DNA from: Terrimicrobiaceae bacterium
GTDB lineage: Bacteria > Verrucomicrobiota > Verrucomicrobiia > Chthoniobacterales > Terrimicrobiaceae
Assembly: GCA_018402345.1 (NCBI GenBank)
Contig: JAGYIV010000016.1
Coordinates: 124,001 to 188,000, forward strand
Direction: 5' to 3'
DNA: 64,000 bases
Positions 1 to 64,000 of this stretch are shown in pieces. The notes under the pieces were generated by a model. The model made no database searches and was not told the origin of the DNA. It saw only the letters and a list, made by a program, of their open reading frames with translations. The position numbers and the translations under genes are program-made. How positions within the stretch are numbered: the first letter of the stretch is position 1; every line of letters begins with the position of its first letter.

Positions 1-718
1 CGTTTGCGCCGATTGTGATCGTGCGCGTGGCCGCTCCGAGGGAGACGGCGTCTGAAAAGGTAATATTGGCCGTCGCGCTCCCGTTGCCGGAGGGGACTCC
101 GGTGGTCACTCCGCCGAGGCTAAAATCCCCCCCAACCGTGATGCTGGAGTATTTTCCAGCCGTTGGTGCGAAGTCGGTATCGCTTAAAAGTGAGCCTCCA
201 TTGAATGTTAGTGCACCCTGACCAAGGTTGTTGATGCTATTACCGCCGATGACAACCGTTCCATTATTAAGAGTGAATCCTCCCTTGAATGCACCTGTTC
301 CTCTGATGTAGACTATTCCGTCTCCCTCTTTTATAAAACCTGTTTTGACTGATGTGGTGGACGTGGAAAAGCCTTGATTCGAAAAATCAAGAACAGCTCC
401 AGATCCCACATCCAATGTGGAAACCCTATTTCCAGTATTGTAAGTGCCGACAGCAGTCATTTGAACCAGCACATTGGGGCTGACGGTTACATCACCAACG
501 CGTGTGGATGCGAAAGTGATCGCTGAGTTCGCAGTAAAAAAAGCATCACTGGCATTACTGCTCGTCCACACTGTCCCGCCCGTTGGGGAGGCCGGGTTCG
601 ACCAGTTTGTCCCGGTCCAAGTGGCGCTGGTTCCGTCTGTTCTCCAATAGAAATCAGCCCCAAGCATGCGCTCTGCGCCCAACCCGAGGGCAACCGCAGC
701 GATTAAAAAATGTTCCAT
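1..718 (-). CDS. Autotransporter-associated beta-strand repeat protein, 5' end only (partial)
   Basis: The reading frame is open from ATG at 718 to the left window edge, about 239 codons. The first ~20 residues form a signal peptide (start MEHFLIAAVALGLGAE), so the product is exported. The mature part begins with FYWRTDGTSATWTGTNWSNP and then shows the low-complexity pattern of passenger repeats: Gly/Thr/Asn/Ser-rich strands such as GGFTLNNGTVVIGGNS followed by GQGALTFNGGSL. This resembles the autotransporter-associated beta-strand repeat common in giant surface proteins of Verrucomicrobiota and Planctomycetes. Such proteins usually run to thousands of residues and end in an autotransporter or sorting domain, which lies outside the window. 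The function is unknown; a surface or extracellular structural role is inferred. There is only a weak purine-rich stretch before the start. Confidence 0.75.
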   Translation of the reverse strand, partial: MEHFLIAAVALGLGAERMLGADFYWRTDGTSATWTGTNWSNPASPTGGTVWTSSNASDAFFTANSAITFASTRVGDVTVSPNVLVQMTAVGTYNTGNRVSTLDVGSGAVLDFSNQGFSTSTTSVKTGFIKEGDGIVYIRGTGAFKGGFTLNNGTVVIGGNSINNLGQGALTFNGGSLLSDTDFAPTAGKYSSITVGGDFSLGGVTTGVPSGNGSATANITFSDAVSLGAATRTITIGAN

Positions 719-1214
719 TTCATATCTCGAATTTTTCTTTTGTTTCAGAACCCGGGCTGTTGAGCGCGGGGTGTGTGTTGGAGTTCGAGAGACTCGAGGG
801 CGTTCTCTCCCTGCGGAGCGGTCCCGCAGGCGACTTGAACTGTGGTGTTCGCCGTGGGGGGCATCCACGCGCCGGGAGCGAGCGGATGTCGGTGAACGGA
901 GGTGAGGGTGGGAGAGTTGAGGGGTGGCCTCAAAGGGTTTAGTGCAATAAAACCGTCACATTGGCGGAGGGGGGCATGGGAGGGGAAAGTGTGGCGAATG
1001 GAGCAACCGGGCGGCTGGAAATCGACAGTGCAGTCACAATGCGACCCCTTGAGCCCTGCGGGTTTCCTCAATAAATCAACTCTGCAGCAGGTGATTGGAT
1101 CGAAATCAGTCTCCATGCCGCGACATAGAGCAGATGGAGTGCCAGAACGGGGATTAAGACAAACATGTCACAAACCCAGGGATATTGGACAGGATGACAG
1201 GAGGGGGAGGGGGA
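719..1214. other. Intergenic, no gene recognised
   Basis: About 500 nt upstream of the autotransporter gene. The ORFs crossing it are short, overlap on several frames and match no family I know. One GC-rich hairpin (arms 810-816 and 824-830) is visible. It must hold the promoter of the minus-strand autotransporter gene, but I see no convincing -35/-10 pair. Confidence 0.5.
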
Positions 1215-1714
1215 TTTTTTAGACAGAATTAACAGAATTAACAGAATTTTAGCGGGGAAGGACAGGATGACAGGAGTTTCAGGATTAACAGGAGGGGGTT
1301 GGACAGGGGGGGCGACACTTAAAACTGAAAACTGAAAACTTAAAACTCCTCTTTGGCCGCCCGAAGGGCGAGCAAAGCGAGTCAATTGGCAGGATTAACA
1401 GGAGGGGGAAGGACAGGTGGGTGACACTTAAAACTTAAAACTGAAAACTTAAAACTCCTCTTTGGCAGCCCGAAGGGCGAGCAAAGCGAGTCAACTTTCA
1501 GGATTAACAGGAGGGGGTTGGACAGGGGGGGCGACACTTAAAACTGAAAACTGAAAACTTAAAACTCCTCTTTGGCCGCCCGAAGGGCGAGCAAAGCGAG
1601 TCAATTAACAGAATTAACAGAATTTTATGGGGAAAGGGCAGAATGATGGGAAAAGCTGGGGTGCTGCTGTTTTTTTTGAATTTTGTAAATTCTGTTAATT
1701 CTGTCTAAAAAAAA
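1215..1714. repeat. Inverted A/T-rich ends flanking the repeat block
   Basis: Positions 1215-1250 (TTTTTTAGACAGAATTAACA and onward) reappear reverse-complemented at 1688-1714. The two copies bracket the tandem array below. The TAACAGAATTAACAGAATT pattern also recurs at 1604-1625. A related element (CTGTCTAAAAAAACCCG followed by a G-rich run) occurs as a direct repeat at 1701-1731 and 1807-1835, just downstream of the PfkB gene. There is no transposase frame inside. The arrangement resembles a non-autonomous, MITE-like or extragenic palindromic element; that reading is inference. Confidence 0.65.
1280..1604. repeat. Three tandem copies of a ~106-bp extragenic repeat
   Basis: Units span 1280-1385, 1390-1494 and 1499-1604, a period of about 110 bp. 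Each starts CAGGATTAACAGGAGGGG, runs through alternating AAAACTGAAAACTTAAAACT motifs, then CTCCTCTTTGG, a GCCCGAAGGGC mini-hairpin, and ends GAGCAAAGCGAGTCAA. The units differ at only a few positions. They have no conserved reading frame. An inverted fourth copy lies at 8341-8437, so the family is dispersed on the chromosome. Confidence 0.85.
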
Positions 1715-1849
1715 CCCGCGGGGGGCGTGTTCAAGCGGCAGGCGGGGAGCCCGGATTTTGCCCCATCCCATCCCCCCTCCTGTTAATCCTGCTAATCCTG
1801 CTAATCCTGTCTAAAAAAACCCGTGGGGGCGTGTTGCGTGGCTGTTGTC

Positions 1850-2771
1850 CTACGGCAACTCGAAGTGTGCGATTCTGCGGAAGAGGTCGTAGCGGGAGTC
1901 GATTTGGGATTTGTCGACGGTTTTGAGGCGTTCGAGGCTGAAGGCTTCGACGTTGTAGCTGGCGAGGACGCTGCCGTGGACGACGGCTTTTTTGAGGAGG
2001 TCGAAGGGGATGGTGCCATTGGGCGAGTGGGCGGCGAGGTAGCCAGCGAGGCCGCCTGCGAAGGTGTCGCCGGCGCCGGTGGGGTCGTGGATGTCCTCGA
2101 GCGGGTAGGCCGGGCAGCTGAAGAAGGAGTTTTCGGGGCCGAAGAGCAGGCAGCCGTGCTCGCCTTTTTTGATCGCGACGAAATCGGGGCCCATATCGCG
2201 GATGGCGCGGCCGGCTTTGATGAGGCTGGTCTCGCCGGTGAACTGGCGGGCTTCGCCGTCGTTCAGGATGAGCATGTTCACGCGGGCGACGAGGCGGGTG
2301 AGGGATTCCTTGGCGATGTCGATCCAGAGGTCCATCGTGTCGGCGATGACGAAGCGGGGCTGGCCGACCTGGTCGAGGACGTGGTGTTGGAGATCGGGGG
2401 CGATATTTGCCAGCAGGACGATGCCCGCGTTTTTGTAGTGGGCGGGGAGGTCGGGGGTGAAGTGCTCGAAGACGTTGAAGGCGACCGAGCGGGTCTCGCG
2501 GGTGTTCATGTCCCACATGTATTCGCCGGACCAGCGGAAGGTCTTGCCGGGCACGGTCTGGAGTCCGTCGAGATTGATGTCGCGTTTGCGGAAGAGGGCG
2601 ATGTGCTCCTCAGGAAAATCGTCGCCGACGATGCCGACGAGATTGACGGGGCTGAAATTCGAGGCCGACACGGCGCCGTAGGATGCTGGAGCCGCCGAGC
2701 AGGTTGGTGTGCTCGGCGAGTTGGGTTTTGATGTCATCAAGCGCGATGGAACCGACGATAAGAACGGACAT
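1850..2771 (-). pseudogene. PfkB-family sugar kinase, frameshifted near its N-terminus
   Basis: This is a ribokinase/PfkB-fold kinase of about 306 residues that would phosphorylate a sugar or nucleoside with ATP in the cytoplasm; the substrate cannot be told. The natural start is ATG 2771, giving MSVLIVGSIALDDIK and on through LLGGS. At 2687 one extra T (plus strand) breaks the frame. Removing it rejoins the protein as GGS-ASYGAVSASNF. The rest is intact to the stop at 1850, including the PfkB signature DPTGAGDTFAGGLAGYLA with its catalytic Asp. Without the correction, the longest frame starts at 2740 with a non-homologous leader. Either a sequencing error or a recent inactivation fits. There is no close partner gene: repeats flank it on both sides. 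Confidence 0.8.
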
Positions 2772-2909
2772 AGGGGGCGCAGGATGGTGGGGCGGGAGCG
2801 GGGATGCGAGAAAAAATCCCAGGGTCGGCTGTCAATATGGGCGTCCGCTTCTCATCGCAAAACTGAAACCTCCCGCAGAGGCGCCGAGGCGCAGAGAAAA
2901 ATGAAGGGG

Positions 2910-2928
2910 CACGGCCGTCTCGGCCGTG
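2910..2928. repeat. AGA-loop palindrome, copy 1
   Basis: CACGGCCG-TCT-CGGCCGTG: a perfect 8-bp stem with a 3-nt loop that reads AGA on the minus strand. It shares its architecture (CG-AGA-CG core) with the copies at 3432, 3625 and, loosely, 13456. Confidence 0.75.
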
Positions 2929-2986
2929 AAAGAAAGTGGCACAAGAATTCGAAAAAGCGATGATTCGCGGGCCTGACCTCTTTCCC

Positions 2987-3253
2987 GTTCTGAGCGAGGC
3001 CGTCCTCGTTCTGAGTGAGGCCGTCCTCGTTCGGAGTGAGGCCATCCTCGTTCTGAGTGAGGCCATCCTCGTTCTGAGTGAGGCCATCCTCGTTCTGAGT
3101 GAGGCCGTCCTCGTTCTGAGTGAGGCCGTCCTCGTTCTGAGTGAGGTCGTCCTCGTTCTGAGTGAGGTCATCCTCGTTCTGAGTGAGGTCATCCTCGTTC
3201 TGAGTGAGGCCATCCTCGTTCTGAGCGAGGCCATCCTCGTTCTGAGTGAGGCC
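2987..3253. repeat. 21-bp tandem repeat array, 12 full copies plus a partial one
   Basis: The unit GTTCTGAGTGAGGCCATCCTC and close variants repeat from 2987, with the thirteenth copy breaking off at 3253. Variation is limited to a few positions (C/T in GAGYGAGG, A/G in CCRTCC, GGCC/GGTC). Because 21 is a multiple of three, every frame stays open and yields an artificial heptad repeat on both strands. There is no interspersed unique spacer, so it is a minisatellite, not a CRISPR array. Confidence 0.9.
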
Positions 3254-3431
3254 AGCGGAGCTTTTCAGGAGGAGCTCGCAGCGCTGTTCAACAATCTGAA
3301 ATATTTCTAATTTTCAGTAAATTAGAATCTTGGTTACTTATTATACCAACATGCGATTACTTTTTGGCTTTTGGAATGGGGTGCGGGCGGGTCGCATAAT
3401 ACTGTCAGGGTAGCCGCGAGAAAGAAGGGGG

Positions 3432-3450
3432 CATGACCGTCTCGGCCGTG
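3432..3450. repeat. AGA-loop palindrome, copy 2 (degenerate)
   Basis: CATGACCG-TCT-CGGCCGTG differs from copy 1 at two positions in the left arm, one of which keeps pairing as G-U. The sequence around both copies is also similar (GGGGCA before, GTG after). Confidence 0.65.
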
Positions 3451-3509
3451 CAGAGACTGGCGTTCTTTGACACGACGGCTCCGTAGGAACCACGGCACCA
3501 TGCGCCTCA

Positions 3510-3529
3510 CACAGGCGGGGACGCCTGTG
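3510..3529. repeat. Palindrome CACAGGCG...CGCCTGTG
   Basis: An 8-bp stem with the 4-nt loop GGGA, embedded in the phrase ACAGGCGGGGACGCCTGTGG. It belongs to the same style of extragenic palindromes as its neighbours. Confidence 0.65.
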
Positions 3530-3624
3530 GTCCACTCGTTTCGGTGCAAAGATGACAGCATCGAGCGGGAGCTGTCCGAAGTGTAGGCTCCAAGCCGGAG
3601 GGCTGCGAGCGTAAGTCATTCGAT

Positions 3625-3643
3625 ATCAGGCGAGACGCCTGAT
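3625..3643. repeat. AGA-loop palindrome, copy 3
   Basis: ATCAGGCG-AGA-CGCCTGAT: a perfect 8-bp stem and AGA loop. It has the same size and CG-AGA-CG centre as copy 1 but a different outer stem, as expected for a family under selection for structure rather than sequence. Confidence 0.75.
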
Positions 3644-3864
3644 CTACAGAAGCGCCCTCGAAAATCACCAATCTTGGACACATCGGTATTAGACAGAAAA
3701 AAATGAACAGAATTGCAGCGGGTGGATCGGCATGGGGGGTGCAACGCAGAGAAAGAAGAGACCGTCAAAAAAATGGCCGATCGGCCAAAAAAGTTGCGGG
3801 CTGTTGGTGGTGTGCGTGTTACGGGAGCGGTGACAGGGGGTGGGAAACGCGATAGGGTGGGGGA

Positions 3865-5372
3865 ATGAAAAATCCGGCTACGGAGATGTATCGCGAGTTG
3901 AGGGGGTTGGGGTGGGAGCGGTTGTGGGGGAGGAGGTGCCGTTGTTTGATGGGGGTGGGGAGGAGTATCGTGCGGGGCGGGTGGCGTTGGTGCGTGCGGT
4001 GGGGGTGGTTTTTTCCGAGTCGGGGCGTGCTTCGCAGCGGGAGGCGGTGGTGGATTGGTTGCGGGGGCTTTTAGGGGACCCGAACGAGCGGATTCGGCGG
4101 TATGCCATGGCGGCGTTGCCAAAGGTGGGGGAGCGCGAGGTGGTCGAACGGGCGTTGGCTGGAATGGCGCGGGGAGTTTCTGGCGAGCGCGAACGGCGGC
4201 ATGCGGGCAAGGCGCTAGCCAAGGTGGCGGGTCGCGGGGCGCTGGAGGTGGCTGATGTATTGCCTGCCGGTGTGGCCCAGAAGATCAAGGCTGGCGCGGC
4301 GCGTGAGGCCGGCGGGAGGGTGTTGATGGATGTGGCAATGCCCGCCGGGGTGCGGATTCATCTGCGCGGGCGGCGGGGGTTGGAGGGGTTTGTGCGTTCG
4401 GAGGTCGAGGGGAGCCGCATGCTGCGTGGAAGGATGCGGGTGGTCGGTGGTGGAAGCGGGCTGGTGGTGCTGGAGGCGGCGGGGGGATTCTCGCTGGGGG
4501 ATGTGTTTTCCCTGCGGTGCTTTGGCACGCTGAATCTCGTGCTCGGCGAGGTGGCGCAGGATTGGGAGGCAGTGGCCGGGGTGATTGCCTCCGAGCGCGT
4601 GTGGCGCATGGTTCGGGCGCTGACCGAGGGGGTGCCGCGCTACAGGCTGGAATTTATCGGGGAGGGGCATCGCCGGGGAGCGGTGGCGGCGATCGCCGAG
4701 CGCGTGCATGCGCTCCGCCCGGAGATGCTGAACGACGCCCGCTCGGCCATGTGGGCGGTGGATTTGCATCCGGCGGGGGGGCGTCTCTCTGTCGAACTGA
4801 GACCGCGACTGGTGCCGGACCCGAGATTTTCGTATCGGTTGGCGGATGTCTCGGCGGCGTCGCATCCCCCGCTGGCTGCGGCGATGGCGCTGTTGGCGGG
4901 GCGCGGGGAGTCGGTGTGGGATCCGTTTTGCGGGTCGGGGGTGGAGTTGGTCGAGCGGGCAAGGCTTGGCGGCGTGCGTCGTGTTTATGGATCGGACCTC
5001 AGCCGCGAGGCGTTGCGTGCGGCGGAGTCAAATCTGGACGCTGCCGGGGTGAAGGGAGTGCTGAGGTGTTGTGACTTTCGCGAGTTTCCTCGGATCGCCG
5101 GGATTTGCGACGGCGGAGTGGATCAAATCATCACGAATCCTCCGCTGGGGCGGCGGGTGCCGATTCCCGATCTCAAGGAAATGATCGGAGATTTGTTCAC
5201 GTTGGCGGCGGAGGTGCTTCGGCCTGGCGGGGTGCTGGTGCTCGCGAATCCCGTGGGGAGCGAATGGCGTGGGAATCCAAGGTTGCGGCGGGACGTGTCG
5301 CAGCGGGTGGATTTCGGCGGCTTTGATTGCCGCATCGAGCGCTACAGCGTCAGGCATTCGCGCCGGGCATGA
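3865..5372 (+). CDS. SAM-dependent RNA methyltransferase-like protein (HEAT-like/THUMP-like N-part); likely one-base frameshift at 3926-3930
   Basis: The C-terminal half is a class I methyltransferase domain: SAM-binding motif WDPFCGSGVELVERA and catalytic TNPPLGRR, the NPP[Y/L] motif of enzymes that methylate an exocyclic amino group of guanine or adenine, as in the RlmL/TrmN/Trm14 group. The N-terminal half looks like helical repeats followed by a THUMP-like RNA-binding region. The likely start ATG 3865 (MKNPATEMYRELRGLGWERLWG) is out of frame with the rest. One more G in the GGGGG run at 3926-3930 would join it to EEVPLFDGGGEEYRAG. Without that correction the open frame starts at GTG 3840. 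The RNA target is unknown. Its 3' end overlaps the convergent ArsR gene by 23 nt. Confidence 0.7.
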
Positions 5373-5700
5373 CGCCCGCCTGCGCGGCGAGGCGCTTCGA
5401 GAGACTGCCGCAAACGTGGTCGCACATCTCGAAAATGCCCGGATCCGCGACGCGGTAGAAGACCTGAAGGCCTGCTTTGCGGCGGGAGAGGATGCCGCTT
5501 TGGACCAACGCCCCCAGATGCCGTGAGACATTCGCCTGCGAGAGGGCGGTGGAATTGACCAAGTCGCCCACGCATTGCTCGCCCTGCTCCAGCGCGATGA
5601 GCAGGCGGAGGCGGTTCGGCTCGCCCAGCGCCCGAAAGCGCTCGGCGATCATCTCAAGCGCGTCGGCACCCATGGCGGATCGTTTTTGTGAGGAACCCAT
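5350..5700 (-). CDS. ArsR-family winged-helix transcriptional regulator
   Basis: A 116-residue protein with the ArsR layout: GEPNRLRLLIAL leads into the first helices, the recognition helix region is STALSQANVSRHLGALVQSG and the beta-wing is ILSRRKAGLQVFYRVAD. A cysteine precedes the helix in GEQCVGDLV (the place of the ArsR CxC metal site, here with one Cys), and another Cys lies in MCDHVCGS near the C-terminus, so metal or redox sensing is possible but unproven. The upstream A/T-rich stretch 5709-5750 contains TATACA-like and TCGACA-like boxes on the minus strand and probably its promoter. No target operon is adjacent, because the next gene (lipocalin) reads towards it from 6368. Confidence 0.8.
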   Translation of the reverse strand: MGSSQKRSAMGADALEMIAERFRALGEPNRLRLLIALEQGEQCVGDLVNSTALSQANVSRHLGALVQSGILSRRKAGLQVFYRVADPGIFEMCDHVCGSLSKRLAAQAGVMPGANA

Positions 5701-5828
5701 AAAAAAGTATGGATAAACTGTATAATCACATACTCATATTGTCGAGGATGAATTTTATGAGAAAACCGCGATGGCGGTGCCTGTGCTGTATTTCAAGGCA
5801 CACGCCAAGAGTGGCCGAGTCGGATAGA

Positions 5829-6368
5829 TCAGGGAGCGGTGGGCTGGGGGACGCGGACGATCCTCGAGGTGTCGTAGCCTTGGCGAGCCGCCTCGGCGAG
5901 GGCCTTTTGGTATTCCGCTTCGTCGAGTTGAGGGGTGCGGGCCATGATCCAGATGAGGCTGCGGTCGGGGTAGCCGATCGTGGTGCGGCTATAATCCGGC
6001 GCGAGGTCGATGACGAGGAAGGGAGCCTTGAACGGCCAGAGGAATTGCACCGCCCAGCGGGCGTTCGTGGTGGTGTCGACCACTGTGGCGACGGCTTTCA
6101 TCTCGCGCTGCGGGGCGTCGAGTGACTTCTTGTGGAAGACGTAGCGGATGTCGATTTTTCCATCCGGCCTCGGCGAGTAGATATCCATGGTGCCCACGTT
6201 GTCCTTTTCGACAATCCAGGGGATGGTGCCGATGACATACCAATCGCCCATGAAGCGCTGGAGATCGACGTGCGGCACGGTGGTCAGCGGAGGTTGTGGC
6301 GGGCGGGTGGCGCAGGAGGCGAGCATGAGCGGGAGGAGGGCGGCGAGGAGGTGGAGCGTGGATCGCAT
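5829..6368 (-). CDS. blc: Outer-membrane lipocalin lipoprotein (Blc-like)
   Basis: A 179-residue protein with a lipoprotein signal peptide, lipobox LASC with the lipidated Cys at residue 19. The lipocalin first signature is clear: FMGDWYVIGTIP, with the invariant Gly-x-Trp. The third conserved region is represented by SLIWIMARTPQLDE. Bacterial Blc-type lipocalins sit in the outer membrane and bind lysophospholipids or fatty acids, and are often induced under envelope stress. That role is family knowledge, not shown here. It is divergent from sbtA, with about 50 nt between the starts. Confidence 0.85.
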   Translation of the reverse strand: MRSTLHLLAALLPLMLASCATRPPQPPLTTVPHVDLQRFMGDWYVIGTIPWIVEKDNVGTMDIYSPRPDGKIDIRYVFHKKSLDAPQREMKAVATVVDTTTNARWAVQFLWPFKAPFLVIDLAPDYSRTTIGYPDRSLIWIMARTPQLDEAEYQKALAEAARQGYDTSRIVRVPQPTAP

Positions 6369-6421
6369 GGAGGAATATTCGCCTTTTATTGACGGCGGGC
6401 ACCTTTATTTTACGCCGCCAG

Positions 6422-7384
6422 ATGAATCCGTTCGAATATTTGCTCCAGCCGGCGATTTTGTTTTTTTTGATGGGAGGTCTTGCCGTGCTCGTGAAGTCGG
6501 ATCTGGAGATTCCCGGGTCGGTGTTGAAGGTTCTTTCGTTGTATCTTTTGTTCGCGCTGGGGTTCAAGGGCGGCGTCGAGTTGCAGCACATGGACTGGAC
6601 AGTGGAAGTGTTCACACCGCTTGTGCTCGCGGTGGTGGCGGCGTTTTTGATTCCGCTGGTGGTGTATCCGATCCTGCGGCGGAAGTTTGAATGCGTGGAT
6701 GCGGCCGCGTTGGCGGCCACGTATGGCTCGGTGAGTGCGGTGACATTCATGACGGCGGTGTCGTATCTCGAGGCGCATGGCACAGAGTTCGGCGGCTACA
6801 TGGTGGCGGCGCTGGCATTGATGGAGAGTCCGGCGATTTTGATCGGGCTCCTGCTGGCGAGGAGCGGGCGGAGGGGTGCCGAGGCCGGGCGGTTGTCGTG
6901 GTCCAGCGTGTTGCATGAATGCTTGGCCAACAAGTCAGTCTTGATCCTGCTCGGGAGCCTGTGCGCTGGGTTGGTCGCGCCCGAGAGCGGCATCAAGGCA
7001 TTGAAGCCGTTTGTCGGGGATCTTTTTCCCGGCATGCTGTGCTTTTTCCTGCTGGATCTCGGGATTGTTGCGGCGCGGCGACTGGGTGATTTGAAGGCTG
7101 CGGGGGTGTTTGCGCTGGTGTTCGGAATCTTGTTTCCGGTGATTTCCGGCGGGGTGGCGATCGTGGTGGCGTATCTGACCGGGTTCGGCAAGGGGGATGC
7201 GGTCTTGTTTGCGGTGCTGTGCGCGAGTGGATCGTATATCGCGGTTCCGGCTGCGCTGCGCTCCGCATTGCCCGAGGCGAATCCGAGTATTTATGTGGGA
7301 TTGGCGCTCGGGGTGACGTTCCCTTTTAATCTTCTCCTTGGAATTCCGCTGGCCTACACCTGCATCTCCTCCCTGTGGGGCTGA
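6422..7384 (+). CDS. sbtA: Sodium-dependent bicarbonate transporter, SbtA family
   Basis: A polytopic inner-membrane protein of 320 residues with about ten hydrophobic segments. It matches the SbtA (former DUF897) pattern: N-terminal NPFEYLLQPAILFFLMGGLAV, the helix-rich ALGFKGGVELQ, ATYGSVSAVTFMTAVSYLE, and C-terminal LCASGSYIAVPAALRSALPEANPS. SbtA imports HCO3- with Na+ in cyanobacteria; heterotrophs carry homologues of less certain substrate. I prefer ATG 6422 to the in-frame start at 6389 because the family begins at MNPFEYLLQP. The stop is only 12 nt before fabD, so the two are probably co-transcribed. No SbtB (PII-like) partner gene is present. Confidence 0.8.
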   Translation: MNPFEYLLQPAILFFLMGGLAVLVKSDLEIPGSVLKVLSLYLLFALGFKGGVELQHMDWTVEVFTPLVLAVVAAFLIPLVVYPILRRKFECVDAAALAATYGSVSAVTFMTAVSYLEAHGTEFGGYMVAALALMESPAILIGLLLARSGRRGAEAGRLSWSSVLHECLANKSVLILLGSLCAGLVAPESGIKALKPFVGDLFPGMLCFFLLDLGIVAARRLGDLKAAGVFALVFGILFPVISGGVAIVVAYLTGFGKGDAVLFAVLCASGSYIAVPAALRSALPEANPSIYVGLALGVTFPFNLLLGIPLAYTCISSLWG

Positions 7385-7396
7385 CTATTTTTTACC

Positions 7397-8329
7397 ATGA
7401 AGAAACTCGCACTCCTCTTTTCCGGTCAAGGTGCCCAGACAGTGGGCATGGGCAAGGATCTCGCCGCTGAATTTCCCGTTGTGTCGCAACTGTTCCAGCA
7501 GGCGGACTCGGTGTTGGGATTTTCCCTGAGCCAAATCGCCTTCGACGGGCCAGCGGAGGAGTTGACGAAGACCTCGGTGTGCCAGCCCGCGCTCTATGTG
7601 CACGGCCTCGCCTGCCTTGCCGCATTGAGGGAGCGTTGCCCCGCATTGGATTTCCAAGCTGTGGCGGGATTGTCGCTCGGTGAGTTCACGGCGCATGCCG
7701 CCGCCGGGACGTTTGATTTCGAGACAGGCTTGAAGCTTGTTGACCGCAGGGCGCGGGCGATGCAGGCCGCCTGCGAGAGCACGCAGGGGGGCATGGCCGC
7801 GATCATCGGCGGCGAGGAGGATCGCGTGCGCGAGCTTGCGGCAGTGGCGGAGGTCGATGTCGCGAACATCAACGCGCCTGGCCAGATTGTGCTCTCGGGC
7901 GACGCCGCAAAGATCGTGATGGCGGTGTCGATGGCCAAGGAATACAGCGCGCGAAAGGCGGTCGAGTTGACGGTTGCCGGGGCATTCCACTCGCGGTTGA
8001 TGGAGCCCGCCTATCAATCGCTCTCTGTCGCTCTCGAGGAGACGCAGATGGCGGCGCCGAGGGTGCCAGTGGTGTGCAATGTCGATGCGGTGGCGGTTTC
8101 CAAGCCTGCTGAAATCCGCCGCACGCTGGCGGATCAGGTCACGGGAAGCGTGTGCTGGTCGCAAAGTGTCGAGTATCTCATCGACCACCTCAAGATCACC
8201 CACTTCCTCGAACTCGGCCCCGGCGGGGTATTGGCTGGGTTGGTGAACAGGATTCGCAAGGGGACGCCGGTGGCCTCGGTGTCGAATGTCGCCAGTCTTG
8301 ACGAGGCGGTGGCGTTTTTGAATGCGTGA
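7397..8329 (+). CDS. fabD: Malonyl-CoA:ACP transacylase
   Basis: A 310-residue cytoplasmic enzyme that moves malonyl from CoA to acyl carrier protein to feed fatty-acid elongation. The nucleophile motif is GLSLGEF (Ser93), the catalytic His is in AGAFHSRLM (His198), and LLFSGQGAQTVGMG is the family start. Length is normal. It lies directly behind sbtA rather than in the usual fab operon (no fabG, acpP or fabF in view). Downstream comes an inverted copy of the dispersed 106-bp repeat, then rpmH with its own promoter. Confidence 0.93.
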   Translation: MKKLALLFSGQGAQTVGMGKDLAAEFPVVSQLFQQADSVLGFSLSQIAFDGPAEELTKTSVCQPALYVHGLACLAALRERCPALDFQAVAGLSLGEFTAHAAAGTFDFETGLKLVDRRARAMQAACESTQGGMAAIIGGEEDRVRELAAVAEVDVANINAPGQIVLSGDAAKIVMAVSMAKEYSARKAVELTVAGAFHSRLMEPAYQSLSVALEETQMAAPRVPVVCNVDAVAVSKPAEIRRTLADQVTGSVCWSQSVEYLIDHLKITHFLELGPGGVLAGLVNRIRKGTPVASVSNVASLDEAVAFLNA

Positions 8330-8340
8330 TTGGGCTCCTA

Positions 8341-8437
8341 TTGACTCGTTTTGCTCGCCCTTCGGGCTGCCGGAGAGGAGTTTTCAGTTTTAAGGATTAA
8401 GTTTTAAGTGTCGCCCACCCCCCCTCCTGTGAATCCT
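8341..8437 (-). repeat. Dispersed ~106-bp repeat, inverted single copy
   Basis: On the minus strand this segment reads like the units at 1280-1604: CAGGATTCACAGGAGGGG, GGCGACACTTAAAAC, CTGAAAACTCCTC, a GCCCGAAGGGC-type hairpin and GAGCAAAACGAGTCAA. It lacks a few bases of the TTAAAACT tract. It sits between fabD and rpmH, where its hairpin could serve as a transcription end for fabD. Confidence 0.85.
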
Positions 8438-8498
8438 GTCCTCCTGTCCAAAAAACAACGGCGGGAACGATTGCCCGCGGCGGGAGGAGAAATTAGGG

Positions 8499-8526
8499 TT
8501 GACGAGGGGAAGTTGGGGCGTAATCT
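8499..8526 (+). promoter_or_regulatory. Candidate sigma70-type promoter of rpmH
   Basis: TTGACG at 8499-8504, a 16-nt spacer and TAATCT at 8521-8526, ending 21 nt before the rpmH ATG. Both boxes are close to consensus, and the position suits a very short leader. Confidence 0.6.
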
Positions 8527-8547
8527 CCGCGATCCATTTAAGAATTT

Positions 8548-8721
8548 ATGAAACGCACATACCAGCCTTCCAAGCGCACGCGCAAGCAGCAGTTCGGTTT
8601 CCGCGCCCGCATGAAGACCAAGGCCGGCCGGGCCATTTTGAACCGCCGGCGTCGCCACGGGCGCAAGCGCCTGCTTCCGAAGGGTGTCGAAATCCACTTC
8701 GCCAGACACACCGAGGCCTGA
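8548..8721 (+). CDS. rpmH: 50S ribosomal protein L34
   Basis: A 57-residue, Arg/Lys-rich protein beginning [20 protein letters not shown] and containing [20 protein letters not shown], the standard L34 sequence. It is a component of the large ribosomal subunit. It is followed by rnpA, whose start overlaps its 3' end by 38 nt, the usual translational coupling of this pair. The C-terminus ([16 protein letters not shown]) is longer than in the 44-46-residue L34 of enterobacteria. Confidence 0.97.
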
Positions 8722-9085
8722 TCGGGTCCGGCATCGTTTTCCGAAGTCTGTTCGTCTTCACAGGAGCAGTGAGTTCGCCCTTGTGCGTGATCACGGGCGG
8801 TCTGTTCAAGCCCGGTTGATGCGGGTGGGGTGTTTCAAGTTGGCCGAGGGGTGTCCGTCGAGGGTGGGGATCATCACCTCCCGCCGAGTGGGCGGTGCGG
8901 TGGTGCGCAACAGGGTGCGCCGCCGATTGCGTGAGATTGTGCGACACGCGTTGGGTGACATTCCGGCCGGTTGGGATGTGGTGATCGTGGCGAAATCCAC
9001 GGCGGCGGGCGCGACATTGGAGGAATTGCGAGCGGAATGGTTGCTTCTTTGCCGCCGGCTTTCTATTTTCCCGCCTTCCTTATGA
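8684..9085 (+). CDS. rnpA: Ribonuclease P protein component
   Basis: A 133-residue basic protein that binds RNase P RNA and helps 5' maturation of tRNA. The RNR signature is present as [14 protein letters not shown], preceded by [13 protein letters not shown]. The N-terminus contains [22 protein letters not shown], the typical aromatic/charged start of RnpA. I accept ATG 8684 within rpmH; a later start near SVRLHR is possible. The stop overlaps the yidD ATG (ATGA). Confidence 0.9.
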
Positions 9086-9333
9086 CCCGAGTGCTAGTGT
9101 TTTTGATCCGTGCCTACCAATGGACCGTGTCGCCGCTGTTGCAGGCGCTGTGCGGTCCAGGGTGCGGGTGTCGTTACGAGCCGAGTTGCTCGGTGTATTT
9201 TATCGAGGCCCTGCGGACGCACGGGTCTATAGAGGGAGTGCGGCTGGGAGTCGGCCGCCTGCTGCGCTGTCATCCGTGGGGCGGATGCGGCCACGACCCG
9301 GTTCCCGCCCCGTTCAAGACTTTTTCAAACTAA
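9082..9333 (+). CDS. yidD: Membrane protein insertion efficiency factor YidD
   Basis: An 83-residue protein with the YidD core: LIRAYQWTVSPLLQALCGPGC, then CRYEPSCSVYFIEALRTHG and LRCHPWGGCGHDPVP. The conserved cysteines and PSCS motif are intact. It has an amphipathic N-terminus and associates with the inner face of the membrane, aiding YidC-dependent insertion. It starts inside the rnpA stop (ATGA) and its TAA overlaps the yidC ATG (TAATG). Confidence 0.95.
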   Translation: MTRVLVFLIRAYQWTVSPLLQALCGPGCGCRYEPSCSVYFIEALRTHGSIEGVRLGVGRLLRCHPWGGCGHDPVPAPFKTFSN

Positions 9334-10994
9334 TGGACCGCAAATCTTGGATCGCCATCATTCTCTCCATTGCCGGGCTCTTCGCCTGGCAGTGGTATAT
9401 CAGCAAATACTATCCGCAGCCCGAGCCGGTGCCTGCTGGAACTGCTCCGGCGGCCACGCCCGAGCGGTTTGCCTCACCAATCGCGCCGATTCCCGCCGCG
9501 CCGTCCGCTCCGCCAATCATGGCGCCGAAGGCGCAGTCGCTGGAGAGCGGGGATGTGGAGTTTGTGTTCAACAACGACACCGGCGGCATCGAGCAGGTCG
9601 TGCTCCGCATGCACATGGGCGAGGACAGCGAGCATGTGGCCTTGAATCGCAGCCGCACGATGCCGGTGGGCGCGCTGGGATTCGAGCCCGGCGAGGTGTT
9701 GGGGGGGTTCTCGATGAACGCCGACAAGGCCGCTGGCCGGGTGCTCTTCCAGAAGCGGCAGGCCGACGGGTTGGAAATCTCCAAGCGCTTCAGTCTGCCT
9801 GACACCGCTGGCGGCAAGAATCAGTATTTGGTCGATCTGGAGATCGTGTTCCGCAATACCGGCGCGGAGGCGTTGACAGTGCCGGATTTCTTTGTCGGCA
9901 CCGGAGGGGCTGCGCCGATCCACGCGCTCGACCTCCCGATGTATACGCGCTTCGACTGGGGGCACGAGTCGTCCATGTCGAATATCGACGTGAATTGGTT
10001 CGGGGCGAGTTCGATTCCGTTGATCGGCATCCAGCTTCACGGCGAGCGCGAGTTGTATTTGGAGAGCGAGCCGGAGATTCGCTGGGCGTCGGTGGCCAGC
10101 CAGTATTTCTGCACGATCCTCACGCCTGCGCCCGGGTCGCCGACCAAGTCTGTCTGGGCGAAACGGTTCGACGCCCCGAAGCTCGATGGGCAGGAAATTT
10201 TTGGAATCCAAGGCGGGTTGATCCAAGCCGGGCCGATCCTTGAGCCGGGGGCGAGCGAGACGCGCACCTTCAGGATTTATTCGGGTCCGAAGGAACTCCC
10301 TCGCCTGCGGGAACTCGGCCCCACGCAGGACCAAGTCATGAATTTTGGAATCTTCGGCTTTGTCAGCGAGTTTCTCCTGTGGGCCATGAATAGCATCCAT
10401 GGGTTCGTCGGGAGCTATGCCGCCTCGATCATCGTCCTGACCATATTGATCAAATCGTTCCTCTGGCCGGTCCAAAACAAGGCGACGAACGAGATGCGGA
10501 AGATGGCGTTGCTCTCGCCGAAGATGACCGAGATGCGGGAAAAATTCAAAGACGACCCGCAGAAGATGAACCAAGAGGTCATGAAGCTCTACAAGGAGTA
10601 TGGGGTGAATCCGCTCAGCGGTTGCCTGCCCATGCTCATCCAGATTCCGATCTTCTTTGGGTTCTATTCGATGCTGGGAACGGCGATCGAGTTGCGCAAC
10701 AGCTCGTTTTTTTGGGTGCACGATCTGTCGCAGCCCGACACGATCGCGCATGTGCTTGGGTTTCCGGTTAATGTCCTGCCGATCGTCATGGCCGGCACGA
10801 TGGTGTGGCAGATGATCATCACGCCCAAGACCGGCGATGCGATGCAGCAGCGGATTTTCTATTTCATGCCAGTCATCTTTCTGGCGTTTTGCTACAACTA
10901 CGCGAGCGGTCTGGCGCTGTATTGGACGACGCAGAATATCTTCTCGATCGTGCAGCTGTATCTGACCCGCAACAAAGCCGCTGCCCACGCTTGA
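9333..10994 (+). CDS. yidC: Membrane protein insertase YidC
   Basis: A 553-residue Gram-negative-type YidC (Oxa1 superfamily). An N-terminal membrane anchor (WIAIILSIAGLFAWQWYIS) is followed by a Pro/Ala-rich linker, a large periplasmic beta domain (about residues 70-340) and the C-terminal five-helix insertase core. In the core, IIVLTILIKSFLWP carries the conserved charged residue of the hydrophilic groove (Lys here where many have Arg). LSGCLPMLIQIPIFFGFYSML and FYFMPVIFLAFCYNYASGLALYW are also present. It inserts and folds inner-membrane proteins alone or with SecYEG. The start ATG 9333 is set by overlap with yidD. Confidence 0.97.
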   Translation: MDRKSWIAIILSIAGLFAWQWYISKYYPQPEPVPAGTAPAATPERFASPIAPIPAAPSAPPIMAPKAQSLESGDVEFVFNNDTGGIEQVVLRMHMGEDSEHVALNRSRTMPVGALGFEPGEVLGGFSMNADKAAGRVLFQKRQADGLEISKRFSLPDTAGGKNQYLVDLEIVFRNTGAEALTVPDFFVGTGGAAPIHALDLPMYTRFDWGHESSMSNIDVNWFGASSIPLIGIQLHGERELYLESEPEIRWASVASQYFCTILTPAPGSPTKSVWAKRFDAPKLDGQEIFGIQGGLIQAGPILEPGASETRTFRIYSGPKELPRLRELGPTQDQVMNFGIFGFVSEFLLWAMNSIHGFVGSYAASIIVLTILIKSFLWPVQNKATNEMRKMALLSPKMTEMREKFKDDPQKMNQEVMKLYKEYGVNPLSGCLPMLIQIPIFFGFYSMLGTAIELRNSSFFWVHDLSQPDTIAHVLGFPVNVLPIVMAGTMVWQMIITPKTGDAMQQRIFYFMPVIFLAFCYNYASGLALYWTTQNIFSIVQLYLTRNKAAAHA

Positions 10995-11064
10995 GAAAAA
11001 AAGTGTGGTTGCAAAGCGGGAGGCGGTTTTGGCAAAGAAAAAGGGAAAAAAGCGATCCTAGACC

Positions 11065-11529
11065 ATGAACCCGAAGCCCGCTGAAATCCTCGATACCATC
11101 CTTGGATACCTCGGCTTTGTGGCCACGGTGCAGGAGGAATCGGTGGACGGGACAACGGTGCTGCAGGTGCTGACGAGCGAGCCTGAGCGGTTGATTGGGC
11201 GCCGGGAGCAGGTGATGGACGATTTGCAGTTGATCGTGAACCGTATCCTTGCGGCGCAGACGCCGCCCGGGCCGTGGGTGGTTGTCGATATTGCGCACCA
11301 CCGCGCGATGCGTGACGACGCGCTCGCCGAGCAGGCGCGCCAGTTGGGGAATGTCGTTCGATCCACCGGACGCCCGATGCACACCGCGCCGCTGAACGCC
11401 TACGACCGCCGTATCGTGCACAATGTCTTCAAGGACGATGCCGAGATTTCGACCAGCAGCCCGAAGACCGAGGAGAAGCTGAAGCGCGTGACGCTTCGCA
11501 AGCGGCCCCTCGACAAGCCTGCCTCGTAA
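11065..11529 (+). CDS. khpB: KH/R3H RNA-binding protein (Jag/KhpB/SpoIIIJ-associated)
   Basis: A 154-residue protein with a KH domain (about residues 1-75, including EPERLIGRREQVMDDLQLIVNRIL-type helices) and an R3H domain containing MHTAPLNAYDRRIVHN. The Jag N-terminal domain of Firmicutes is absent, as is usual in short Gram-negative versions. Its place right behind yidC is strongly conserved. Jag/KhpB binds RNA and, in Firmicutes, affects cell division and elongation. The basic tail (KLKRVTLRKRPLDKPAS) may extend RNA contacts. Confidence 0.88.
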   Translation: MNPKPAEILDTILGYLGFVATVQEESVDGTTVLQVLTSEPERLIGRREQVMDDLQLIVNRILAAQTPPGPWVVVDIAHHRAMRDDALAEQARQLGNVVRSTGRPMHTAPLNAYDRRIVHNVFKDDAEISTSSPKTEEKLKRVTLRKRPLDKPAS

Positions 11530-11565
11530 GTAAGGCTGGCGGGGATCGGGAGTGCGCGCGTTCGC

Positions 11566-13377
11566 TCAGTCATTTTTCAGACCGACGGGCGGACAGTGGA
11601 TGGCGGCTGGTTCGGATTTCCAAATGGCACCGGTGCGTTCGCGGTCGATGGGGTCGCTGAAGGTGTAGGTGTCCGCGAGGATGCGGATGCGTTTGGGCGG
11701 GGAGTCGGGGAAGGGGTTTGACTCAAAGAGTGTGAGCACATGGGGATTTCCCTCGAGGAGGTTGAGCAGGAGGGCTTGGAGCCATGGGGTGGTTTCGATG
11801 CGGCCGAGGGCGGCGAACCAGAGTTGCCAATCGAGGCGGGGTTGGTGTGGGGCGACGAGTGGCAGGGGCCTGTCCGGGGGGCCGGGTTTCCAGCGGAGGG
11901 TGTAGGGTTTCCAGTGGATGCCGTCCGCGCTTCCCTCGATGGTGAGTTCGCGGCGGGTGGTGGTCATGACGGCGAAGAGTCCGTAGCTGTTCACAGTGCG
12001 GAGCGGGGCGGCGAGTGAGTAGGCTTGGGACAGCGGGGCGAGCGGCGCTGGAATATAACGCCAGGCGAGGAAGAGGGGGACGATCGAGAGGGCGAGGAGA
12101 AGGCTGCAGACAGGGCGGCGGATCCACGCGGTGACGAAGATGCCGGCGGGGCGGGCGTTGGATTTCCAAAAGGTGTCGTCCAGCAGGAGGAGGCAGAGTG
12201 CGGCGGTGAGGAGATTGAAGTAGGCGTAGTTTCCCGTGAGGGCGATGCCCGCCTGAAGGGCGATGGTCGCGAGGGCCGCGGCGGTGCGCGGGACGCGCGG
12301 CAGAAAAAAGGCGAAGGGCAGGAGGAGTTCGATGACAAACATGCCCGCGCAGGCAGCGCGGAGGAGGTCCGGCGGGGCGTGGTGGGCGAACCAGGCTGCG
12401 GGAGAGGGGAGGGGTTGGGTGAAAAAGTGGAATTCGAGTGCTGAGAGGTCCGCCCAGTGAGGGTCGCCGCTGACGAGTTTCAACACTCCCGAACAGAACA
12501 TGAGGCGGAAGAGGAGGGCGACAGCGACAAAGCGGGCCAGGCGCGGAGGGTCGGGCGAGAGCCAGCGCGGGCGAAGCGACCACGGCGAGAGAAACACGGC
12601 AAGGAATCCGCACTCCAACAGGAGGGCGTCCCACTGGAAGTTGTAGAAATCCTGCCCGACCGAGACGAGCGACAGCATCGTGGCCCAAAGAATGAAAAAG
12701 CACAGCGGTTGGAGGATTCCCGCGAGGGCGATCAGCGAGGCGGCGATGCCGAGAATCTCGAGGGTGCGCAGGCCGGTGTCGCTGGGAAAAAGCCAGAGAA
12801 GTGTGGGAACAAGGAGGAAGCGGTCGCTGCCGTTTTGTGCGGCCACGTTTTCCAAGAGTTGGGGGAAGGGGAGGATGCCACGGGAGCCGATGAGGCCTTC
12901 CGATTGGACGGCGAAGGAGAGGAAGGCGATGAGGAATACGAGGGCGAGGGCCCGCAGAAAGAGTGTGTTCGAGAGCGCATAGGTCGGGCGCGTGGCGGAG
13001 CGGCCCCAGAGGCATGCTGTGGCAAGTGAGAACAGGCGGCGGCGGGAGGCGACAAAGGCATAGGCGGCCTCGGAGGCGGCACGAAACGGCGTGAAATGTG
13101 TGTGAGCGGCCAAGGCAAGACGCGCGAGCGGTTCGTGCGCGGCGGTGATTTCCAAGACCGCCGCGGCACCGGAACGCCGGGTGCCATCGGGAAGCACCAG
13201 TTGGACAGAACGGTCGAATTCCGTGGCGGGAATATCAGGATAGAGCGCTGCCGCCTTCTCCGAGGGCATGTAATCCACAGCATCGCCTGTGGTTTGCTTC
13301 CAGCGGTCGATCCATTTGCAGCAAAAGCCGCAGTCACCGTCGTAGATGAGGACCGGTCGTGTGGTGGAGGTGGACAT
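11566..13377 (-). CDS. DCC1-like thiol oxidoreductase fused to lipase maturation factor-like membrane protein
   Basis: 603 residues in two parts. Residues 8 to about 120 are a DUF393/DCC1-like domain with the signature YDGDCGFC (CxxC at 16-19) and KW after it, a thioredoxin-like redox site. From about residue 130 to the end it is a lipase maturation factor (LMF1-like/HTTM-related) multi-pass membrane protein: helices from ALALVFLIAFLSFAVQSEGLIGSRGILP onward, DFYNFQWDALLLECGFLAVFL, FRLMFCSGVLKLVSGDPHWADLSALEFHFFTQPLP and the non-membrane C-terminal LMF domain ending LRWKPGPPDRPL. LMF1 assists folding of disulfide-bonded lipases in eukaryotes; the bacterial role is unknown. The fusion suggests thiol exchange linked to membrane or periplasmic protein maturation (inference). 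Confidence 0.85.
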   Translation of the reverse strand: MSTSTTRPVLIYDGDCGFCCKWIDRWKQTTGDAVDYMPSEKAAALYPDIPATEFDRSVQLVLPDGTRRSGAAAVLEITAAHEPLARLALAAHTHFTPFRAASEAAYAFVASRRRLFSLATACLWGRSATRPTYALSNTLFLRALALVFLIAFLSFAVQSEGLIGSRGILPFPQLLENVAAQNGSDRFLLVPTLLWLFPSDTGLRTLEILGIAASLIALAGILQPLCFFILWATMLSLVSVGQDFYNFQWDALLLECGFLAVFLSPWSLRPRWLSPDPPRLARFVAVALLFRLMFCSGVLKLVSGDPHWADLSALEFHFFTQPLPSPAAWFAHHAPPDLLRAACAGMFVIELLLPFAFFLPRVPRTAAALATIALQAGIALTGNYAYFNLLTAALCLLLLDDTFWKSNARPAGIFVTAWIRRPVCSLLLALSIVPLFLAWRYIPAPLAPLSQAYSLAAPLRTVNSYGLFAVMTTTRRELTIEGSADGIHWKPYTLRWKPGPPDRPLPLVAPHQPRLDWQLWFAALGRIETTPWLQALLLNLLEGNPHVLTLFESNPFPDSPPKRIRILADTYTFSDPIDRERTGAIWKSEPAAIHCPPVGLKND

Positions 13378-13455
13378 GTGACTGGATAGGATGACAGGAT
13401 TTTCAGGAGGGACAGGAGAGGGGGAAGGGCGGGTGAGGTGTGGGCTTCAGCGGGC

Positions 13456-13475
13456 GGACGTCTCGGAGATCCGTC
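13456..13475. repeat. AGA-type palindrome, copy 4
   Basis: GGACGTCTCGGAGATCCGTCC-type inverted repeat: outer arms GGACG and CGTCC around TCTC/GAGA. It sits in the short gap between two minus-strand genes, with more degenerate ACAGGATT-type repeat text at 13387-13420. Confidence 0.55.
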
Positions 13476-13563
13476 CCTACCATCGGCGCGGGTTTCGCGG
13501 AGGTAGGGCGATTTCTCCGAAAGCGCCGGGGCGGCTTGGTGAGGTGGGCGCGGGGGTTGTGAT

Positions 13564-16102
13564 TCAGTTCGAGAGGTCGATCTCGGGCGGCGGGGGGAGG
13601 GTGATGGCCGGGAGTTCGAGCGGGGAGGCAGGTTGGGCGGAGGGTTGGTTGACGGGTTCCGCGCGGCGGACTTCGACGTCGGCAGTCGGGGCGCTAGCGG
13701 GTTCGGCGGCGGGAGCGACAGGGGCGACGGCGATGGCTTTTGCCACGGGAATGTTGTCGTCGTTTTCCATGCCTTCCCCTGGGCGGACGGAGCGGTAGAT
13801 GTCATTGAATCCCACGAGCGAGGGGGAGGTGATGGCGATCGGACGGATGCGCGAGAGGTCCACCGCTGCGGCGGCGCGGGGCCAATCGGCTTCCTCGAAT
13901 TCGCGGGCGTAGGTGCGGATGCCACCGCCGTGGATGTCGCAGGGGATGGAGGGGCGCTGGTTGGCGGTGGCGAGTTCCCGGTAGGTGTTGTTTTCCCCGC
14001 AGCGGGGAGTTGCGGCGAGGCCAGAGGAGCGGCAAATCGAGACTGACTCGAGGCCCGGCGGGCGCTGGACTTGTTTTGCCGGGTAAATGTGCGTCGCGGT
14101 GTTCATGATTTGGGCCCAGATTGGCATGGCGAGGTCTTTGCCGAAGGCGCCGCGGAAGATTTTTGTTGGTTTGTCGAAGCCCACCCAGACACCGCAGGTG
14201 ATGCTGTCTGGTGTAGCCGATGAAGTAGGTATCGGTGAATCCGTAGGCGGTGCCGGATTTGCCGGCGACGGGGATGTTTGCAAGGCCGAGTTGTTTTTTT
14301 GCCGCGGCGCCGTTTCCGGTTTCCATGAAATCCACCAGGCTCGAGTGGACCTGGTAGGCAGCGGCGGGGGCGATGGAGCGGTAGCGCTTGCGCGGGGCCT
14401 TGAACACCTCGTTGCCATCGGCGTCGGCGATGGATTGAATGATGTAGAGGTTGGTCGGGCGCTGGCCGACATTGGGAAACACAGTGTAACCCAGCACGAG
14501 TTCATCCAACGTGACCTCGCTGCTGCCGAGGAAGGAGTTCGAGTAATCCCTGAGGGGTGAGGAAATGCCAGCGCGGGCGGCGGTCTGTTTCACTGTATCG
14601 AGCCCGGTTTGCATGCCGAGGCGCACGGTTGCGGCGTTCTTGCCTTTGACGAGGGCCTCGCGGGCGGGGATCGATCCCTCGTATTCGTTGTCTGCGATCT
14701 CGACGCCCCATTCTCCGAGGATGCCGGTCTCGCCGCCGACCATGACGTAGCGGTTGTCGATGCAGTCGTCTTGAACGGTCTGGCCCGGGAAGACGCCGGA
14801 TTCGTAGGCGGCTGCGAAGACGAACGGGGTGAAGATGGTGCCCGCTGGGCGACCGCCTTGGGTGGCGCGGTTGTATTCGCTGTGGCGGAAATCGCGGCCA
14901 CCCACAATGGCAAGGATGCCGCCGGTGACATTTTCCACAGCCAAGGCCGCGCCTTGGAGATATTTCGGTTCCGGCATTTTGACTGACATGTTGCCGCGAT
15001 CGAGGGACTTTTGGAGGGTCCGATTGTTACGGGCGTATTCGGCGAAGGTCGGGTGCTCGTAGCCTTGGCGGCTTTCGACGGTTGTGAGGTGGTCCTGGAG
15101 CGCGCGTTCGGCATCCTTTTGGATCTCGGCATCGAGAGTGGTGTGGATGCGGTAGCCGCCGTTCATCGCGCGCTCGAAGCCGAGGGATTTGATGATTTGC
15201 TGGCGGATGAGTTCCACGGCGTAGTTGACCTTGAACGGGTTTCTGCGCTCGATGACTCCGAGGGGCGCGGCGGTTTCGTCGAGGAATTCGCGGCGCGAGA
15301 TGAAACCGAGTTCGCGCATGCGCATGAGGACGAAGTCGCGGTTCTCCTGTGAGGCGCTGGGGTTGTTGAAGGGGGAGAGCGCCTGCGGGCTTTTGAGGAG
15401 CCCGGCGAGGGTGGCGCATTGGCCGATCGTCATGTCGATGGCATTTTTCCCGAAGTAGCCTTGGGAGGCCGCCTCCGCGCCGTAGAACCCGCTGCCGAAG
15501 TAAACGCGGTTCAGGTAGGACTCCATGATTTGCTTCTTGGTGAATTCCTTTTCGATCCGCCAAGCGAGATACATTTCGACGAGTTTGCGTTCGTAGGTGC
15601 GCTCGCGCAGTTCGAAGGAATTCCTGGCGAGTTGCTGGGTGACCGTGCTCGCGCCTTGGGAGATGCGGCCCTTGCGGTAGTTGGTGATGGCCGCGCGGGC
15701 GATGCCCATGTAGTCCACGCCGTCGTGTTCGTAGAAGCGGTTGTCCTCGGCGGCGATGACCGCCTTGACGAGCATTTCGGGGAGTCGTTCGTAGGGGACG
15801 GGTTGGCGGTTTTGAATGAAGAGTTTTCCGAACTCCCGTCCCCTGCGGTCGTAGATGATCGAAGCCGCCTCCATTTTGTTGACCTCGTCGAGATTGAATT
15901 CCTTGGCGCGGTCATGGTAGCGCCGGGTCACAATGCCGAAGGCGATCCAGGCGACCAGAACCCCTGTCGCCAGCACGGCCAATGGCACCCAAACGATCTT
16001 GCGGGTGTGGAGCGGTCGACTGGCCGTGAGGTTCGGCTTTTCCCAACTATAGAATTCCTTGCTGATGGCGGCGAATTTTCCATGCCGCGCGGGCGAGATC
16101 AA
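13564..16102 (-). CDS. Class A penicillin-binding protein (PBP1A-like), frameshifted near 14210, with an altered transpeptidase site
   Basis: An N-terminal membrane anchor (VWVPLAVLATGVLVAWIAFGI) is followed by a complete GT51 glycosyltransferase domain (EDNRFYEHDGVDYMG, GASTVTQQLARNSFELRER, KQIMESYLNRVYFGSG) that polymerises lipid II. The transpeptidase domain follows. Where SxxK should be, the protein has RPAGTIFTPFVFAAAYESG (Thr-Ile-Phe-Thr). SxN is replaced by GKN (VKGKNAATVR). KTG is present as KSG in VAGKSGTAYGFTDTYFIGYT. At about 14210 the frame is lost; two missing C (ACC-CCA) would restore IGYTPDSITCGVWVGFDKPT and continue to the stop at 13564 with a Pro/Ala-rich tail. It is probably a peptidoglycan polymerase with doubtful crosslinking activity. 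Confidence 0.82.
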
Positions 16103-16164
16103 GACCGGTGATGCGCGCGGTTTGCGGGTGGGGAGGAGGGGTTTTTTTAATTTCGGAATCCAGG

Positions 16165-17274
16165 TCAGCAGCGGCGGAGGGAGTGGAGGAATCGGGAGAA
16201 GAAAGCGGCACCTTCTTCGAGGTCATGGATCGAGATGAATTCGTCGGCAGTGTGGGCTTGGTCGATCGAGCCAGGGCCGAGCGCCACGGACGGGCAGCCT
16301 TTGGAAGCGAAAACGGCGGCATCGCAGAACCAAGGGGCGCCGGTGAGTCCCGCGCCGAGGGTCTGGAGTTTTTGGATGTAGGGATTGGCGGGATCGGTGA
16401 AGAGGGGTTCCGAGCGGCGGAGGGAGACCGAGATGCCTGGCACCGACTCCTCCAGCATGTCCTTGATGAACGAGGGGTCGACGCCGGGAATCGTGCGGAT
16501 ATCCACATGGGCCTCGCAGAAATCGGGGACGATGTTCACTTTCGAGCCGCCGCGGATCGTGCCTACGCTGAGGGTGGAGGTGCCGAGGAGGGGATCGGTT
16601 TTTTCGGAGAGGAGGGGTGCGGCGCGGTGGCGGAGGGTGTCGATGGCGACGGCCATTTTGTAGATGGCATTGTCGCCGGCTTCCGGGCGCGAGGCGTGGA
16701 CGGCACGACCACGGGTTTCGAGGTGCAGCCAGCAGGAGCCCTTGTGGGCATGCACGACTTGGAGTGCGGTGGGTTCTCCTGCGATGACAAAGTCGAAGTG
16801 CTCCTGATCGGCGAGGGCCTTGGCGCCGAATTGCCCCGCTTCCTCGCCGACAAGGCCCGCGAACCAGATTTCCGCCGTCAGGTCGTCAAGAATTTCACGG
16901 CAGTCGAGGAGGGCATGGAGCATTGCGGCCATGGGACCCTTTGTGTCGGACGCGCCGCGGCCCCAGAGGCGGCCGTCGCGGATTGCGGCATCGAACGGCG
17001 GGATTGTCATGCCGGCGACGCTTACCGTGTCGAGGTGTGGGGCGAAGAGGATGCGTGGGGCATTTGGGGTGTTGGAGGGGAAGCGTGCCACGACATTTGG
17101 CCGGCCCGGCAGAACCTCCCGCAGCGATACATCGGCCCCAGCCCCTTCGAGAAACGCAAAGACGCGTTCCGCGCAGTCCTTTTCGCCGGTGCGGTGGAAT
17201 CCCGGATCCTCGCTGTCTGGGTTGATGCTCGGGATGCGGACGAGTTCCGCGGCGATGTCGGTGACGGAGGTCAT
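16165..17274 (-). CDS. M20-family metallopeptidase / ArgE-DapE-type deacylase
   Basis: About 369 residues with the M20 di-zinc pattern: first ligand in FAPHLDTV, bridging Asp in GRGASDTKGPMAAML, the catalytic/ligand Glu pair in GLVGEEAGQFG, and VIAGEPTAL further on. The dimerisation domain follows (HASRPEAGDNAIYKM, GGSKVNIVPDFCEAHVDIRT). It hydrolyses an N-acyl or peptide bond of a small substrate in the cytoplasm; acetylornithine or succinyl-diaminopimelate deacetylase activity is possible, but the exact substrate cannot be read. I choose ATG 17274 because it overlaps the stop of the upstream epimerase gene (ATGA), though an ATG at 17292 is in frame. Confidence 0.82.
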   Translation of the reverse strand: MTSVTDIAAELVRIPSINPDSEDPGFHRTGEKDCAERVFAFLEGAGADVSLREVLPGRPNVVARFPSNTPNAPRILFAPHLDTVSVAGMTIPPFDAAIRDGRLWGRGASDTKGPMAAMLHALLDCREILDDLTAEIWFAGLVGEEAGQFGAKALADQEHFDFVIAGEPTALQVVHAHKGSCWLHLETRGRAVHASRPEAGDNAIYKMAVAIDTLRHRAAPLLSEKTDPLLGTSTLSVGTIRGGSKVNIVPDFCEAHVDIRTIPGVDPSFIKDMLEESVPGISVSLRRSEPLFTDPANPYIQKLQTLGAGLTGAPWFCDAAVFASKGCPSVALGPGSIDQAHTADEFISIHDLEEGAAFFSRFLHSLRRC

Positions 17275-18215
17275 TGGCGTGAGAGATACCATTCGACAAA
17301 CTTCGGGATGCCTTCGCGCACGGGTGTGCGGGGATCGTAGCCCAGCAGGCGGCGCGCCTTCGAAATGTCCGCGGCGGTGAGCGGCATGTCGCCTTGTTGC
17401 TCCGGCAAGTGCTCGATGACGGCTTTCTTGCCGAGGGCGTTTTCGATTTCCACGATCAGTTCCGAGAGGGTGGTGGTCTGGTTTTCGCCCAGATTGAAAA
17501 TGTCGAAGCTCGGCCCCCCGTAGGTCAGTGCGCCAGCGACGCCTTGAACGATATCGTCGATGTAGGTGTAGTCGCGGCGGGTCGAGCCATCTCCAAATTG
17601 GGGGATGCTTTTGCCCTCGTGAATGGCTTTGGTGAATTTGTGGATGGCGAGGTCTGGCCGTTGGCCCGGGCCGTAGACGGTGAAAAACCTGAGGCAGACA
17701 ACGCGCATGCCGTAGAGGTGTGCGTAGTTGCCGCAGAGTTGCTCGCCCGCGAGCTTGGTCGCCGCGTAGGGGCTGAGTGTCTGCGGGAGGGGGAGGTCCT
17801 CGGCAAAGGGAACAACCTTCGAGAGGCCGTAGACCGACGAACTGGAGGCGAAGACGAAACGCTTCACGCCGGCTTTGCGAGCCGAGGCCAAGAGGTTGTG
17901 TGTGCCTGTGATGTTGGTATCGATGTAGAGTTGCGGGTCGAGGAGAGAGGGGCGGACTCCCGCCCTGGCGGCGAGGTGGATGATGGTGTCGAAGGTTCCC
18001 TCCGCGACAACAGATTCCACGAATGTCGCTTCGCGGAGATCGCCCTCGCGGAGAACCGCCCCGCTGCCCAGTGAGGCGATGTTCGCCCGCTTGAGGGCCG
18101 GGTCGTAGAAGTCGTTGAAGTCATCGATGATCGTGAGGGCGTGGCCCTCCGCGAGGAGGTGCCTGCAGACATGCGACCCGATGAATCCGGCGCCGCCGGT
18201 GACCAAAACCTTCAT
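17271..18215 (-). CDS. NAD-dependent epimerase/dehydratase, UDP-glucuronate 4-epimerase-like
   Basis: 314 residues of the extended short-chain dehydrogenase type. The Rossmann motif TGGAGFIGSH lies at residues 6-15, the acidic residue for NAD in IIDDFNDFYDP, SSSSVYG provides the catalytic Ser/Thr region, and YAATK supplies the Tyr and Lys. RFFTVYGPGQRPDLAIHKF and RRDYTYIDDIV are typical of UDP-glucuronate/UDP-glucose 4-epimerases (GalE/LspL group). It probably makes a nucleotide sugar for envelope or exopolysaccharide; substrate preference is uncertain. It overlaps the M20 gene by 4 nt, so the two are translated together although their functions seem unrelated. Confidence 0.85.
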   Translation of the reverse strand: MKVLVTGGAGFIGSHVCRHLLAEGHALTIIDDFNDFYDPALKRANIASLGSGAVLREGDLREATFVESVVAEGTFDTIIHLAARAGVRPSLLDPQLYIDTNITGTHNLLASARKAGVKRFVFASSSSVYGLSKVVPFAEDLPLPQTLSPYAATKLAGEQLCGNYAHLYGMRVVCLRFFTVYGPGQRPDLAIHKFTKAIHEGKSIPQFGDGSTRRDYTYIDDIVQGVAGALTYGGPSFDIFNLGENQTTTLSELIVEIENALGKKAVIEHLPEQQGDMPLTAADISKARRLLGYDPRTPVREGIPKFVEWYLSRQ

Positions 18216-18288
18216 TGCGGGAGATTAGGTTCCGGGTGATCCGGTGCGCAAGATTGCAATCGCTACCGGAAAGGAGGAATGTGCGCCG

Positions 18289-19089
18289 ATGCGTGGCTTG
18301 TTGGGAGGCGGGTTGATTTTTCTGGCGTTGCAGTCGTTGCCTGCATGGGAATCGAGCTTGTCCCCGGCAGGAGCGGGGCCGTTTGCGGAGGTTGCTCCCT
18401 TCCAAGGCGAGTTCCGGTTCGGGTGGTCCGAGATCGAAGCAGCGCGGGTGGGCGCGGTGGTTTCGTATGGGGCCGATCGAGTTCTCCTGAAGGCGCGTGG
18501 GGGAACCGAGGGGTTGGCGAGGAGTTTGTATCAGCTCGATATCGAGTTCGCAGGTGAGGCCGACCGCAGCACCCTCCAGACAATCTCCTCGACCCTTGTC
18601 GAGCGCTATGCTGCTCGAACGGTCACCGAGCGTGTGGTTGGTGAAAGCGGTGTGCTGAGAAGTTTCCGGGCCACCGATCCGCCGGGGAAATCCCCTCCCA
18701 AATGGAAAACGGTGAAGGTGTCGCCCATTCGAGACCTGTGGGCGGCGATGTTGTATCTGCGCAGCCAGTCGTTTGAGCGCGGCCAGACGGTTCGCGCGCT
18801 GGTTTTTCCAGGCGGCTCGCCGTATTTGGTCGATATCGTCGCGGTCGGTCCGGATCGAATTGAGGTGATGGGAGCGCCCCGCGACGCGTTGAAACTCGAT
18901 GTGAAGATCCAGCGTGTGAACACCAAAAAAGGAAACACTCTCGAGCCGCACGGGAAATTCCGGAGCGGCAAGATCTGGCTGACCGCCGATGCGGAGCGCA
19001 TGCCGTTGCGCGCTGAGGTGGATATTTTCATCGGGTATGTTTTTGCCGAGGTGGTGGAGATGAGGGTCGGTGAGCGTGTGCAGCGATGA
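18289..19089 (+). CDS. DUF3108-type exported protein
   Basis: About 266 residues from ATG 18289, starting MRGLLGGGLIFLALQSLPAW, a signal peptide. An AAGGAGG ribosome-binding site at 18271-18277 lies upstream. A GTG at 18244 would add 15 residues before the signal and is less likely. The body (GEFRFGWSEIEAARVG, RDLWAAMLYLRSQSFERGQTV, RSGKIWLTADAERMPLRAEVDIFIGYV) follows the DUF3108 beta-rich pattern found in periplasmic or outer-membrane proteins of unknown function. It overlaps trmB by 4 nt. Confidence 0.7.
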   Translation: MRGLLGGGLIFLALQSLPAWESSLSPAGAGPFAEVAPFQGEFRFGWSEIEAARVGAVVSYGADRVLLKARGGTEGLARSLYQLDIEFAGEADRSTLQTISSTLVERYAARTVTERVVGESGVLRSFRATDPPGKSPPKWKTVKVSPIRDLWAAMLYLRSQSFERGQTVRALVFPGGSPYLVDIVAVGPDRIEVMGAPRDALKLDVKIQRVNTKKGNTLEPHGKFRSGKIWLTADAERMPLRAEVDIFIGYVFAEVVEMRVGERVQR

Positions 19090-19649
19090 GTGGCGGCGAG
19101 TCGTTGATCGATGCCGGTCTGGCGGCGTGGTTGGAGGCGTCTGATGCCCCGCTCGAGATCGATTTCGGGTGCCACCGCGGGGCGTTTCTTGTGGGGATGG
19201 CGGCATTGCACCTGGACCGTCGCTTTCTGGGGATCGAGAAGCAGGTCGATCGCGTGGACAAATGCAATGCGCGGATCGGCCGCGAGGGTCTTGCCAACGC
19301 GCTGGCGGTGGCGGGGACAGGGGTCGAGGCGCTGGCGGTCTTGCCCGCCGGGTGTGCAACGGTGTTCCACCTGTCGTTTCCCGACCCATGGCCCAAGCGG
19401 AAGCACGCTGGGCGGAGGGTTTTCCAAGCCGCGTTTCTCCGCCAGGTGCGGCGGGTGCTCGTGCCTGGGGGCGTGTTGAAGTTGATGACCGACGACAGGC
19501 CGTATTTCGAGGAGATGTGCCAATTGACTGCCGGTGGGTGGCGCGAGGTGCCTTGGGACGACGGCAGGGAGAGGGTGGAAACGGCGTTCGAGATCACGTT
19601 CCGCAAGCGCGGGGTCGCGCCCTGCCGACGGGCGCTTTGTGCCGTATGA
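19086..19649 (+). CDS. trmB: tRNA (guanine-N7-)-methyltransferase
   Basis: A 187-residue class I SAM methyltransferase that makes m7G46 in tRNA. SAM motif I is EIDFGCHRGAFLVGMA, and the specific TrmB motif is present as VFHLSFPDPWPKRKHAGRRV, followed by LKLMTDDRPYFEEM and FRKRGV at the end. It is slightly shorter than the ~210-240-residue norm, lacking part of the N-terminal extension. Its ATG overlaps the DUF3108 stop (ATGA). Confidence 0.9.
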   Translation: MSGGESLIDAGLAAWLEASDAPLEIDFGCHRGAFLVGMAALHLDRRFLGIEKQVDRVDKCNARIGREGLANALAVAGTGVEALAVLPAGCATVFHLSFPDPWPKRKHAGRRVFQAAFLRQVRRVLVPGGVLKLMTDDRPYFEEMCQLTAGGWREVPWDDGRERVETAFEITFRKRGVAPCRRALCAV

Positions 19650-19706
19650 GATTCGACCAGTGGATGCAAGCGGGGCTTGATTGGCGGGAGGGGAGGGGGT
19701 AGGCCA

Positions 19707-20573
19707 ATGGCGATGATCCATATCAATCGCGATCGGAAGACGCTCGGCAAGTTCAGCGAGCAGGACGTGGCGGACGGTCTCAAGAGCGGCAGGTTTTTGC
19801 CGACGGATTTGGCGTGGCGCGATCCGATGCCCGCGTGGGAGCCGTTGTCATCGTTCACCGATTTGCCCCCGGCGACGGAGCCGGAGGATGGCGTGCTGGA
19901 GGACGAAGGAATGAAAGAGGAGGGAAGTGCCGGGGTGGCCGAGCCAGCGTGGGAGCGTGGCGAAGGGAATTTCCCTGCAGGAACCGTTGTCGAATCGGTG
20001 AGGCAGGTCTTGTCCACGCCGACGGCCACATTTCGCGGGATGCCCGCCGAGGGGGGATTTGTAAAGCCGTTGTTCTTCTATATTCTGACTGGATGGGCCA
20101 GTGGCAGCGCGGCAGTGGGATATCAACTGCTCGCCGCGTTGATCAATCCGTCGATGGTGTTCGGCGACATGGCGAAGGATCTTTCTTCGCCGATGATTGT
20201 GTCGATCTTCGTGGGTATTCTGGTTTTCCTGCCGGTGTTTTTGATTTTCGGGCTGTTTCTGAGCGCGGCATTTTTCCATTTGGCGCTGATGATGACCGGT
20301 GCGGCGGCGAAGCCGTTTGAAGCGACCTTCCGCGCATTGGCGTATGCGCAGGGAGCGACCTCTGTGTTGCAGTTCGTGCCGGTGTGCGGTGGATATCTGT
20401 ATCCCGCGTTGAGCATTGTCTATTCGGTGCTCGCGTTGCGTGAGGTTCACAAGGCCGACTTGTGGCGGGTGGTGGTGGCGGCGGTGCTGCTGTTTCTGCT
20501 ATTTTGCGGATTGGCCATGGGGGCGGCGATGCTGTTTGTCGGCCTTGGAGCGGCGATGGCGCCCGCTGGATAG
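19707..20573 (+). CDS. GYF_2-domain and YIP1-like membrane protein
   Basis: About 288 residues. Residues 1-50 form a GYF_2 domain (IHINRDRKTLGKFSEQDVADGLKSGRFLPTDLAWRDPMPAW), a bacterial module thought to bind peptides. Then comes an acidic linker and a five-helix YIP1-family membrane region (from FVKPLFFYILTGWASGSAAVGYQLL to the C-terminus). This architecture is frequent in Verrucomicrobiota and has no assigned function. Starts at ATG 19707 or 19713 are both plausible; a G-rich purine run (GGGAGGGGAGGGGGT) provides the ribosome-binding site. It ends 4 nt from the convergent MBL gene. Confidence 0.75.
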   Translation: MAMIHINRDRKTLGKFSEQDVADGLKSGRFLPTDLAWRDPMPAWEPLSSFTDLPPATEPEDGVLEDEGMKEEGSAGVAEPAWERGEGNFPAGTVVESVRQVLSTPTATFRGMPAEGGFVKPLFFYILTGWASGSAAVGYQLLAALINPSMVFGDMAKDLSSPMIVSIFVGILVFLPVFLIFGLFLSAAFFHLALMMTGAAAKPFEATFRALAYAQGATSVLQFVPVCGGYLYPALSIVYSVLALREVHKADLWRVVVAAVLLFLLFCGLAMGAAMLFVGLGAAMAPAG

Positions 20574-20577
20574 CGCT

Positions 20578-21360
20578 CTACAGCGAGATCGTGCAGGGGA
20601 GGGGGTGTTCCGGGGAACCGGGGCAGAGGACCTGGGTGTGGTGACAACCTGCCGAGGCGAGGTGTCCGGAGATGGTCGAGACCGCGAGGGCGGGCGAGTT
20701 GCAGTCCTCGCTGAGGTGCGCGAGGAGGACGTGGGAGAGAGAGGGAGAGGCAATCTCGGCGATCAATGCGGCGGCCGACTGGTTCGAGAGGTGGCCATGG
20801 CGTGACATGATGCGTTGTTTCACACCCCATGGGCGCTTGGTGTCGTTTTGGAGGAGGGCTTCGTCGTGGTTGCTCTCTACAAGCAGGGCGTTCACGCCGC
20901 GGAGGGAGTTGACCACTTGCCGGGTCGGGTGGCCGAGGTCGGTGGCGACGGCGAACGAGGCATTGCCGTGGGTCAGGACAAATCCCACGGGATCGGCGGC
21001 GTCATGGGGCACCGAGAACGCCGCGATGCTGAAGTCACCGAGGTCGAATGTGGAGCCGCTTGAAAAAAGGCGCCAATCCGCTGTGGGAATCGAGTTGCGG
21101 AGTTCGCGGGCGGTGAGGGCGGTGGCGAAGACCGGGATGGAGTGTTTCGAGGCAAGAATCTTCAGTCCACGAATGTGGTCGCCATGCTCGTGGGTGAGCA
21201 GAATGCCAGCGAGGGATGCCGGCGGTGCGTCGAGGGACTCCAGCAGAGTGGACAGCGCCTTGGCGCTGAGTCCAGCATCGACCAGCAGGGCGGTGGCACC
21301 TGAACGGACTAGGATTGCATTTCCCGAACTGCCCGAGGCGAGGGTGGAAACGCGGATCAC
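20578..21360 (-). CDS. MBL-fold metallo-hydrolase, WalJ/YycJ-type
   Basis: 260 residues starting MIRVSTLASGSSGNAILV, the hallmark of the YycJ/WalJ group. The metal motif HxHxDH is in LLTHEHGDHIRGL, with downstream ligands in ATDLGHPTRQV and VESNHDEALL and LSNQSAAALIAEI towards the end. In Firmicutes WalJ is an exonuclease-type protein linked to the WalKR cell-wall system; outside them the role is unknown. It is the last gene after atpG on the same strand, 8 nt downstream, so it is probably read with the atp operon. Confidence 0.85.
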   Translation of the reverse strand: MIRVSTLASGSSGNAILVRSGATALLVDAGLSAKALSTLLESLDAPPASLAGILLTHEHGDHIRGLKILASKHSIPVFATALTARELRNSIPTADWRLFSSGSTFDLGDFSIAAFSVPHDAADPVGFVLTHGNASFAVATDLGHPTRQVVNSLRGVNALLVESNHDEALLQNDTKRPWGVKQRIMSRHGHLSNQSAAALIAEIASPSLSHVLLAHLSEDCNSPALAVSTISGHLASAGCHHTQVLCPGSPEHPLPCTISL

Positions 21361-21368
21361 GCGCGGGG

Positions 21369-22277
21369 CTACCCGAGGGCCAGTTGGGCGGTGGCGATCT
21401 CCAGAATCTCGTTCGTGATACTGGCCTGGCGGGCCTTGTTGTATTCGAGGGTGAGATCCTTGACGAGCGACTTGGCGTTGTCCGTCGCGCTCTTCATCGC
21501 CACCATGCGGGCGCTTTGCTCCGAGGCGCGTGCGGCGAGTTGGGTCTGGTGGATGAAGTAGTGGATGTAGGCCGGGATGATGGCGTCCAGAACGGCTTTC
21601 GGAGAGGGCTCGAACTCGAGAATGCCCTCGATCGGATCAACCGGCTGGTAATCGGCGGTGATGCCCACCTCGACGACATTTTGGAGCGCGTTCACATGGA
21701 GTTGGGAAAAGTCCGTGAAGCCGGTGATCGGCAGGATGGCGAGGTGGGTCGGGGTTTGGGTGAGGGTATTGACGAAGCGGGGGTAGAGGATGGAGAGCTT
21801 GTCGCATTCCCCCGAGAGGAATTTGTCGATGCAGAACTTCGAGATTTGCTTTGACTGGGCAAAGGCGGGTTGCTCCGAAAGCGGGAATTCGGCGGCGATT
21901 TTCCGACGGGTGCGTGCGAGGAACTGGGTGCCCTTGCGTCCGATGCTGACGAACTGTGTTGAATCAACCGGAAGGGCCGCCGCCTCGCGAAGCACGTTGG
22001 TGTTCAGGGCACCGCAGAGGCCCTTGTCGGTGGTGAGGAGGATGACGAGTTCCTTGTTGCCCTCGCGATGCTCGAGGAGCGGGTGGAGGGCCGGGTCGAT
22101 CGCGTTGCTGACCGAGCTGATGACCCGGTTGATCAGTTGGGCGTAGGGACGGCCGTTGAGGGCCGCCTGCTGGGCGCGGCGCATCTTTGAGGCCGCGACC
22201 ATTTGCATGGCCTTGGTGATCTGGGCTGTGTTTTTGACCGACTTGATGCGCCGGCGGATGTCGCGGAGGTTGGCCAT
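21369..22277 (-). CDS. atpG: ATP synthase F1 gamma subunit
   Basis: 302 residues, the central rotor shaft. It has the N-terminal MANLRDIRRRIKSVKNTAQITKAMQMVAASKMRRAQ and, near the C-terminus, QSARMVAMKSATDNAKSLV and NKARQASITNEILEIATA, the two coiled-coil helices that form the shaft. The middle is the Rossmann-like globular region (VILLTTDKGLCGALN). It is slightly longer than the 286-residue E. coli protein. It follows atpA by 9 nt and is the last ATP synthase gene here: atpD and atpC do not follow. Confidence 0.96.
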   Translation of the reverse strand: MANLRDIRRRIKSVKNTAQITKAMQMVAASKMRRAQQAALNGRPYAQLINRVISSVSNAIDPALHPLLEHREGNKELVILLTTDKGLCGALNTNVLREAAALPVDSTQFVSIGRKGTQFLARTRRKIAAEFPLSEQPAFAQSKQISKFCIDKFLSGECDKLSILYPRFVNTLTQTPTHLAILPITGFTDFSQLHVNALQNVVEVGITADYQPVDPIEGILEFEPSPKAVLDAIIPAYIHYFIHQTQLAARASEQSARMVAMKSATDNAKSLVKDLTLEYNKARQASITNEILEIATAQLALG

Positions 22278-22286
22278 GGCGGCAGA

Positions 22287-23825
22287 TTAGAACTGGTTGA
22301 AGGACTTGAATTCCTCGAGCGCCGCGCCGAGGTCTTTTTCAATCTCCTCGTCGATTTTGCCCTTTTTGGAGATTTGGTCGAGGACACCGGCCTTCCGTGT
22401 TTCGAGGAATTCGATCAGTTTATTTTGCGCGGTCTTGACCTTGTTGACGGCGATCGGGTCGAAGAATCCCTTCTGCATGGACCAGAGGACAGCGGCTTGG
22501 GTTTGAACTGCGAGCGGGCTGTATTGGGATTGCTTGAAGAGCTCCACGATGCGTGCTCCGCGTTCGAGGGTCGCCTTGGTTTTTGCGTCGAGGTCCGAGC
22601 CGAACTGGGCGAAGGCGGCGAGTTCGCGGTATTGGGCGAGGTCGCCCTTGATCTTGCCAGCGACTTGTTTCATGGCCTTGATCTGGGCTGCGGAGCCCAC
22701 GCGAGAGACCGAAAGGCCTACCGAGATGGCCGGGCGGATGCCTTGGTAGAAGAGGTCCGTTTCAAGGTAGATTTGTCCATCGGTGATCGAGATCACGTTT
22801 GTCGGGATGTAGGCCGAGACGTCACCCGCTTGGGTTTCGATGATCGGGAGCGCGGTGAGCGAGCCGTTTCCGCAGTCCTCTGCGAGACGGGCCGAGCGCT
22901 CGAGCAGACGGCTGTGGAGGTAAAAGACGTCACCGGGATAGGCTTCGCGGCCCGAGGGGCGCTTGAGGAGGAGCGAAATCTGGCGGTAGGCGTTCGCGTG
23001 TTTGGACAGATCGTCAAACACGATGAGGGCGTCCATGCCGTTGTCCATGAACCATTCGCCGAATGCGGCTCCTGAAAATGGGGCAAGATATTGGTCGGCA
23101 GCAGGATCAGAAGCTGAGGCACTGACGATGATCGTGTATTTGAGGGCATCATTGTCCTCGAGGGCGGAGATCACGCGGGCGATGTTCGCGTTTTTTTGGC
23201 CGACGCCCACGTAGATCGAGTAGAGCGGGCGGAAGTTCGGGTCGCCGCTTTCCTCGCCCGCGCGGTTGATGCGGGCCTGATTGATAATGGTGTCGATGGC
23301 GATGGTCGTTTTGCCGGTGGCACGGTCGCCGATGATGAGTTCGCGCTGGCCGCGGCCGACGGGGATCATGGCGTCCACGCTCATGATGCCGGTTTGGACA
23401 GGTTGGCTGACCGGGCGGCGCTTGATGATGCCCGGTGCGATTTTTTCCACGGGGTAGGTTTTGTCGTGAGGGATCGGGCCCTTGCCATCGATCGGTTGGC
23501 CGATAGCGTTGACGACGCGGCCGAGAAGGCCCTTGCCGACGGGAACGGAGAGGAGTTTTCCGGTGGTTTTGACCTCGTCGCCTTCGCTGATGCGGGTGTA
23601 ATCGCCGAGGACGATGACGCCGACCTCGGTTTCCTCGAGGTTGAGTGCGATGCCCATGATGCCGCTGGAGAACTCCACCATTTCATTGAGTTTGACGGCG
23701 CTGAGGCCTTCGACGCGGGCGATGCCGTCGCCGATTTCACGGACGGTGCCGACGTTGGTGAGTTGGGCGGAGTTGGTTTTGAGGCCGGTGATTTTTTCTT
23801 CGAGTTCGAGGACGATGTTGCTCAT
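22287..23825 (-). CDS. atpA: ATP synthase F1 alpha subunit
   Basis: 512 residues; part of the alpha3beta3 hexamer carrying the non-catalytic nucleotide sites. The P-loop [13 protein letters not shown], the signature [17 protein letters not shown] and the arginine finger region in that motif are intact. It also has the N-terminal delta-binding helix ([11 protein letters not shown]). Length and motifs are standard. It lies 18 nt downstream of atpH. Confidence 0.98.
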
Positions 23826-23843
23826 GGATTGAAAGGGATGGTG

Positions 23844-24230
23844 TCAGGAAAGGGTGATGGATTCGAGGCGGGAGCGGACGCTGCCGTCCCAGACGTTGCT
23901 TCCGAGTTGGACGCGCAGGCCTCCGAGGAGTGCCGGGTTGGTGCGGAAGGAGGTGGAGATGTTGCCGAAGCGGGATTCGAGGTTCGCCGCGATGCCATTG
24001 CGGACGGGTTCGCTGAGATTTGTGGCACTCTCCACGACCGCATGGTGGCGGGCGGATTCGAGGCGTGTGAGGCGCGTGATGAATTTGAGCATCTGCACGT
24101 AATGTCGCGGTTTGCGGGCGATGAGTTCGTCGGCGATAAGCAGGAGGCGGTCGTCGTCGAGGCGGCCATCGACGATGGCCAGATCGAAGAGGGCCTTGGC
24201 TTCGCGGCGGGATTCCCGGGTGAGTTTCAT
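23844..24230 (-). CDS. atpH: ATP synthase F1 delta subunit, unusually short
   Basis: A 128-residue peripheral-stalk protein identified by position between atpF and atpA and by features of the OSCP/delta family: an N-terminal helical part (MKLTRESRREAKALFDLAI, RPRHYVQMLKFITRLTRL-like helix) and the C-terminal conserved VRNGIAANLESRFG, PALLGGLRVQLGSNVWDGSVRSRLESI. Typical delta subunits have 175-185 residues, so the six-helix N-terminal domain that docks on alpha is only partly present. ATG 24230 follows the atpF stop by one base. A longer in-frame extension exists upstream but lies wholly inside atpF and does not look like protein. Confidence 0.85.
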   Translation of the reverse strand: MKLTRESRREAKALFDLAIVDGRLDDDRLLLIADELIARKPRHYVQMLKFITRLTRLESARHHAVVESATNLSEPVRNGIAANLESRFGNISTSFRTNPALLGGLRVQLGSNVWDGSVRSRLESITLS

Positions 24231-24231
24231 G

Positions 24232-24732
24232 TCAGGCGGCGAGTTGCTTCGCAGTTTCGTCCGCGAGGCGCTCCTGATCGGCTTCGGTAAGGATTTTGCC
24301 CGTGACCTTGGCGGTGGTGTTGACGACGAGATGGACCATGTCCTTTTTGACTTCTGCGACCATGCGGGCGCGCTCGAGTTGCACGTTTTCGTTGGCCTTT
24401 GTGATGATGCCCTCGGCGTCCTTGATGGATTGCTGGAGGTGTTTTTGGGCCTGGGCCTCGCTGGAGGCGCGGCCCTCCTCGATGATTCGCTGAGCGTCCT
24501 CGTTCGCCTTGCGGAGGATTTCGTGGCAACGGAGTTCGGATTCGGCGAGTTGCTGTTTGATTTTTTCGGCGTTTCGCTGGCCCTCTTCGATGGTTTTGCG
24601 GCGGGCTTCAAAGACGGCGATGATCGGGCCGAACGCGAATTTATTGAGGATCAAGTAAACGGTCAGGAAAAGGATGATCTGGGCGATGAATTTTGGCCAG
24701 GCGATACCGAATTGGGTGAGGAGTTGGTCCAT
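24232..24732 (-). CDS. atpF: ATP synthase F0 b subunit
   Basis: 166 residues: one N-terminal membrane helix (WPKFIAQIILFLTVYLILNKFAF) followed by a long charged coiled coil (EARRKTIEEGQRNAEKIKQQ onward) forming the peripheral stalk. Only one b gene is present and no b' (AtpF2) duplicate. Standard length and organisation. Confidence 0.95.
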   Translation of the reverse strand: MDQLLTQFGIAWPKFIAQIILFLTVYLILNKFAFGPIIAVFEARRKTIEEGQRNAEKIKQQLAESELRCHEILRKANEDAQRIIEEGRASSEAQAQKHLQQSIKDAEGIITKANENVQLERARMVAEVKKDMVHLVVNTTAKVTGKILTEADQERLADETAKQLAA

Positions 24733-24803
24733 GAAAGAGGTCTTGTGGTGAAGAGAAAGGCGAATCCGGAGCCGCCTTGTTGGAGGCGGCTCCGGACAAT
24801 GGG

Positions 24804-25046
24804 TTAGCGGCCTTGGAAGGCGAGGATGAGGGCGTAAATGGCGATGGCCTCTGCCAGCGCCATGCCGATGATGCTCAAGGTGAGCACCTTGCCGGATGCG
24901 CCCGGGTTGCGTCCAACGGCTTCAACGGCCTTGCCGCCGATCATTCCGATCCCGATGGCAGCTGCGGCGCCTGCGACGCCGAGGGTGAAGCTGCCTGAGA
25001 TGCCGGCGGCAGTGGCCGCCGCTTCCGCGATGAGTTGTGGTGTCAT
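24804..25046 (-). CDS. atpE: ATP synthase F0 c subunit
   Basis: An 80-residue hairpin of two membrane helices from MTPQLIAEAAATAA. The loop is GKAVEAVGRNPGASGKV, and the ion-binding Glu sits in GMALAEAIAIYALILAF. The residue after Glu is Ala and the first helix lacks the Gln of the Na+ motif (GIGMIGG), so proton coupling is the better guess. I choose ATG 25046 over an upstream in-frame ATG at 25097 because c subunits start directly before the first helix. Confidence 0.95.
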   Translation of the reverse strand: MTPQLIAEAAATAAGISGSFTLGVAGAAAAIGIGMIGGKAVEAVGRNPGASGKVLTLSIIGMALAEAIAIYALILAFQGR

Positions 25047-25113
25047 GTGTATTGTATCTGTGGTTGTGTTTTCTCCGGCGTCCGCAGTCTTTGCCACGGT
25101 CCCGACGGTGAAA

Positions 25114-25980
25114 TTAGTGTTCCTCCTCCTCGTGGGCGGTGGAGAGTTGAATGTAAACGGAGCAGAGAAGCATGAAGACGGCGGCTTGGAGAAGACCGAC
25201 GAGGATTTCGAGGAAGTAGAAGGGGATCGGAACGATGATCGAGGACAGGTAGGCCAACCAAGTGGGGAGTCCGAGGTCCTTGCCGAGGTTGATCATCGTG
25301 GTGAGGAGGGTTTCGCCCGCGAAGACGTTGCCAAAGAGACGAAGGGAGAGGGAAACGGGGCGGAAAGCCATGGAAACGACCTCGATGATGCCCACGAAGA
25401 GAAAAATCGGGACAAGGATGACGGCCATGATGCCGGTGAGGCCGCCTTTTACGCCAAAGATGTGGTGGAGGAAATTTTTGACACCGACCTCGGTGAGGGA
25501 CCAGTAAAGCCAGAAAACCATGAAGACGCAGGCGATGGCGAGGGTCATGTTCAGATCCGCGGTGGTCGGGCGGAGGAGGGGGGAGGTGACATTTGGAACG
25601 CTAAGGATGCCATCGCCGGGTTGTCCCCAACCGATTGAGCCCACGCCCGGGAGGAGGGCAAACCAGTTTGAGACGATAATGAAGATGAAGATCGTGGCCA
25701 GGAGCGAGAAGACGCGCGCGACCATATGGGTGCCGACGATGCCCTCGATGAGGTCATAGAGTTCCTGCACGACGGCCTCAAAGAAATTCTGGGTCGGGCC
25801 CGGGATGGTGGTGAGGTTTTTGGTGGCTTGGCGGCAGAACCAGATGATGAACGCTGAGACGATGACGCCAACGAAAATGGAGTTCGACAGCCAATCGAGG
25901 AAGGATTCGCCTGATTCATTGAGGAAAATGGTAGGCGCGTCGAGTGTGAGTGCGGCAGCAAACAATGGCGAGAATGGCAT
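25114..25980 (-). CDS. atpB: ATP synthase F0 a subunit
   Basis: 288 residues and about six membrane helices. The essential Arg is in FRPVSLSLRLFGNVFAGE, and the Gln/His-rich last helices include AYLSSIIVPIPFYFLEILVGLLQAAVFMLL. The N-terminus has an added hydrophobic stretch (MPFSPLFAAALTLDAPTIF). It is the first gene of the operon; no atpI precedes it. The tail ends AHEEEEH. Confidence 0.95.
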   Translation of the reverse strand: MPFSPLFAAALTLDAPTIFLNESGESFLDWLSNSIFVGVIVSAFIIWFCRQATKNLTTIPGPTQNFFEAVVQELYDLIEGIVGTHMVARVFSLLATIFIFIIVSNWFALLPGVGSIGWGQPGDGILSVPNVTSPLLRPTTADLNMTLAIACVFMVFWLYWSLTEVGVKNFLHHIFGVKGGLTGIMAVILVPIFLFVGIIEVVSMAFRPVSLSLRLFGNVFAGETLLTTMINLGKDLGLPTWLAYLSSIIVPIPFYFLEILVGLLQAAVFMLLCSVYIQLSTAHEEEEH

Positions 25981-26063
25981 GGGTATCTATCGGTGGACCG
26001 TTTATCGGGAGCGGCGGGATTCTCCATGGGTGGCGTGCTATCCCGCCGAAAAACGGACTGCTG

Positions 26064-26091
26064 GTATTACCAATCAAATCCTCCTCGACAA
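26064..26091 (-). promoter_or_regulatory. Candidate promoter of the atp operon
   Basis: On the minus strand: TTGTCG (26086-26091), a 16-nt spacer, TAATAC (26064-26069), giving a leader of roughly 75-80 nt before the atpB ATG at 25980. It is the only good box pair in the 154-nt gap behind the TPR gene. Confidence 0.4.
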
Positions 26092-26134
26092 TCCCAAATA
26101 CAAAAAAACTCAGGGATGCGGGGAGATCGGGGGG

Positions 26135-26773
26135 TCACGGGGTTGGTGCGGCACCGAGGCGCCTGAGTTGTTGCATGGCCATGGCTCCTGCTGGCGAGCC
26201 GGGGAATTGCGACACGATCATGTTGTAGCGTTTGACAGCTTCCTCTCGCTGGAAGTCACGGAGAAGGATCTCGGCTTCCGCGTAGGAGGCGATGGGTGCT
26301 GCGTAGCTTGCGGGGTATTGGGTCAAGACTTGTTGGTAGGTGGTGGTGGCCGAGGTCACGTCGCCGCTGGCCTCTTGGTTTTGACCGATGCCCAGCAAGG
26401 CTCCTCCCGCGAGTTGGTGGCCGGGGAATTTCCCGAGAAACTCACTGAAAGCCTTCGTTGAGCCCTCCATGTCACCTGCCTCGCGACGGTCCGCAGCGAG
26501 GAGCATGAGTGCGGCCGCTGAGGGGTTTGAGCGAGGGTGGGTGCTGACGAGTTGTTGCAGAGACTCCGGTGAGTCCGCCAGGGCCAGCATGCGGCGGGCG
26601 GCGGCGTTTGACGAGGAGTCGTAGGCGAACCACGCGGAGACGCCCAGGACAACGATGACAACGGAGGCAAGGCCGGTGAGGATGGTCGTTTTGTTTTTTT
26701 CCCAGAAGAGGTCTGTCTCTAGGGCGGATGCCGAAAGGTCCGGCTCCGGGGTGCTTGGAATGGTATTGTTCAT
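26135..26773 (-). CDS. Membrane-anchored TPR protein (YfgM/BamD-like repeats)
   Basis: About 212 residues from ATG 26773 (MNNTIPSTPEPDL). One membrane helix near the N-terminus (ILTGLASVVIVVLGVSAWFAYDS) leaves the rest in the periplasm. Tetratricopeptide-type helical pairs follow: FSEFLGKFPGHQLAGGALLGIGQ, TTTYQQVLTQYPASYAAPIASYA and VKRYNMIVSQFPGSPAG. Such proteins scaffold envelope complexes; no specific partner is evident. An upstream in-frame ATG at 26845 would overlap cysK heavily and is rejected. It follows cysK by 5 nt. Confidence 0.75.
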   Translation of the reverse strand: MNNTIPSTPEPDLSASALETDLFWEKNKTTILTGLASVVIVVLGVSAWFAYDSSSNAAARRMLALADSPESLQQLVSTHPRSNPSAAALMLLAADRREAGDMEGSTKAFSEFLGKFPGHQLAGGALLGIGQNQEASGDVTSATTTYQQVLTQYPASYAAPIASYAEAEILLRDFQREEAVKRYNMIVSQFPGSPAGAMAMQQLRRLGAAPTP

Positions 26774-26778
26774 AGGAA

Positions 26779-27759
26779 TCAGGAGACCTGCGCGCGTGCC
26801 TCGTCGGCAAGCGGAGTGCTGAGGTATCGCTCGCCGGTCGAGCAACCGATGGTGACGATGAGTTTGCCCGCGTTTTCAGGGCGTTTGGCGATTTCGATGG
26901 CCGCGTGGACATTCGCACCGGTGCTTATGCCGCCGAGGATGCCCTCCTCCTTGGCGAGGCGGCGGGCCATGGCAAAGGCATCGTCGTTCGACACGCGGAC
27001 GCACTCGGTGATCTGCGGGTCGCCCGAGGTGGTGTTCAAATGGAGGTTATTCGGCACGAAGCCGGCACCGGTGCCCTGGATTTTGTGGGGGCCGGGTTTG
27101 AGGGGTTCGCCGGCGAGTGTCTGGGAAATGACCGGCGAGTCGGCGGGTTCCACGGCGATGGCCTGGAACGAGGGTTTTCGGGGGCGGATGGCCTCCACGC
27201 AACCGGTGATGGTGCCGCCGGTGCCCACTGCCGCGACGAGGATATCGACCTTGCCGTCGGTGTCCGCCCAGATTTCCTCGGCGGTGGTTTTGATATGGAT
27301 GGCGGGGTTGGCGGGATTGTTGAATTGCTGGGGCATCCAAGAGTTTGGGGTCTCTTGGAGGAGAGCCTCCGCTTTCGCGATCGCGCCGCGCATGCCCTCG
27401 GAGCCCGGAGTGAGGACGAGTTTGGCGCCAAGCATGGCGAGGAGCGTGCGGCGTTCGAGGCTCATGGTTTCAGGCATGGTGAGGATGACCTTGTATCCCT
27501 TCGCCGCGGCGACAAAAGCGAGGGCGATGCCAGTGTTTCCGCTGGTGGGCTCGATGATGGTGGTGTCGGGTTTGAGGATGCCGCGCTGTTCGGCGTCCTC
27601 GATCATGGCCATGCCGATGCGGTCCTTGACGCTGCCGAGGGGGTTGAAGAATTCGCACTTGAGGGCAATGGTGGCCGGGAGGCCTGCGGCAACCCTGTTT
27701 AGTTTGACCAGCGGCGTGCGGCCGATGGTTTCGACGATGTTGTTATGGATGTTGGCCAT
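26779..27759 (-). CDS. cysK: Cysteine synthase A (O-acetylserine sulfhydrylase)
   Basis: About 326 residues. A PLP-dependent enzyme joining O-acetylserine and sulfide to cysteine. The Schiff-base lysine is Lys45 in [11 protein letters not shown]; the substrate loop is [13 protein letters not shown], the phosphate-binding glycine loop is VGTGGTITG, and [12 protein letters not shown] carries the Ser near the PLP ring nitrogen. ATG 27759 ([20 protein letters not shown]) is the normal family start. No cysE is adjacent. Confidence 0.94.
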
Positions 27760-27815
27760 GGGAGCGAGTGGTTGTTTACATGGTTGGGCGGGGGACGGGC
27801 AATGCCGAAGGCGGT

Positions 27816-30581
27816 TTAGCCCGTGGTGCGGAGTCCGCTGGCGATCGCGTTGATGCTGAGGAGAACTTTCGGGAGGAGTTTTTCGCGGGCGTCGGCCTCG
27901 GCCGAGCGCCATTTTGCGAGGAGTGCGACCTGTTGGACGTGGAGCGAGCGCAGGCCTGCGCTGCGGAGTTCGAGGGTCTTCAGCATGCGCGGGCGGCGGA
28001 GGGAGAGTTCTCCGCCGAAGACGGAGGCCATCATCGAGCGGGTGGCTTCAAACTCGCCGAGGATGAGTGGGAGGATTTCTCCAAGCACTCCCGGGGCGGT
28101 GACGAGGCTTGCGTAGAGTTCGATGATTGCGGGATCCGCGCTGGCGATGTTCGTTTCGACGTTGTTGAGAACGTAGTAGAGAAACGGCGAGCGTTTGAGG
28201 TGTGCCTGGAGGTGGTCGAAGTCATCGGGCCGATCCTTTGAGAGTTTTTGCAGGGCGGAGCCGACGCCGAACCAGCCCGGGAGGTAGTGGCGGCTTTGGT
28301 TCCAGCTGAAGACCCATGGGATTGCGCGGAGGTCGGCGAGGGTTCGCTGGCCGGTGCGGCGGGATGGCCTTGAGCCGATGCGGCTGGTCTCAAGGGCATC
28401 GATCGGCGTGGCGGTTGAAAAGTAGTCCATGAAGGACGGATGCGAGATCAGCGAGGTGTAGGCATCGCGGCTGGCCTGCGAGAGAAACGAGCAAATCGCG
28501 TCGAAACGCTCGTCACGGGTCGCGTCGTCGGGCTTGAGCGAGACGCCGGTGGTGCCAGCCTGGAGGAGTTCCAGATTGTGGAGTGCCGAGGTGATCGTGC
28601 CGTATTTCTGGGAGATCGTCTCGCCCTGTTCGGTCATGCGCAGGTCGCCGCCCACCGAGCCAGCGGGCAGGGCGTCCAGAAAGCGGTGGGTCGGGCCTGC
28701 GCCGCGGCTGATCGTGCCGCCGCGTCCGTGGAAGAAACGGATGCGGGCGCCATTATTTTTTCCGGCGGCGGTCAATGCCTGTTGTGACTGGTGGAGGGTC
28801 CACTGGCTGGCGAAGATGCCGCAGTCCTTGTTGCTGTCGCTGTAGCCGATCATGACCTGCTGAACCGGGGATTCGCCATTGGCGCAGAGGCTGCGGCGGG
28901 TCACGGGGTGGGCGAGGAACTCCTTGACAATGCCTGGGGCGCGTTCGAGGTCGTCGAGTGTTTCAAACAGGGGGACGACCGGCACTTCGCACACGAGGCC
29001 CTCGGGGGTCCAGCGGGCCAGACCCGCCTCGCGGGCGAGGAGGTAAACGGCAAGGAGGTCGGAGAGGCGCCTTGTCATGCTGACGATGAGGGCGCCGATG
29101 CCCTCGCGGCCGTATCGGGCGATGTGGCGGCGGAGGACGGCGTAGCAGGAGAGAACGGCCTCGGCTTCCCTCTCGACCGGAGTGCCAGTTCCCAAAAACG
29201 GTCGTGGAGAGGAGAGTTCTGCCTGGAGAAACGCGATGCGGCGATCCTCGTCCCACGAGGAGAATTTGTCGTCTTCGAATCCACCGGCCTTGAGAAGTTG
29301 GTCGATGGCCAGGTCGTGGAAGCGGCTGTTCTGGCGGATGTCCAGGGCCGCGAGGTGGAAGCCGAAGCTGTCCAGCACGCGTCTTGCGGGGCTGACGGCG
29401 GATTCTGCGAGGCGGGCCGCGCCGCCCTCGCGCAGGGCGCGGTCAAGCAGGGCGAGGTGGGCATCGAGTTCGGCTGGTTGGGTGTAGTGGATATCGCCGT
29501 CGAGGATTTCGGCGCCGTCGATCTTGCCCTCCGAGACTGGGAGTTTCGCTTGGAGATGGAGGACGAACTGGCGCCATGGTTCGTCTGAGTGGCATTGGCG
29601 GAGGGTTTCGGCGAGCGACGGGTTTTCCCTGCGGAGCGCTTGGAGTTCCTTGTGGAGGATTTCCGGGAATTCCTGGAAGTTGCTTGAAAGCGGGAGTTGT
29701 GCGGCGAGTTCGCCGAGTTTCCTGTGGAGGACGACGAGTGCGCTTAGGCGGAGGTCGTCGAGGGTGGATTTGGTGACCTCCGAGGTCACGAGGGGGTGGC
29801 CGTCCCTATCGCCACCCACCCATGTGCCGAAGCGGACTTTCGGGAGTTTGAGCGGGTCGGAGAGGAGTGCCGGGTCGAATCCCGAGTCCTGCCATGCCTG
29901 AAGGAGTCGCTGGTCGAGGCGGGCGAGGGCCGGAGGGAAGACTTCGCGGAGGTGATACATGACGCCGCGGCGTTCGGTGGCGATGTCGGGTTTCTCGAGC
30001 AGAATCTCGCCTGTGCGCCAGAGGCGTTCGAGGACGATTTTGATTTCCTTGCCGAGGGTGGATTTTTGAGAGGGGGAGAGGCGCGTATCCTCGCGGCTGA
30101 GGAGGAGGCGGTAGATCGTGCGGTGTTGTTCCAGAACAGCCGAGCGCTTTGCCTCGGTCGGGTGGGCGGTGAGGACCGGTTCGATGCGGATATCACGGAG
30201 GGTGGTGGCGATGGAGGCGGCATCCATGCCAGCGTCGCGGAGTTGGGCGAGTTGGCGGGGCCAGAGGCCGGGTTCCGCGGCGCTGCCGTGTTCGATCTCG
30301 CGGGCGAGGCGGGTTCTTGAGGCGGCGTTCTCCTCAACCATGTTGAGGAGTTGGAAGGCGATGGATGCGGCTTGTTCGAAGCCCTCGCAGCAGCCCTCCT
30401 TCCGCCCGACCCAAGGCAGCCTGTCGGCGACTTCGTCCTCCCCCAGTTCCCTGAGAACCTCCTGCAGGCTGCCGACCAGGTCGTTGAGGTCGGTGGAGAT
30501 TTTCTCGAACCCTATCGCGATGTATTCGGCGGTTGTATTCACGGCAGCCGCCGACTTTTTCTCTTTTTGAAAAAAATTCAA
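27816..30581 (-). CDS. ppc: Phosphoenolpyruvate carboxylase
   Basis: 921 residues. It catalyses PEP + HCO3- to oxaloacetate, the main anaplerotic step. The catalytic His140 is in [13 protein letters not shown]. The glycine-rich loop is [19 protein letters not shown], replacing the usual [30 protein letters not shown] and the C-terminal [21 protein letters not shown] (normally ending in NG/TG with Leu/Ala) complete the family pattern. The C-terminus ends RTTG, matching the conserved terminal glycine. hdeD lies 34 nt upstream and cysK 56 nt downstream on the same strand. Confidence 0.93.
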
Positions 30582-30615
30582 TCGCCGCGTTGCACAATGT
30601 GTGCGCGGGAGGGGG

Positions 30616-31152
30616 CTATTGTGCGGCGCCGGGTTTGGCGTTGAGGCCCAGAAGAATCAGGGAAACGCCGCTGAAGATGGACTGGATGCCGTAGAGGACG
30701 CCGATGACCCAATCCGCGTCGAGGGGCCACTTCGAGTAGATCATGCCGGCGAGGACGAGGGCGGCGACGCCGTTCAAGCCAAGCCAAATCCATGCGGGGT
30801 TCGAGCGCATACGGATCGAGGTGGCGATGCAGACAACGCCTTCCACCGCGAAGACCGCGGCAAGGATGAGCGTGAGGGCGGCCATGCCCGCGCCGGTGAA
30901 CACAAAGAGTGCGGTGCCGGCGGCGATGCGGACGACCGCGTGGATCGCCGAGAGAACGCGGTGGGTGGCGCCTTTTCCGAACAGGGACTGAAAGAGCGAG
31001 GCGATGCCGTTCACCAGCAGGAATGCGCCGACGAATGCGGTGAGGACGTAGGAAAAAACGAGCGGGGCGGCGAGGGCGAAAAGGCCAACGACGAGGGCGA
31101 TCGCGCCGCCGATGAGAAGCCATGTGCGGCTTGGTGCGGTGGTGGATGTCAT
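30616..31152 (-). CDS. hdeD: HdeD-family membrane protein (DUF308)
   Basis: 178 residues with six hydrophobic segments (for example WLLIGGAIALVVGLFALAAPL and VLAGMIYSKWPLDADWVIGVLYGI). The repeated G-x-L-A-P/W-P pattern is typical of the HdeD/DUF308 family. In E. coli HdeD contributes to acid resistance at high cell density; here the role is only inferred. It lies 20 nt after the exopolysaccharide kinase gene and 34 nt before ppc, all on one strand. Confidence 0.85.
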   Translation of the reverse strand: MTSTTAPSRTWLLIGGAIALVVGLFALAAPLVFSYVLTAFVGAFLLVNGIASLFQSLFGKGATHRVLSAIHAVVRIAAGTALFVFTGAGMAALTLILAAVFAVEGVVCIATSIRMRSNPAWIWLGLNGVAALVLAGMIYSKWPLDADWVIGVLYGIQSIFSGVSLILLGLNAKPGAAQ

Positions 31153-31172
31153 GGTGTGTGGAAGGGGAGGGA

Positions 31173-33314
31173 TTATTCGCCGTAGACGCCCTTGGCACCG
31201 TAAGAGCCGTAGTATTTGCCCGAGTAGTAGTAGGCGTAGTAGCCGCCGCGGCCGCTCGGAAGGAAGTTGAGCACGAGGCCGGCTGGCTCGGTTTTGGTTT
31301 CCTCGAGGGATTTGATGGCGCGCATCACCATCTTGCGAGGGGTGCCGAAGGCCCGGACGACAAGGGTGCAGAGGTCGATGTGCGGGGCGATGAGGAGGGT
31401 GTCGCTGACGGCGAGGAGCGGGGCGGAGTCGACGACTACTCGGTCGTATTGAGACAATGCATCGGTGAGGAAGCGCTCGATGTTGTCGAAGGTCAGAAGC
31501 TCGGAGGGATTGGGGGCGCGGCCGCCAGCGGTGAGGATGTTCAAGCCATCGATATGGGTCGGCATGATGGCGTTTTTCATGGTGCAGGTGCGGAGGAGGA
31601 CTTCCGAGAGGCCGGGTTTTCTGTTTTCGCCGAAGAAGACGATCGAGCCGCCCGGTTTGCGAAGGTCGGCATCGATGAACAGGGTGTTGAAGCCTTGTTG
31701 GGCGAGGGTGACCGCGTAGTTCGAGCTGCAGAATGTTTTGCCTTCACTCGGCATGGAGCTGGTGAAAAGGAAGGTGCGGGCGTTTTCGTTGAGTTGGTGG
31801 AGGGTGAGCGAGGCGCGCAGGGAGCGGAACGACTCTGCCACGATGCCCGAGCGCTCCTCGTTGGTCACAAGAACGCTGGCGCGGGTGGTGAGGCTCAGCT
31901 TGGGAATGGCGGCGATGACATTGACGCCGGTGAGGTGCTCGACTTGGTCGACGGTCTTGACGCTTGTGTCGAGGAAGAAGAGGAGGATGGCGATGCCGAT
32001 TCCGGCGACAAGGCCGCCGAGCAGGCTCTGCATCCATGTCTTCGTGGCGCTTGGGCGGATGGGAGCGGCACCGACGGCAGCCTCGTGGATGCGGACGGGG
32101 GATTCGGTGATTTGCTTGGTGATGTCGACTTCCTTGAGGCGGGAGAGGACGGAATTATAGAGGGCGAGATCGGTCTCCTGTTCGCGTTTGATGTCGTTGT
32201 ATTCGATTGATTTTTCGGTGACCCCAAGCAGCCTCACCTCAGCCTCTTGGCGGGCGCTCTTGGTTTGATTGAGGAGAATTTCCAAGCGATTGCGGGAGTT
32301 CTCGAGGAGGCCTCCGGCGTCGAAGAGGACGCTGTTGAGATCTTTGCGGGTGAGGTCGATCTGGGTCTTGAGGGTGATGTAGGTCGGGTGTTTCGCGCGG
32401 TAGCGTTGGGAGATGAGGGTGAGGTCGCGTTCGCGGGAGCGGAGGGTTTCGTTGAGTTGGACGACCTTGGGTTCTGAGGCGATGCTGGGAAGGGAGAGGA
32501 GTTGGTCGAGGGATTGTTCTCCGGCGCGAATGACCGCGAGGTCGCTGTCGATCTGGAAAATCCGCTGTTCGAGGCTGGCTTGGGTGGCGTTGATTTCGGT
32601 GAGTTGGGATTGCGCGGTCGAGAGCATGTTTTCGATGGAGGCCGCGCGCTCGCGTTCGCGGAAGCTTTGCATGGCCTCTTCGGAGACGCGCAAGCGTTTG
32701 CGCAGGCGGTCGGCCTCCTCGAGGAGAAACTGGGTGGCGGATTTCGAGGCCTCGGTGCGGCGCTCGAAGACGTAGCGGATGTATTCGTCGGCAAAGGCGT
32801 TGGCGAGTTTGACTGAGAGGTTGGGATCCGGGGTGGTGAGGTAGATGTCGATCAGGCGGGTCTGAGTGCGGAAGACGGCGCTCGACATGCTGTTGAGCGC
32901 GGCGGCGACTCGGTCTGGGCTGGCGTCCTTCGCGGGGATGCCTGCTGCGGAGAGGAAGCGGGGGTCCTGCTCAAGTTTGAGGCGGGCGGCGACGCGCTGG
33001 GCAAAGGGGTAGCTTCTGAGCAGATCGACCACGGTATTGATCATGTCCACGCTGCGGATTTGCTCGTCACGGACTTGTGTCAGCTTCGGGTCGAGGATGC
33101 GGGCGGATTCCTGCTCGATGAACAGAACGGATCTGGCGCGGTAGGTGGTCTCGACCTTGGTGAGGCTGTATCCCGCGTAAATGGCGCCGACGAGCAGGCA
33201 GAGGATGACGATCCACAAGCGGTCCACGACGGCGTGGAAATATTCGCGCCAGTCGATTGCGTCAGGAGTGACCGAGGTGGCTTGGTGGTGGGAGGAAGAA
33301 GCGGATTTGCTCAT
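31173..33314 (-). CDS. Polysaccharide chain-length regulator / tyrosine autokinase (Wzc/ExoP type)
   Basis: 713 residues. Two membrane helices (near residues 28-48 and about 430) flank a long periplasmic coiled-coil Wzz domain (about 60-425). The cytoplasmic BY-kinase follows: Walker A in SSMPSEGKTFCSSNYAV (near residue 520), Walker A' in TLFIDADLRKPGG, and Walker B-like VVVDSAPLLAVSDTLLI. The C-terminus is a tyrosine cluster (GGYYAYYYSGKYYGSYG) for autophosphorylation. It polymerises with the export protein encoded next to it to control exopolysaccharide chain length. Start ATG 33314; a 19-nt gap separates it from the upstream wza-type gene. Confidence 0.92.
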   Translation of the reverse strand: MSKSASSSHHQATSVTPDAIDWREYFHAVVDRLWIVILCLLVGAIYAGYSLTKVETTYRARSVLFIEQESARILDPKLTQVRDEQIRSVDMINTVVDLLRSYPFAQRVAARLKLEQDPRFLSAAGIPAKDASPDRVAAALNSMSSAVFRTQTRLIDIYLTTPDPNLSVKLANAFADEYIRYVFERRTEASKSATQFLLEEADRLRKRLRVSEEAMQSFRERERAASIENMLSTAQSQLTEINATQASLEQRIFQIDSDLAVIRAGEQSLDQLLSLPSIASEPKVVQLNETLRSRERDLTLISQRYRAKHPTYITLKTQIDLTRKDLNSVLFDAGGLLENSRNRLEILLNQTKSARQEAEVRLLGVTEKSIEYNDIKREQETDLALYNSVLSRLKEVDITKQITESPVRIHEAAVGAAPIRPSATKTWMQSLLGGLVAGIGIAILLFFLDTSVKTVDQVEHLTGVNVIAAIPKLSLTTRASVLVTNEERSGIVAESFRSLRASLTLHQLNENARTFLFTSSMPSEGKTFCSSNYAVTLAQQGFNTLFIDADLRKPGGSIVFFGENRKPGLSEVLLRTCTMKNAIMPTHIDGLNILTAGGRAPNPSELLTFDNIERFLTDALSQYDRVVVDSAPLLAVSDTLLIAPHIDLCTLVVRAFGTPRKMVMRAIKSLEETKTEPAGLVLNFLPSGRGGYYAYYYSGKYYGSYGAKGVYGE

Positions 33315-33332
33315 CGGAGATTCGGATTTTTC

Positions 33333-34070
33333 TTAATACCAGCTCTCGCCCACGGTGATGATATCGCCGGGAAGGACGATGAAGCTGCCGCCTTGGGGGT
33401 CGTCCAACCGGGCGGTGTTTACCTTGATGGTTTCCGTTTTTTTTCCGTCTGTGCGTTTGACGGTGATTCTTTTCCTGTCGGCGATGCGGGTGAATCCGCC
33501 CGCCATGCCGATAGCCTCGATGATCCCAATACGGTCGGTGCCTTGGAGTTCGTAGTTGCCCGGCCGGGCGACCTGTCCGATGACGGTGATCGAGCGCTGG
33601 GTATAGGAGGCGATGTTGAGATAAATCTGTGGGTTGACGAGGTAGTCCGCATCGTAGAGGCGGCGGATGTTTTCCTGGGCCTCGCGGACGCTTTTGCCTG
33701 CAACGGCGACCTCTCCGAGGAGTGGGAGTTGCACCCTGCCATCGCGTGCGATTTTCGACCGCATGTTGAGGTCAGGCTCTTTGTAGACCATCAAATCAAG
33801 GGTATCCCCCGGAGAAAGGATGTAGTCGCCCTCGCCGGCCATGAGGGTGGGGATGGGTGAGTCGTAGGAGGCGGATTCCGCCGATGGGATGCCTTGGGGA
33901 GCTGATTGGGGCGACTGATTGAAGGGGGCTGGGGCAGCTGGCGCTGGGTTGGACTGGGTCAGTGGTGGGGGGAGTTTTGTAGGATCGGAAAAACCGGCCG
34001 GGGAAGCGAAAAAAAGGGCGATCGCGACGACGAGGGGAAAGCGCCATCCAATGGGGAGTGTGACCAACAT
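33333..34070 (-). CDS. Polysaccharide export protein (Wza/SLBB type)
   Basis: 245 residues with a signal peptide (PLVVAIALFFASPAGFS), a Pro/Ala/Ser-rich linker, a Poly_export domain (YILSPGDTLDLMVYKEPDLNM, DGRVQLPLLGEVAVAGKSV) and an SLBB domain (ITVIGQVARPGNYEL, GIIEAIGMAGGFTRIADRKRITVKR). No lipobox Cys is visible in the signal peptide. Wza-type proteins form the periplasmic channel for polysaccharide export. It sits between the kinase gene and the outer-membrane barrel gene, suggesting the barrel replaces the outer-membrane helix barrel of classical Wza (inference). Confidence 0.9.
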   Translation of the reverse strand: MLVTLPIGWRFPLVVAIALFFASPAGFSDPTKLPPPLTQSNPAPAAPAPFNQSPQSAPQGIPSAESASYDSPIPTLMAGEGDYILSPGDTLDLMVYKEPDLNMRSKIARDGRVQLPLLGEVAVAGKSVREAQENIRRLYDADYLVNPQIYLNIASYTQRSITVIGQVARPGNYELQGTDRIGIIEAIGMAGGFTRIADRKRITVKRTDGKKTETIKVNTARLDDPQGGSFIVLPGDIITVGESWY

Positions 34071-34096
34071 GTGAGCGGGAAATTACAGGCCGGAGA

Positions 34097-35614
34097 TCAG
34101 AACGTCAAATTCAAGCTCGTTGAAAACCTGCTTTGGAGCTGGTTGTTGTTTCCTTGGCCGGTGGAGAGCATGAAGGTATTCTGCCAGCCGAGCCACTCGC
34201 GGATGCGCCAGTAGACTGTCGCGCTGGTGAGAAAGTAGTCGGCAGGACCTTCCACTGCATCGGTGAGCCGCTTGCCGGTGAGGGAGACGTATTCCGATTG
34301 CTCGTAGCCGCCGGAGAGGGAGACATCGACGCCTTTGAAGAGTTTTTGGGAGATGGTGCCGAGGACGCCGCGGGTGATGTTGTATTGGTCCGGTGAAAGG
34401 GTGGAGAAGCCCTGGTTTTGGTAGAGGGAGAGCGAGAGGCGGGTTTTTTCACGAGCGTTCCAGCCGGCGACGAGGCTGAAGTTTGGGCGGATGTCGGCAC
34501 CTTGCATGCCGAAGTTTGCCTTGAGGTAGGTTTTTTCGGTCGGAGTGTAGTTGATGCCTGCGGTGTAAACCGGGCGCCAGCCGACAAATTCTGGGTCTGG
34601 GATGTTTTGATCCGCCACGTAGCCCATGCCACCGCCAGCGTCGATTGAGAATTTGGGGGCGAGTTGGTATGTCAGTTGGAGCATGCCGTCGAGATATCTG
34701 CGGCCTTCGGAGATTCCGTCATCGAAGCTTTGCAAATCCTGCCCCGCGCTCACAAGAAGACGCGCGTTTGTTTTCGGGGTGACGAGATAGTCCGCGAAGG
34801 CGCTGACGGAAGTGTTGAGGTTGTTCGATGCTGGCTGGACGATTTCTCCCACGGCGGCCTGGGCGTAGGAGTTGTTGGTGTAGGACACGGATCCCGCCGC
34901 GCCGATGCTTGCCTGTTCGGTGAGGATGTAGCGGATGGACAGTGAAGCGGAGGCGGATGTCTGCCAATTGTTGGATCCGGAAACGATGTCGTAACCCGAT
35001 CCCGAGGATGCGGCAGCGTTCAGCTCCACCGACAGGCGGCTGGTGGTATAGCCGATGATGAAGCCGCCGGTGAGGGACAGGGGGTTGCGCTGGTTGCCGG
35101 TGCCCGCTGCGGTGTAGTCCTGATTGAAATAATAGCGGTATCCCGCTCCGAAGCGTGCTGCCACCCTCCAGACGCCGATCTCGCGATCGTAGACAACCCC
35201 GATCGTCGGGGCGGCGAAAAAGCTGTTGTTGTCCGCGAAATCGGTGTCTGCGCCGCGAGAGTTTTGGGATGAGTATTCCCAACCCGTGGCCAGTCCGAGG
35301 GAAAGGTCAAGGGGACCGAAGCGCAATCCGCGTTTCAAATTTTCGGCCATGCGATCGACATCGTTGACGATGCCGGAGGCAGTGCCGGTTTCTTCGTCGG
35401 TGGGCAGAGCGCCCTCGCTATCGTCAAGGCCCCCGCCGGGCTCGAAAAATTGCGGCGTGGATAACCGGTCTTCCTGAGGTCCCGCCCAGCGGCTGCGAAA
35501 CTCAGCTTCTTTCACCGTGAGCACACCTTGATCCGCCGCGTTCGCGCTGAGGCAGCTGAGGCAGCAAAGCAGCGCTGCCGCAATGGGGCGTGGTCGGTGG
35601 GTGTGAGGGGTCAT
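34097..35614 (-). CDS. Large outer-membrane beta-barrel protein of the exopolysaccharide cluster
   Basis: 505 residues with a signal peptide (IAAALLCCLSCLSANA) and a long run of alternating amphipathic strands ending in ...RFSTSLNLTF, the terminal Phe typical of outer-membrane barrels recognised by BamA. Strand-like stretches such as LDLSLGLATGWEYSSQNS, GVWRVAARFGAGYRYYF and KTYLKANFGMQGADI repeat about 18-20 times. It heads the operon with the Wza-like and Wzc-like genes, so an export-pore role is likely, comparable to the large barrels of exopolysaccharide secretion systems in other phyla; this is inference. The upstream DNA has a TTGACA at about 35690, but I see no matching -10. Confidence 0.75.
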   Translation of the reverse strand: MTPHTHRPRPIAAALLCCLSCLSANAADQGVLTVKEAEFRSRWAGPQEDRLSTPQFFEPGGGLDDSEGALPTDEETGTASGIVNDVDRMAENLKRGLRFGPLDLSLGLATGWEYSSQNSRGADTDFADNNSFFAAPTIGVVYDREIGVWRVAARFGAGYRYYFNQDYTAAGTGNQRNPLSLTGGFIIGYTTSRLSVELNAAASSGSGYDIVSGSNNWQTSASASLSIRYILTEQASIGAAGSVSYTNNSYAQAAVGEIVQPASNNLNTSVSAFADYLVTPKTNARLLVSAGQDLQSFDDGISEGRRYLDGMLQLTYQLAPKFSIDAGGGMGYVADQNIPDPEFVGWRPVYTAGINYTPTEKTYLKANFGMQGADIRPNFSLVAGWNAREKTRLSLSLYQNQGFSTLSPDQYNITRGVLGTISQKLFKGVDVSLSGGYEQSEYVSLTGKRLTDAVEGPADYFLTSATVYWRIREWLGWQNTFMLSTGQGNNNQLQSRFSTSLNLTF

Positions 35615-35793
35615 TCGAATGAAAACGGGACGAGGTTGGTAGCCGGTCGGTCGTCAATGTTCCGAAGCTTCTGAGGAAAGAACTTTTTTTTGTCAACCCC
35701 CGATCCTTGACAAATTTTAAAACGGAAGGCGACGGTGGCCGATACCCATTTGTGGGGATGTTGCAGCAAATGAAGCCGATTGTGAAAGGGGGG

Positions 35794-35865
35794 TGGGCAG
35801 TGAGGGGATCGAACCCCCGACCAATAGTGTGTAAAACTACCGCTCTACCGCTGAGCTAACTGCCC
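35794..35865 (-). tRNA. tRNA-Val (anticodon TAC)
   Basis: A full cloverleaf on the minus strand: acceptor GGGCAGT/ACTGCCC, D arm GCTC-AGCGGTA-GAGC, anticodon stem GTAGT/ACTAT with loop TTTACAC (TAC), and T arm with GTTCGAT. The discriminator is A; CCA is not encoded (ACCC follows). Confidence 0.93.
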
Positions 35866-35894
35866 GGAAAAAAGATAAAAATTTCGAGGGGGGA

Positions 35895-35969
<75 letters not shown>

Positions 35970-36088
35970 GTGAGGGGGACTAATTCTTAGCGTCCTGCTC
36001 GCCCTTCGCAATATTTTTTTAGAGTCCTTTGACGAGGCCGCTTTTTTCAATCCGCTCCGCTTGGTTCGTGGCGCGAAGTGTTCCTGCT

Positions 36089-36922
36089 TCACTCTTGGTG
36101 CGTGGCGGGTGGGTCGCCGACGGTTTCTTGAGGCGAGGTTTTGTCGCGCATGAACCAGGCGATACCGATGCAGATCTCGTAGAGGAGGCACATGGGGCCG
36201 CCCATGAGGACAAGGGTGACGATGTCGGATGTCGGCGTGATGATCGCCGCGAAAATGAAGATCACCACCACGGCGAAGGCGCGGGTTTTCCGGAGTCGCA
36301 CATGATCGACGAAGCCGAGTTTCAGGAGCATGAGCACGGCGAGGGGGAGTTCGAAGGCGAGGCCGAAGGCAATGATGAACTGGGTGGTGAACGAGTAGTA
36401 TTCGCGGACGGTCCAGGTGGGTTGCCAGTTCATGGCGCGGGCGTCGTTAAAGAAAAAGTCCAATGTTTGCGGTAGGACGACAAAGTAGCTGAAGGCCGCC
36501 CCTCCCAAAAAAAGCCCCGAGCCGATGAGTGCCACGGGGAGGATCATGGCCTTCTCCCTGGGGTTGAGGGCTGGAAGGATGAATTCGGCGATGAAAACCA
36601 CGATGAGGGGAAATGACAAAACGATGCCGCCGTAGAAGGCGAGTTCCAGCGAGATGGTGAACGAGTCGGCGACGCCGAGTGACTGCAGGTTCGCGGCGCG
36701 GTCGGGGTCGAGGTCCACAAGTGGTCGCTGGATCAGTGCGGCGAGATGGTCGCGGAACGCGAAGCACAAGAACATGCCGACGATGAGGGCGATCGCGATT
36801 TTGATGATGGTGAGGCGAAGGTCCTCGATGTGGGAGAGGAACGGCTTGGCTTCGTCGCCTTTGTTTCTGAAGGCGAGGAAACGCTCGAGGAAGGGGGGTT
36901 TAGTCGCGGGAGTCCCGTTCAT
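36089..36922 (-). CDS. tatC: Twin-arginine translocase subunit TatC
   Basis: 277 residues and six membrane helices. Conserved features: FLSHIEDLRLTIIKIAIAL (family HLxELRxR-type start), FTISLELAFYGGIVLSFPLIVVF, FILPALNPREKAM, ALIGSGLFLGGAAFSYFVVLPQTLDFFF and FVDHVRLRKTRAFAVVVIFIFAAIITP. TatC is the signal-peptide receptor of the Tat pathway, which exports folded proteins. tatA/tatB are not adjacent. Its start overlaps the argH stop by 4 nt, so it is read as the third gene of fur-argH-tatC. Confidence 0.95.
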   Translation of the reverse strand: MNGTPATKPPFLERFLAFRNKGDEAKPFLSHIEDLRLTIIKIAIALIVGMFLCFAFRDHLAALIQRPLVDLDPDRAANLQSLGVADSFTISLELAFYGGIVLSFPLIVVFIAEFILPALNPREKAMILPVALIGSGLFLGGAAFSYFVVLPQTLDFFFNDARAMNWQPTWTVREYYSFTTQFIIAFGLAFELPLAVLMLLKLGFVDHVRLRKTRAFAVVVIFIFAAIITPTSDIVTLVLMGGPMCLLYEICIGIAWFMRDKTSPQETVGDPPATHQE

Positions 36923-38286
36923 TTCAAGGAACGATCCCAGCGGGCGATCTCGCGAGCGATATTTTCCGGGGAGGGGGCGCCGGTGGTGCTGCGGGCGGCG
37001 AGTGCCGAGCGCAGATCGAAGGTCGCTGCAACGATCTCTGGCGTGAGCACTGGCGAGGCGTCCGAAAAGTCGGCGGAATCGAGTTTGTCGAGGGGGGTGC
37101 CGCTTTGCTGTGCAAGGGCGACCAGGCTGCCGACGATCTCGTGGGCCTTGCGGAAAGGCACACCGCCTTCAACAAGGCGGTCGGCGAGGTCGGTCGCGAG
37201 GAGGAGCGGGTCGGAGGCGGCCTCCAGTGCGCGGTCCTCCCTCAGGCGCGATGCCGAATACATCTCCGCAAGGATCGTCAGTGTGTCGCGGGTGGTTTTG
37301 ATGGAATCGAAAACGGCCTCCTTGTCCTCCTGCATGTCGCGGTTGTAGGTGAGGGGAAGGCCTTTCATGACCGTGAGGAGGGACATGAGATTCCCGTAGA
37401 GGCGGCCGGTCTTGCCGCGCGCGAGTTCGGCGATGTCGGGGTTTTTCTTCTGCGGCATGAGGCTTGAACCAGTGGTGTGGCGGTCGCTGAGATCGAGAAA
37501 TCCAAACTCGGCTGAGGCCCACAGGATCGTGTCCTCGCTCAGGCGGGAGAGGTGCATGCCGAGGATTGCCAGGGCGGCGAGGAGTTCGCAGGCGAAATCA
37601 CGGTCCGCCACGGCATCCATGCTGTTCGTTGTTACCTTGGAAAAGCCAAGCTCGCGGGCCACTGACTCGCGGTCGAGGGCGATGGTCGAGCCCGCGATCG
37701 CGCCGGAGCCCAGCGGCATCGCATCCATGCGCTTCGCTGCGTCGGCAAGGCGGCCACGGTCGCGGTCAAGCATCTCGATGTAGGCGAGCAGGTGGTGGGC
37801 GAATAGGACGGGTTGCGCGCGCTGGAGGTGGGTGTAGCCAGGGATGACCGCCTCGCGGTGGCGTGAGGCGAGGCCGAGCAGGGCGCGCTGCAGGGCGTTT
37901 GCGGCGGAATCGAGCGTCTCGCAGGCCTCGCGCAGATACAGTCGGAAATCCAGCGCGACCTGGTCGTTTCGGCTGCGGGCGGTGTGGAGTTTTGCACCTG
38001 CCGGGCCGATGCGCTTGGTGAGTTCGGCCTCGATGTTCATGTGGACATCCTCCAGATCGCGGCGGAACTCGAAGGTGCCTGCCTCGATTTCCGAGCCGAT
38101 TTGAAGCAGGCCTGACTCGATCGAGGCGAATTCGTCGGGGGTCAGGATCCCAGCGTTTTTGAGGGCGCGGGCGTGGGCGATGCTGCCGCGGATGTCGTGT
38201 TTGTGGAGTTGCCAGTCGATGCTGACGGACTCCCCGTAGCTTTTAAGAAGGTCGGATTGCTCCTCCTGGAATCTGCCTTTCCACAT
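36919..38286 (-). CDS. argH: Argininosuccinate lyase
   Basis: 455 residues; cleaves argininosuccinate to arginine and fumarate, the last step of arginine synthesis. The fumarase/aspartase superfamily signature GSSLMPQKKNPD lies near residue 275, with TARSRNDQVALDFRLYLRE and GYTHLQRAQPVLFAHHLLAY also conserved. ATG 38286 (MWKGRFQEEQSDLLKSYGES) is 8 nt after the Fur-family stop and gives the canonical N-terminus. A longer in-frame ORF running into fur is not supported. Confidence 0.96.
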   Translation of the reverse strand: MWKGRFQEEQSDLLKSYGESVSIDWQLHKHDIRGSIAHARALKNAGILTPDEFASIESGLLQIGSEIEAGTFEFRRDLEDVHMNIEAELTKRIGPAGAKLHTARSRNDQVALDFRLYLREACETLDSAANALQRALLGLASRHREAVIPGYTHLQRAQPVLFAHHLLAYIEMLDRDRGRLADAAKRMDAMPLGSGAIAGSTIALDRESVARELGFSKVTTNSMDAVADRDFACELLAALAILGMHLSRLSEDTILWASAEFGFLDLSDRHTTGSSLMPQKKNPDIAELARGKTGRLYGNLMSLLTVMKGLPLTYNRDMQEDKEAVFDSIKTTRDTLTILAEMYSASRLREDRALEAASDPLLLATDLADRLVEGGVPFRKAHEIVGSLVALAQQSGTPLDKLDSADFSDASPVLTPEIVAATFDLRSALAARSTTGAPSPENIAREIARWDRSLK

Positions 38287-38294
38287 GCGATTGA

Positions 38295-38777
38295 TTATTT
38301 GGCGGTGTTGGCGGCCCTGCTGCAGGTGCCGAGCGACTGGAATTCGTCGCAATGGGCCTCGATCGTCACCCGTTTGTTTGCCGGAGTGAAGCCCAGGCGG
38401 CGGGTGATGCAATTTTCGAGCAATTCCATGTTCGGGTCCTCGAATTCGACGATTTTTTTACAGTCCACACAGACGAGGTGGTTGTGTGTTGGGTGTTCCA
38501 GAAAGTTCGGATCATAGATTTTCGTATCGCCGCCGAAGTCGAGTTCGCGCAGCAGGCCGCTTTCCACCAGAATCGGCAGGGTGCGGTAAACCGTGGCGCG
38601 CGAGACCGAGGTGTCGATCGAGCGGGACATGGTGAGAAGTTCCTCGGCGGTGTAGTGCTCGTTCGTGCCGAAAGCGGCCTCGATGATGGCATCGCGTTGT
38701 GAGGTCTTTCTCAATCCCTTTCCTGCAAGAAAGGCATGGAGGACTTCTCGAACGCTATCGCGGGAGACCGTGGACAT
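38295..38777 (-). CDS. Fur-family metalloregulator
   Basis: 160 residues. Winged-helix N-domain: GLRKTSQRDAIIEAAFGTNEHYTAEELL and the recognition segment VSRATVYRTLPILVESGLLREL. The metal-binding C-domain contains HPTHNHLVCVDCKKIVEFED (a CxxC and a His-rich site) and a second Cys pair further on (HCDEFQSLGTC). This is closest to Fur, but PerR or Zur function cannot be excluded. It is first in the unit with argH and tatC and is preceded on the same strand by the SRP RNA gene. No Fur box could be assigned with confidence. Confidence 0.9.
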   Translation of the reverse strand: MSTVSRDSVREVLHAFLAGKGLRKTSQRDAIIEAAFGTNEHYTAEELLTMSRSIDTSVSRATVYRTLPILVESGLLRELDFGGDTKIYDPNFLEHPTHNHLVCVDCKKIVEFEDPNMELLENCITRRLGFTPANKRVTIEAHCDEFQSLGTCSRAANTAK

Positions 38778-38837
38778 GGGGTGATGAAATTACAAGCGGT
38801 GCGGAGCACGTCAAGACGCGCGGAGCCTGGGAGGGAG

Positions 38838-38929
38838 TGTCAGGGAACCACGGCAAGGAGGATCGGGCTACCGTTGCTGCATTCCTGCCCTGGCGGGGTT
38901 CGCCTGTCCGCAATCCATGGCCCCTGACA
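38838..38929 (-). ncRNA. ffs: Signal recognition particle RNA (small bacterial 4.5S type)
   Basis: The minus strand folds into one long hairpin. The ends GTCAGGG-CCATGG and CCGTGG-CCCTGAC pair, and the tip carries the SRP-binding core CAGGGCAGGAATGCAGCAACGG, close to the universal CAGG..GGAA.GCAGCA pattern in which Ffh binds. The length of about 92 nt fits the short SRP RNA without an Alu domain. The exact ends are set by the terminal pairing and may be off by one or two bases. Confidence 0.88.
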
Positions 38930-38935
38930 TGCGGG

Positions 38936-38964
38936 ACCATAGCGGCGAGTTGATGCGGGGGCAA
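38936..38964 (-). promoter_or_regulatory. Candidate promoter of the SRP RNA gene
   Basis: Minus strand TTGCCC (38959-38964), a 17-nt spacer, TATGGT (38936-38941), then 7 nt to the first base of the SRP RNA at 38928/38929. The spacing to the RNA 5' end is exactly what a stable-RNA promoter needs. Confidence 0.6.
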
Positions 38965-39458
38965 CCGTGAATCCGACGCTTTCGCAGGCTGGAAGGCGCA
39001 AGCTGGGGAAAGGTGAGGTCGCGGACAGGAACGCAATTGGCACGCCCGCGAAATTCCGAAGACTCGCTTGAGGCGTCAAGGAGCGGGTTGGCGTCGAAAG
39101 AATAGCTCATCGCTCGTCGAGCAAGCGATAGACCGCTTTCATATCGGCGGGATTCACTTGGCTGACATGGTCATGAGACTCCTAGCGAACCCCCGGCGGC
39201 GCCGCTGCGTCAGGCTGTCTGGTTGTCAATGACTCGGCCAAAAGTCGTGAAGCCAAGCTCTCGAGAAATCTTTTCTCTTATTCCATAAATGGCTTAAACT
39301 ATTCAAAAACAGGGCTCGCCAAGTCCAATGTCGTTCTCATGAGGGTTGATGTTTTTTAAAACGCCAGATGTCATTAGCTCAAAAAAATCACGCTGGGCTA
39401 TTTTCATTCACCCGCCTCGAAACTGCAAAATCGCGCAAAATGGACGGCTCTTGGGCGC
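38965..39458. other. Intergenic, no gene recognised
   Basis: About 490 nt between the SRP promoter and the lipase-like gene. The composition turns A/T-rich after 39230. Small ORFs exist on both strands (one of 80 codons starts at 39110 on the minus strand and runs into the SRP RNA) but none resembles a known protein. No tRNA or tmRNA fold was found. Confidence 0.5.
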
Positions 39459-41105
39459 TTAGCGGTGGGAGTGCAAAATCCGGGCCAGTTCGGCAATGCC
39501 CTCTGGGTGTTCGTGGGCTCCGTGGCCGGAAGGGACGATTTTTTCCGATACCGCTCCCTCCATGCGCGAACTCCAATAGGGCACCACACCATCGGAGCTG
39601 TTTGGAGAATCGTTCTTTCCCTGGTCTCCGACGATCGAGTGGTAGGGCAGGCCCTGCCGCACGGGGAGTGAGAGGATCGACTCTAGTAATGGGGAATTTG
39701 CCCGGAGGAAAACCAAGCTGTTTGCGGGCGCTGTAAAAAGATCGCGAAATTCGTTTCGCACGACGGATTGGAGCACTCTCACATCGGTTTTCAGGAAATT
39801 GACAGGCAGGCGGATGAGGCGGGAAAAGAACTCGGTCGCGGGGTGCACCGCCATGTTGCTGCCTCGGTGTGGCGTGGCAAAAAAGACAACCCGAGCGACC
39901 TCGGGCCTGGGTTGGAATTCCACGACCTCGACGATGCGGTTCCGCAACGCTGGCGAGAGCGAGAGGCGATCGGGGGGCGTGTCCATGAATTGCTTCCAGA
40001 GGGTCTTCCCGCCCGTGCGCACCTGGAGGCTGGAGACCAATCCACCCATGCTGTGACCGACGAGCACCATGCGGTCGAAGTGTTGATTGCTGCGATCGGG
40101 GTCGAGGGCCAAACGGAACCTTTCCAACTCAGAACGCAATTCCGCAGCCGATCCCCACACCGGCAGCCCAGTGGGATAAAGAAAGAACCAGAACTGGTAG
40201 CGCTCACGGATTTTTTCATCGGCCAGCAAGCTGTTCACTGCCGCCATCCAAGTCTCGGGGCGCGAGAGCAGGCCATGCACAAACACCACGGGGATTTTTT
40301 TCGGATCGTAGCGCTGGAACTGGTAGAGGCCGGTGTGGGCGAAATTCTTGTCGCTTCGCACCAAGGAGCCGATGTCAATGGCGCGATTGCGGCCCTTCGA
40401 CAGCATGTAAGCCAGAGGCGCCGTAAAATCAGCGGCCAACGTGACTCGGCGACCATGGATCGTGACGTCGCCGTCGTTGAGTGTTCGGTGAAAAACCAAC
40501 GCAGGATTGGTTCCATCGGTGCGGATCAACGCGGTCACCGGTTCGCAAATTCCGCCTCTTGGAGGAGTTCCCGGTTCGCCATTCAGTGAGGGTGAGTGGG
40601 GCTCGAAGCGGGCAACGCAAGGCAAACCGGCCCCATCGCGTGTCGATCGCCCGCGGAGCTTGGAGATTTGAATGTCTGCGGCGGGCAGAATTTCATTCGC
40701 CGCGCGGGGGTCGAGCGTGCTGCGGCTGTTTCCTGAAACTCCCAAGGTTCGGCCACCGCCTAAAGGAAGCGGGGCGAATCCTCGTTCAGCCATGAGGAAA
40801 AGCAGTCCACGGGTTGCTGCCAGGTGGATTTCCTCCTCGGGTGTCCCAGGCTTTGCTTTGGAAGTGGATTCAGCAGCTTGGAGCAAGGCCAGTGCCCGCG
40901 TGGCCTCCTTGGATTTCATTTGTTGTCCATCCACCAAAAGACGGGCGGGCGTGGAGTTTTCGGTGAGCGTTGAAAGTCGCAAGGCCTCGCGATGAAGCAC
41001 AACGTGTGCGGGCTTGCGCACCTTCACTCCTACAGCGGCACATGCCCCGAGGAGCAGCGACACACCAACAAGAAACAATGCTGCGTTTAATTTCATTGAG
41101 ACCAT
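39459..41105 (-). CDS. Lipase-like alpha/beta-hydrolase lipoprotein
   Basis: 548 residues with a lipoprotein signal peptide (MKLNAALFLVGVSLLLGAC; starts at 41105 or 41096 both possible). The C-terminal half is an alpha/beta-hydrolase: the oxyanion region is IPVVFVHGLLSRPETWMAAVN, the nucleophile elbow GHSMGGLVS near residue 350, and the catalytic His probably lies in PSGHGAHEHPEGIAEL. The N-terminal half is a less conserved beta-rich region. It should hydrolyse an ester or lipid at the outer membrane or periplasm. It is an isolated gene, divergent from the sulfatase. Confidence 0.8.
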   Translation of the reverse strand: MVSMKLNAALFLVGVSLLLGACAAVGVKVRKPAHVVLHREALRLSTLTENSTPARLLVDGQQMKSKEATRALALLQAAESTSKAKPGTPEEEIHLAATRGLLFLMAERGFAPLPLGGGRTLGVSGNSRSTLDPRAANEILPAADIQISKLRGRSTRDGAGLPCVARFEPHSPSLNGEPGTPPRGGICEPVTALIRTDGTNPALVFHRTLNDGDVTIHGRRVTLAADFTAPLAYMLSKGRNRAIDIGSLVRSDKNFAHTGLYQFQRYDPKKIPVVFVHGLLSRPETWMAAVNSLLADEKIRERYQFWFFLYPTGLPVWGSAAELRSELERFRLALDPDRSNQHFDRMVLVGHSMGGLVSSLQVRTGGKTLWKQFMDTPPDRLSLSPALRNRIVEVVEFQPRPEVARVVFFATPHRGSNMAVHPATEFFSRLIRLPVNFLKTDVRVLQSVVRNEFRDLFTAPANSLVFLRANSPLLESILSLPVRQGLPYHSIVGDQGKNDSPNSSDGVVPYWSSRMEGAVSEKIVPSGHGAHEHPEGIAELARILHSHR

Positions 41106-41262
41106 CAGAGTTACAGGCTTGCCGTCAGATGCCGAGCAAGAAACGTCCTCGCTTCTATGGACCAGGCGGGCGCGAGTGGACTTGGAAGGATCGGCTGCTC
41201 GTCCCCAAAATGATTCCTCGCAATCACCGAAAAATGCTGCTTAACAAAAGGCCGACTTTTAT

Positions 41263-42801
41263 ATGTGCATAAAAATCCCTGCCACCATCATTCTCGCCAC
41301 CTTGGCGCTCCTCACCAGCATTCAACCCGCCCCCGCCCAAGGCACCAAAAAACCGAACATCCTCGTAATATGGGGTGACGACATCGGCCAATTCAACATC
41401 AGCGCGATCAATCGCGGCATGATGGGCTACCGCACCCCGAACATCGATCGCATTGCGAGCGAGGGCGCATATTTCACCGATTGGTATGGTCAGCAATCCT
41501 GCACCGCCGGCCGCGCCGCCTTCATCACCGGGCAGTCGCCGATCCGCACTGGCCTCACGAAAGTCGGCCTCCCCGGCACGCCCGAGGGCATGAAAATCGA
41601 GGATCCGACCATCGCGACACTGCTCAAGGCACAAGGCTATGTCACCGGCCAATTCGGCAAAAACCACCTCGGCGACCGTGACGACATGCTCCCGACAAAC
41701 CACGGCTTCGATGAGTTTTTCGGCAACCTTTACCACCTCAATGCCGAGGAGGAGCCCGAAAATCCCGACTACCCGAAGAATCCCGAGTTCAAAAAGAAAT
41801 TCGGCCCGCGCGGCGTGATCCACAGCTTCGCTGACGGCCGCATCCAGGACACAGGCCCGCTTACGAAAAAGCGCATGGAAACCATCGATGACGAGGTGAA
41901 CGAAAAGGCGCTCGAATTCATGGAGCGCGCCGCGAAGGAGGATAAACCCTTCTTCCTGTGGTGGAACTCCACCCGCATGCACATCTTCACACACCTCAAG
42001 CCCGAGTCCGATGGAAAAACCGGGCTCGGCATTTATGCCGACGGCATGGTTGAACACGACGCCCATGTCGGCCAAGTCCTCGCGAAACTCAAGGAACTCG
42101 GCCTCGAGGAGAACACGATCATCATGTATTCCACCGACAATGGCGCCGAGGCCTTCACATGGCCCGACGGTGGCACCACGATGTTCCGCGGAGAGAAAAA
42201 CACCCAATGGGAGGGTGGCTATCGCGTGCCAACCTTCATCCGCTGGCCTGGCGTGATCCAGCCCGGCACCGTGATCAACGATATCGGCTCACACGAGGAC
42301 ATGCTGCCCACGCTCGTCGCCGCCGCCGGAAACCCCGACGCCAAGGAGCAACTCCTCAAAGGCGCAAAACTCGGCGACCGCTCCTACAAGGTCCACATCG
42401 ACGGCTACAATCTCCTCCCTGCGTTGAAAGGCGATGCCGAGTGGCCCCGCCGCGAATTCATCTACTGGACAGATGACGGCAGCGTCGCCGCGCTCCGCTA
42501 CGACAACTGGAAAATCACCTTCCTCAAACAAAACGCCCACGGCATGGAAGTGTGGCAGCAACCCTTTGAGGAACTTCGCGCGCCGATGGTCTCGAACCTC
42601 CGCATGGATCCCTTCGAGTTGGCCCAAGATATCGGCATGGGCTACGACCGCTGGTATTTCGAGCACATGTTCGTTATCGCCCCAGCCGCGGCGTATGTCG
42701 GCAACTGGCTCCAGAGCTTCAAGGAATTCCCGCCCCGCCAGAAGCCCGGCAGCTTCAATCTCGACCGCGTGATGGAGTCGGTCACCAGCGTTTCTCAATA
42801 G
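41263..42801 (+). CDS. Secreted sulfatase (formylglycine-dependent arylsulfatase family)
   Basis: 512 residues with a signal peptide ending near PAPAQG. Metal-binding NILVIWGDDIGQFNISA is followed by the formylglycine site QQSCTAGRAAFITGQ (Cys80-x-Ala-x-Arg84), which needs a sulfatase-maturing enzyme not found in this window. Downstream motifs: GQFGKNHLGD, NGAEAFTWPDGGTTMFRGEKNTQWEGGYRVP and the C-terminal domain. The protein is of full length and appears active. Verrucomicrobiota use such enzymes on sulfated polysaccharides; the actual substrate is unknown. It is followed 24 nt later by the MscS remnant. Confidence 0.9.
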   Translation: MCIKIPATIILATLALLTSIQPAPAQGTKKPNILVIWGDDIGQFNISAINRGMMGYRTPNIDRIASEGAYFTDWYGQQSCTAGRAAFITGQSPIRTGLTKVGLPGTPEGMKIEDPTIATLLKAQGYVTGQFGKNHLGDRDDMLPTNHGFDEFFGNLYHLNAEEEPENPDYPKNPEFKKKFGPRGVIHSFADGRIQDTGPLTKKRMETIDDEVNEKALEFMERAAKEDKPFFLWWNSTRMHIFTHLKPESDGKTGLGIYADGMVEHDAHVGQVLAKLKELGLEENTIIMYSTDNGAEAFTWPDGGTTMFRGEKNTQWEGGYRVPTFIRWPGVIQPGTVINDIGSHEDMLPTLVAAAGNPDAKEQLLKGAKLGDRSYKVHIDGYNLLPALKGDAEWPRREFIYWTDDGSVAALRYDNWKITFLKQNAHGMEVWQQPFEELRAPMVSNLRMDPFELAQDIGMGYDRWYFEHMFVIAPAAAYVGNWLQSFKEFPPRQKPGSFNLDRVMESVTSVSQ

Positions 42802-42825
42802 CAATCAACCACAGGAAAAACAGCT

Positions 42826-43287
42826 ATGATGCCCATCCTCGCGGAAGCCGCCTCCACACCGGAGGCGGTCACCACCGCCAAGGATGTCTTCGCCACCGCC
42901 ACCAACTGGGTGTCGGAAAACGGAATCAAGTTCACCGTCGCCCTTCCCAACGCCGCCATCACCGGCGGCAATATCACAAACTTCAGCGCCCACCCGACAC
43001 GGGCGGTTATCGTCCCCAGCACCGTCGGCGGATCCAATTCCCCTGATAAGGTTCGCGCCACTCTCTTGGCCGCCACCGCCGGCAATTCGAATGTGTTGAA
43101 TGAGCCCGCTCCGGTTGCCGTTCTTACCGCTTTGGGTGAAAATAAGTTCACGATGGAGCTTCGCGTCTGGTGCAAGCCGGAGAATTTCTGGGCGGCCCAA
43201 TTCACCCTCAACGAGGCGACCAAAAAAGCCCTCGACGAGGCTGGAGTCACAGGGCCGCTGCCCGCCATGCGGATTGTTCAAAGCTGA
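42826..43287 (+). pseudogene. MscS-type mechanosensitive channel remnant lacking all membrane helices
   Basis: 153 residues. Residues 1-39 match the N-terminal end of a small MscS protein (TATNWVSENGIKFTVAL, just where the first membrane helix should begin). From PNAAITGGNITNFSAHPTRA onward it is the MscS C-terminal beta/alpha-beta vestibule: VPSTVGGSNSPDKVRATLLA, NEPAPVAVLTALGENKF, ELRVWCKPENFWAAQFTLNE and ATKKALDEAGVTGPLP. About 130 residues holding TM1-TM3 and the pore are missing, without loss of frame: 153 + 130 gives the usual ~283. It therefore cannot form a channel. It looks like an in-frame internal deletion; a real soluble protein is possible. Confidence 0.75.
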
Positions 43288-43305
43288 GGCGTCTCTCCGA
43301 TCTTC

Positions 43306-44076
43306 ATGCGGAAATTTCTCATCCTCCTTGCGCTACCTGCTGCCGTTTTCGCAGGCACCATCACCGATGAAGTTCGCCCCCTGACTCCACCGCAGGAGGA
43401 AAACTCCGGATGGCATTTTCGTGTCGCTCCCTACCTCTGGCTCACATCGGTCAGCGGCACGGTAGGCGCTGGTCCGCTGAGTGCGGATGCGAATCTCGGC
43501 GCCTCCGACGCGCTCTCCAAACTCACCTTTGGATTCATGGTTCTCACCGAGATCGGCTACGACCGTTGGTCGCTTGAGAACGATGTCATCTACGCCCGCT
43601 TCCAAACGAGCAAGGAAACGCCCGGCCCGCGCTTCGGTCAGCTCAACTCGACGCTCAATCAATTCCAATGGACCAGCCTGCTCGGTTACCGCGTGATCCA
43701 GACAGAGCGATTCAGTTTCGACCTACAGGGCGGTTTTCGGATGCTCTCGCTGGGGTTGGATTTGGAACTTACCCCCGGCTTGCTCAATGGCCGCTCCCGG
43801 TCGTTCTCGCGCACATGGATTGATCCGGTCATCGGGTTTCGCTCCCGCGCGTATCTCACCGATTGGCTATTTGTCATCGCGCGCGGAGACATCGGCGGAT
43901 TCGGAGCGAACTCGGAACTCACCTGGCAGGCCTTCGCCGGAGCTGGCGCACAGATCAGTCGCTGGGCGACGTTTGTCGTCGGCTACCGCGCGATCGGCTA
44001 CGATTACGACCAAGCCGGTTTCTCCTACGAGGTCACCACCTACGGGCCCGTTGCAGGGTTTGAATTAAATTTCTAA
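43306..44076 (+). CDS. Outer-membrane beta-barrel protein of unknown function
   Basis: 256 residues with a signal peptide (MRKFLILLALPAAVFA) and alternating strands from HFRVAPYLWLTSVSGTVG to the C-terminal YGPVAGFELNF, ending in Phe as outer-membrane barrels do. The pattern (about 10-12 strands) resembles small barrels of the OmpW/OprB-like or DUF-type group often seen in Verrucomicrobiota; no substrate can be assigned. It is 18 nt after the MscS remnant, so the two were probably co-transcribed with the sulfatase. Confidence 0.7.
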   Translation: MRKFLILLALPAAVFAGTITDEVRPLTPPQEENSGWHFRVAPYLWLTSVSGTVGAGPLSADANLGASDALSKLTFGFMVLTEIGYDRWSLENDVIYARFQTSKETPGPRFGQLNSTLNQFQWTSLLGYRVIQTERFSFDLQGGFRMLSLGLDLELTPGLLNGRSRSFSRTWIDPVIGFRSRAYLTDWLFVIARGDIGGFGANSELTWQAFAGAGAQISRWATFVVGYRAIGYDYDQAGFSYEVTTYGPVAGFELNF

Positions 44077-44145
44077 AAAATGCTCACGGTTTTCGTTCTC
44101 CTGCTCGAAATTTGCACCGCCCGGGGATAGCCAACTTTTATTGGA

Positions 44146-44159
44146 TTTGTAATTACAAA
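44146..44159. promoter_or_regulatory. Palindrome TTTGTAATTACAAA, probable mazEF operator
   Basis: A perfect 14-bp inverted repeat placed between a TTGGAT -35-like box (44141-44146) and a TACTTT -10-like box (44165-44170), 17 nt before the mazE ATG. Antitoxins of the MazE/AbrB-fold type repress their own operon by binding palindromes at the promoter; the fit of position and symmetry supports that. Confidence 0.6.
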
Positions 44160-44176
44160 GTGCCTACTTTAGTTTT

Positions 44177-44427
44177 ATGAAGACAACCTTGATCCCGATT
44201 GGAAATTCGCGCGGCGTGCGGATTCCAAAGCCCTTCATTGAAAAATGCGGACTTGAGGGGGAGTTGGAAATCGATATCGCGGACGGCGTAGTCCTCATCC
44301 GGGCCCCACGACGGGCGCGCGGGGGTGGGCTGAGGCCTTTGAGCGCATGGCGCGGGAAGGCGACGACAAATTGCCCGTCCACGCGACCGCCACACGATGG
44401 GACAAGGAGGAATGGGAGTGGAAGTGA
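44177..44427 (+). CDS. mazE: MazE/AbrB-fold antitoxin, frameshifted at 44321-44325
   Basis: The N-terminal swapped-hairpin domain is intact: MKTTLIPIGNSRGVRIPKPF, then CGLEGELEIDIADGVVLIRAP. After RRARG the frame breaks in a run of five G. With six G it would continue GWAEAFERMAREGDDKLP and end DKEEWEWK-stop at 44427, a standard 83-residue MazE with an acidic toxin-binding tail. As written, the frame runs on to 44437 with an unrelated tail, and the toxin would lack its antidote. An uncorrected loss would be harmful to the cell, which favours a sequencing error. Confidence 0.8.
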
Positions 44428-44741
44428 AGCGCTTTGATGTTTTCCAAGTCGCCCTTGATCCCACCATCGGGCGGGAGATCAAAAAGAAGCGGCCTTGCAC
44501 GATCATCTCTCCCGACGAAATGAATCGGCATATCGGGACAGTGATCATCGCGCCCATGACCAGCAAGGGGCGGAACTACCCCAGTCGGGTTCCCTGCACA
44601 TTCCAAGGAGTCCAAGGTCAAATCGTGCTGGATCAAATCCGGACCATCGACAAATCACGACTCGTGATAAAACTCGGCCGCCTTTCTCCTTCAACCAGTG
44701 ATCGAGTGCTTCATATCTTGGGAGAGATGTTCGCAAAGTAG
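44412..44741 (+). CDS. mazF: MazF/PemK-type endoribonuclease toxin
   Basis: 109 residues from ATG 44412 (MGVEVKRFDVFQVALDPTIG). MazF features: GREIKKKRPCTIISPDEMN (the RP-x-x-V/I-x-SP motif with catalytic Arg and Ser/Thr), HIGTVIIAPMTSKGRNYPSRV, VQGQIVLDQIRTIDKSRL and ILGEMF. It cleaves mRNA at specific short sequences when freed from MazE. It overlaps the mazE 3' end by 16 nt, normal for the pair. It is intact, unlike its antitoxin gene as assembled. Confidence 0.9.
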   Translation: MGVEVKRFDVFQVALDPTIGREIKKKRPCTIISPDEMNRHIGTVIIAPMTSKGRNYPSRVPCTFQGVQGQIVLDQIRTIDKSRLVIKLGRLSPSTSDRVLHILGEMFAK

Positions 44742-44744
44742 CCT

Positions 44745-45970
44745 ATGAGTTTTTTAAAAATGCGATTTGCAGCCCTCCTTCTTGTTCTCATCAACAGCGC
44801 CATCGGCGCGGAACCCTTGGGTTTCGAAACGCCGGGCCCGGTTCCATCGGCCGAGCTACTTCCACCGGCTTTGCTGTCTCAAACCGGCCCAACTGCCCAT
44901 ACCGACGGGCTCCATGCGACCTACGAGCTTTTCAACGGCTCCGCCCGCGAGGAGATCACCGGCACGCAACTCCTCGCCACCCGCATCCGCGAACTCCGAG
45001 CCATCGCGTCCCTTCGCGCCATGAACAAATCCGCCGAGTTCGGCAAGGCGCTCCTCCAAACCGGCGGCGAAAAAATCCAAAGCGTCGGAGCTGCGGTGAA
45101 GGATCCCGTTGGGACTGCCAAACGCCTCCCGCAAGGCGCATCGAAGTTTTTCGGCCGTGTCGGCAACTCGATCAAATCCATGGGCGAGGGCAAAGTCGGT
45201 GCCACCGAGGCCGTCGAAGCCGCTGTCGGCGTGCACCGCAAAAAAGCCGAACTCGCCCTCCAAGCTCGGCGTGAGCCCGTTTTCCACCGACCCCGTGTTG
45301 CAGGCGGAACTCGATGCCGCCGCCCGCGCCATGGCCGCCGGAGCCTCGCTGGTGAATTTTTCAGGACTCCTCGTCGGAGGCGGTATCGGCACCGCGCTCT
45401 CTGCCGTGAACATGAACGACACCTTCCAGCGCGCCCTCGTCGAATCCTCCCCAGCCGAACTCGTAGCCCAAACCCGCGCCGCCCTCCAATCCCTTGGCGC
45501 ATCGCCCGAAACTCTCGACGCCTTCCTCGCCAACCCCTCCTTCAACCCCTGGCAAAAATCCGCCATCGCCAAACTCCTCGCCACCATCGGCCACAACCCC
45601 GACCCACTTCTCGCGCAGGCCGCTCCAGGCCACATCTCCCGAGGACGCTGTCTACTTCGTCCAAACGACCCGCCTCTTTGAAAACCACCACAACATCAAC
45701 GCGCCGATCACCGAATTCCGAGCCATGAACGGCATTCCTTGCGCGCTCGACCGCGACGGAACCCTCGTCGTTGCCGTCGCCGCCGATTTCATCCAGTGGA
45801 CCCCGTTGGTTGAATCGCGCGCCAATGAATTTCTGGAGATGAAAAAATCCAACCCCGACATCCAATCCCTCCGCCTCACCACCGATGGCATCATGTCCCC
45901 GCGCGCCCTCGAAGCCCTCGCTGCCAAAGAAATCCAAACCACCCCGCAAGCCCTCGGCCCCGTCGAATGA
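44745..45970 (+). pseudogene. Secreted protein of unknown function, broken by two frameshifts
   Basis: Three consecutive frames together make one protein of about 408 residues. Frame A (from ATG 44745, or 44760 = MRFAALLLVLINSAIGAE, a signal peptide) is good to about KKAELALQ near 45265. Frame B takes over with LGVSPFSTDPVLQAELDAA and a Gly/Ala-zipper-like stretch (GLLVGGGIGTALSAVN), then LAQAA near 45625. Frame C continues ATSPEDAVYFVQTTRLFENH to the stop at 45970 (QALGPVE). Both shifts go the same way (+1 or -2). I recognise no family. The stop overlaps the HAD gene ATG (ATGA), so the reading unit was once intact. It starts 3 nt after mazF. Confidence 0.65.
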
Positions 45971-46938
45971 AATCCCTGCTCCCATTCCTCCTCGTCTTAC
46001 TCGCACCCCTCGCCTTCGCCGACCCGCTTCCCTCCTGGAACCCCGGCCCGGCCAAGCAAGCCCTCCTCGACTTCGTCGAAAAAACCACCGATCCCGCCTC
46101 GAAGGATTTCGTTCCCGAGTCCGAGCGCCTCGCCGTGTTCGACAACGATGGCACCCTCTGGCCGGAAAATCCAATGCCCTTCCAACTCGCCTTCACGCTC
46201 GATGAACTCAAGCGTCGCCTGCCCGACGAACCCGCATGGAAAGACGATCCGATGGTGCAAGCCGCCCTCGCTGGCGATCTGCCCACGCTCCTCGCCGACC
46301 ACTACAAAGGCCTCTTTCGCCTCATCGAACTCACCGGTTCCGGCATGACCACCGAGGAATTCGACGACCGCGTCCGCACGTGGTTCGCCACCGCCAAGCA
46401 CCCCCGCTTCGACCGCCCCTACGACCAACTCGCCTACCAGCCCATGCTCGAGGTGTTGGCATTTCTCCGCGCGAAGGGATTCCAAACCTGCATCGTCTCA
46501 GGTGGCGGAGCCGACTTCATGCGCGTCTTCGCCGAGCGCGTTTACGGCATCCCGCCCGAACAAGTCATCGGCTCAAGCACCCGCGCCGTCTTCGAGCTCC
46601 GCGACACCGGCCCCGTGCTCGTCAAAACCATGAAAGACCTCTTCATCGACGACAAATCCGGCAAGCCCGTTGCCATCCATCAATTCCTCGGCCGCCGCCC
46701 CATCGCCTGTTTCGGCAACAGCGACGGCGACCTCCAAATGCTCGAATACACCACGATCAACAACCCCCGCCCCAGCTTCGGCCTCCTCGTCCACCACACC
46801 GACGCCGAGCGCGAATACGCCTACGACTCCACGCCGAAAAGCTCCGGAAAACTCATCGATGCCCTCAACGACGCGCCAAAACGCGGGTGGATCGTCGTGG
46901 ACATGAGGACCGACTGGGCAAAAATGTTCGTGCCCTGA
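45967..46938 (+). CDS. Secreted HAD-superfamily phosphatase
   Basis: 323 residues with a signal peptide (SLLPFLLVLLAPLAFADPLP). HAD motif I is VFDNDGTLW (nucleophile Asp and acid Asp), motif II lies in QTCIVSGGGADFMR, motif III Lys in KPVAIHQFLGRRP and motif IV in ACFGNSDGDLQMLEY. The order and secretion point to a periplasmic acid-phosphatase-like HAD enzyme; the substrate is not known. It shares an ATGA with the broken gene before it. Confidence 0.85.
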   Translation: MKSLLPFLLVLLAPLAFADPLPSWNPGPAKQALLDFVEKTTDPASKDFVPESERLAVFDNDGTLWPENPMPFQLAFTLDELKRRLPDEPAWKDDPMVQAALAGDLPTLLADHYKGLFRLIELTGSGMTTEEFDDRVRTWFATAKHPRFDRPYDQLAYQPMLEVLAFLRAKGFQTCIVSGGGADFMRVFAERVYGIPPEQVIGSSTRAVFELRDTGPVLVKTMKDLFIDDKSGKPVAIHQFLGRRPIACFGNSDGDLQMLEYTTINNPRPSFGLLVHHTDAEREYAYDSTPKSSGKLIDALNDAPKRGWIVVDMRTDWAKMFVP

Positions 46939-46958
46939 TTTCTCAGCACGTGTGCCCC

Positions 46959-46988
46959 TTGACTGGGCAGACCCCTTTTACTTATGGC
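46959..46988 (+). promoter_or_regulatory. Possible promoter of the ACR3 gene
   Basis: TTGACT (46959-46964), an 18-nt spacer, TATGGC (46983-46988), then about 110 nt to the start at 47098. This is the only box pair in the gap; the -10 is poor. Confidence 0.25.
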
Positions 46989-47097
46989 AAGATGTATGGC
47001 TCTTTTGCTCAGTGGAAAAGGCTGCTCTCTCTCATGGTCGGTCTAAAACGGCTTGGATTTTCTTTGCGCCTATTTTTTCCCGGACACAATTCCAAGA

Positions 47098-48146
47098 ATG
47101 AGTGATTCAGCGGGCAGGATGGGTTTTTTTGAAAAAAATCTTACGGTATGGGTGGTGTTATGCATGGTGGCCGGAGTTCTTATCGGGAGGTTTCTACCAG
47201 TGGTGCCGGATTTTCTCTCCCGATTCGAGTATGCGAATGTATCGATCCCGATTGCGGTGCTGATCTGGCTCATGATCTACCCGATGATGATGAAGGTCGA
47301 TTTTACGAGCCTTAAAAATGTGCGGAAAGAACCCCAGGGCCTTTATCTCACCTGGGTGGTCAATTGGCTCATCAAACCCTTCACGATGTTTGGCTTGGCA
47401 GCCTTTTTTTTCTTCGTGGTCTTCAAGGCGCTGATCCCTGAGGAATTGGCCAAGGACTACCTGGCCGGTGCGGTGATTCTGGGAGCGGCGCCCTGCACGG
47501 CGATGGTGTTTGTCTGGAGCCACCTCACGCGGGGAAATCCGGCCTATACCGTGGTGCAGGTCGCAACAAACGATCTGATTATTCTCGTAGCATTTGTGCC
47601 AATCGTGGTTTTCCTGCTTGGGATCGGTGGGGTAACGATCCCGTGGAGCACATTGGTTCTGTCGGTGGGGCTCTTCGTGGTTATCCCTCTGGCGGGGGAA
47701 TTCTCACACGCACCGCGGTGATTCGGAAAAAGGGGGCGGACTACTTCCACCGCACATTCATCCCGAAGTTCAATAACATCACAATCGTGGGCCTGCTCCT
47801 CACACTCGTTCTCATTTTTTCCTTCCAAGGCGGAGTGATTCTGGGAAACCCGCTACACATCCTTCTCATTGCAATCCCGCTTGTTATTCAGACATTTCTC
47901 ATCTTTTTCATTGCCTACTGGGCGGGCAAAAAACTCGGGTTGTGTCACGATGTCGCAGCCCCGGCCGGAATGATCGGAGCCTCGAACTTCTTTGAACTCG
48001 CAGTCGCTGTAGCAATTACACTTTTTGGAGCATCCTCTCCGGTAGTCCTCGTCACAATCGTTGGCGTTCTCGTTGAGGTCCCTGTCATGCTGGCACTTGT
48101 AAAGATCGCCAATCGCACGGGGCATTGGTTCCCAGCACGGCTGTAA
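47098..48146 (+). pseudogene. arsB: ACR3-family arsenite efflux permease, one-base frameshift near 47695
   Basis: The combined frames give about 349 residues with ten membrane helices: MGFFEKNLTVWVVLCMVAG, IPIAVLIWLMIYPMMMKVDF, the conserved thiolate helix GAAPCTAMVFVWS (the Cys needed for arsenite in ACR3), QVATNDLIILVAFVPIVVFLLG, and at the end GMIGASNFFELAVAVAITLFG and VGVLVEVPVMLALVKIAN. The frame breaks in CTGGCGGGGGAATT: six G instead of five would join VIPLAGG to ILTRTAVIRKKG. It should expel As(III) driven by the membrane potential. No ars regulator or reductase is beside it; the ArsR protein at 5.4 kb is far away. Confidence 0.8.
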
Positions 48147-48226
48147 AAATTGCACCGCTGCATCGATGGCCCAAGGCGACACTTCGCCCAAGTCCTCTTG
48201 ACAGGTTCAAAGAACGTCCTTTGGTA

Positions 48227-48720
48227 TCAACCAATCGGCGGGGTGCGGAGCTTGTAGCCGTTGTCGATGATGGCTTCGGTCATTGGTTGGCTTTCCTCCT
48301 CGGAGATCATCACTCCGATGTAGGCGGCTGTGTCCTCAGCAGCGACGCGCTCGAGAGCGGCGTCGAGATCTGCATTTGTCGCAACCTTGGCGACGAACCA
48401 CCATTTGCAGCCGAAGGCTTCAGGGAGCAGGTGGTAATTGATCTGGGCGAGGTCGTCATATTCATGGCCGCGCTCACTGATGACATCCTCGACGCCGTAG
48501 ATGCCGTTGTTAATCACAAAAATTTTCGGTTTCACGCCATACCGTCCCATCACGGCGAGTTCATTAAACGTGAGTTGGTGGGCTCCGTCTCCGGTGACCA
48601 TCCAAGTGCGGCCGGATTCCTAGGCCATGACGACACCGAGGCAGGCGGGGGTAGCCCAGTCGATCGATCCCCATGATTTCACCTTCGGGGGATTTGCGTC
48701 GGCAGGGTCTTCATAGCACG
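48227..48720 (-). pseudogene. C-terminal fragment of a thiamine-diphosphate-dependent 2-oxo-acid decarboxylase
   Basis: The frame carries the ThDP-binding part of a pyruvate/indolepyruvate decarboxylase-type enzyme: SWGSIDWATPACLGVVMA, an in-frame TAG at 48620-48622, then GRTWMVTGDGAHQLTFNELA (GDG...NN motif), NNGIYGVEDVISERGHEYDDLAQI and the C-terminus RTPPIG. The first ~400 residues (PYR and middle domains) are missing: the sequence is cut at about 48712-48720, where another gene fragment abuts. Truncation plus the internal stop make this a clear pseudogene. Confidence 0.85.
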
Positions 48721-49100
48721 ACTTGCCAGTTGCCGCCTTTGGCCGGACCGATGCGGCGGAGGCGCTTGGCTTGCTTGAGTTGGCGAATCTGTTTTTCCAC
48801 CGCTCGTGTGCTGATGCCCAGGATCTCGGCAATTTGTGGAATAGAAACGCTTGGGGATTTGCGAGCGATTGCAATGATCTTATCCTCGGTTTTCCCCGAA
48901 CTTTTCCCCGAACTTTCCCCGAACTTTTTCTCATCCGTGCCGTTTGAGACTTGAACCAGATAGGCGGTCGAAAAGGGGAATTTGATCCAAATGCCTCCGG
49001 GTTCGTAATCGATTGTGGGCCGCGGAGTGCCGGACTCTCGGCAGGCGGACATGATGCGCGAGGCGCGGATGAATTTTAGAAAAATTTGGTTGAGACAGAG
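48711..49100 (-). pseudogene. C-terminal fragment of an AlbA_2/HATPase_c_4-type transcriptional regulator
   Basis: The recognisable part begins about KFIRASRIMSACRESGTPRP, continues TIDYEPGGIWIKFPFSTAYL (end of the HATPase_c_4 domain), then a Ser/Gly/Lys linker (FGESSGKSSGKTE, from a short DNA repeat) and a winged helix SIPQIAEILGISTRAVEKQIRQL ending GPAKGGNWQVVL. The AlbA_2 and ATPase parts that should precede it are absent. Translation further upstream enters the antisense of the DUF3800 gene. Its 3' end abuts the decarboxylase fragment within about 10 nt, marking a recombination junction. Confidence 0.75.
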
Positions 49101-49164
49101 GTTGCAGGTGTTACGTTGATACACGAGCGACCAGTGTGCTTCGGACCTTTTCCGTTGCCGAGAT

Positions 49165-49944
49165 TCATCTCCCTGGCCGCTCCTTTTTTTGTTGAGCGTC
49201 GAGCCATGCGAGAACATCGAGCATAGGCTCCCCAGCGGTGTGCCGAAGTGGATCGACCAAGGGGATAATGGCCGAATCGGCAGGTTTGACGGGATGGCCG
49301 ATTTTTTGCTCCTCGGCGCGGCGAATGGCATAGGCGCAGAGATCGCAGAGTTGTAGGATGTGGCTTTTTTCAGATTCGATGAAGAATCCTTTTTCGACGA
49401 TCTGACTTAATCGAAGCGATCCTTCCTCGCCTCGAAGGAGGCGGATGGATTTTTCAATGTCGGGCATGACCTCGTGGTTCTCGTCGGAAATTAGAATGCC
49501 AAGGGGAGAGCCCGGCATGGCTCGCAGGAATTCATTCACGACTTGGGCGGTGAGCACGAAGGCGACATTATGGGGGTTGATGACGACGCCAGGGCCGTAG
49601 GTGTCGAGGAGCCATGAGGCGTATCGTTTCTTCACAATCGCTCGGCTCACGAGCCGCAATTGGAGCGAGGCTGCTACAGAAAGCCAGCTTCGGTAGAAAC
49701 CCAGCCGGTGATCCATCGAGAAGGCACGGAAGAATCCACGCGGATTGAGCAGTTCGTTCGCGTGAACCTCGAAATCTTGTGGGCGGTTCGGGAAGTAGTG
49801 CTGAATGGATTCAACAAGGCGTTTTTCGAGATTCAGCCAGACAGCTTCGGGCACGATGAGTGCTGCGAGGACGAAGACCGGTTGCTGAGGGTCGGAGAGA
49901 TTCGTTCCGGTGTTTCCTGATTCGTCGAGGTAAATGAGGTGCAT
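49165..49944 (-). CDS. DUF3800 domain protein
   Basis: 259 residues starting MHLIYLDESGNTGTNLSDPQ, the acidic DESG start typical of DUF3800 (a predicted RNase H-like fold; function unknown, often near mobile or defence genes). Further family-like segments: QPVFVLAALIVPEAVW, LISDENHEVMPDIEKSI, GFFIESEKSHILQLCDLCAYAIRR. The acidic residues are intact. I choose ATG 49944; an in-frame extension to 50349 only reads antisense to trpG. It lies 26 nt downstream of trpG on the same strand and beside two gene remnants, so it may be a recent arrival. Confidence 0.8.
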   Translation of the reverse strand: MHLIYLDESGNTGTNLSDPQQPVFVLAALIVPEAVWLNLEKRLVESIQHYFPNRPQDFEVHANELLNPRGFFRAFSMDHRLGFYRSWLSVAASLQLRLVSRAIVKKRYASWLLDTYGPGVVINPHNVAFVLTAQVVNEFLRAMPGSPLGILISDENHEVMPDIEKSIRLLRGEEGSLRLSQIVEKGFFIESEKSHILQLCDLCAYAIRRAEEQKIGHPVKPADSAIIPLVDPLRHTAGEPMLDVLAWLDAQQKKERPGR

Positions 49945-49970
49945 GGCCGCATCCGATTCATTCAGGGATT

Positions 49971-50534
49971 TTACAATTCCAAAAAATTCTTCAGCATCTG
50001 CTTCCCGTGCTGGGTGAGGATCGATTCGGGGTGGAATTGGACGCCGTAGACGGGGAGGTCGCGGTGGGCGATGCCCATGATTTCGCCTTCGGCGGTTTCG
50101 GCGGTGATTTTGAGGCAGGCGGGGAGGGTTTCGCGTTTGACGATGAGGGAGTGGTAGCGGGTGGCTTCGAAGGGGGAGGGGAGACCGGTGAAGACATTCT
50201 CGCCGGTGTGGAGGATGGGGGAGGTTTTTCCGTGCATGAGGCGCGGGGCGCGGATGACGTCGCCGCCGTAAACCTGGCCGATGCTTTGGTGGCCGAGGCA
50301 GACGCCGAGGATGGGGGTTTTTCCGCCGAATTCGCGGATGGTGTCGCAACTGATGCCTGCTTCGGTCGGGGTGCAGGGCCCGGGGGAGACGACGATTTTC
50401 TCGGGCGCGAGCGTGGCGATGTCAGCCGTGGAGATCTCGTCGTTGCGCTTCACGAGCAGGTCGGCCCCGAGTTCGCCGAAATACTGGACGAGGTTGTAGG
50501 TGAAGGAATCGTAGTTATCGATGACGAGGATCAT
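49971..50534 (-). CDS. trpG: Anthranilate/aminodeoxychorismate synthase glutamine amidotransferase subunit
   Basis: 187 residues of the class I glutamine amidotransferase: nucleophile Cys79 in [11 protein letters not shown], catalytic His and Glu in [11 protein letters not shown], oxyanion region [13 protein letters not shown], start [18 protein letters not shown]. It releases NH3 from glutamine for the large subunit encoded just upstream. The same protein may serve both tryptophan and folate synthesis (TrpG/PabA). It overlaps trpE by 4 nt. Confidence 0.93.
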
Positions 50535-52021
50535 TTGGGTTTTCTGGCGCGGTCGATGGCGCGCATGCCGGCCATGGCTTTGTTGACGGTCTCTTGGTAT
50601 TCGCCTTCGGGCGTGGAGTCGGCGACGACGCCGCCGCCGGATTGGACATAGGCCTTGCCGTCCTTGAGGACGACGGTGCGGAGGGCGATGCAGGAGTCGT
50701 GGTTGCCATCGAACCCGAAGTAGCCGACGGCGCCGGAGTAGGAGCAGCGTTTGCTTTTTTCGAGTTGGTTGAGGAGTTGCATGGCGCGGACCTTCGGGGC
50801 GCCGGAGACGGTGCCGGCGGGGAAGGTGGCCCGCATGACATCAAACGCGCTGCGGCCCCCCGCGAGTTTACCCGAGACGTGGGAGACGATGTGCATGACA
50901 TGGCTGTAGCGCTCGATGGTCATGAAGTCGGTGACCTTGACCGAGCCGAATTCTGCGATGCGGCCGACATCGTTGCGGGCGAGGTCCACGAGCATGAGAT
51001 GCTCGGCACGTTCCTTGGGGTCGGCCATGAGATCGGTGGCGTTGGCATTGTCCTCTTCCGGCGTGGTGCCTCTGCGGCGGGTGCCGGCGATCGGGCGGAT
51101 TTCCACAAGGTCGCCGGTGAGGCGCACGTGGACCTCCGGCGAACTGCCCACAAGCGAATACCCCCCGGGGCAGCGCAGGCAGAACATATAAGGCGAGGGA
51201 TTCACAAACCGCAGGGAGCGGTAGAGGTCGAGCGCGTCGCCGGTGAAGTCGGTCTCGAAGCGCTGGGCGAGCACGATCTGGAAAATGTCTCCGGCGCGGA
51301 TGTATTCCTGCGCCTGCTCGACCATGGCGTGGTATTCCTCGCGGGTGGTGTTCGATGTGGATGAGGAAACGGGCGGAGTGGTCTCGGTGAAGATGGGATC
51401 GAAGGCGAGGGGGCGGCGCAGCGCGACGAGGGTGTCCTCGATCCTGCGGCAAGCGTCGTCGTAGGAGGCGGCTTCGGTGCCGGGTTCGGGAAAGGCATTT
51501 GCCACGATGCGCAGGCGGCGGCGTTTGTGGTCGAAGACAACGACGGTCTCCGGCACCATAAAAAACATGTCGGGAATGCCGAGTTCGTCCTTCGGCGCTG
51601 CCGGAATCGAGGGTTCGAACCAGCGGATGCAATCGTAGCCGATATGGCCCACCGCTCCGCCATGGAAGGGCGGCAGCGAGGCGTCCGCCGCCATGCGGTA
51701 GGGCGCCATCCACCGCTCGAGTTCATCGAGCGGATCGCGGGCGGCCTCGAACGTGCGCGAGGTGCCTTTTTCGCAGATGGTGATGGTTTTATCCGAGGCG
51801 CTGAAGGTCGCACGGGTGCCGAAACCGAGGAAGGAAAAGCGGCCGACCTGGTCGTTTTGTTCCGCCGACTCGAGGAGGAACGAGGGGGCCTCCGAGCAGA
51901 GTTTCACAAAGGCCGAGACGGGGGTGTCGGCATCGGCAACGATCTCGCAAACGACGGGAACGACGCGTGCCTTGGCGGCAGAGTCGAGAAAAGCGGACCT
52001 CGAGGGCGGGACGGGAATCAT
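50531..52021 (-). CDS. trpE: Anthranilate synthase component I
   Basis: 496 residues. The chorismate-binding domain is complete: [68 protein letters not shown] and [18 protein letters not shown]. The N-terminal domain carries [19 protein letters not shown], the LLES-type tryptophan feedback site. It converts chorismate and ammonia to anthranilate. It overlaps lemA (ATGA) and trpG (ATGA). A dual role with 4-amino-4-deoxychorismate synthesis is possible, but the feedback motif favours TrpE. Confidence 0.93.
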
Positions 52022-52620
52022 GAAAAGGAGACTTTAGGAGCCTGCCTTTCCGACGGGTTGTCCACTTGAAAAAGTTCCGCTGGACCGAACTGAAAGATAC
52101 CGGCAACGAGGTTCGTGGGGAAAAGCTCGCGCTTCGTGTTGTAGGCCATGACCGAGTCGTTGTAGGCCTGCCGGGCGAAGGCGATTTTGTTCTCGGTCGA
52201 GGTGAGTTCCTCGGTGAGTTGCATCATGTTTTGGTTCGCCTTGAGGTCCGGGTAGGCCTCGGCCACGGCGAGGAGTCGGCCGAGGGCGCCGGCGAGTCCC
52301 GCTTCCGCGCCGCCGAGATCCTTCATGGCGGAAGGATCGCCTGGATTGGCTGCCGCGCGGTTGCCCGCGGCTTGGGCGAGGTTGCGGGCCTGGGTGACGG
52401 CCTCAAGGGTCGAGGCCTCGTGTTGCATGTAGGCCTTGGCGGTTTCGACGAGGTTGGGAATGAGGTCGTAGCGGCGCTTGAGCTGGACATCGATCTGGGA
52501 GAAGGCGTTTTTGAAGCGGTTCCTCAGGGTGACCAGCTGGTTGTATTGGCCGATGACGAAGAGCAGGAGAAGGCCGGCCACCGCAGCCACGACGACAAGA
52601 AAGACGACAAAAGCACCCAT
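52018..52620 (-). CDS. lemA: LemA family protein
   Basis: 200 residues: an N-terminal membrane helix (FVVFLVVVAAVAGLLLLFVI) followed by the LemA helical bundle (QYNQLVTLRNRFKNAFSQID, VQLKRRYDLIPNLVETAKAY, ELTSTENKIAFARQAYNDSV). The C-terminus FQFGPAELFQVDNPSERQAP is also typical. The function is unknown; it is anchored with most of the protein on one side of the membrane. It is the first gene of lemA-trpE-trpG, with overlapping stops and starts, an unusual partner for trp genes. Confidence 0.92.
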   Translation of the reverse strand: MGAFVVFLVVVAAVAGLLLLFVIGQYNQLVTLRNRFKNAFSQIDVQLKRRYDLIPNLVETAKAYMQHEASTLEAVTQARNLAQAAGNRAAANPGDPSAMKDLGGAEAGLAGALGRLLAVAEAYPDLKANQNMMQLTEELTSTENKIAFARQAYNDSVMAYNTKRELFPTNLVAGIFQFGPAELFQVDNPSERQAPKVSFS

Positions 52621-52749
52621 ACTCGCAGTGTGGCGGGGGGTCGGATGCCGCGCAACCCCAAAAAGGCCCGCCGGAGGCGCTTGCGGAGGCCCGCCGGGAG
52701 GTCAATTCCCTCTTGTGGGGACCGCGCGCGCCGCATAGTGTCGGGTCAA

Positions 52750-53592
52750 ATGATTGCGCAACGCAGTCCCGACAACAACGGCCCATTGACTTGGATGGGG
52801 TCGTTTCCCGTTTACGCCAGCACGGTGCTGGCTGGGGTGCACGGAGTGGCGCTGATTCTGACAGCGTTGGCCATGGCCGCCGGCGCGGAATGGTTTTTGC
52901 AACTGTTCGTGTTCTCAAGCAGCGCGATTTCCACAAGCTGGGCGCTTTGGCAGCCGGTGACGTATGCGTTTGTGCACACGCCCCCGTATTGGTTTTTCCT
53001 GATCGAGCTGTATTTGCTGGTGGTGTTCGGGCGAGAGATCGAGGGGTATCTGGGGCGGCGTGGGTTTTTGCAACTTTACACGCTTCTGTTGCTTGCTCCG
53101 ACATTGTTGCTCACCTTCGCCGACCTGCTTGGTTGGTCCACGACATATGCGGGATCGAGCGCGTTGCATTTCGGTGTGTTCGTCGCGTTTGCGCTGATTT
53201 TTCCGACTGCCGAGATGTTTTTCGGCATCCAAGCGAAGTGGATCGCTTTGGCGTTGCTGGCGATCAATTCCCTCCAATGCCTCGCGTTGTCGGATTACAC
53301 GGCGTTGACCGTGCTGGCGGTGGATTGCGTGGCGGCGTGTCTGTTTATCGGCTTCCACCAAGGGAGGTTCATGATTCGCATGCCCGAGCGCCGCTTCAAG
53401 GTCGTGCGCGATCCCGCGCCCTCCGCGGCGAAGAACCGTCCAGCGCGTGAAGAAGCGCCGGTGGAGGATGTCATCGATCCGATCCTTGAAAAAATCTCGC
53501 GCAGTGGTCTTGCCAGCCTGACCGTGAAGGAACGCGAACGCCTCGAGCAGGCGCGCGCGCGTCTGCTCGCCAAGGACACGCCGAATCAATGA
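52750..53592 (+). CDS. Rhomboid-like membrane protein with a C-terminal DUF6576-like tail; catalytic His missing
   Basis: 280 residues with about six helices. Family features: WALWQPVTYAFVHTPPYWFF (rhomboid L1 region, without its HxxxN motif), the GxSG region as YAGSSALHFGVFVAFALIFP, FGIQAKWIALALLAI, and a cytoplasmic tail VIDPILEKISRSGLASLTVKERERLEQARARL common in Verrucomicrobiota rhomboids. A Ser is retained in GSSA, but the last helix (TVLAVDCVAACLFIGF) lacks the catalytic His normally in AHLGG, so protease activity is doubtful. ATG 52750. It overlaps the next gene by 4 nt. Confidence 0.75.
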   Translation: MIAQRSPDNNGPLTWMGSFPVYASTVLAGVHGVALILTALAMAAGAEWFLQLFVFSSSAISTSWALWQPVTYAFVHTPPYWFFLIELYLLVVFGREIEGYLGRRGFLQLYTLLLLAPTLLLTFADLLGWSTTYAGSSALHFGVFVAFALIFPTAEMFFGIQAKWIALALLAINSLQCLALSDYTALTVLAVDCVAACLFIGFHQGRFMIRMPERRFKVVRDPAPSAAKNRPAREEAPVEDVIDPILEKISRSGLASLTVKERERLEQARARLLAKDTPNQ

Positions 53593-54296
53593 GAGAATCC
53601 GAAGAACACAGCCCCGAACGCTGCCTCGATCCGAAACTCAAGGATCCCTGCTACGTGAATGCGATGTCCCATTTTTACCGGGGTGAGCTGGGGCGGATCA
53701 TGATCTGGCGGCAGCGGCTCGATGTGACCACGACCTGGGCGATCACGACGAGCACCACGATTATCGGTGTGGCGTTTTCGATCCGCGAGGTGCCCCACAT
53801 CATCTTCTTTTTCAATCTGGCGCTCGTGTGGATCATGTTGTGGATCGAGGCGCGCCGCTATCGGTTTTACGATGCCTTTCGCGGGCGGGTGAGGATGCTC
53901 GAGTCGCATTTCCTGGTGCCGATGGTATCGCAGAGTCCGAAGATTCTGGACGGCGAGTGGCGGCGCCTTGTGTGCGAGGATTTGATCCTGCCGTCCTTCA
54001 AGATCGGGAAGATCGAGGCGGTGGCGCGGCGGTTGAAGAGGAACTATGCGTTCATCTTCGGCATCGTGCTGGTCGCCTGGACCCTGAAGATTTTCATTCA
54101 CACGCCGAAGCCGATCCAGTCGTTCGGGGATTTCTACCACGCGCTCGCCGTGCACGAGTTGCCTGCGTGGCTTGCCTTCGCGGTGTATGCCGGAACAATC
54201 GTGGTCATCACGGCGCTCATGGTCTTCATCCTCCGCTCCAGCAGCGAGGAGGTGAACGAGTTCGGTCGCACAAATGGATCGCTATGGAAGATTTGA
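53589..54296 (+). CDS. DUF2270 membrane protein
   Basis: 235 residues with four hydrophobic segments in two pairs (WAITTSTTIIGVAFSI, VPHIIFFFNLALVWIMLWIE, FIFGIVLVAWTLKIFI, WLAFAVYAGTIVVITALMVFI). The conserved DUF2270 stretches HFYRGELGRIMIWRQRLD and RRYRFYDAFRGRVRMLESHF are present. The function is unknown. It is coupled to the rhomboid-like gene (ATGA) and overlaps mazG by 13 nt. Confidence 0.82.
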   Translation: MRESEEHSPERCLDPKLKDPCYVNAMSHFYRGELGRIMIWRQRLDVTTTWAITTSTTIIGVAFSIREVPHIIFFFNLALVWIMLWIEARRYRFYDAFRGRVRMLESHFLVPMVSQSPKILDGEWRRLVCEDLILPSFKIGKIEAVARRLKRNYAFIFGIVLVAWTLKIFIHTPKPIQSFGDFYHALAVHELPAWLAFAVYAGTIVVITALMVFILRSSSEEVNEFGRTNGSLWKI

Positions 54297-55054
54297 GCGG
54301 GGTGGAGCGGTTGCGCTCGATTGTGGCGCGCCTGCGCGGTCCAGGCGGGTGTCCGTGGGATATCGAGCAGACCCATGAAACGCTAAGGCCGCTCCTTGTG
54401 GAGGAATGCTACGAGTTGATCGACGCCATCGAGTGCGCTGACGACGCCAACATGCGTGAGGAACTCGGTGATGTGCTCCTGCATGTGGTCATGCACTCGC
54501 AAATGGCCGGCGAGCGCGGGGCGTTCACTCTCGACGGTGTGGCCGAGACGGTCTGCGAGAAAATGATCCGGCGGCATCCGCATGTGTTCGGCGACAGCAC
54601 GGCCGATGATGTCCCGCAGGTGCTCGGGCAATGGGAGCGGATCAAGCGCGAGGAGAAGGGGGAAAAAGCAAAGAGTCATTTGGACGGCATCGCCGCCGCG
54701 TTGCCCGCGCTTTTGAAGGCGCAGACGGTTCAAAAGAAAGCGGCGCGGGTGGGGTTTGATTGGCCCGATGTCGAGCCTGTCTACGCCAAGATCGAGGAGG
54801 AGACAGGCGAGATCCGCGAGGCGGTTGCCGCTGGCGGCAGGGAGGAGATCGAAGCCGAGGTCGGGGATTTGCTTTTCAGCGTGGTCAATCTTGCAAGGAA
54901 GCTCGGGGTGGATGCCGAGACGGCACTGGCGGGAGCGACCAAACGCTTTGCGGACCGGTTTCGGAACATCGAGCGTGTGCTTGAGAGCGAGGGCCGCCGC
55001 GTCGAGGATGCCGGTTTGGAGGAACTTGATAGGATTTGGGAGCAGAGCAAATGA
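54284..55054 (+). CDS. mazG: Nucleoside triphosphate pyrophosphohydrolase
   Basis: 256 residues with two tandem all-alpha MazG domains. The first is LRGPGGCPWDIEQTHETLRP, LVEECYELIDAIE and EELGDVLLHVVMHSQMA (the EExxE...D metal site). The second is VYAKIEEETGEIREAV and EIEAEVGDLLFSVVNLARKLG. It removes pyrophosphate from NTPs, cleaning the nucleotide pool and damping (p)ppGpp signals. ATG 54284 starts inside the DUF2270 gene. The next gene starts at its stop (ATGA). Confidence 0.93.
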   Translation: MEDLSGVERLRSIVARLRGPGGCPWDIEQTHETLRPLLVEECYELIDAIECADDANMREELGDVLLHVVMHSQMAGERGAFTLDGVAETVCEKMIRRHPHVFGDSTADDVPQVLGQWERIKREEKGEKAKSHLDGIAAALPALLKAQTVQKKAARVGFDWPDVEPVYAKIEEETGEIREAVAAGGREEIEAEVGDLLFSVVNLARKLGVDAETALAGATKRFADRFRNIERVLESEGRRVEDAGLEELDRIWEQSK

Positions 55055-56055
55055 GGTTCGCCGTGGTGAATCCCGGTGGGCGCGACCGCTCGCAGTCGTT
55101 TGCCGCTGGGCCTGGAAAGCCGTGCGGCGGGGGGCATGCGCCGGTGAATTTCCATGCGTATGCAGCGTGTCTCGGAGGGAGTTTTTTACGGGACGAGCGC
55201 GAAGTCGAGGAGGGCGCGGCATTGCTGCTCTTGAGGAAAAGGAACCTGCGGCAGGTGCTGGTCTCGATCGAGCGGTTGCGGCGGCGGGGCGTGAAGGTGC
55301 TTGTTTCGTGCAAGGAGACAGGGTCGCACCAGGTCGCCGAGTTGCTGGGCGATGTAACGCGGTGGGAACTGTTCTGCGAAATCTGCCGCGCGGCGGACGC
55401 CGTGCTCACGCCTGTCTCGGCCCTCGAGACGCTTTACAAGGCCGCTGGAGCGAAGCGGGTGGAGCGCGTGCCGACGCCGTATCCGCTGGAATTTCCCGAT
55501 TGGAATTTCGGTGCTCCGCTGGGAAAACGGCGTGGGGTTTTTGTGGGAACGAGGGAATTCGGCGTTCCCACGCGGAACCACCTCGCCGCTGTCGCCATGG
55601 CGGATACCCTCTCCCGCGAGTTGTCCTGCCCGCTTACGGTGGTGAACTCCGAGGGGCGGCGCGGCAGGATGCTGCTCAAGGCCCTCCAGCGCGGGAACCC
55701 GCTGTTTTCGATCCTCGAGGGGCCGCTGGCGTATGCGGACTACCTTGAGGCTATGGCGCAGCACCGCATCGTGTGGCAGCTCGATGCAAGCTCGGTGCCG
55801 GGCCAGGTCGCGGGGGATGCGCTGCTTTGCCGGATGCCGTGTGTGGGGGGCAACAGCGAAATCGAGCGGATTGCCTTCCCGGAATTCGCCTGTGGAGGCC
55901 CTCGGGAAGCGCTTGCAGAACAGGCGAGGGGGTTGCTGTCGAGCGATGACAGGTGGGCCGCCTCTGTCGAGGATTCCTCGCGCCGCGCGGAGGAGTGCCT
56001 GACATTCCATGCTGTGGCCGGGAGGTTGCAAGAGATCGTGGCGTCGTTGGATTGA
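55051..56055 (+). CDS. Glycosyltransferase-like protein of unknown function
   Basis: 334 residues from ATG 55051 (MRFAVVNPGGRDRSQSFAAG). The layout suggests two Rossmann-like domains as in GT-B enzymes. The second domain has GVFVGTREFGVPTRNHL and SELSCPLTVVNSEGRRGRML-like strands, YADYLEAMAQHRIVWQLDASSVPGQVAGDALLC (where GT4 enzymes place the donor-site Glu region) and LCRMPCVGGNSEIERIAFPE. No family signature is firm enough to name a substrate. It is the fourth gene of the rhomboid-DUF2270-mazG run. Confidence 0.55.
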   Translation: MRFAVVNPGGRDRSQSFAAGPGKPCGGGHAPVNFHAYAACLGGSFLRDEREVEEGAALLLLRKRNLRQVLVSIERLRRRGVKVLVSCKETGSHQVAELLGDVTRWELFCEICRAADAVLTPVSALETLYKAAGAKRVERVPTPYPLEFPDWNFGAPLGKRRGVFVGTREFGVPTRNHLAAVAMADTLSRELSCPLTVVNSEGRRGRMLLKALQRGNPLFSILEGPLAYADYLEAMAQHRIVWQLDASSVPGQVAGDALLCRMPCVGGNSEIERIAFPEFACGGPREALAEQARGLLSSDDRWAASVEDSSRRAEECLTFHAVAGRLQEIVASLD

Positions 56056-56115
56056 GCGGCACCGCCCGAAAAAATCCGCTGGCATCCCCCGCCGTGCCCG
56101 TTCCATGCTTGAGGG

Positions 56116-56808
56116 ATGAAGAAGCTGGTTGTTTGTCTTGCGGTTCTGTTGTGCTCCAAGGTGGCGTTCGGCGTCGGCGGGGGTTCCGCGTTGCACGCGC
56201 TTCAAACCGTCTCCGCGCAGGAATTCGCGAAGAATGCGACGATCGTCGAGATCAAGGGCATTCGTGGTGAGCCCATGCCTGCGGAGTGGACTGTGCTTCT
56301 GTCCGATCCCTCCGCGCGCGGCGGGGTGCGCGAGGTGGTCGTGGCTTCGGGGCGCATTCTTTCGGAACGCGCGCCGATGCACGGATTCACGGAGGTCGCG
56401 AACCTGCCTCCCATCGACATGCAGAAGGTGTCGATCGATGCCGGTAATGTGTTTCAAAACGTCAATCAGCAGGCGGATTCGGGTAAGATGGGGTTCCACT
56501 GGATCGATTACACCTTGAGGACCGATCCGCAATTGATGCAGCCCGTATGGACGGTGCGTGTCTTCGACAAGCTCGGCTCCGAGATAGGTCAGTCGAAAAT
56601 CTCCGCCGACGGCGGGGCGATCATCGAACCGCTGGTCAACCCCTCACAGGAATCGCGTGGGAAGCGCCCCGGGGGATTGGTCGGTCGGGTCATTGATTTC
56701 TCCGAGTCCACCGGCCGCAAGATCGGCGATGCGACACTCCTCACCGTCGGCAATGTTCAGGAATTCTTTGTCGGCGAGCGGACGGTTGGGCCGAAGGACA
56801 GGGAGTAG
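56116..56808 (+). CDS. Exported protein of unknown function
   Basis: 230 residues with a clear signal peptide (MKKLVVCLAVLLCSKVAFG). The rest is mostly beta-strand-like (ATIVEIKGIRGEPMPAEWTV, MGFHWIDYTLRTDPQLMQPVWTVRVFDKLG, GRKIGDATLLTVGNVQEFF). I recognise no family. Codon use is like the neighbours. There are 60 nt to the preceding gene. Confidence 0.6.
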   Translation: MKKLVVCLAVLLCSKVAFGVGGGSALHALQTVSAQEFAKNATIVEIKGIRGEPMPAEWTVLLSDPSARGGVREVVVASGRILSERAPMHGFTEVANLPPIDMQKVSIDAGNVFQNVNQQADSGKMGFHWIDYTLRTDPQLMQPVWTVRVFDKLGSEIGQSKISADGGAIIEPLVNPSQESRGKRPGGLVGRVIDFSESTGRKIGDATLLTVGNVQEFFVGERTVGPKDRE

Positions 56809-56827
56809 GGCGAAAAGGCTGGCGCTT

Positions 56828-56853
56828 GCCTTTGTGCCCCGATAGGCAAAGGC
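56828..56853 (+). promoter_or_regulatory. Hairpin directly before the RND adaptor start
   Basis: GCCTTTG (56828-56834) pairs with CAAAGGC (56847-56853), and the loop has an additional TGCC/GGCA pairing option. It ends 4 nt before ATG 56858 and covers the place where a ribosome-binding site should be; no clear Shine-Dalgarno is seen. It could be a weak terminator of the preceding gene (no T run) or control translation of the pump. Confidence 0.4.
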
Positions 56854-56857
56854 CCGT

Positions 56858-58063
56858 ATGAATTCAGGTATTCGCGCCATTTGTCTTTGCGCCGCGGTTG
56901 TTTTCGCCGCCGGTTGTAAAAAATCCGCCCCTCCGGAGGCAGGCACACTTCGTGTCGAGGTGACGCCGGTGATTCAGAAGGATGTCATCGCCAACAACCG
57001 GTGGGTGGGGTTGCTCGACGGATACCAAAACGCCGCGATTCAGGCGCAGGTGACAGGCTACCTGCTCACCCAGAACTATAAAGAGGGGTCCACATTGAAA
57101 AAAGGCGACGTGCTTTTCACGATCGATCCGAGGCCCTTTGAGGCTGCACTTGCCCAGGCTCAAGCAAACTACGCCACTGCGATCGCCAAGGCGCAACTCC
57201 AACAGATCAACCTCCAAAAACAGGAGCAACTCTACAAAACGCAGGTCATCAGCGAGCTGGAATACCAGACATCCTATCAAAATACGCAGGCTGCGATCGC
57301 GAACGTCGCGGCTTCGCAGGCCGCTGTGCAATCTGCCCAGGTCAATCTCGACTACTGCACGGTCACGGCCCCCTTCGACGGCGTCGTGGGTGTCTCAAAC
57401 GCCCAAGTCGGCGACTTGGTGGGCCCCGGCGGTCGCGTCACGGTGCTGACCACCGCTTCGCAGATCGAGCCGATGAAGTTCAATTTTTTCATTACCGAAT
57501 CCGAGTATCTCGAGATGGCGGAGCTTTTGCAGAAAATCCAGAACCTGCCATTGGAAGAACGCAAGAGCCGCTTGAGCCTGCAACTTGCCGATGGCACCAC
57601 CTATCCGGAGCTTGGCAAATTCTATTTCTTCAACCGGCAGGTCAATTCCTCGACAGGTGCGATCCAGATCACTGGGCTGTTCCCAAACCCCACCGGCGTC
57701 CTGCGCCCGGGCCTCTTCGCCATGGTCACAGCGCCAGTCAAGGAATTGAAGGGAGCCTTGCTCGTTCCCCAAAAAGCAACGGTCGAACTCCAAGGGAGCT
57801 ATTTCGTTTCCGTCGTCCAACCGGATAACACCATCAAAACCGTGCCGATCAAACTCGGGCCGCAGGAAGGTCAACTTCGCGTGGTCACTGGGCCCCTTGC
57901 CTCCGGCGAGAATGTGGTCGTGAAGGGTGTGGAAAAAGTCCGCCCTGGCATGAAAGTCGACCCGGTGCCCTACAAGGCAAGCGAGCCAGTCGCGACATCC
58001 TCCGCCTCGGCGGCCCCCTCTCCCAAACCCTCTGCCAGCCCCGCTCCGGCGGAAACCAAGTAG
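56858..58063 (+). CDS. RND efflux periplasmic adaptor lipoprotein (AcrA/MexA type)
   Basis: 401 residues; lipobox FAAGC with lipidated Cys20. Membrane-fusion-protein order: the biotinyl-lipoyl halves ([40 protein letters not shown] and [17 protein letters not shown]), an alpha-hairpin in between with repeated Gln/Ala heptads, a beta-barrel ([37 protein letters not shown]) and a membrane-proximal domain ([19 protein letters not shown]). The tail is Ala/Pro/Ser-rich. It links the pump to an outer-membrane channel. It is followed 7 nt later by the pump gene. Confidence 0.94.
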
Positions 58064-58070
58064 GACCGCC

Positions 58071-61000
58071 ATGTCGAATTTCTTCATCCGCCGCCCCATC
58101 GTGGCGATGGTCATCGCCATCATCACCGTCATCGTGGGACTGGTTTCAATGGCGGGCCTGCCGATCGCGCAGTATCCCAACATCGTTCCCCCGCAAATCC
58201 AGGTCACAACCACCTATGTTGGCGCCGATGCCCTCACGGTCGAGCAATCGGTCGCCACGCCGATCGAGCAGCAAATGAGCGGCGTCGAGGGCATGGAATA
58301 CATGTATTCCATCAATGCCAACTCGGGCATCATGAGCCTGAACGTCATCTTCGGCACAGACACCGAGCCGACGACCGACCAGATTCTCGCGCAGATGCGG
58401 CAGACGCAGGCGAGTTCCCAGTTGCCTTCGGAGGTGCGCAACTACGGTGTCACTGTCGAGCAATCCCTTTCCTCCCCGCTTGGCGTCTTCGTGCTGAGTT
58501 CGCCGAATGGCGAGTTCGACCCGACCTTCCTGGCGAACTACGCCTACATCAATATCAACGACCCGCTGACGCGCATCCCCGGGGTGGGTAGCGTGAGCAT
58601 CTTCGGTGCCGGCGAATACGCCATGCGCATCTGGGTCAAGCCGGACCGCCTTGCCACGCTGAACATCACAGTGCCGGAGGTCATCAGCGCCGTGAGTTCG
58701 CAGAACAAAGTGAACCCCGCCGGCCAGATCGGCGGCGAGCCAGTGCCCGAAGGACAGGTCTTCACCTACACCGTCACCACGACAGGCCGCCTCACCACCG
58801 TCGAGGAGTTTGAAAACATCGTCATCCGCGCCAACGACGATGGATCGATCGTGCGGGTGAAGGATGTCGCGCGAGTCGAACTCGGCGGTCAGGTCTACAA
58901 TCTGCGAGGCCGTTTCCAAGGCAAGAACGCCGCCATTATCGCCGTCTACCAGCTCCCCGGCTCGAACGCGGTGGACACGATGAAGCAGCTTCGCGCCTAC
59001 TTCGAGCAGCAGTCGAAAGTTTTCCCCTCCGGCTTGAAATACGATGTCGCACTCGACACCACGCTGGCGATCACCGACGGCATGAAGGAAATCGTGAAGA
59101 CGCTTTTCGAGGCCATGGCGCTGGTGATTTTCGTGGTCTTCATCTTCCTGCAGGGGTGGCGGGCGACATTGATTCCGCTCATCGCCGTGCCGGTGTCGCT
59201 TATCGGCACGTTTGCGATTTTTCCGATGCTTGGATTTTCGATCAATACGCTGTCGCTCTTCGGCATGGTGCTTGCGATCGGATTGGTGGTTGACGACGCC
59301 ATCGTCGTTGTCGAGGCGATCGAGTCGCATATCGAGGAAGGCCTCTCGCCGAGGGATGCGGCCTTCAAGGCGATGTCGCAGGTCTCCGGACCCGTGGTCG
59401 CGATCGCGCTCATTCTCGCGGCGGTGTTCATTCCGACAGTATTCATTCCTGGGATCACCGGAGCCATGTATCAGCAGTTTGCCGTGACGATGGCCGTGTC
59501 GGTGCTCATCTCCGCTTTCAACGCCCTGTCGCTCAGTCCGGCACTCGGCGCGTTGCTCCTGCGCCCGCGCACCGAGGTCCGTGGCCCATTGGGGGCATTT
59601 TTCAGGGGGTTCAACAAATTCTTCGGAGCCGCCACCACCGGCTACGGCACAGTGTGCCGCGGGTTGATCCGCAAGTTGGCCATCTCCATGCTGATCCTCG
59701 CGGGTCTCGCCGCCGCGGCGGGAGGAATCGGCGGCACCATGCCCACGGCATTTATTCCCGAGGAGGACCAAGGGTATTTGTTCGGAGTCGTGCAATTGCC
59801 CCGTGCCTCCTCGCTGCAGCAGACGACAGCAGCCGCCGATCAGATCGAGCAAATTCTCCTCAACACGCCCGGCGTGGAATTCGTCACCTCGATCATCGGC
59901 TTCAACCTGCTGAGCACCGTGCAGAGCACCTACACCGGCTTCTTTTTCATCACGCTCGAGGACTGGGGCAAGCGCAAGACCCCCGAACTCCAGGTGGACG
60001 CCATCCAAGCGAGCATCAACCGCGAGTTGGCGGCGCTTCCAGGCCCCACGGCGTCGTTCGCCTTCCCGCCGCCGGCCATTCCAGGCATCGGCACGGCTGG
60101 CGGTGTCACGTTCATGCTCGAGGACCGCACCGGCGGACCGGTGGAGTTCATCGCTTCGAACACACAGAAATTCATGGCCGCCGCGAAAGAGCGTCCTGAA
60201 CTGACCTCTCTCTTCACCACGGCGCTCTGGGACGTGCCTCAGATCCACCTTGAGGTCGACGAGGCCCAGGCGATGATTCAGGATGTCGATTTGAACCAGG
60301 CCTACCAGACGCTCCAGACCTTCCTCGGCGGGTATTTCGTGAACTACTTCAACCGCTTCGGCCTCCAGTGGCAGGTCTATGTGCAGGCCGAAGGCGAATA
60401 CCGCACAGACCTCGACAATCTCGGCCTGTTCTACATCTCGAACAGGAAGGGCGAGCCCGTGCCGGTGAACTCCTTTGTCAAGGCCACCGAGTCCTATGGG
60501 CCGGAATTCACGATGCGCTACAACATGTTCAGGTGTTCGCAGATCAACGCTGGTGTCGCGCCGGGGTATTCCACCGCGCAGGCCATGAAGGCGCTTGAGG
60601 AGGTCTTCGCAGAGACGATGCCCGAGGGCGTGGGCTACGATTACTTCGGCATGTCCTATCAAGAGCAGCAGGCCGCGCAGGGCGTGCCGCCCACGGCGAT
60701 TTTTGGCCTCTCGCTCTTGTTTGTGTTTCTGATCCTCGCCGCGCAATACGAGAGTTGGAGCCTGCCCTTCAGTGTTCTCTTCACCACGCCGATCGCGGTG
60801 TTTGGCGCCTTTGCGGGACTCTCACTCCGCGGCATGCAAAACAATCTCTACGCGCAGATCGGTCTCGTCATGCTGATCGGCCTCGCCGCGAAGAACGCCA
60901 TCCTGATCGTCGAATTCGCCAAGGACGAATATGAAAAGGGCAAGGACCTGCTCGAGGCAACGATCGCGGGGGCGAAACTCCGCCTGCGCCCGATCCTTAT

Positions 61001-61235
61001 GACCGCCTTCGCGTTCATTCTCGGCACAGTGCCCCTAGCGATCGCCACAGGATCCGGCGCGGTGAGCCGTCGTGTGCTTGGCACAACTGTGATCAGCGGC
61101 ATGCTCGCGGCGACATTCATCTCGATCTTCCTCATTCCGGCGTGCTTCTACCTCGTTGAAAAATACTTCGTCGGAGAGAAAAAGGGCGGTGAGTCACCCG
61201 AGCCGGAACAAGTCAAGGACAAGCCCCAAGCCTGA
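58071..61235 (+). CDS. RND multidrug efflux permease (HAE1, AcrB/MexB type)
   Basis: 1054 residues. Twelve membrane helices with two large periplasmic loops, starting [20 protein letters not shown]. The proton-relay residues are intact: the Asp pair 408/409 in [15 protein letters not shown] and Lys941 in [18 protein letters not shown]. Porter-domain motifs [20 protein letters not shown] and the G-loop region are present. It exports lipophilic compounds using the proton gradient. No TolC-type outer-membrane gene follows, so the channel must come from elsewhere. An 866-codon ORF on the opposite strand is a codon-bias shadow. Confidence 0.96.
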
Positions 61236-61317
61236 GGCGGAAGAGAGTCGCCAGAAGGTCTCAGTTGGGGATGCCTGCACTTCATTCGAGAAGTCCCAAA
61301 GCAAGCGACTAAGTGGA

Positions 61318-62556
61318 CTACAGGTTTTTTCTGATGATCCGGAAGAGATCGGTATTGTCCATGAAGCCGCTGATTTTCTCGGTGCCGGGGCCTGATCCAA
61401 CCACAATCGAGTCCTCGGCGGTCTCGATGCCCGCGGCGGTCTGTGCGGCGGCGGGTTCCGATGCGGCGGGGCCCTCGGGTGTCGAGCGGGTGCCCGATCC
61501 TGGGCCTGTCGACCAAGTGAAGGATGGCACGCCTTGGGCATTGATGCCGAGAAGTGCCGCCCCGCTGTCTTTGCGGAAGGGGTAGCCATTGAGACGCAAG
61601 CCGCCCACGTTGCGCTTGCCTGCAACGACGATGACGGCAGTGTCGCCGGCGAACTTGGCCGCCTCGGTGATCGCCTCGTCGAGTGCGAGGATTTCCTTCA
61701 GCGTGCGCTCGGCTTCGTTTTGCGAGGCGGCTTTTCCGGCCAATGCGGCATCGACCACGAGGAAATACCCGCGGGAGTTGTATTGGAGCAACTGGATGGC
61801 CTTGCGCACCATCATGGCGAGCGAGGGTTGGCCCGCCTCGGGGGAGAACTCATCGGTGAAATTCAGGTTGTTCATGCTGAACACGCCGAATGTTTTCGGG
61901 CTGCGCCAGGTGGGAACCTCGAGCAACTCGGACTCCGAGCGCACCACATCGAACCCGCTGTCGCGCATTTCCCGCACGAGATCGCGGCCATCCTTGCGGC
62001 GCCCCTTTTCGGATTCCGGAAGAAAATCCGCTGCGCCGCCGCCGAGCAGGACATCGATCGTCTCGCTGGTGGAGAGTTCCAAGGCGATGTTGGGATAGTC
62101 GAGCGCATCGCGGGTCGCGGCATAGAACGCTGCGGCGGTGGCATCCGTCAGCGAAGCGTTCGACACGATCCCCGTGGCGCGGCCTGCGCGGCGTGCGAGT
62201 TCGAGCAACGTGGGAAGCCGCTGGTTGTCGAGTTCCACGCCGAGCAGTCCCTTGCTTCCTTTATGCCCGGTGGCGATTGCGCTCGCCGCCGCTGCGGCAT
62301 CCGAGACCGCAAAGTTTCCCGCGTGAGTGGAGATCAACGCCACTCGCGGGAATCTCTCCAGCGCGAGCCTGTGGTCCGCGCCGCCGGAGTAGTTGCGCGC
62401 GGGCGTGAGGACCGATGGTGTCAGGTTGTCGGCGAGAAAGAGAATGATGGCGAACGGACGCTGCACCACCCAGTTCACATAGAAAAAAGATCCGAGCGCC
62501 AGAAACACCAGAAGACATCCGAGAGCGAGCAACCGGTTCCGAGTTTTTTTGTTCAT
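61318..62556 (-). CDS. Membrane-anchored alkaline-phosphatase-fold protein without catalytic residues
   Basis: 412 residues from ATG 62556 (MNKKTRNRLLALGC) with one N-terminal helix (residues 8-32) and a periplasmic PhoA-like domain. The fold is recognisable from AIILFLADNLTPSVLTPARNY, SDAAAAASAIATGHKGSKG, TGIVSNASLTDATAAAFYA, FLVVDAALAGKAASQNEAER, VAGKRNVGGLRLNGYPF and WSTGPGSGT. Against PhoA, the nucleophile Ser is Ala87 (DSAA becomes DAAA), the Asp/His zinc pair of IDxxxH is Gly274/Ser278, the TADHE Asp-His pair is Lys314-Arg315, and the HTG His is Gly353. Only Asp43 and an acidic residue (Asp269) remain, so it should not hydrolyse phosphate esters. A binding or sensing role is inferred. 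A longer in-frame start at 62655 would read through the tRNA and is rejected. Confidence 0.82.
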   Translation of the reverse strand: MNKKTRNRLLALGCLLVFLALGSFFYVNWVVQRPFAIILFLADNLTPSVLTPARNYSGGADHRLALERFPRVALISTHAGNFAVSDAAAAASAIATGHKGSKGLLGVELDNQRLPTLLELARRAGRATGIVSNASLTDATAAAFYAATRDALDYPNIALELSTSETIDVLLGGGAADFLPESEKGRRKDGRDLVREMRDSGFDVVRSESELLEVPTWRSPKTFGVFSMNNLNFTDEFSPEAGQPSLAMMVRKAIQLLQYNSRGYFLVVDAALAGKAASQNEAERTLKEILALDEAITEAAKFAGDTAVIVVAGKRNVGGLRLNGYPFRKDSGAALLGINAQGVPSFTWSTGPGSGTRSTPEGPAASEPAAAQTAAGIETAEDSIVVGSGPGTEKISGFMDNTDLFRIIRKNL

Positions 62557-62606
62557 GAAAAACAATTGCGTCCGCCGAGGCTTGGCGGCAATATGAATCT
62601 CCTGTT

Positions 62607-62680
62607 TGCCCTGTGGTGTAATGGTAACACAGTGCCCTTTGGAGGCATTATTCATGGTTCGAGTCCATGCGGGGCAGCCA
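62607..62680 (+). tRNA. tRNA-Gln (anticodon TTG)
   Basis: Acceptor TGCCCTG pairs with CGGGGCA, the D arm is GTG-TAATGGTAA-CAC, the anticodon stem GTGCC/GGCAT holds loop CTTTGGA (TTG), and the T arm is CATGG-TTCGAGT-CCATG. Discriminator G and an encoded CCA end the gene at 62680. Confidence 0.94.
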
Positions 62681-62759
62681 CCTTATCTAATATCGAGTCG
62701 GGTGGCTGAACGGGGTTGAAGTGGGAAAAATGGTCGTCGCTTTTTCCCGCGGCCCGAAG

Positions 62760-63000
62760 TCAACCAAGAACCTCCTGCCGCGCCGCCTCGATAACCTCGT
62801 TGTTGGATTTGTTGATTCTCTTGAATGTCATCTCAGAGAGATCGGTTCTCAGGCTCGCGTGTTCCACGGTGATGGAAACCACATGCCCCTTCTCGTCAAA
62901 ATCCAGGTAAACATCCTCGGACAATTCCCGCGTCTCCGCAGGCGTTCCCCCCGATCTCTAGCAAGGCGGTATCTGTATCCTTGAAGCATTTGATTTTCAT
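62760..63000 (-). pseudogene. DUF2283 small protein, one-base frameshift at 62947-62952
   Basis: The start MKIKCFKDTDTALLEI (ATG 63000) and the end LSEDVYLDFDEKGHVVSITVEHAS...EVIEAARQEVLG (stop at 62760) are in different frames. Removing one base from the run of six C (six G on this strand) gives a 79-residue DUF2283 protein (GGTPAETRELSEDVYL joins the halves). DUF2283 proteins are small, of unknown function, and often sit beside a second small gene. That is the case here: an upstream frame ends on its ATG. Confidence 0.75.
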
Positions 63001-63285
63001 CGTTGCTGCTCTTCGTAGTGGTGGTCGAAGAAGGCGTCGTGGACTGTCCGACTGTCAGGAAGAAGGGTAACCCGCTCAACCCGATGGCGCGTGTGCCGGA
63101 AGTAATAGGTTTGCGGAAAAAGTGGCATCGGATGGATTTTGCCGAGGGCAGCATCGAATGAACACCCCGTCCCCCGACAAAAAGAACATCGGTAACTGGG
63201 CTTCCTTTGCGTATGTGAAAACGGCTCGCAGCCACCACAGACTGGGCGGTTCGATCACCTCGAATGGCCGGGAGCAGTCCGACTT
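62997..63285 (-). pseudogene. Remnant of a small gene of unknown family upstream of DUF2283
   Basis: A frame ending PQTYYFRHTRHRVERVTLLP...FFDHHYEEQQR stops at 62997 and overlaps the DUF2283 ATG (ATGA), as paired small genes do. Its nearest ATG, 63128, gives only 43 residues. The same frame continues upstream as FDAALGKIHPMPLF, and one base further on another frame reads EVIEPPSLWWLRAVFTYAKE and AQLPMFFLSGDGVF. The two could join as GVF-DAALGK by removing a base near 63148. I do not recognise the family. It is probably a decayed partner gene. Confidence 0.4.
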
Positions 63286-63304
63286 GTGTCAGAGCAGCTG
63301 TGGC

Positions 63305-64000
63305 TCAGACATTGAGGCCGATCATCTCCTTCACGGAGGCGGCGGTGAACTCGCGGTTCATGCGGCCGATGAACGAGGCGGGGACGCCTGCGGGGCATAC
63401 GGCTTCGCAGGCGTAGTAATTCGAACAATTGCCGAAGCCCTCTTCGTCCATTTGGCGGACCATGCCGAGGACGCGGCGGTTTTTCTCGGGTTTGCCTTGA
63501 GGGAGCAGGCCGAGGTGAGTGACCTTGGCGCTGACAAAGAGCATGGCGGAGCCGTTCGGGCACGCAGCGGCACAGGCACCGCATCCGATGCACGCGGCGG
63601 CATCCATCGCCTCGTCGGCGATGACCTTCGAGATCGGCACGGCATTGGCGTCTGGCGCGGATCCGCTGCGCTCGCTGATGTATCCTCCCGCCTGCATCAC
63701 GCGGTCAAAGGCCGTGCGGTTTGTCACGAGATCGCGGCGGACAGGAAACGCATCGGCGCGGAACGGCTCGATGGTGATCGTCTCGCCGTCCTGGAAATTC
63801 CGCATGTAAAGCTGGCAGGTGGTGCCGCGGCCCTTGCCGTGGGGGATGCCGTTGATGGTGAGCGAGCAATTTCCGCAAATCCCCTCGCGGCAGTCCGAGT
63901 CGAACTGGATGGGCTCGATATTTTTTCCCGTGAGCTGGGAGTTCACGATATCGAGCATCTCAAGAAACGAAGCCTCGGCCGGAATGTTCTCGGCGTCGTA
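63305..64000 (-). CDS. sdhB: Succinate dehydrogenase / fumarate reductase iron-sulfur subunit (partial, 5' end outside)
   Basis: 232 codons visible, open at the right edge. The 2Fe-2S domain has [22 protein letters not shown] and a further Cys in [11 protein letters not shown]. The 4Fe-4S and 3Fe-4S domain has [19 protein letters not shown] and [21 protein letters not shown]. Electrons pass from the flavin of SdhA to quinone. This is the B-type used with a single-cytochrome b558 subunit in Bacteroidetes and Verrucomicrobiota. sdhA and sdhC should lie just outside to the right. Confidence 0.95.

Follow-up and report, generated by a model that had tools for sequence, protein, structure and literature searches.

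A short MscS reading frame without its membrane region in a Terrimicrobiaceae genome, the probable remnant of a lost channel gene

Within the window (the whole 64,000-nucleotide stretch of DNA that was analyzed), the 153-residue open reading frame at 42826-43287 on the + strand was found to consist of the two ends of an MscS protein with the middle missing, and it is probably the remnant of a dispensable MscS paralogue after a real, lineage-specific 402-bp deletion. One such deletion would have taken TM1-TM3, the pore helix, and most of the beta-domain, and the reading frame would have survived by chance (1 in 3), leaving a 153-codon frame with the alpha/beta domain; the remnant would be without function and the loss recent. 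With the helices and the pore absent, the channel cannot work, and the loss was probably tolerable because three other beta-domain genes remain in the genome. As a gene remnant, the frame would provide a clean example of whole-domain loss from an accessory channel gene and, if expressed, it would be a natural test of the function of the MscS cytoplasmic domain apart from the channel.

The short reading frame and its joint

The closest relatives of the gene (L003, L004, and L005, from genomes G003, G007, and G004, respectively; L005 is 100% identical to G004) encode 286, 286, and 287 residues. Relative to these, the parts of the short frame are as follows:

42826..42945, + strand: first 40 codons of the gene, retained up to the start of TM1; 25 of 40 residues identical to L005 1-40
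42944..42945, + strand: deletion joint, where 402 bp (134 codons) of the relatives L003, L004, and L005 are missing
42946..43287, + strand: C-terminal 113 codons plus stop, retained; they cover a final piece of the beta-domain, then the alpha/beta domain and the C-terminal end; 94 of 113 residues identical to L005 175-287

The sequence-only reading had described the frame as joined MscS ends from between which the three helices and the pore had been cleanly removed in frame, and the comparison bears this out, with 40 + 113 residues matched to L005 and exactly 402 bp missing in frame, the same size against each of the three relatives. By alignment, residues 41-174 of L005 have no counterpart in the 153-residue protein, and no 19-residue hydrophobic segment is left in it (best Kyte-Doolittle mean of 0.73 vs. 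2.27 in L005). The lost stretch corresponds to approximately residues 32-165 of E. coli MscS, as read from the alignments; with the transmembrane limits that we assume for that protein, the deletion removes TM1-TM3 and the pore helix, together with 51 of the 65 residues of the L005 match to the beta-domain family PF00924 (124-188), so that 14 remain.

Profile searches agree with this extent. At a threshold of E <= 0.001, the one Pfam match of the 153-residue protein was PF21082, the C-terminal MscS domain (E 9.7e-11, 42.4 bits against a cut-off of 21); PF00924 had no match in the protein and none at this locus in the genome, and the Pfam transmembrane models had no match in the protein. By comparison, full-length L005 and L003, the two relatives covered by the scan, carry PF05552, PF00924, and PF21082 above cut-off, with PF21088 falling slightly short. 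The NCBIfam model NF007662, an MscS subfamily, scored 38.3 bits against a cut-off of 321, a miss that says little because full-length L005 also falls below the cut-off, at 166 bits. Among solved sequences, PDB 7dlu scored best. The closest known system is the MscS small-conductance mechanosensitive channel (E. coli MscS), to which L005 aligns from TM1 to near the C-terminus; the 40 N-terminal residues and the alpha/beta domain of the window protein match MscS orthologues, whereas TM1-TM3, the pore helix, and most of the beta-domain of the channel are lacking. Combined, profile and hydropathy place the alpha/beta domain as present and the membrane segment as absent; as read from sequence, the remainder is an alpha/beta domain with a short N-terminal tail and is not a vestibule.

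The proposed join to the cytoplasmic vestibule therefore held in part: the alpha/beta domain was kept, but the vestibule is not whole. A soluble, vestibule-forming heptamer, an oligomer of the kind suggested by the sequence-only reading, is very improbable. The alpha/beta domain and the C-terminal end that such a ring would use are present; however, the loss of 51 of the 65 beta-domain residues makes a soluble ring unlikely, and only these two parts would be left to provide contacts. The AlphaFold2 model, built from nine sequences, also had low confidence around and after the joint, with a mean pLDDT of 61, no residue at or above 90, and values below 50 at residues 1-10, 33-56, and 147-153; an alpha/beta arrangement was modeled at residues 59-138. 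With this model, the top Foldseek matches were MscS chains (probability 1.00, TM-score of approximately 0.55 by query), and the rmsd was approximately 11 A; the overall superposition is therefore loose.

At the joint itself, the parental match from the left ends at 42944 and that from the right begins at 42944 (G004, G007) or 42946 (G003), with the relatives standing in for the parent sequence, which may have held a short homology since lost. The overlap is consequently a single T against G004 and G007 and nothing against G003, so the CTTC/CCC microhomology proposed for the joint was not recovered, and slippage at a repeat is unsupported there by the joint overlap. Retention of the frame would be a matter of chance, as expected for one deletion in three.

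An assembly artefact or strain mixture, in which the full gene is present in the population and a minority deletion or chimeric read entered the consensus, is improbable as a source of the joint. The genome is a draft of 17 contigs, and in the related genome G003 the locus likewise contains a large gap that keeps the frame, both of which would fit such an origin. However, an overlap of at most 1 nt would leave no repeat on which an assembler could collapse, and the 3.14-Mb assembly yielded no copy of the missing MscS segment at another place: a search with the full-length protein returned three distant paralogues (25-30% identity) in addition to the two halves present here. Additionally, indels were surveyed against three relatives in four blocks, two in one block, and one in one block, with the first and last 30 alignment columns left out and an indel counted only if all aligned relatives differed. 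Across these six blocks (A, B, C, D, E, and G; approximately 10.6 kb of aligned coding sequence), no window-only frame-breaking indel was found away from the block ends, and one block contained a 12-bp window-only insertion, in frame. A noisy assembly as a general cause was rejected on this basis. The seventh block, the gene at 44760-45967, has two frame-breaking indels.

Orthologues, gene order, and damage at the locus

The neighbors of the short frame that were used for comparison of gene order are as follows:

41263..42801, + strand: sulfatase, intact, 24 bp upstream of the MscS frame (PF00884, E 8.3e-52); a conserved neighbor
43306..44076, + strand: predicted outer-membrane barrel protein, intact, 18 bp downstream of the MscS frame and called a barrel by eye
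44760..45967, + strand: next conserved gene, with two single-base frameshifts; in a tblastn search, the L003 product matches in three pieces that lie in different frames

The records of the relatives are verrucomicrobial and of the AMD-G4 lineage. Fifteen other genus genomes were compared: five carry a full-length orthologue (G003, G004, G007, G012, and G013), one (G008) carries a C-terminal relic, and nine have no close orthologue; these nine are 64-99% complete, several being incomplete. The order sought, sulfatase, full-length MscS, and barrel gene, was found in G004 and G007. In G003 and G012, the sulfatase and MscS are followed by a homologue of the window gene at 44760-45967, and the G013 stretch holds MscS and that homologue before the contig ends. 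Sulfatase homologues adjoining MscS are 86-93% identical in L065-L068, with a shortened copy in L065 (from G003). In L066 and L067 the gene order is retained, with the barrel protein at 76-79% identity; this protein had no Pfam or NCBIfam match.

None of the five full-length orthologues carries the deletion; the question raised from sequence, whether orthologues share it, is therefore answered in the negative, and a shared or programmed short architecture is ruled out. More widely, a PF21082 search covered 197 genomes of the order, and short frames were compared among the matches listed. Those in G029 and G045 are frame breaks within longer MscS proteins, and those in G193 and G006 appear to run to contig ends, with G006 having a longer match in the genus search; G127 (117 aa, with its match 5 bases from the contig end) and G177 (221 aa) were left out of the comparison. 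Among the matches listed and looked at, only G008 is comparable to the window frame.

The G008 relic (L016/L070) has lost the same half of MscS, and the right end of its loss, placed by eye, lies 6 bp downstream of the right end of the window deletion. It differs from the window frame in the size and products of the loss: relative to G012, 2,269 bp comprising the sulfatase and the N-terminal and transmembrane part of MscS are gone, and 24 bp of filler stand in their place (L070:3418-3512, G008:C236), between flanks with 93% and 91% DNA identity to G012. The two 14-base ends of the filler were absent from the 16 kb of G012 that were searched. In the relic, the first in-frame ATG, GTG, or TTG is a GTG that lies 21 codons in; this position would fall in the first strand of the alpha/beta domain, and 91 residues could be read from it. 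The relic is taken as dead. The two deletions are separate events because each genome has a nearer relative with the full gene, and the chance that two ends fall as close as 6 bp in a gene of approximately 860 bp would be of the order of 1-2%, as estimated post hoc.

A third kind of lesion is found in the G003 sulfatase (L003:3174-4436), in which 87 residues are missing in frame between two GQF-coding direct repeats. Repeat-associated loss, unsupported at the window joint, thus does have a matching arrangement in this neighboring gene. The segment lost from the G003 sulfatase presumably includes the active-site Cys motif. Different kinds of damage are therefore present at the sulfatase-MscS locus in three genus members, counting this genome.

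Decay is the likeliest fate of the remnant. An inactivating lesion, the 402-bp loss, is present relative to intact orthologues in the same place, no close orthologue was found in nine of the 15 other genus genomes, and the locus has been damaged separately in two relatives. The two frameshifts in the next conserved gene of the window, the raised omega of the shortened sulfatase on the G003 branch (below), and the lack of any remaining hydrophobic segment point the same way. Weighing against decay, the frame, the start codon, and the whole 3' part have been kept, and the sulfatase and barrel genes are intact on both sides. The other three PF00924 places in the window's genome (G000), none of which is at this locus, are the genes that would have made the loss tolerable.

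Selection on the retained domain and a possible role in trans

Selection on the 113 retained codons was estimated with a codon model (own script, fixed tree, seven sequences), in which synonymous sites are near saturation, so the numbers are rough. Under a two-ratio model, omega on the window branch was 0.039 vs. 0.081 elsewhere (LRT 2.15), and omega = 1 over the whole window branch was rejected (LRT 34.3); across these 113 codons with near-saturated synonymous sites, no relaxed selection on the remnant was seen on that branch. A neutral stretch at the tip of the branch is limited to approximately 0.1 substitution per codon, compared with approximately 2.4-3.0 for the rest of the branch, and such a segment was not favored, with a drop of approximately 1.9 log units near 0.1 substitution per codon. 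Accordingly, any neutral period of the domain spans no more than a few per cent of the branch, if there was one. The low omega therefore suggests that either the loss was recent or the remnant is still constrained.

Comparison with other branches and with a neighboring gene limits how these values are read. The relic-bearing G008 branch had an omega of 0.238 (LRT against 1 of 1.6), and this control is weak because the intact G012 gave a similar value of 0.202 (3.92). The sister G004 branch had an omega of 0.018 (LRT against one ratio of 10.24); omega therefore varies among intact branches too. For the sulfatase, the window branch showed no change (0.021 vs. 0.026), and omega was raised on the G003 branch that bears the shortened copy (0.098 vs. 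0.022, LRT 6.18).

Continued constraint would fit a second explanation, in which the kept alpha/beta domain is not a channel and is a functional soluble protein that may bind polymerized FtsZ in trans, modulating division or wall synthesis; from the analysis as a whole, this is considered unlikely. According to Koprowski et al. 2015 (PMC4440785), the isolated alpha/beta domain of E. coli MscS binds GTP-polymerized FtsZ, its overexpression leads to filamentation, and K258A/R259A weakens FtsZ binding by this construct, ABDOM (E. coli residues 175-265). Residues 166 to 274 of E. coli MscS align with the kept C-terminal part of the window protein, which therefore includes the equivalent of ABDOM, and K133/K134 align with K258/R259, as read from the alignment. 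The likeness is one of domain content: ABDOM is a laboratory construct that was overexpressed for filamentation, whereas the frame in the window is natural and retains 40 N-terminal MscS residues as well as the C-terminal end. Within titles and abstract openings, the literature search recognized no natural MscS lacking the membrane part, and only PMC4440785 was to the point on MscS, FtsZ, and ABDOM.

The low omega on the window branch and the G008 deletion, which leaves the same domain with its 91 residues readable from the GTG, would also be in keeping with a retained soluble protein. However, the G008 relic has no ATG, GTG, or TTG before that GTG and no recognizable MscS start, and it therefore gives little support for a kept protein. 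The lysine pair is also present in the full-length orthologues L003-L005, and the confidence of the structural model is modest, with pLDDT below 50 at residues 33-56. Changes at positions that are invariant in the other six sequences number five in the window protein vs. two in the sister G004, too few to weigh. That one deletion made a natural soluble alpha/beta-domain protein acting in trans on FtsZ or another partner is judged quite improbable. If it were true, nature would have separated the channel from the non-channel role that has been proposed for E. coli MscS, and this may have happened twice in the genus, at nearly the same base. A remnant of a lost paralogue, with a deletion recent enough to leave little trace on the branch, is the most economical explanation overall.

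Lesions and other features downstream of the locus

The frame breaks in the gene at 44760-45967 correspond to single-base differences near 45260 and 45622 relative to one aligned relative, L003, whose product had no Pfam or NCBIfam match; the homologue in L065 is open in one frame. Between the barrel gene and this broken gene, a MazE/MazF-like toxin-antitoxin pair lies at 44177-44741, with PF04014 slightly below cut-off and PF02452 above it. The pair is missing from that place in L065-L067 and has an 81% DNA match elsewhere in G004, and L067 has a distant MazF-like match upstream of the sulfatase.

Two further genes may carry frame breaks. In G003, a HAD-family gene (L065:9648-10557) is seen as two overlapping pieces in different frames and may be frame-broken. 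In the window, an arsenite-type permease-like transporter at 47053-48146, identified by eye, is seemingly split in two frames near a G run at approximately 47,693, where the split would be either a real frameshift or a sequencing error.
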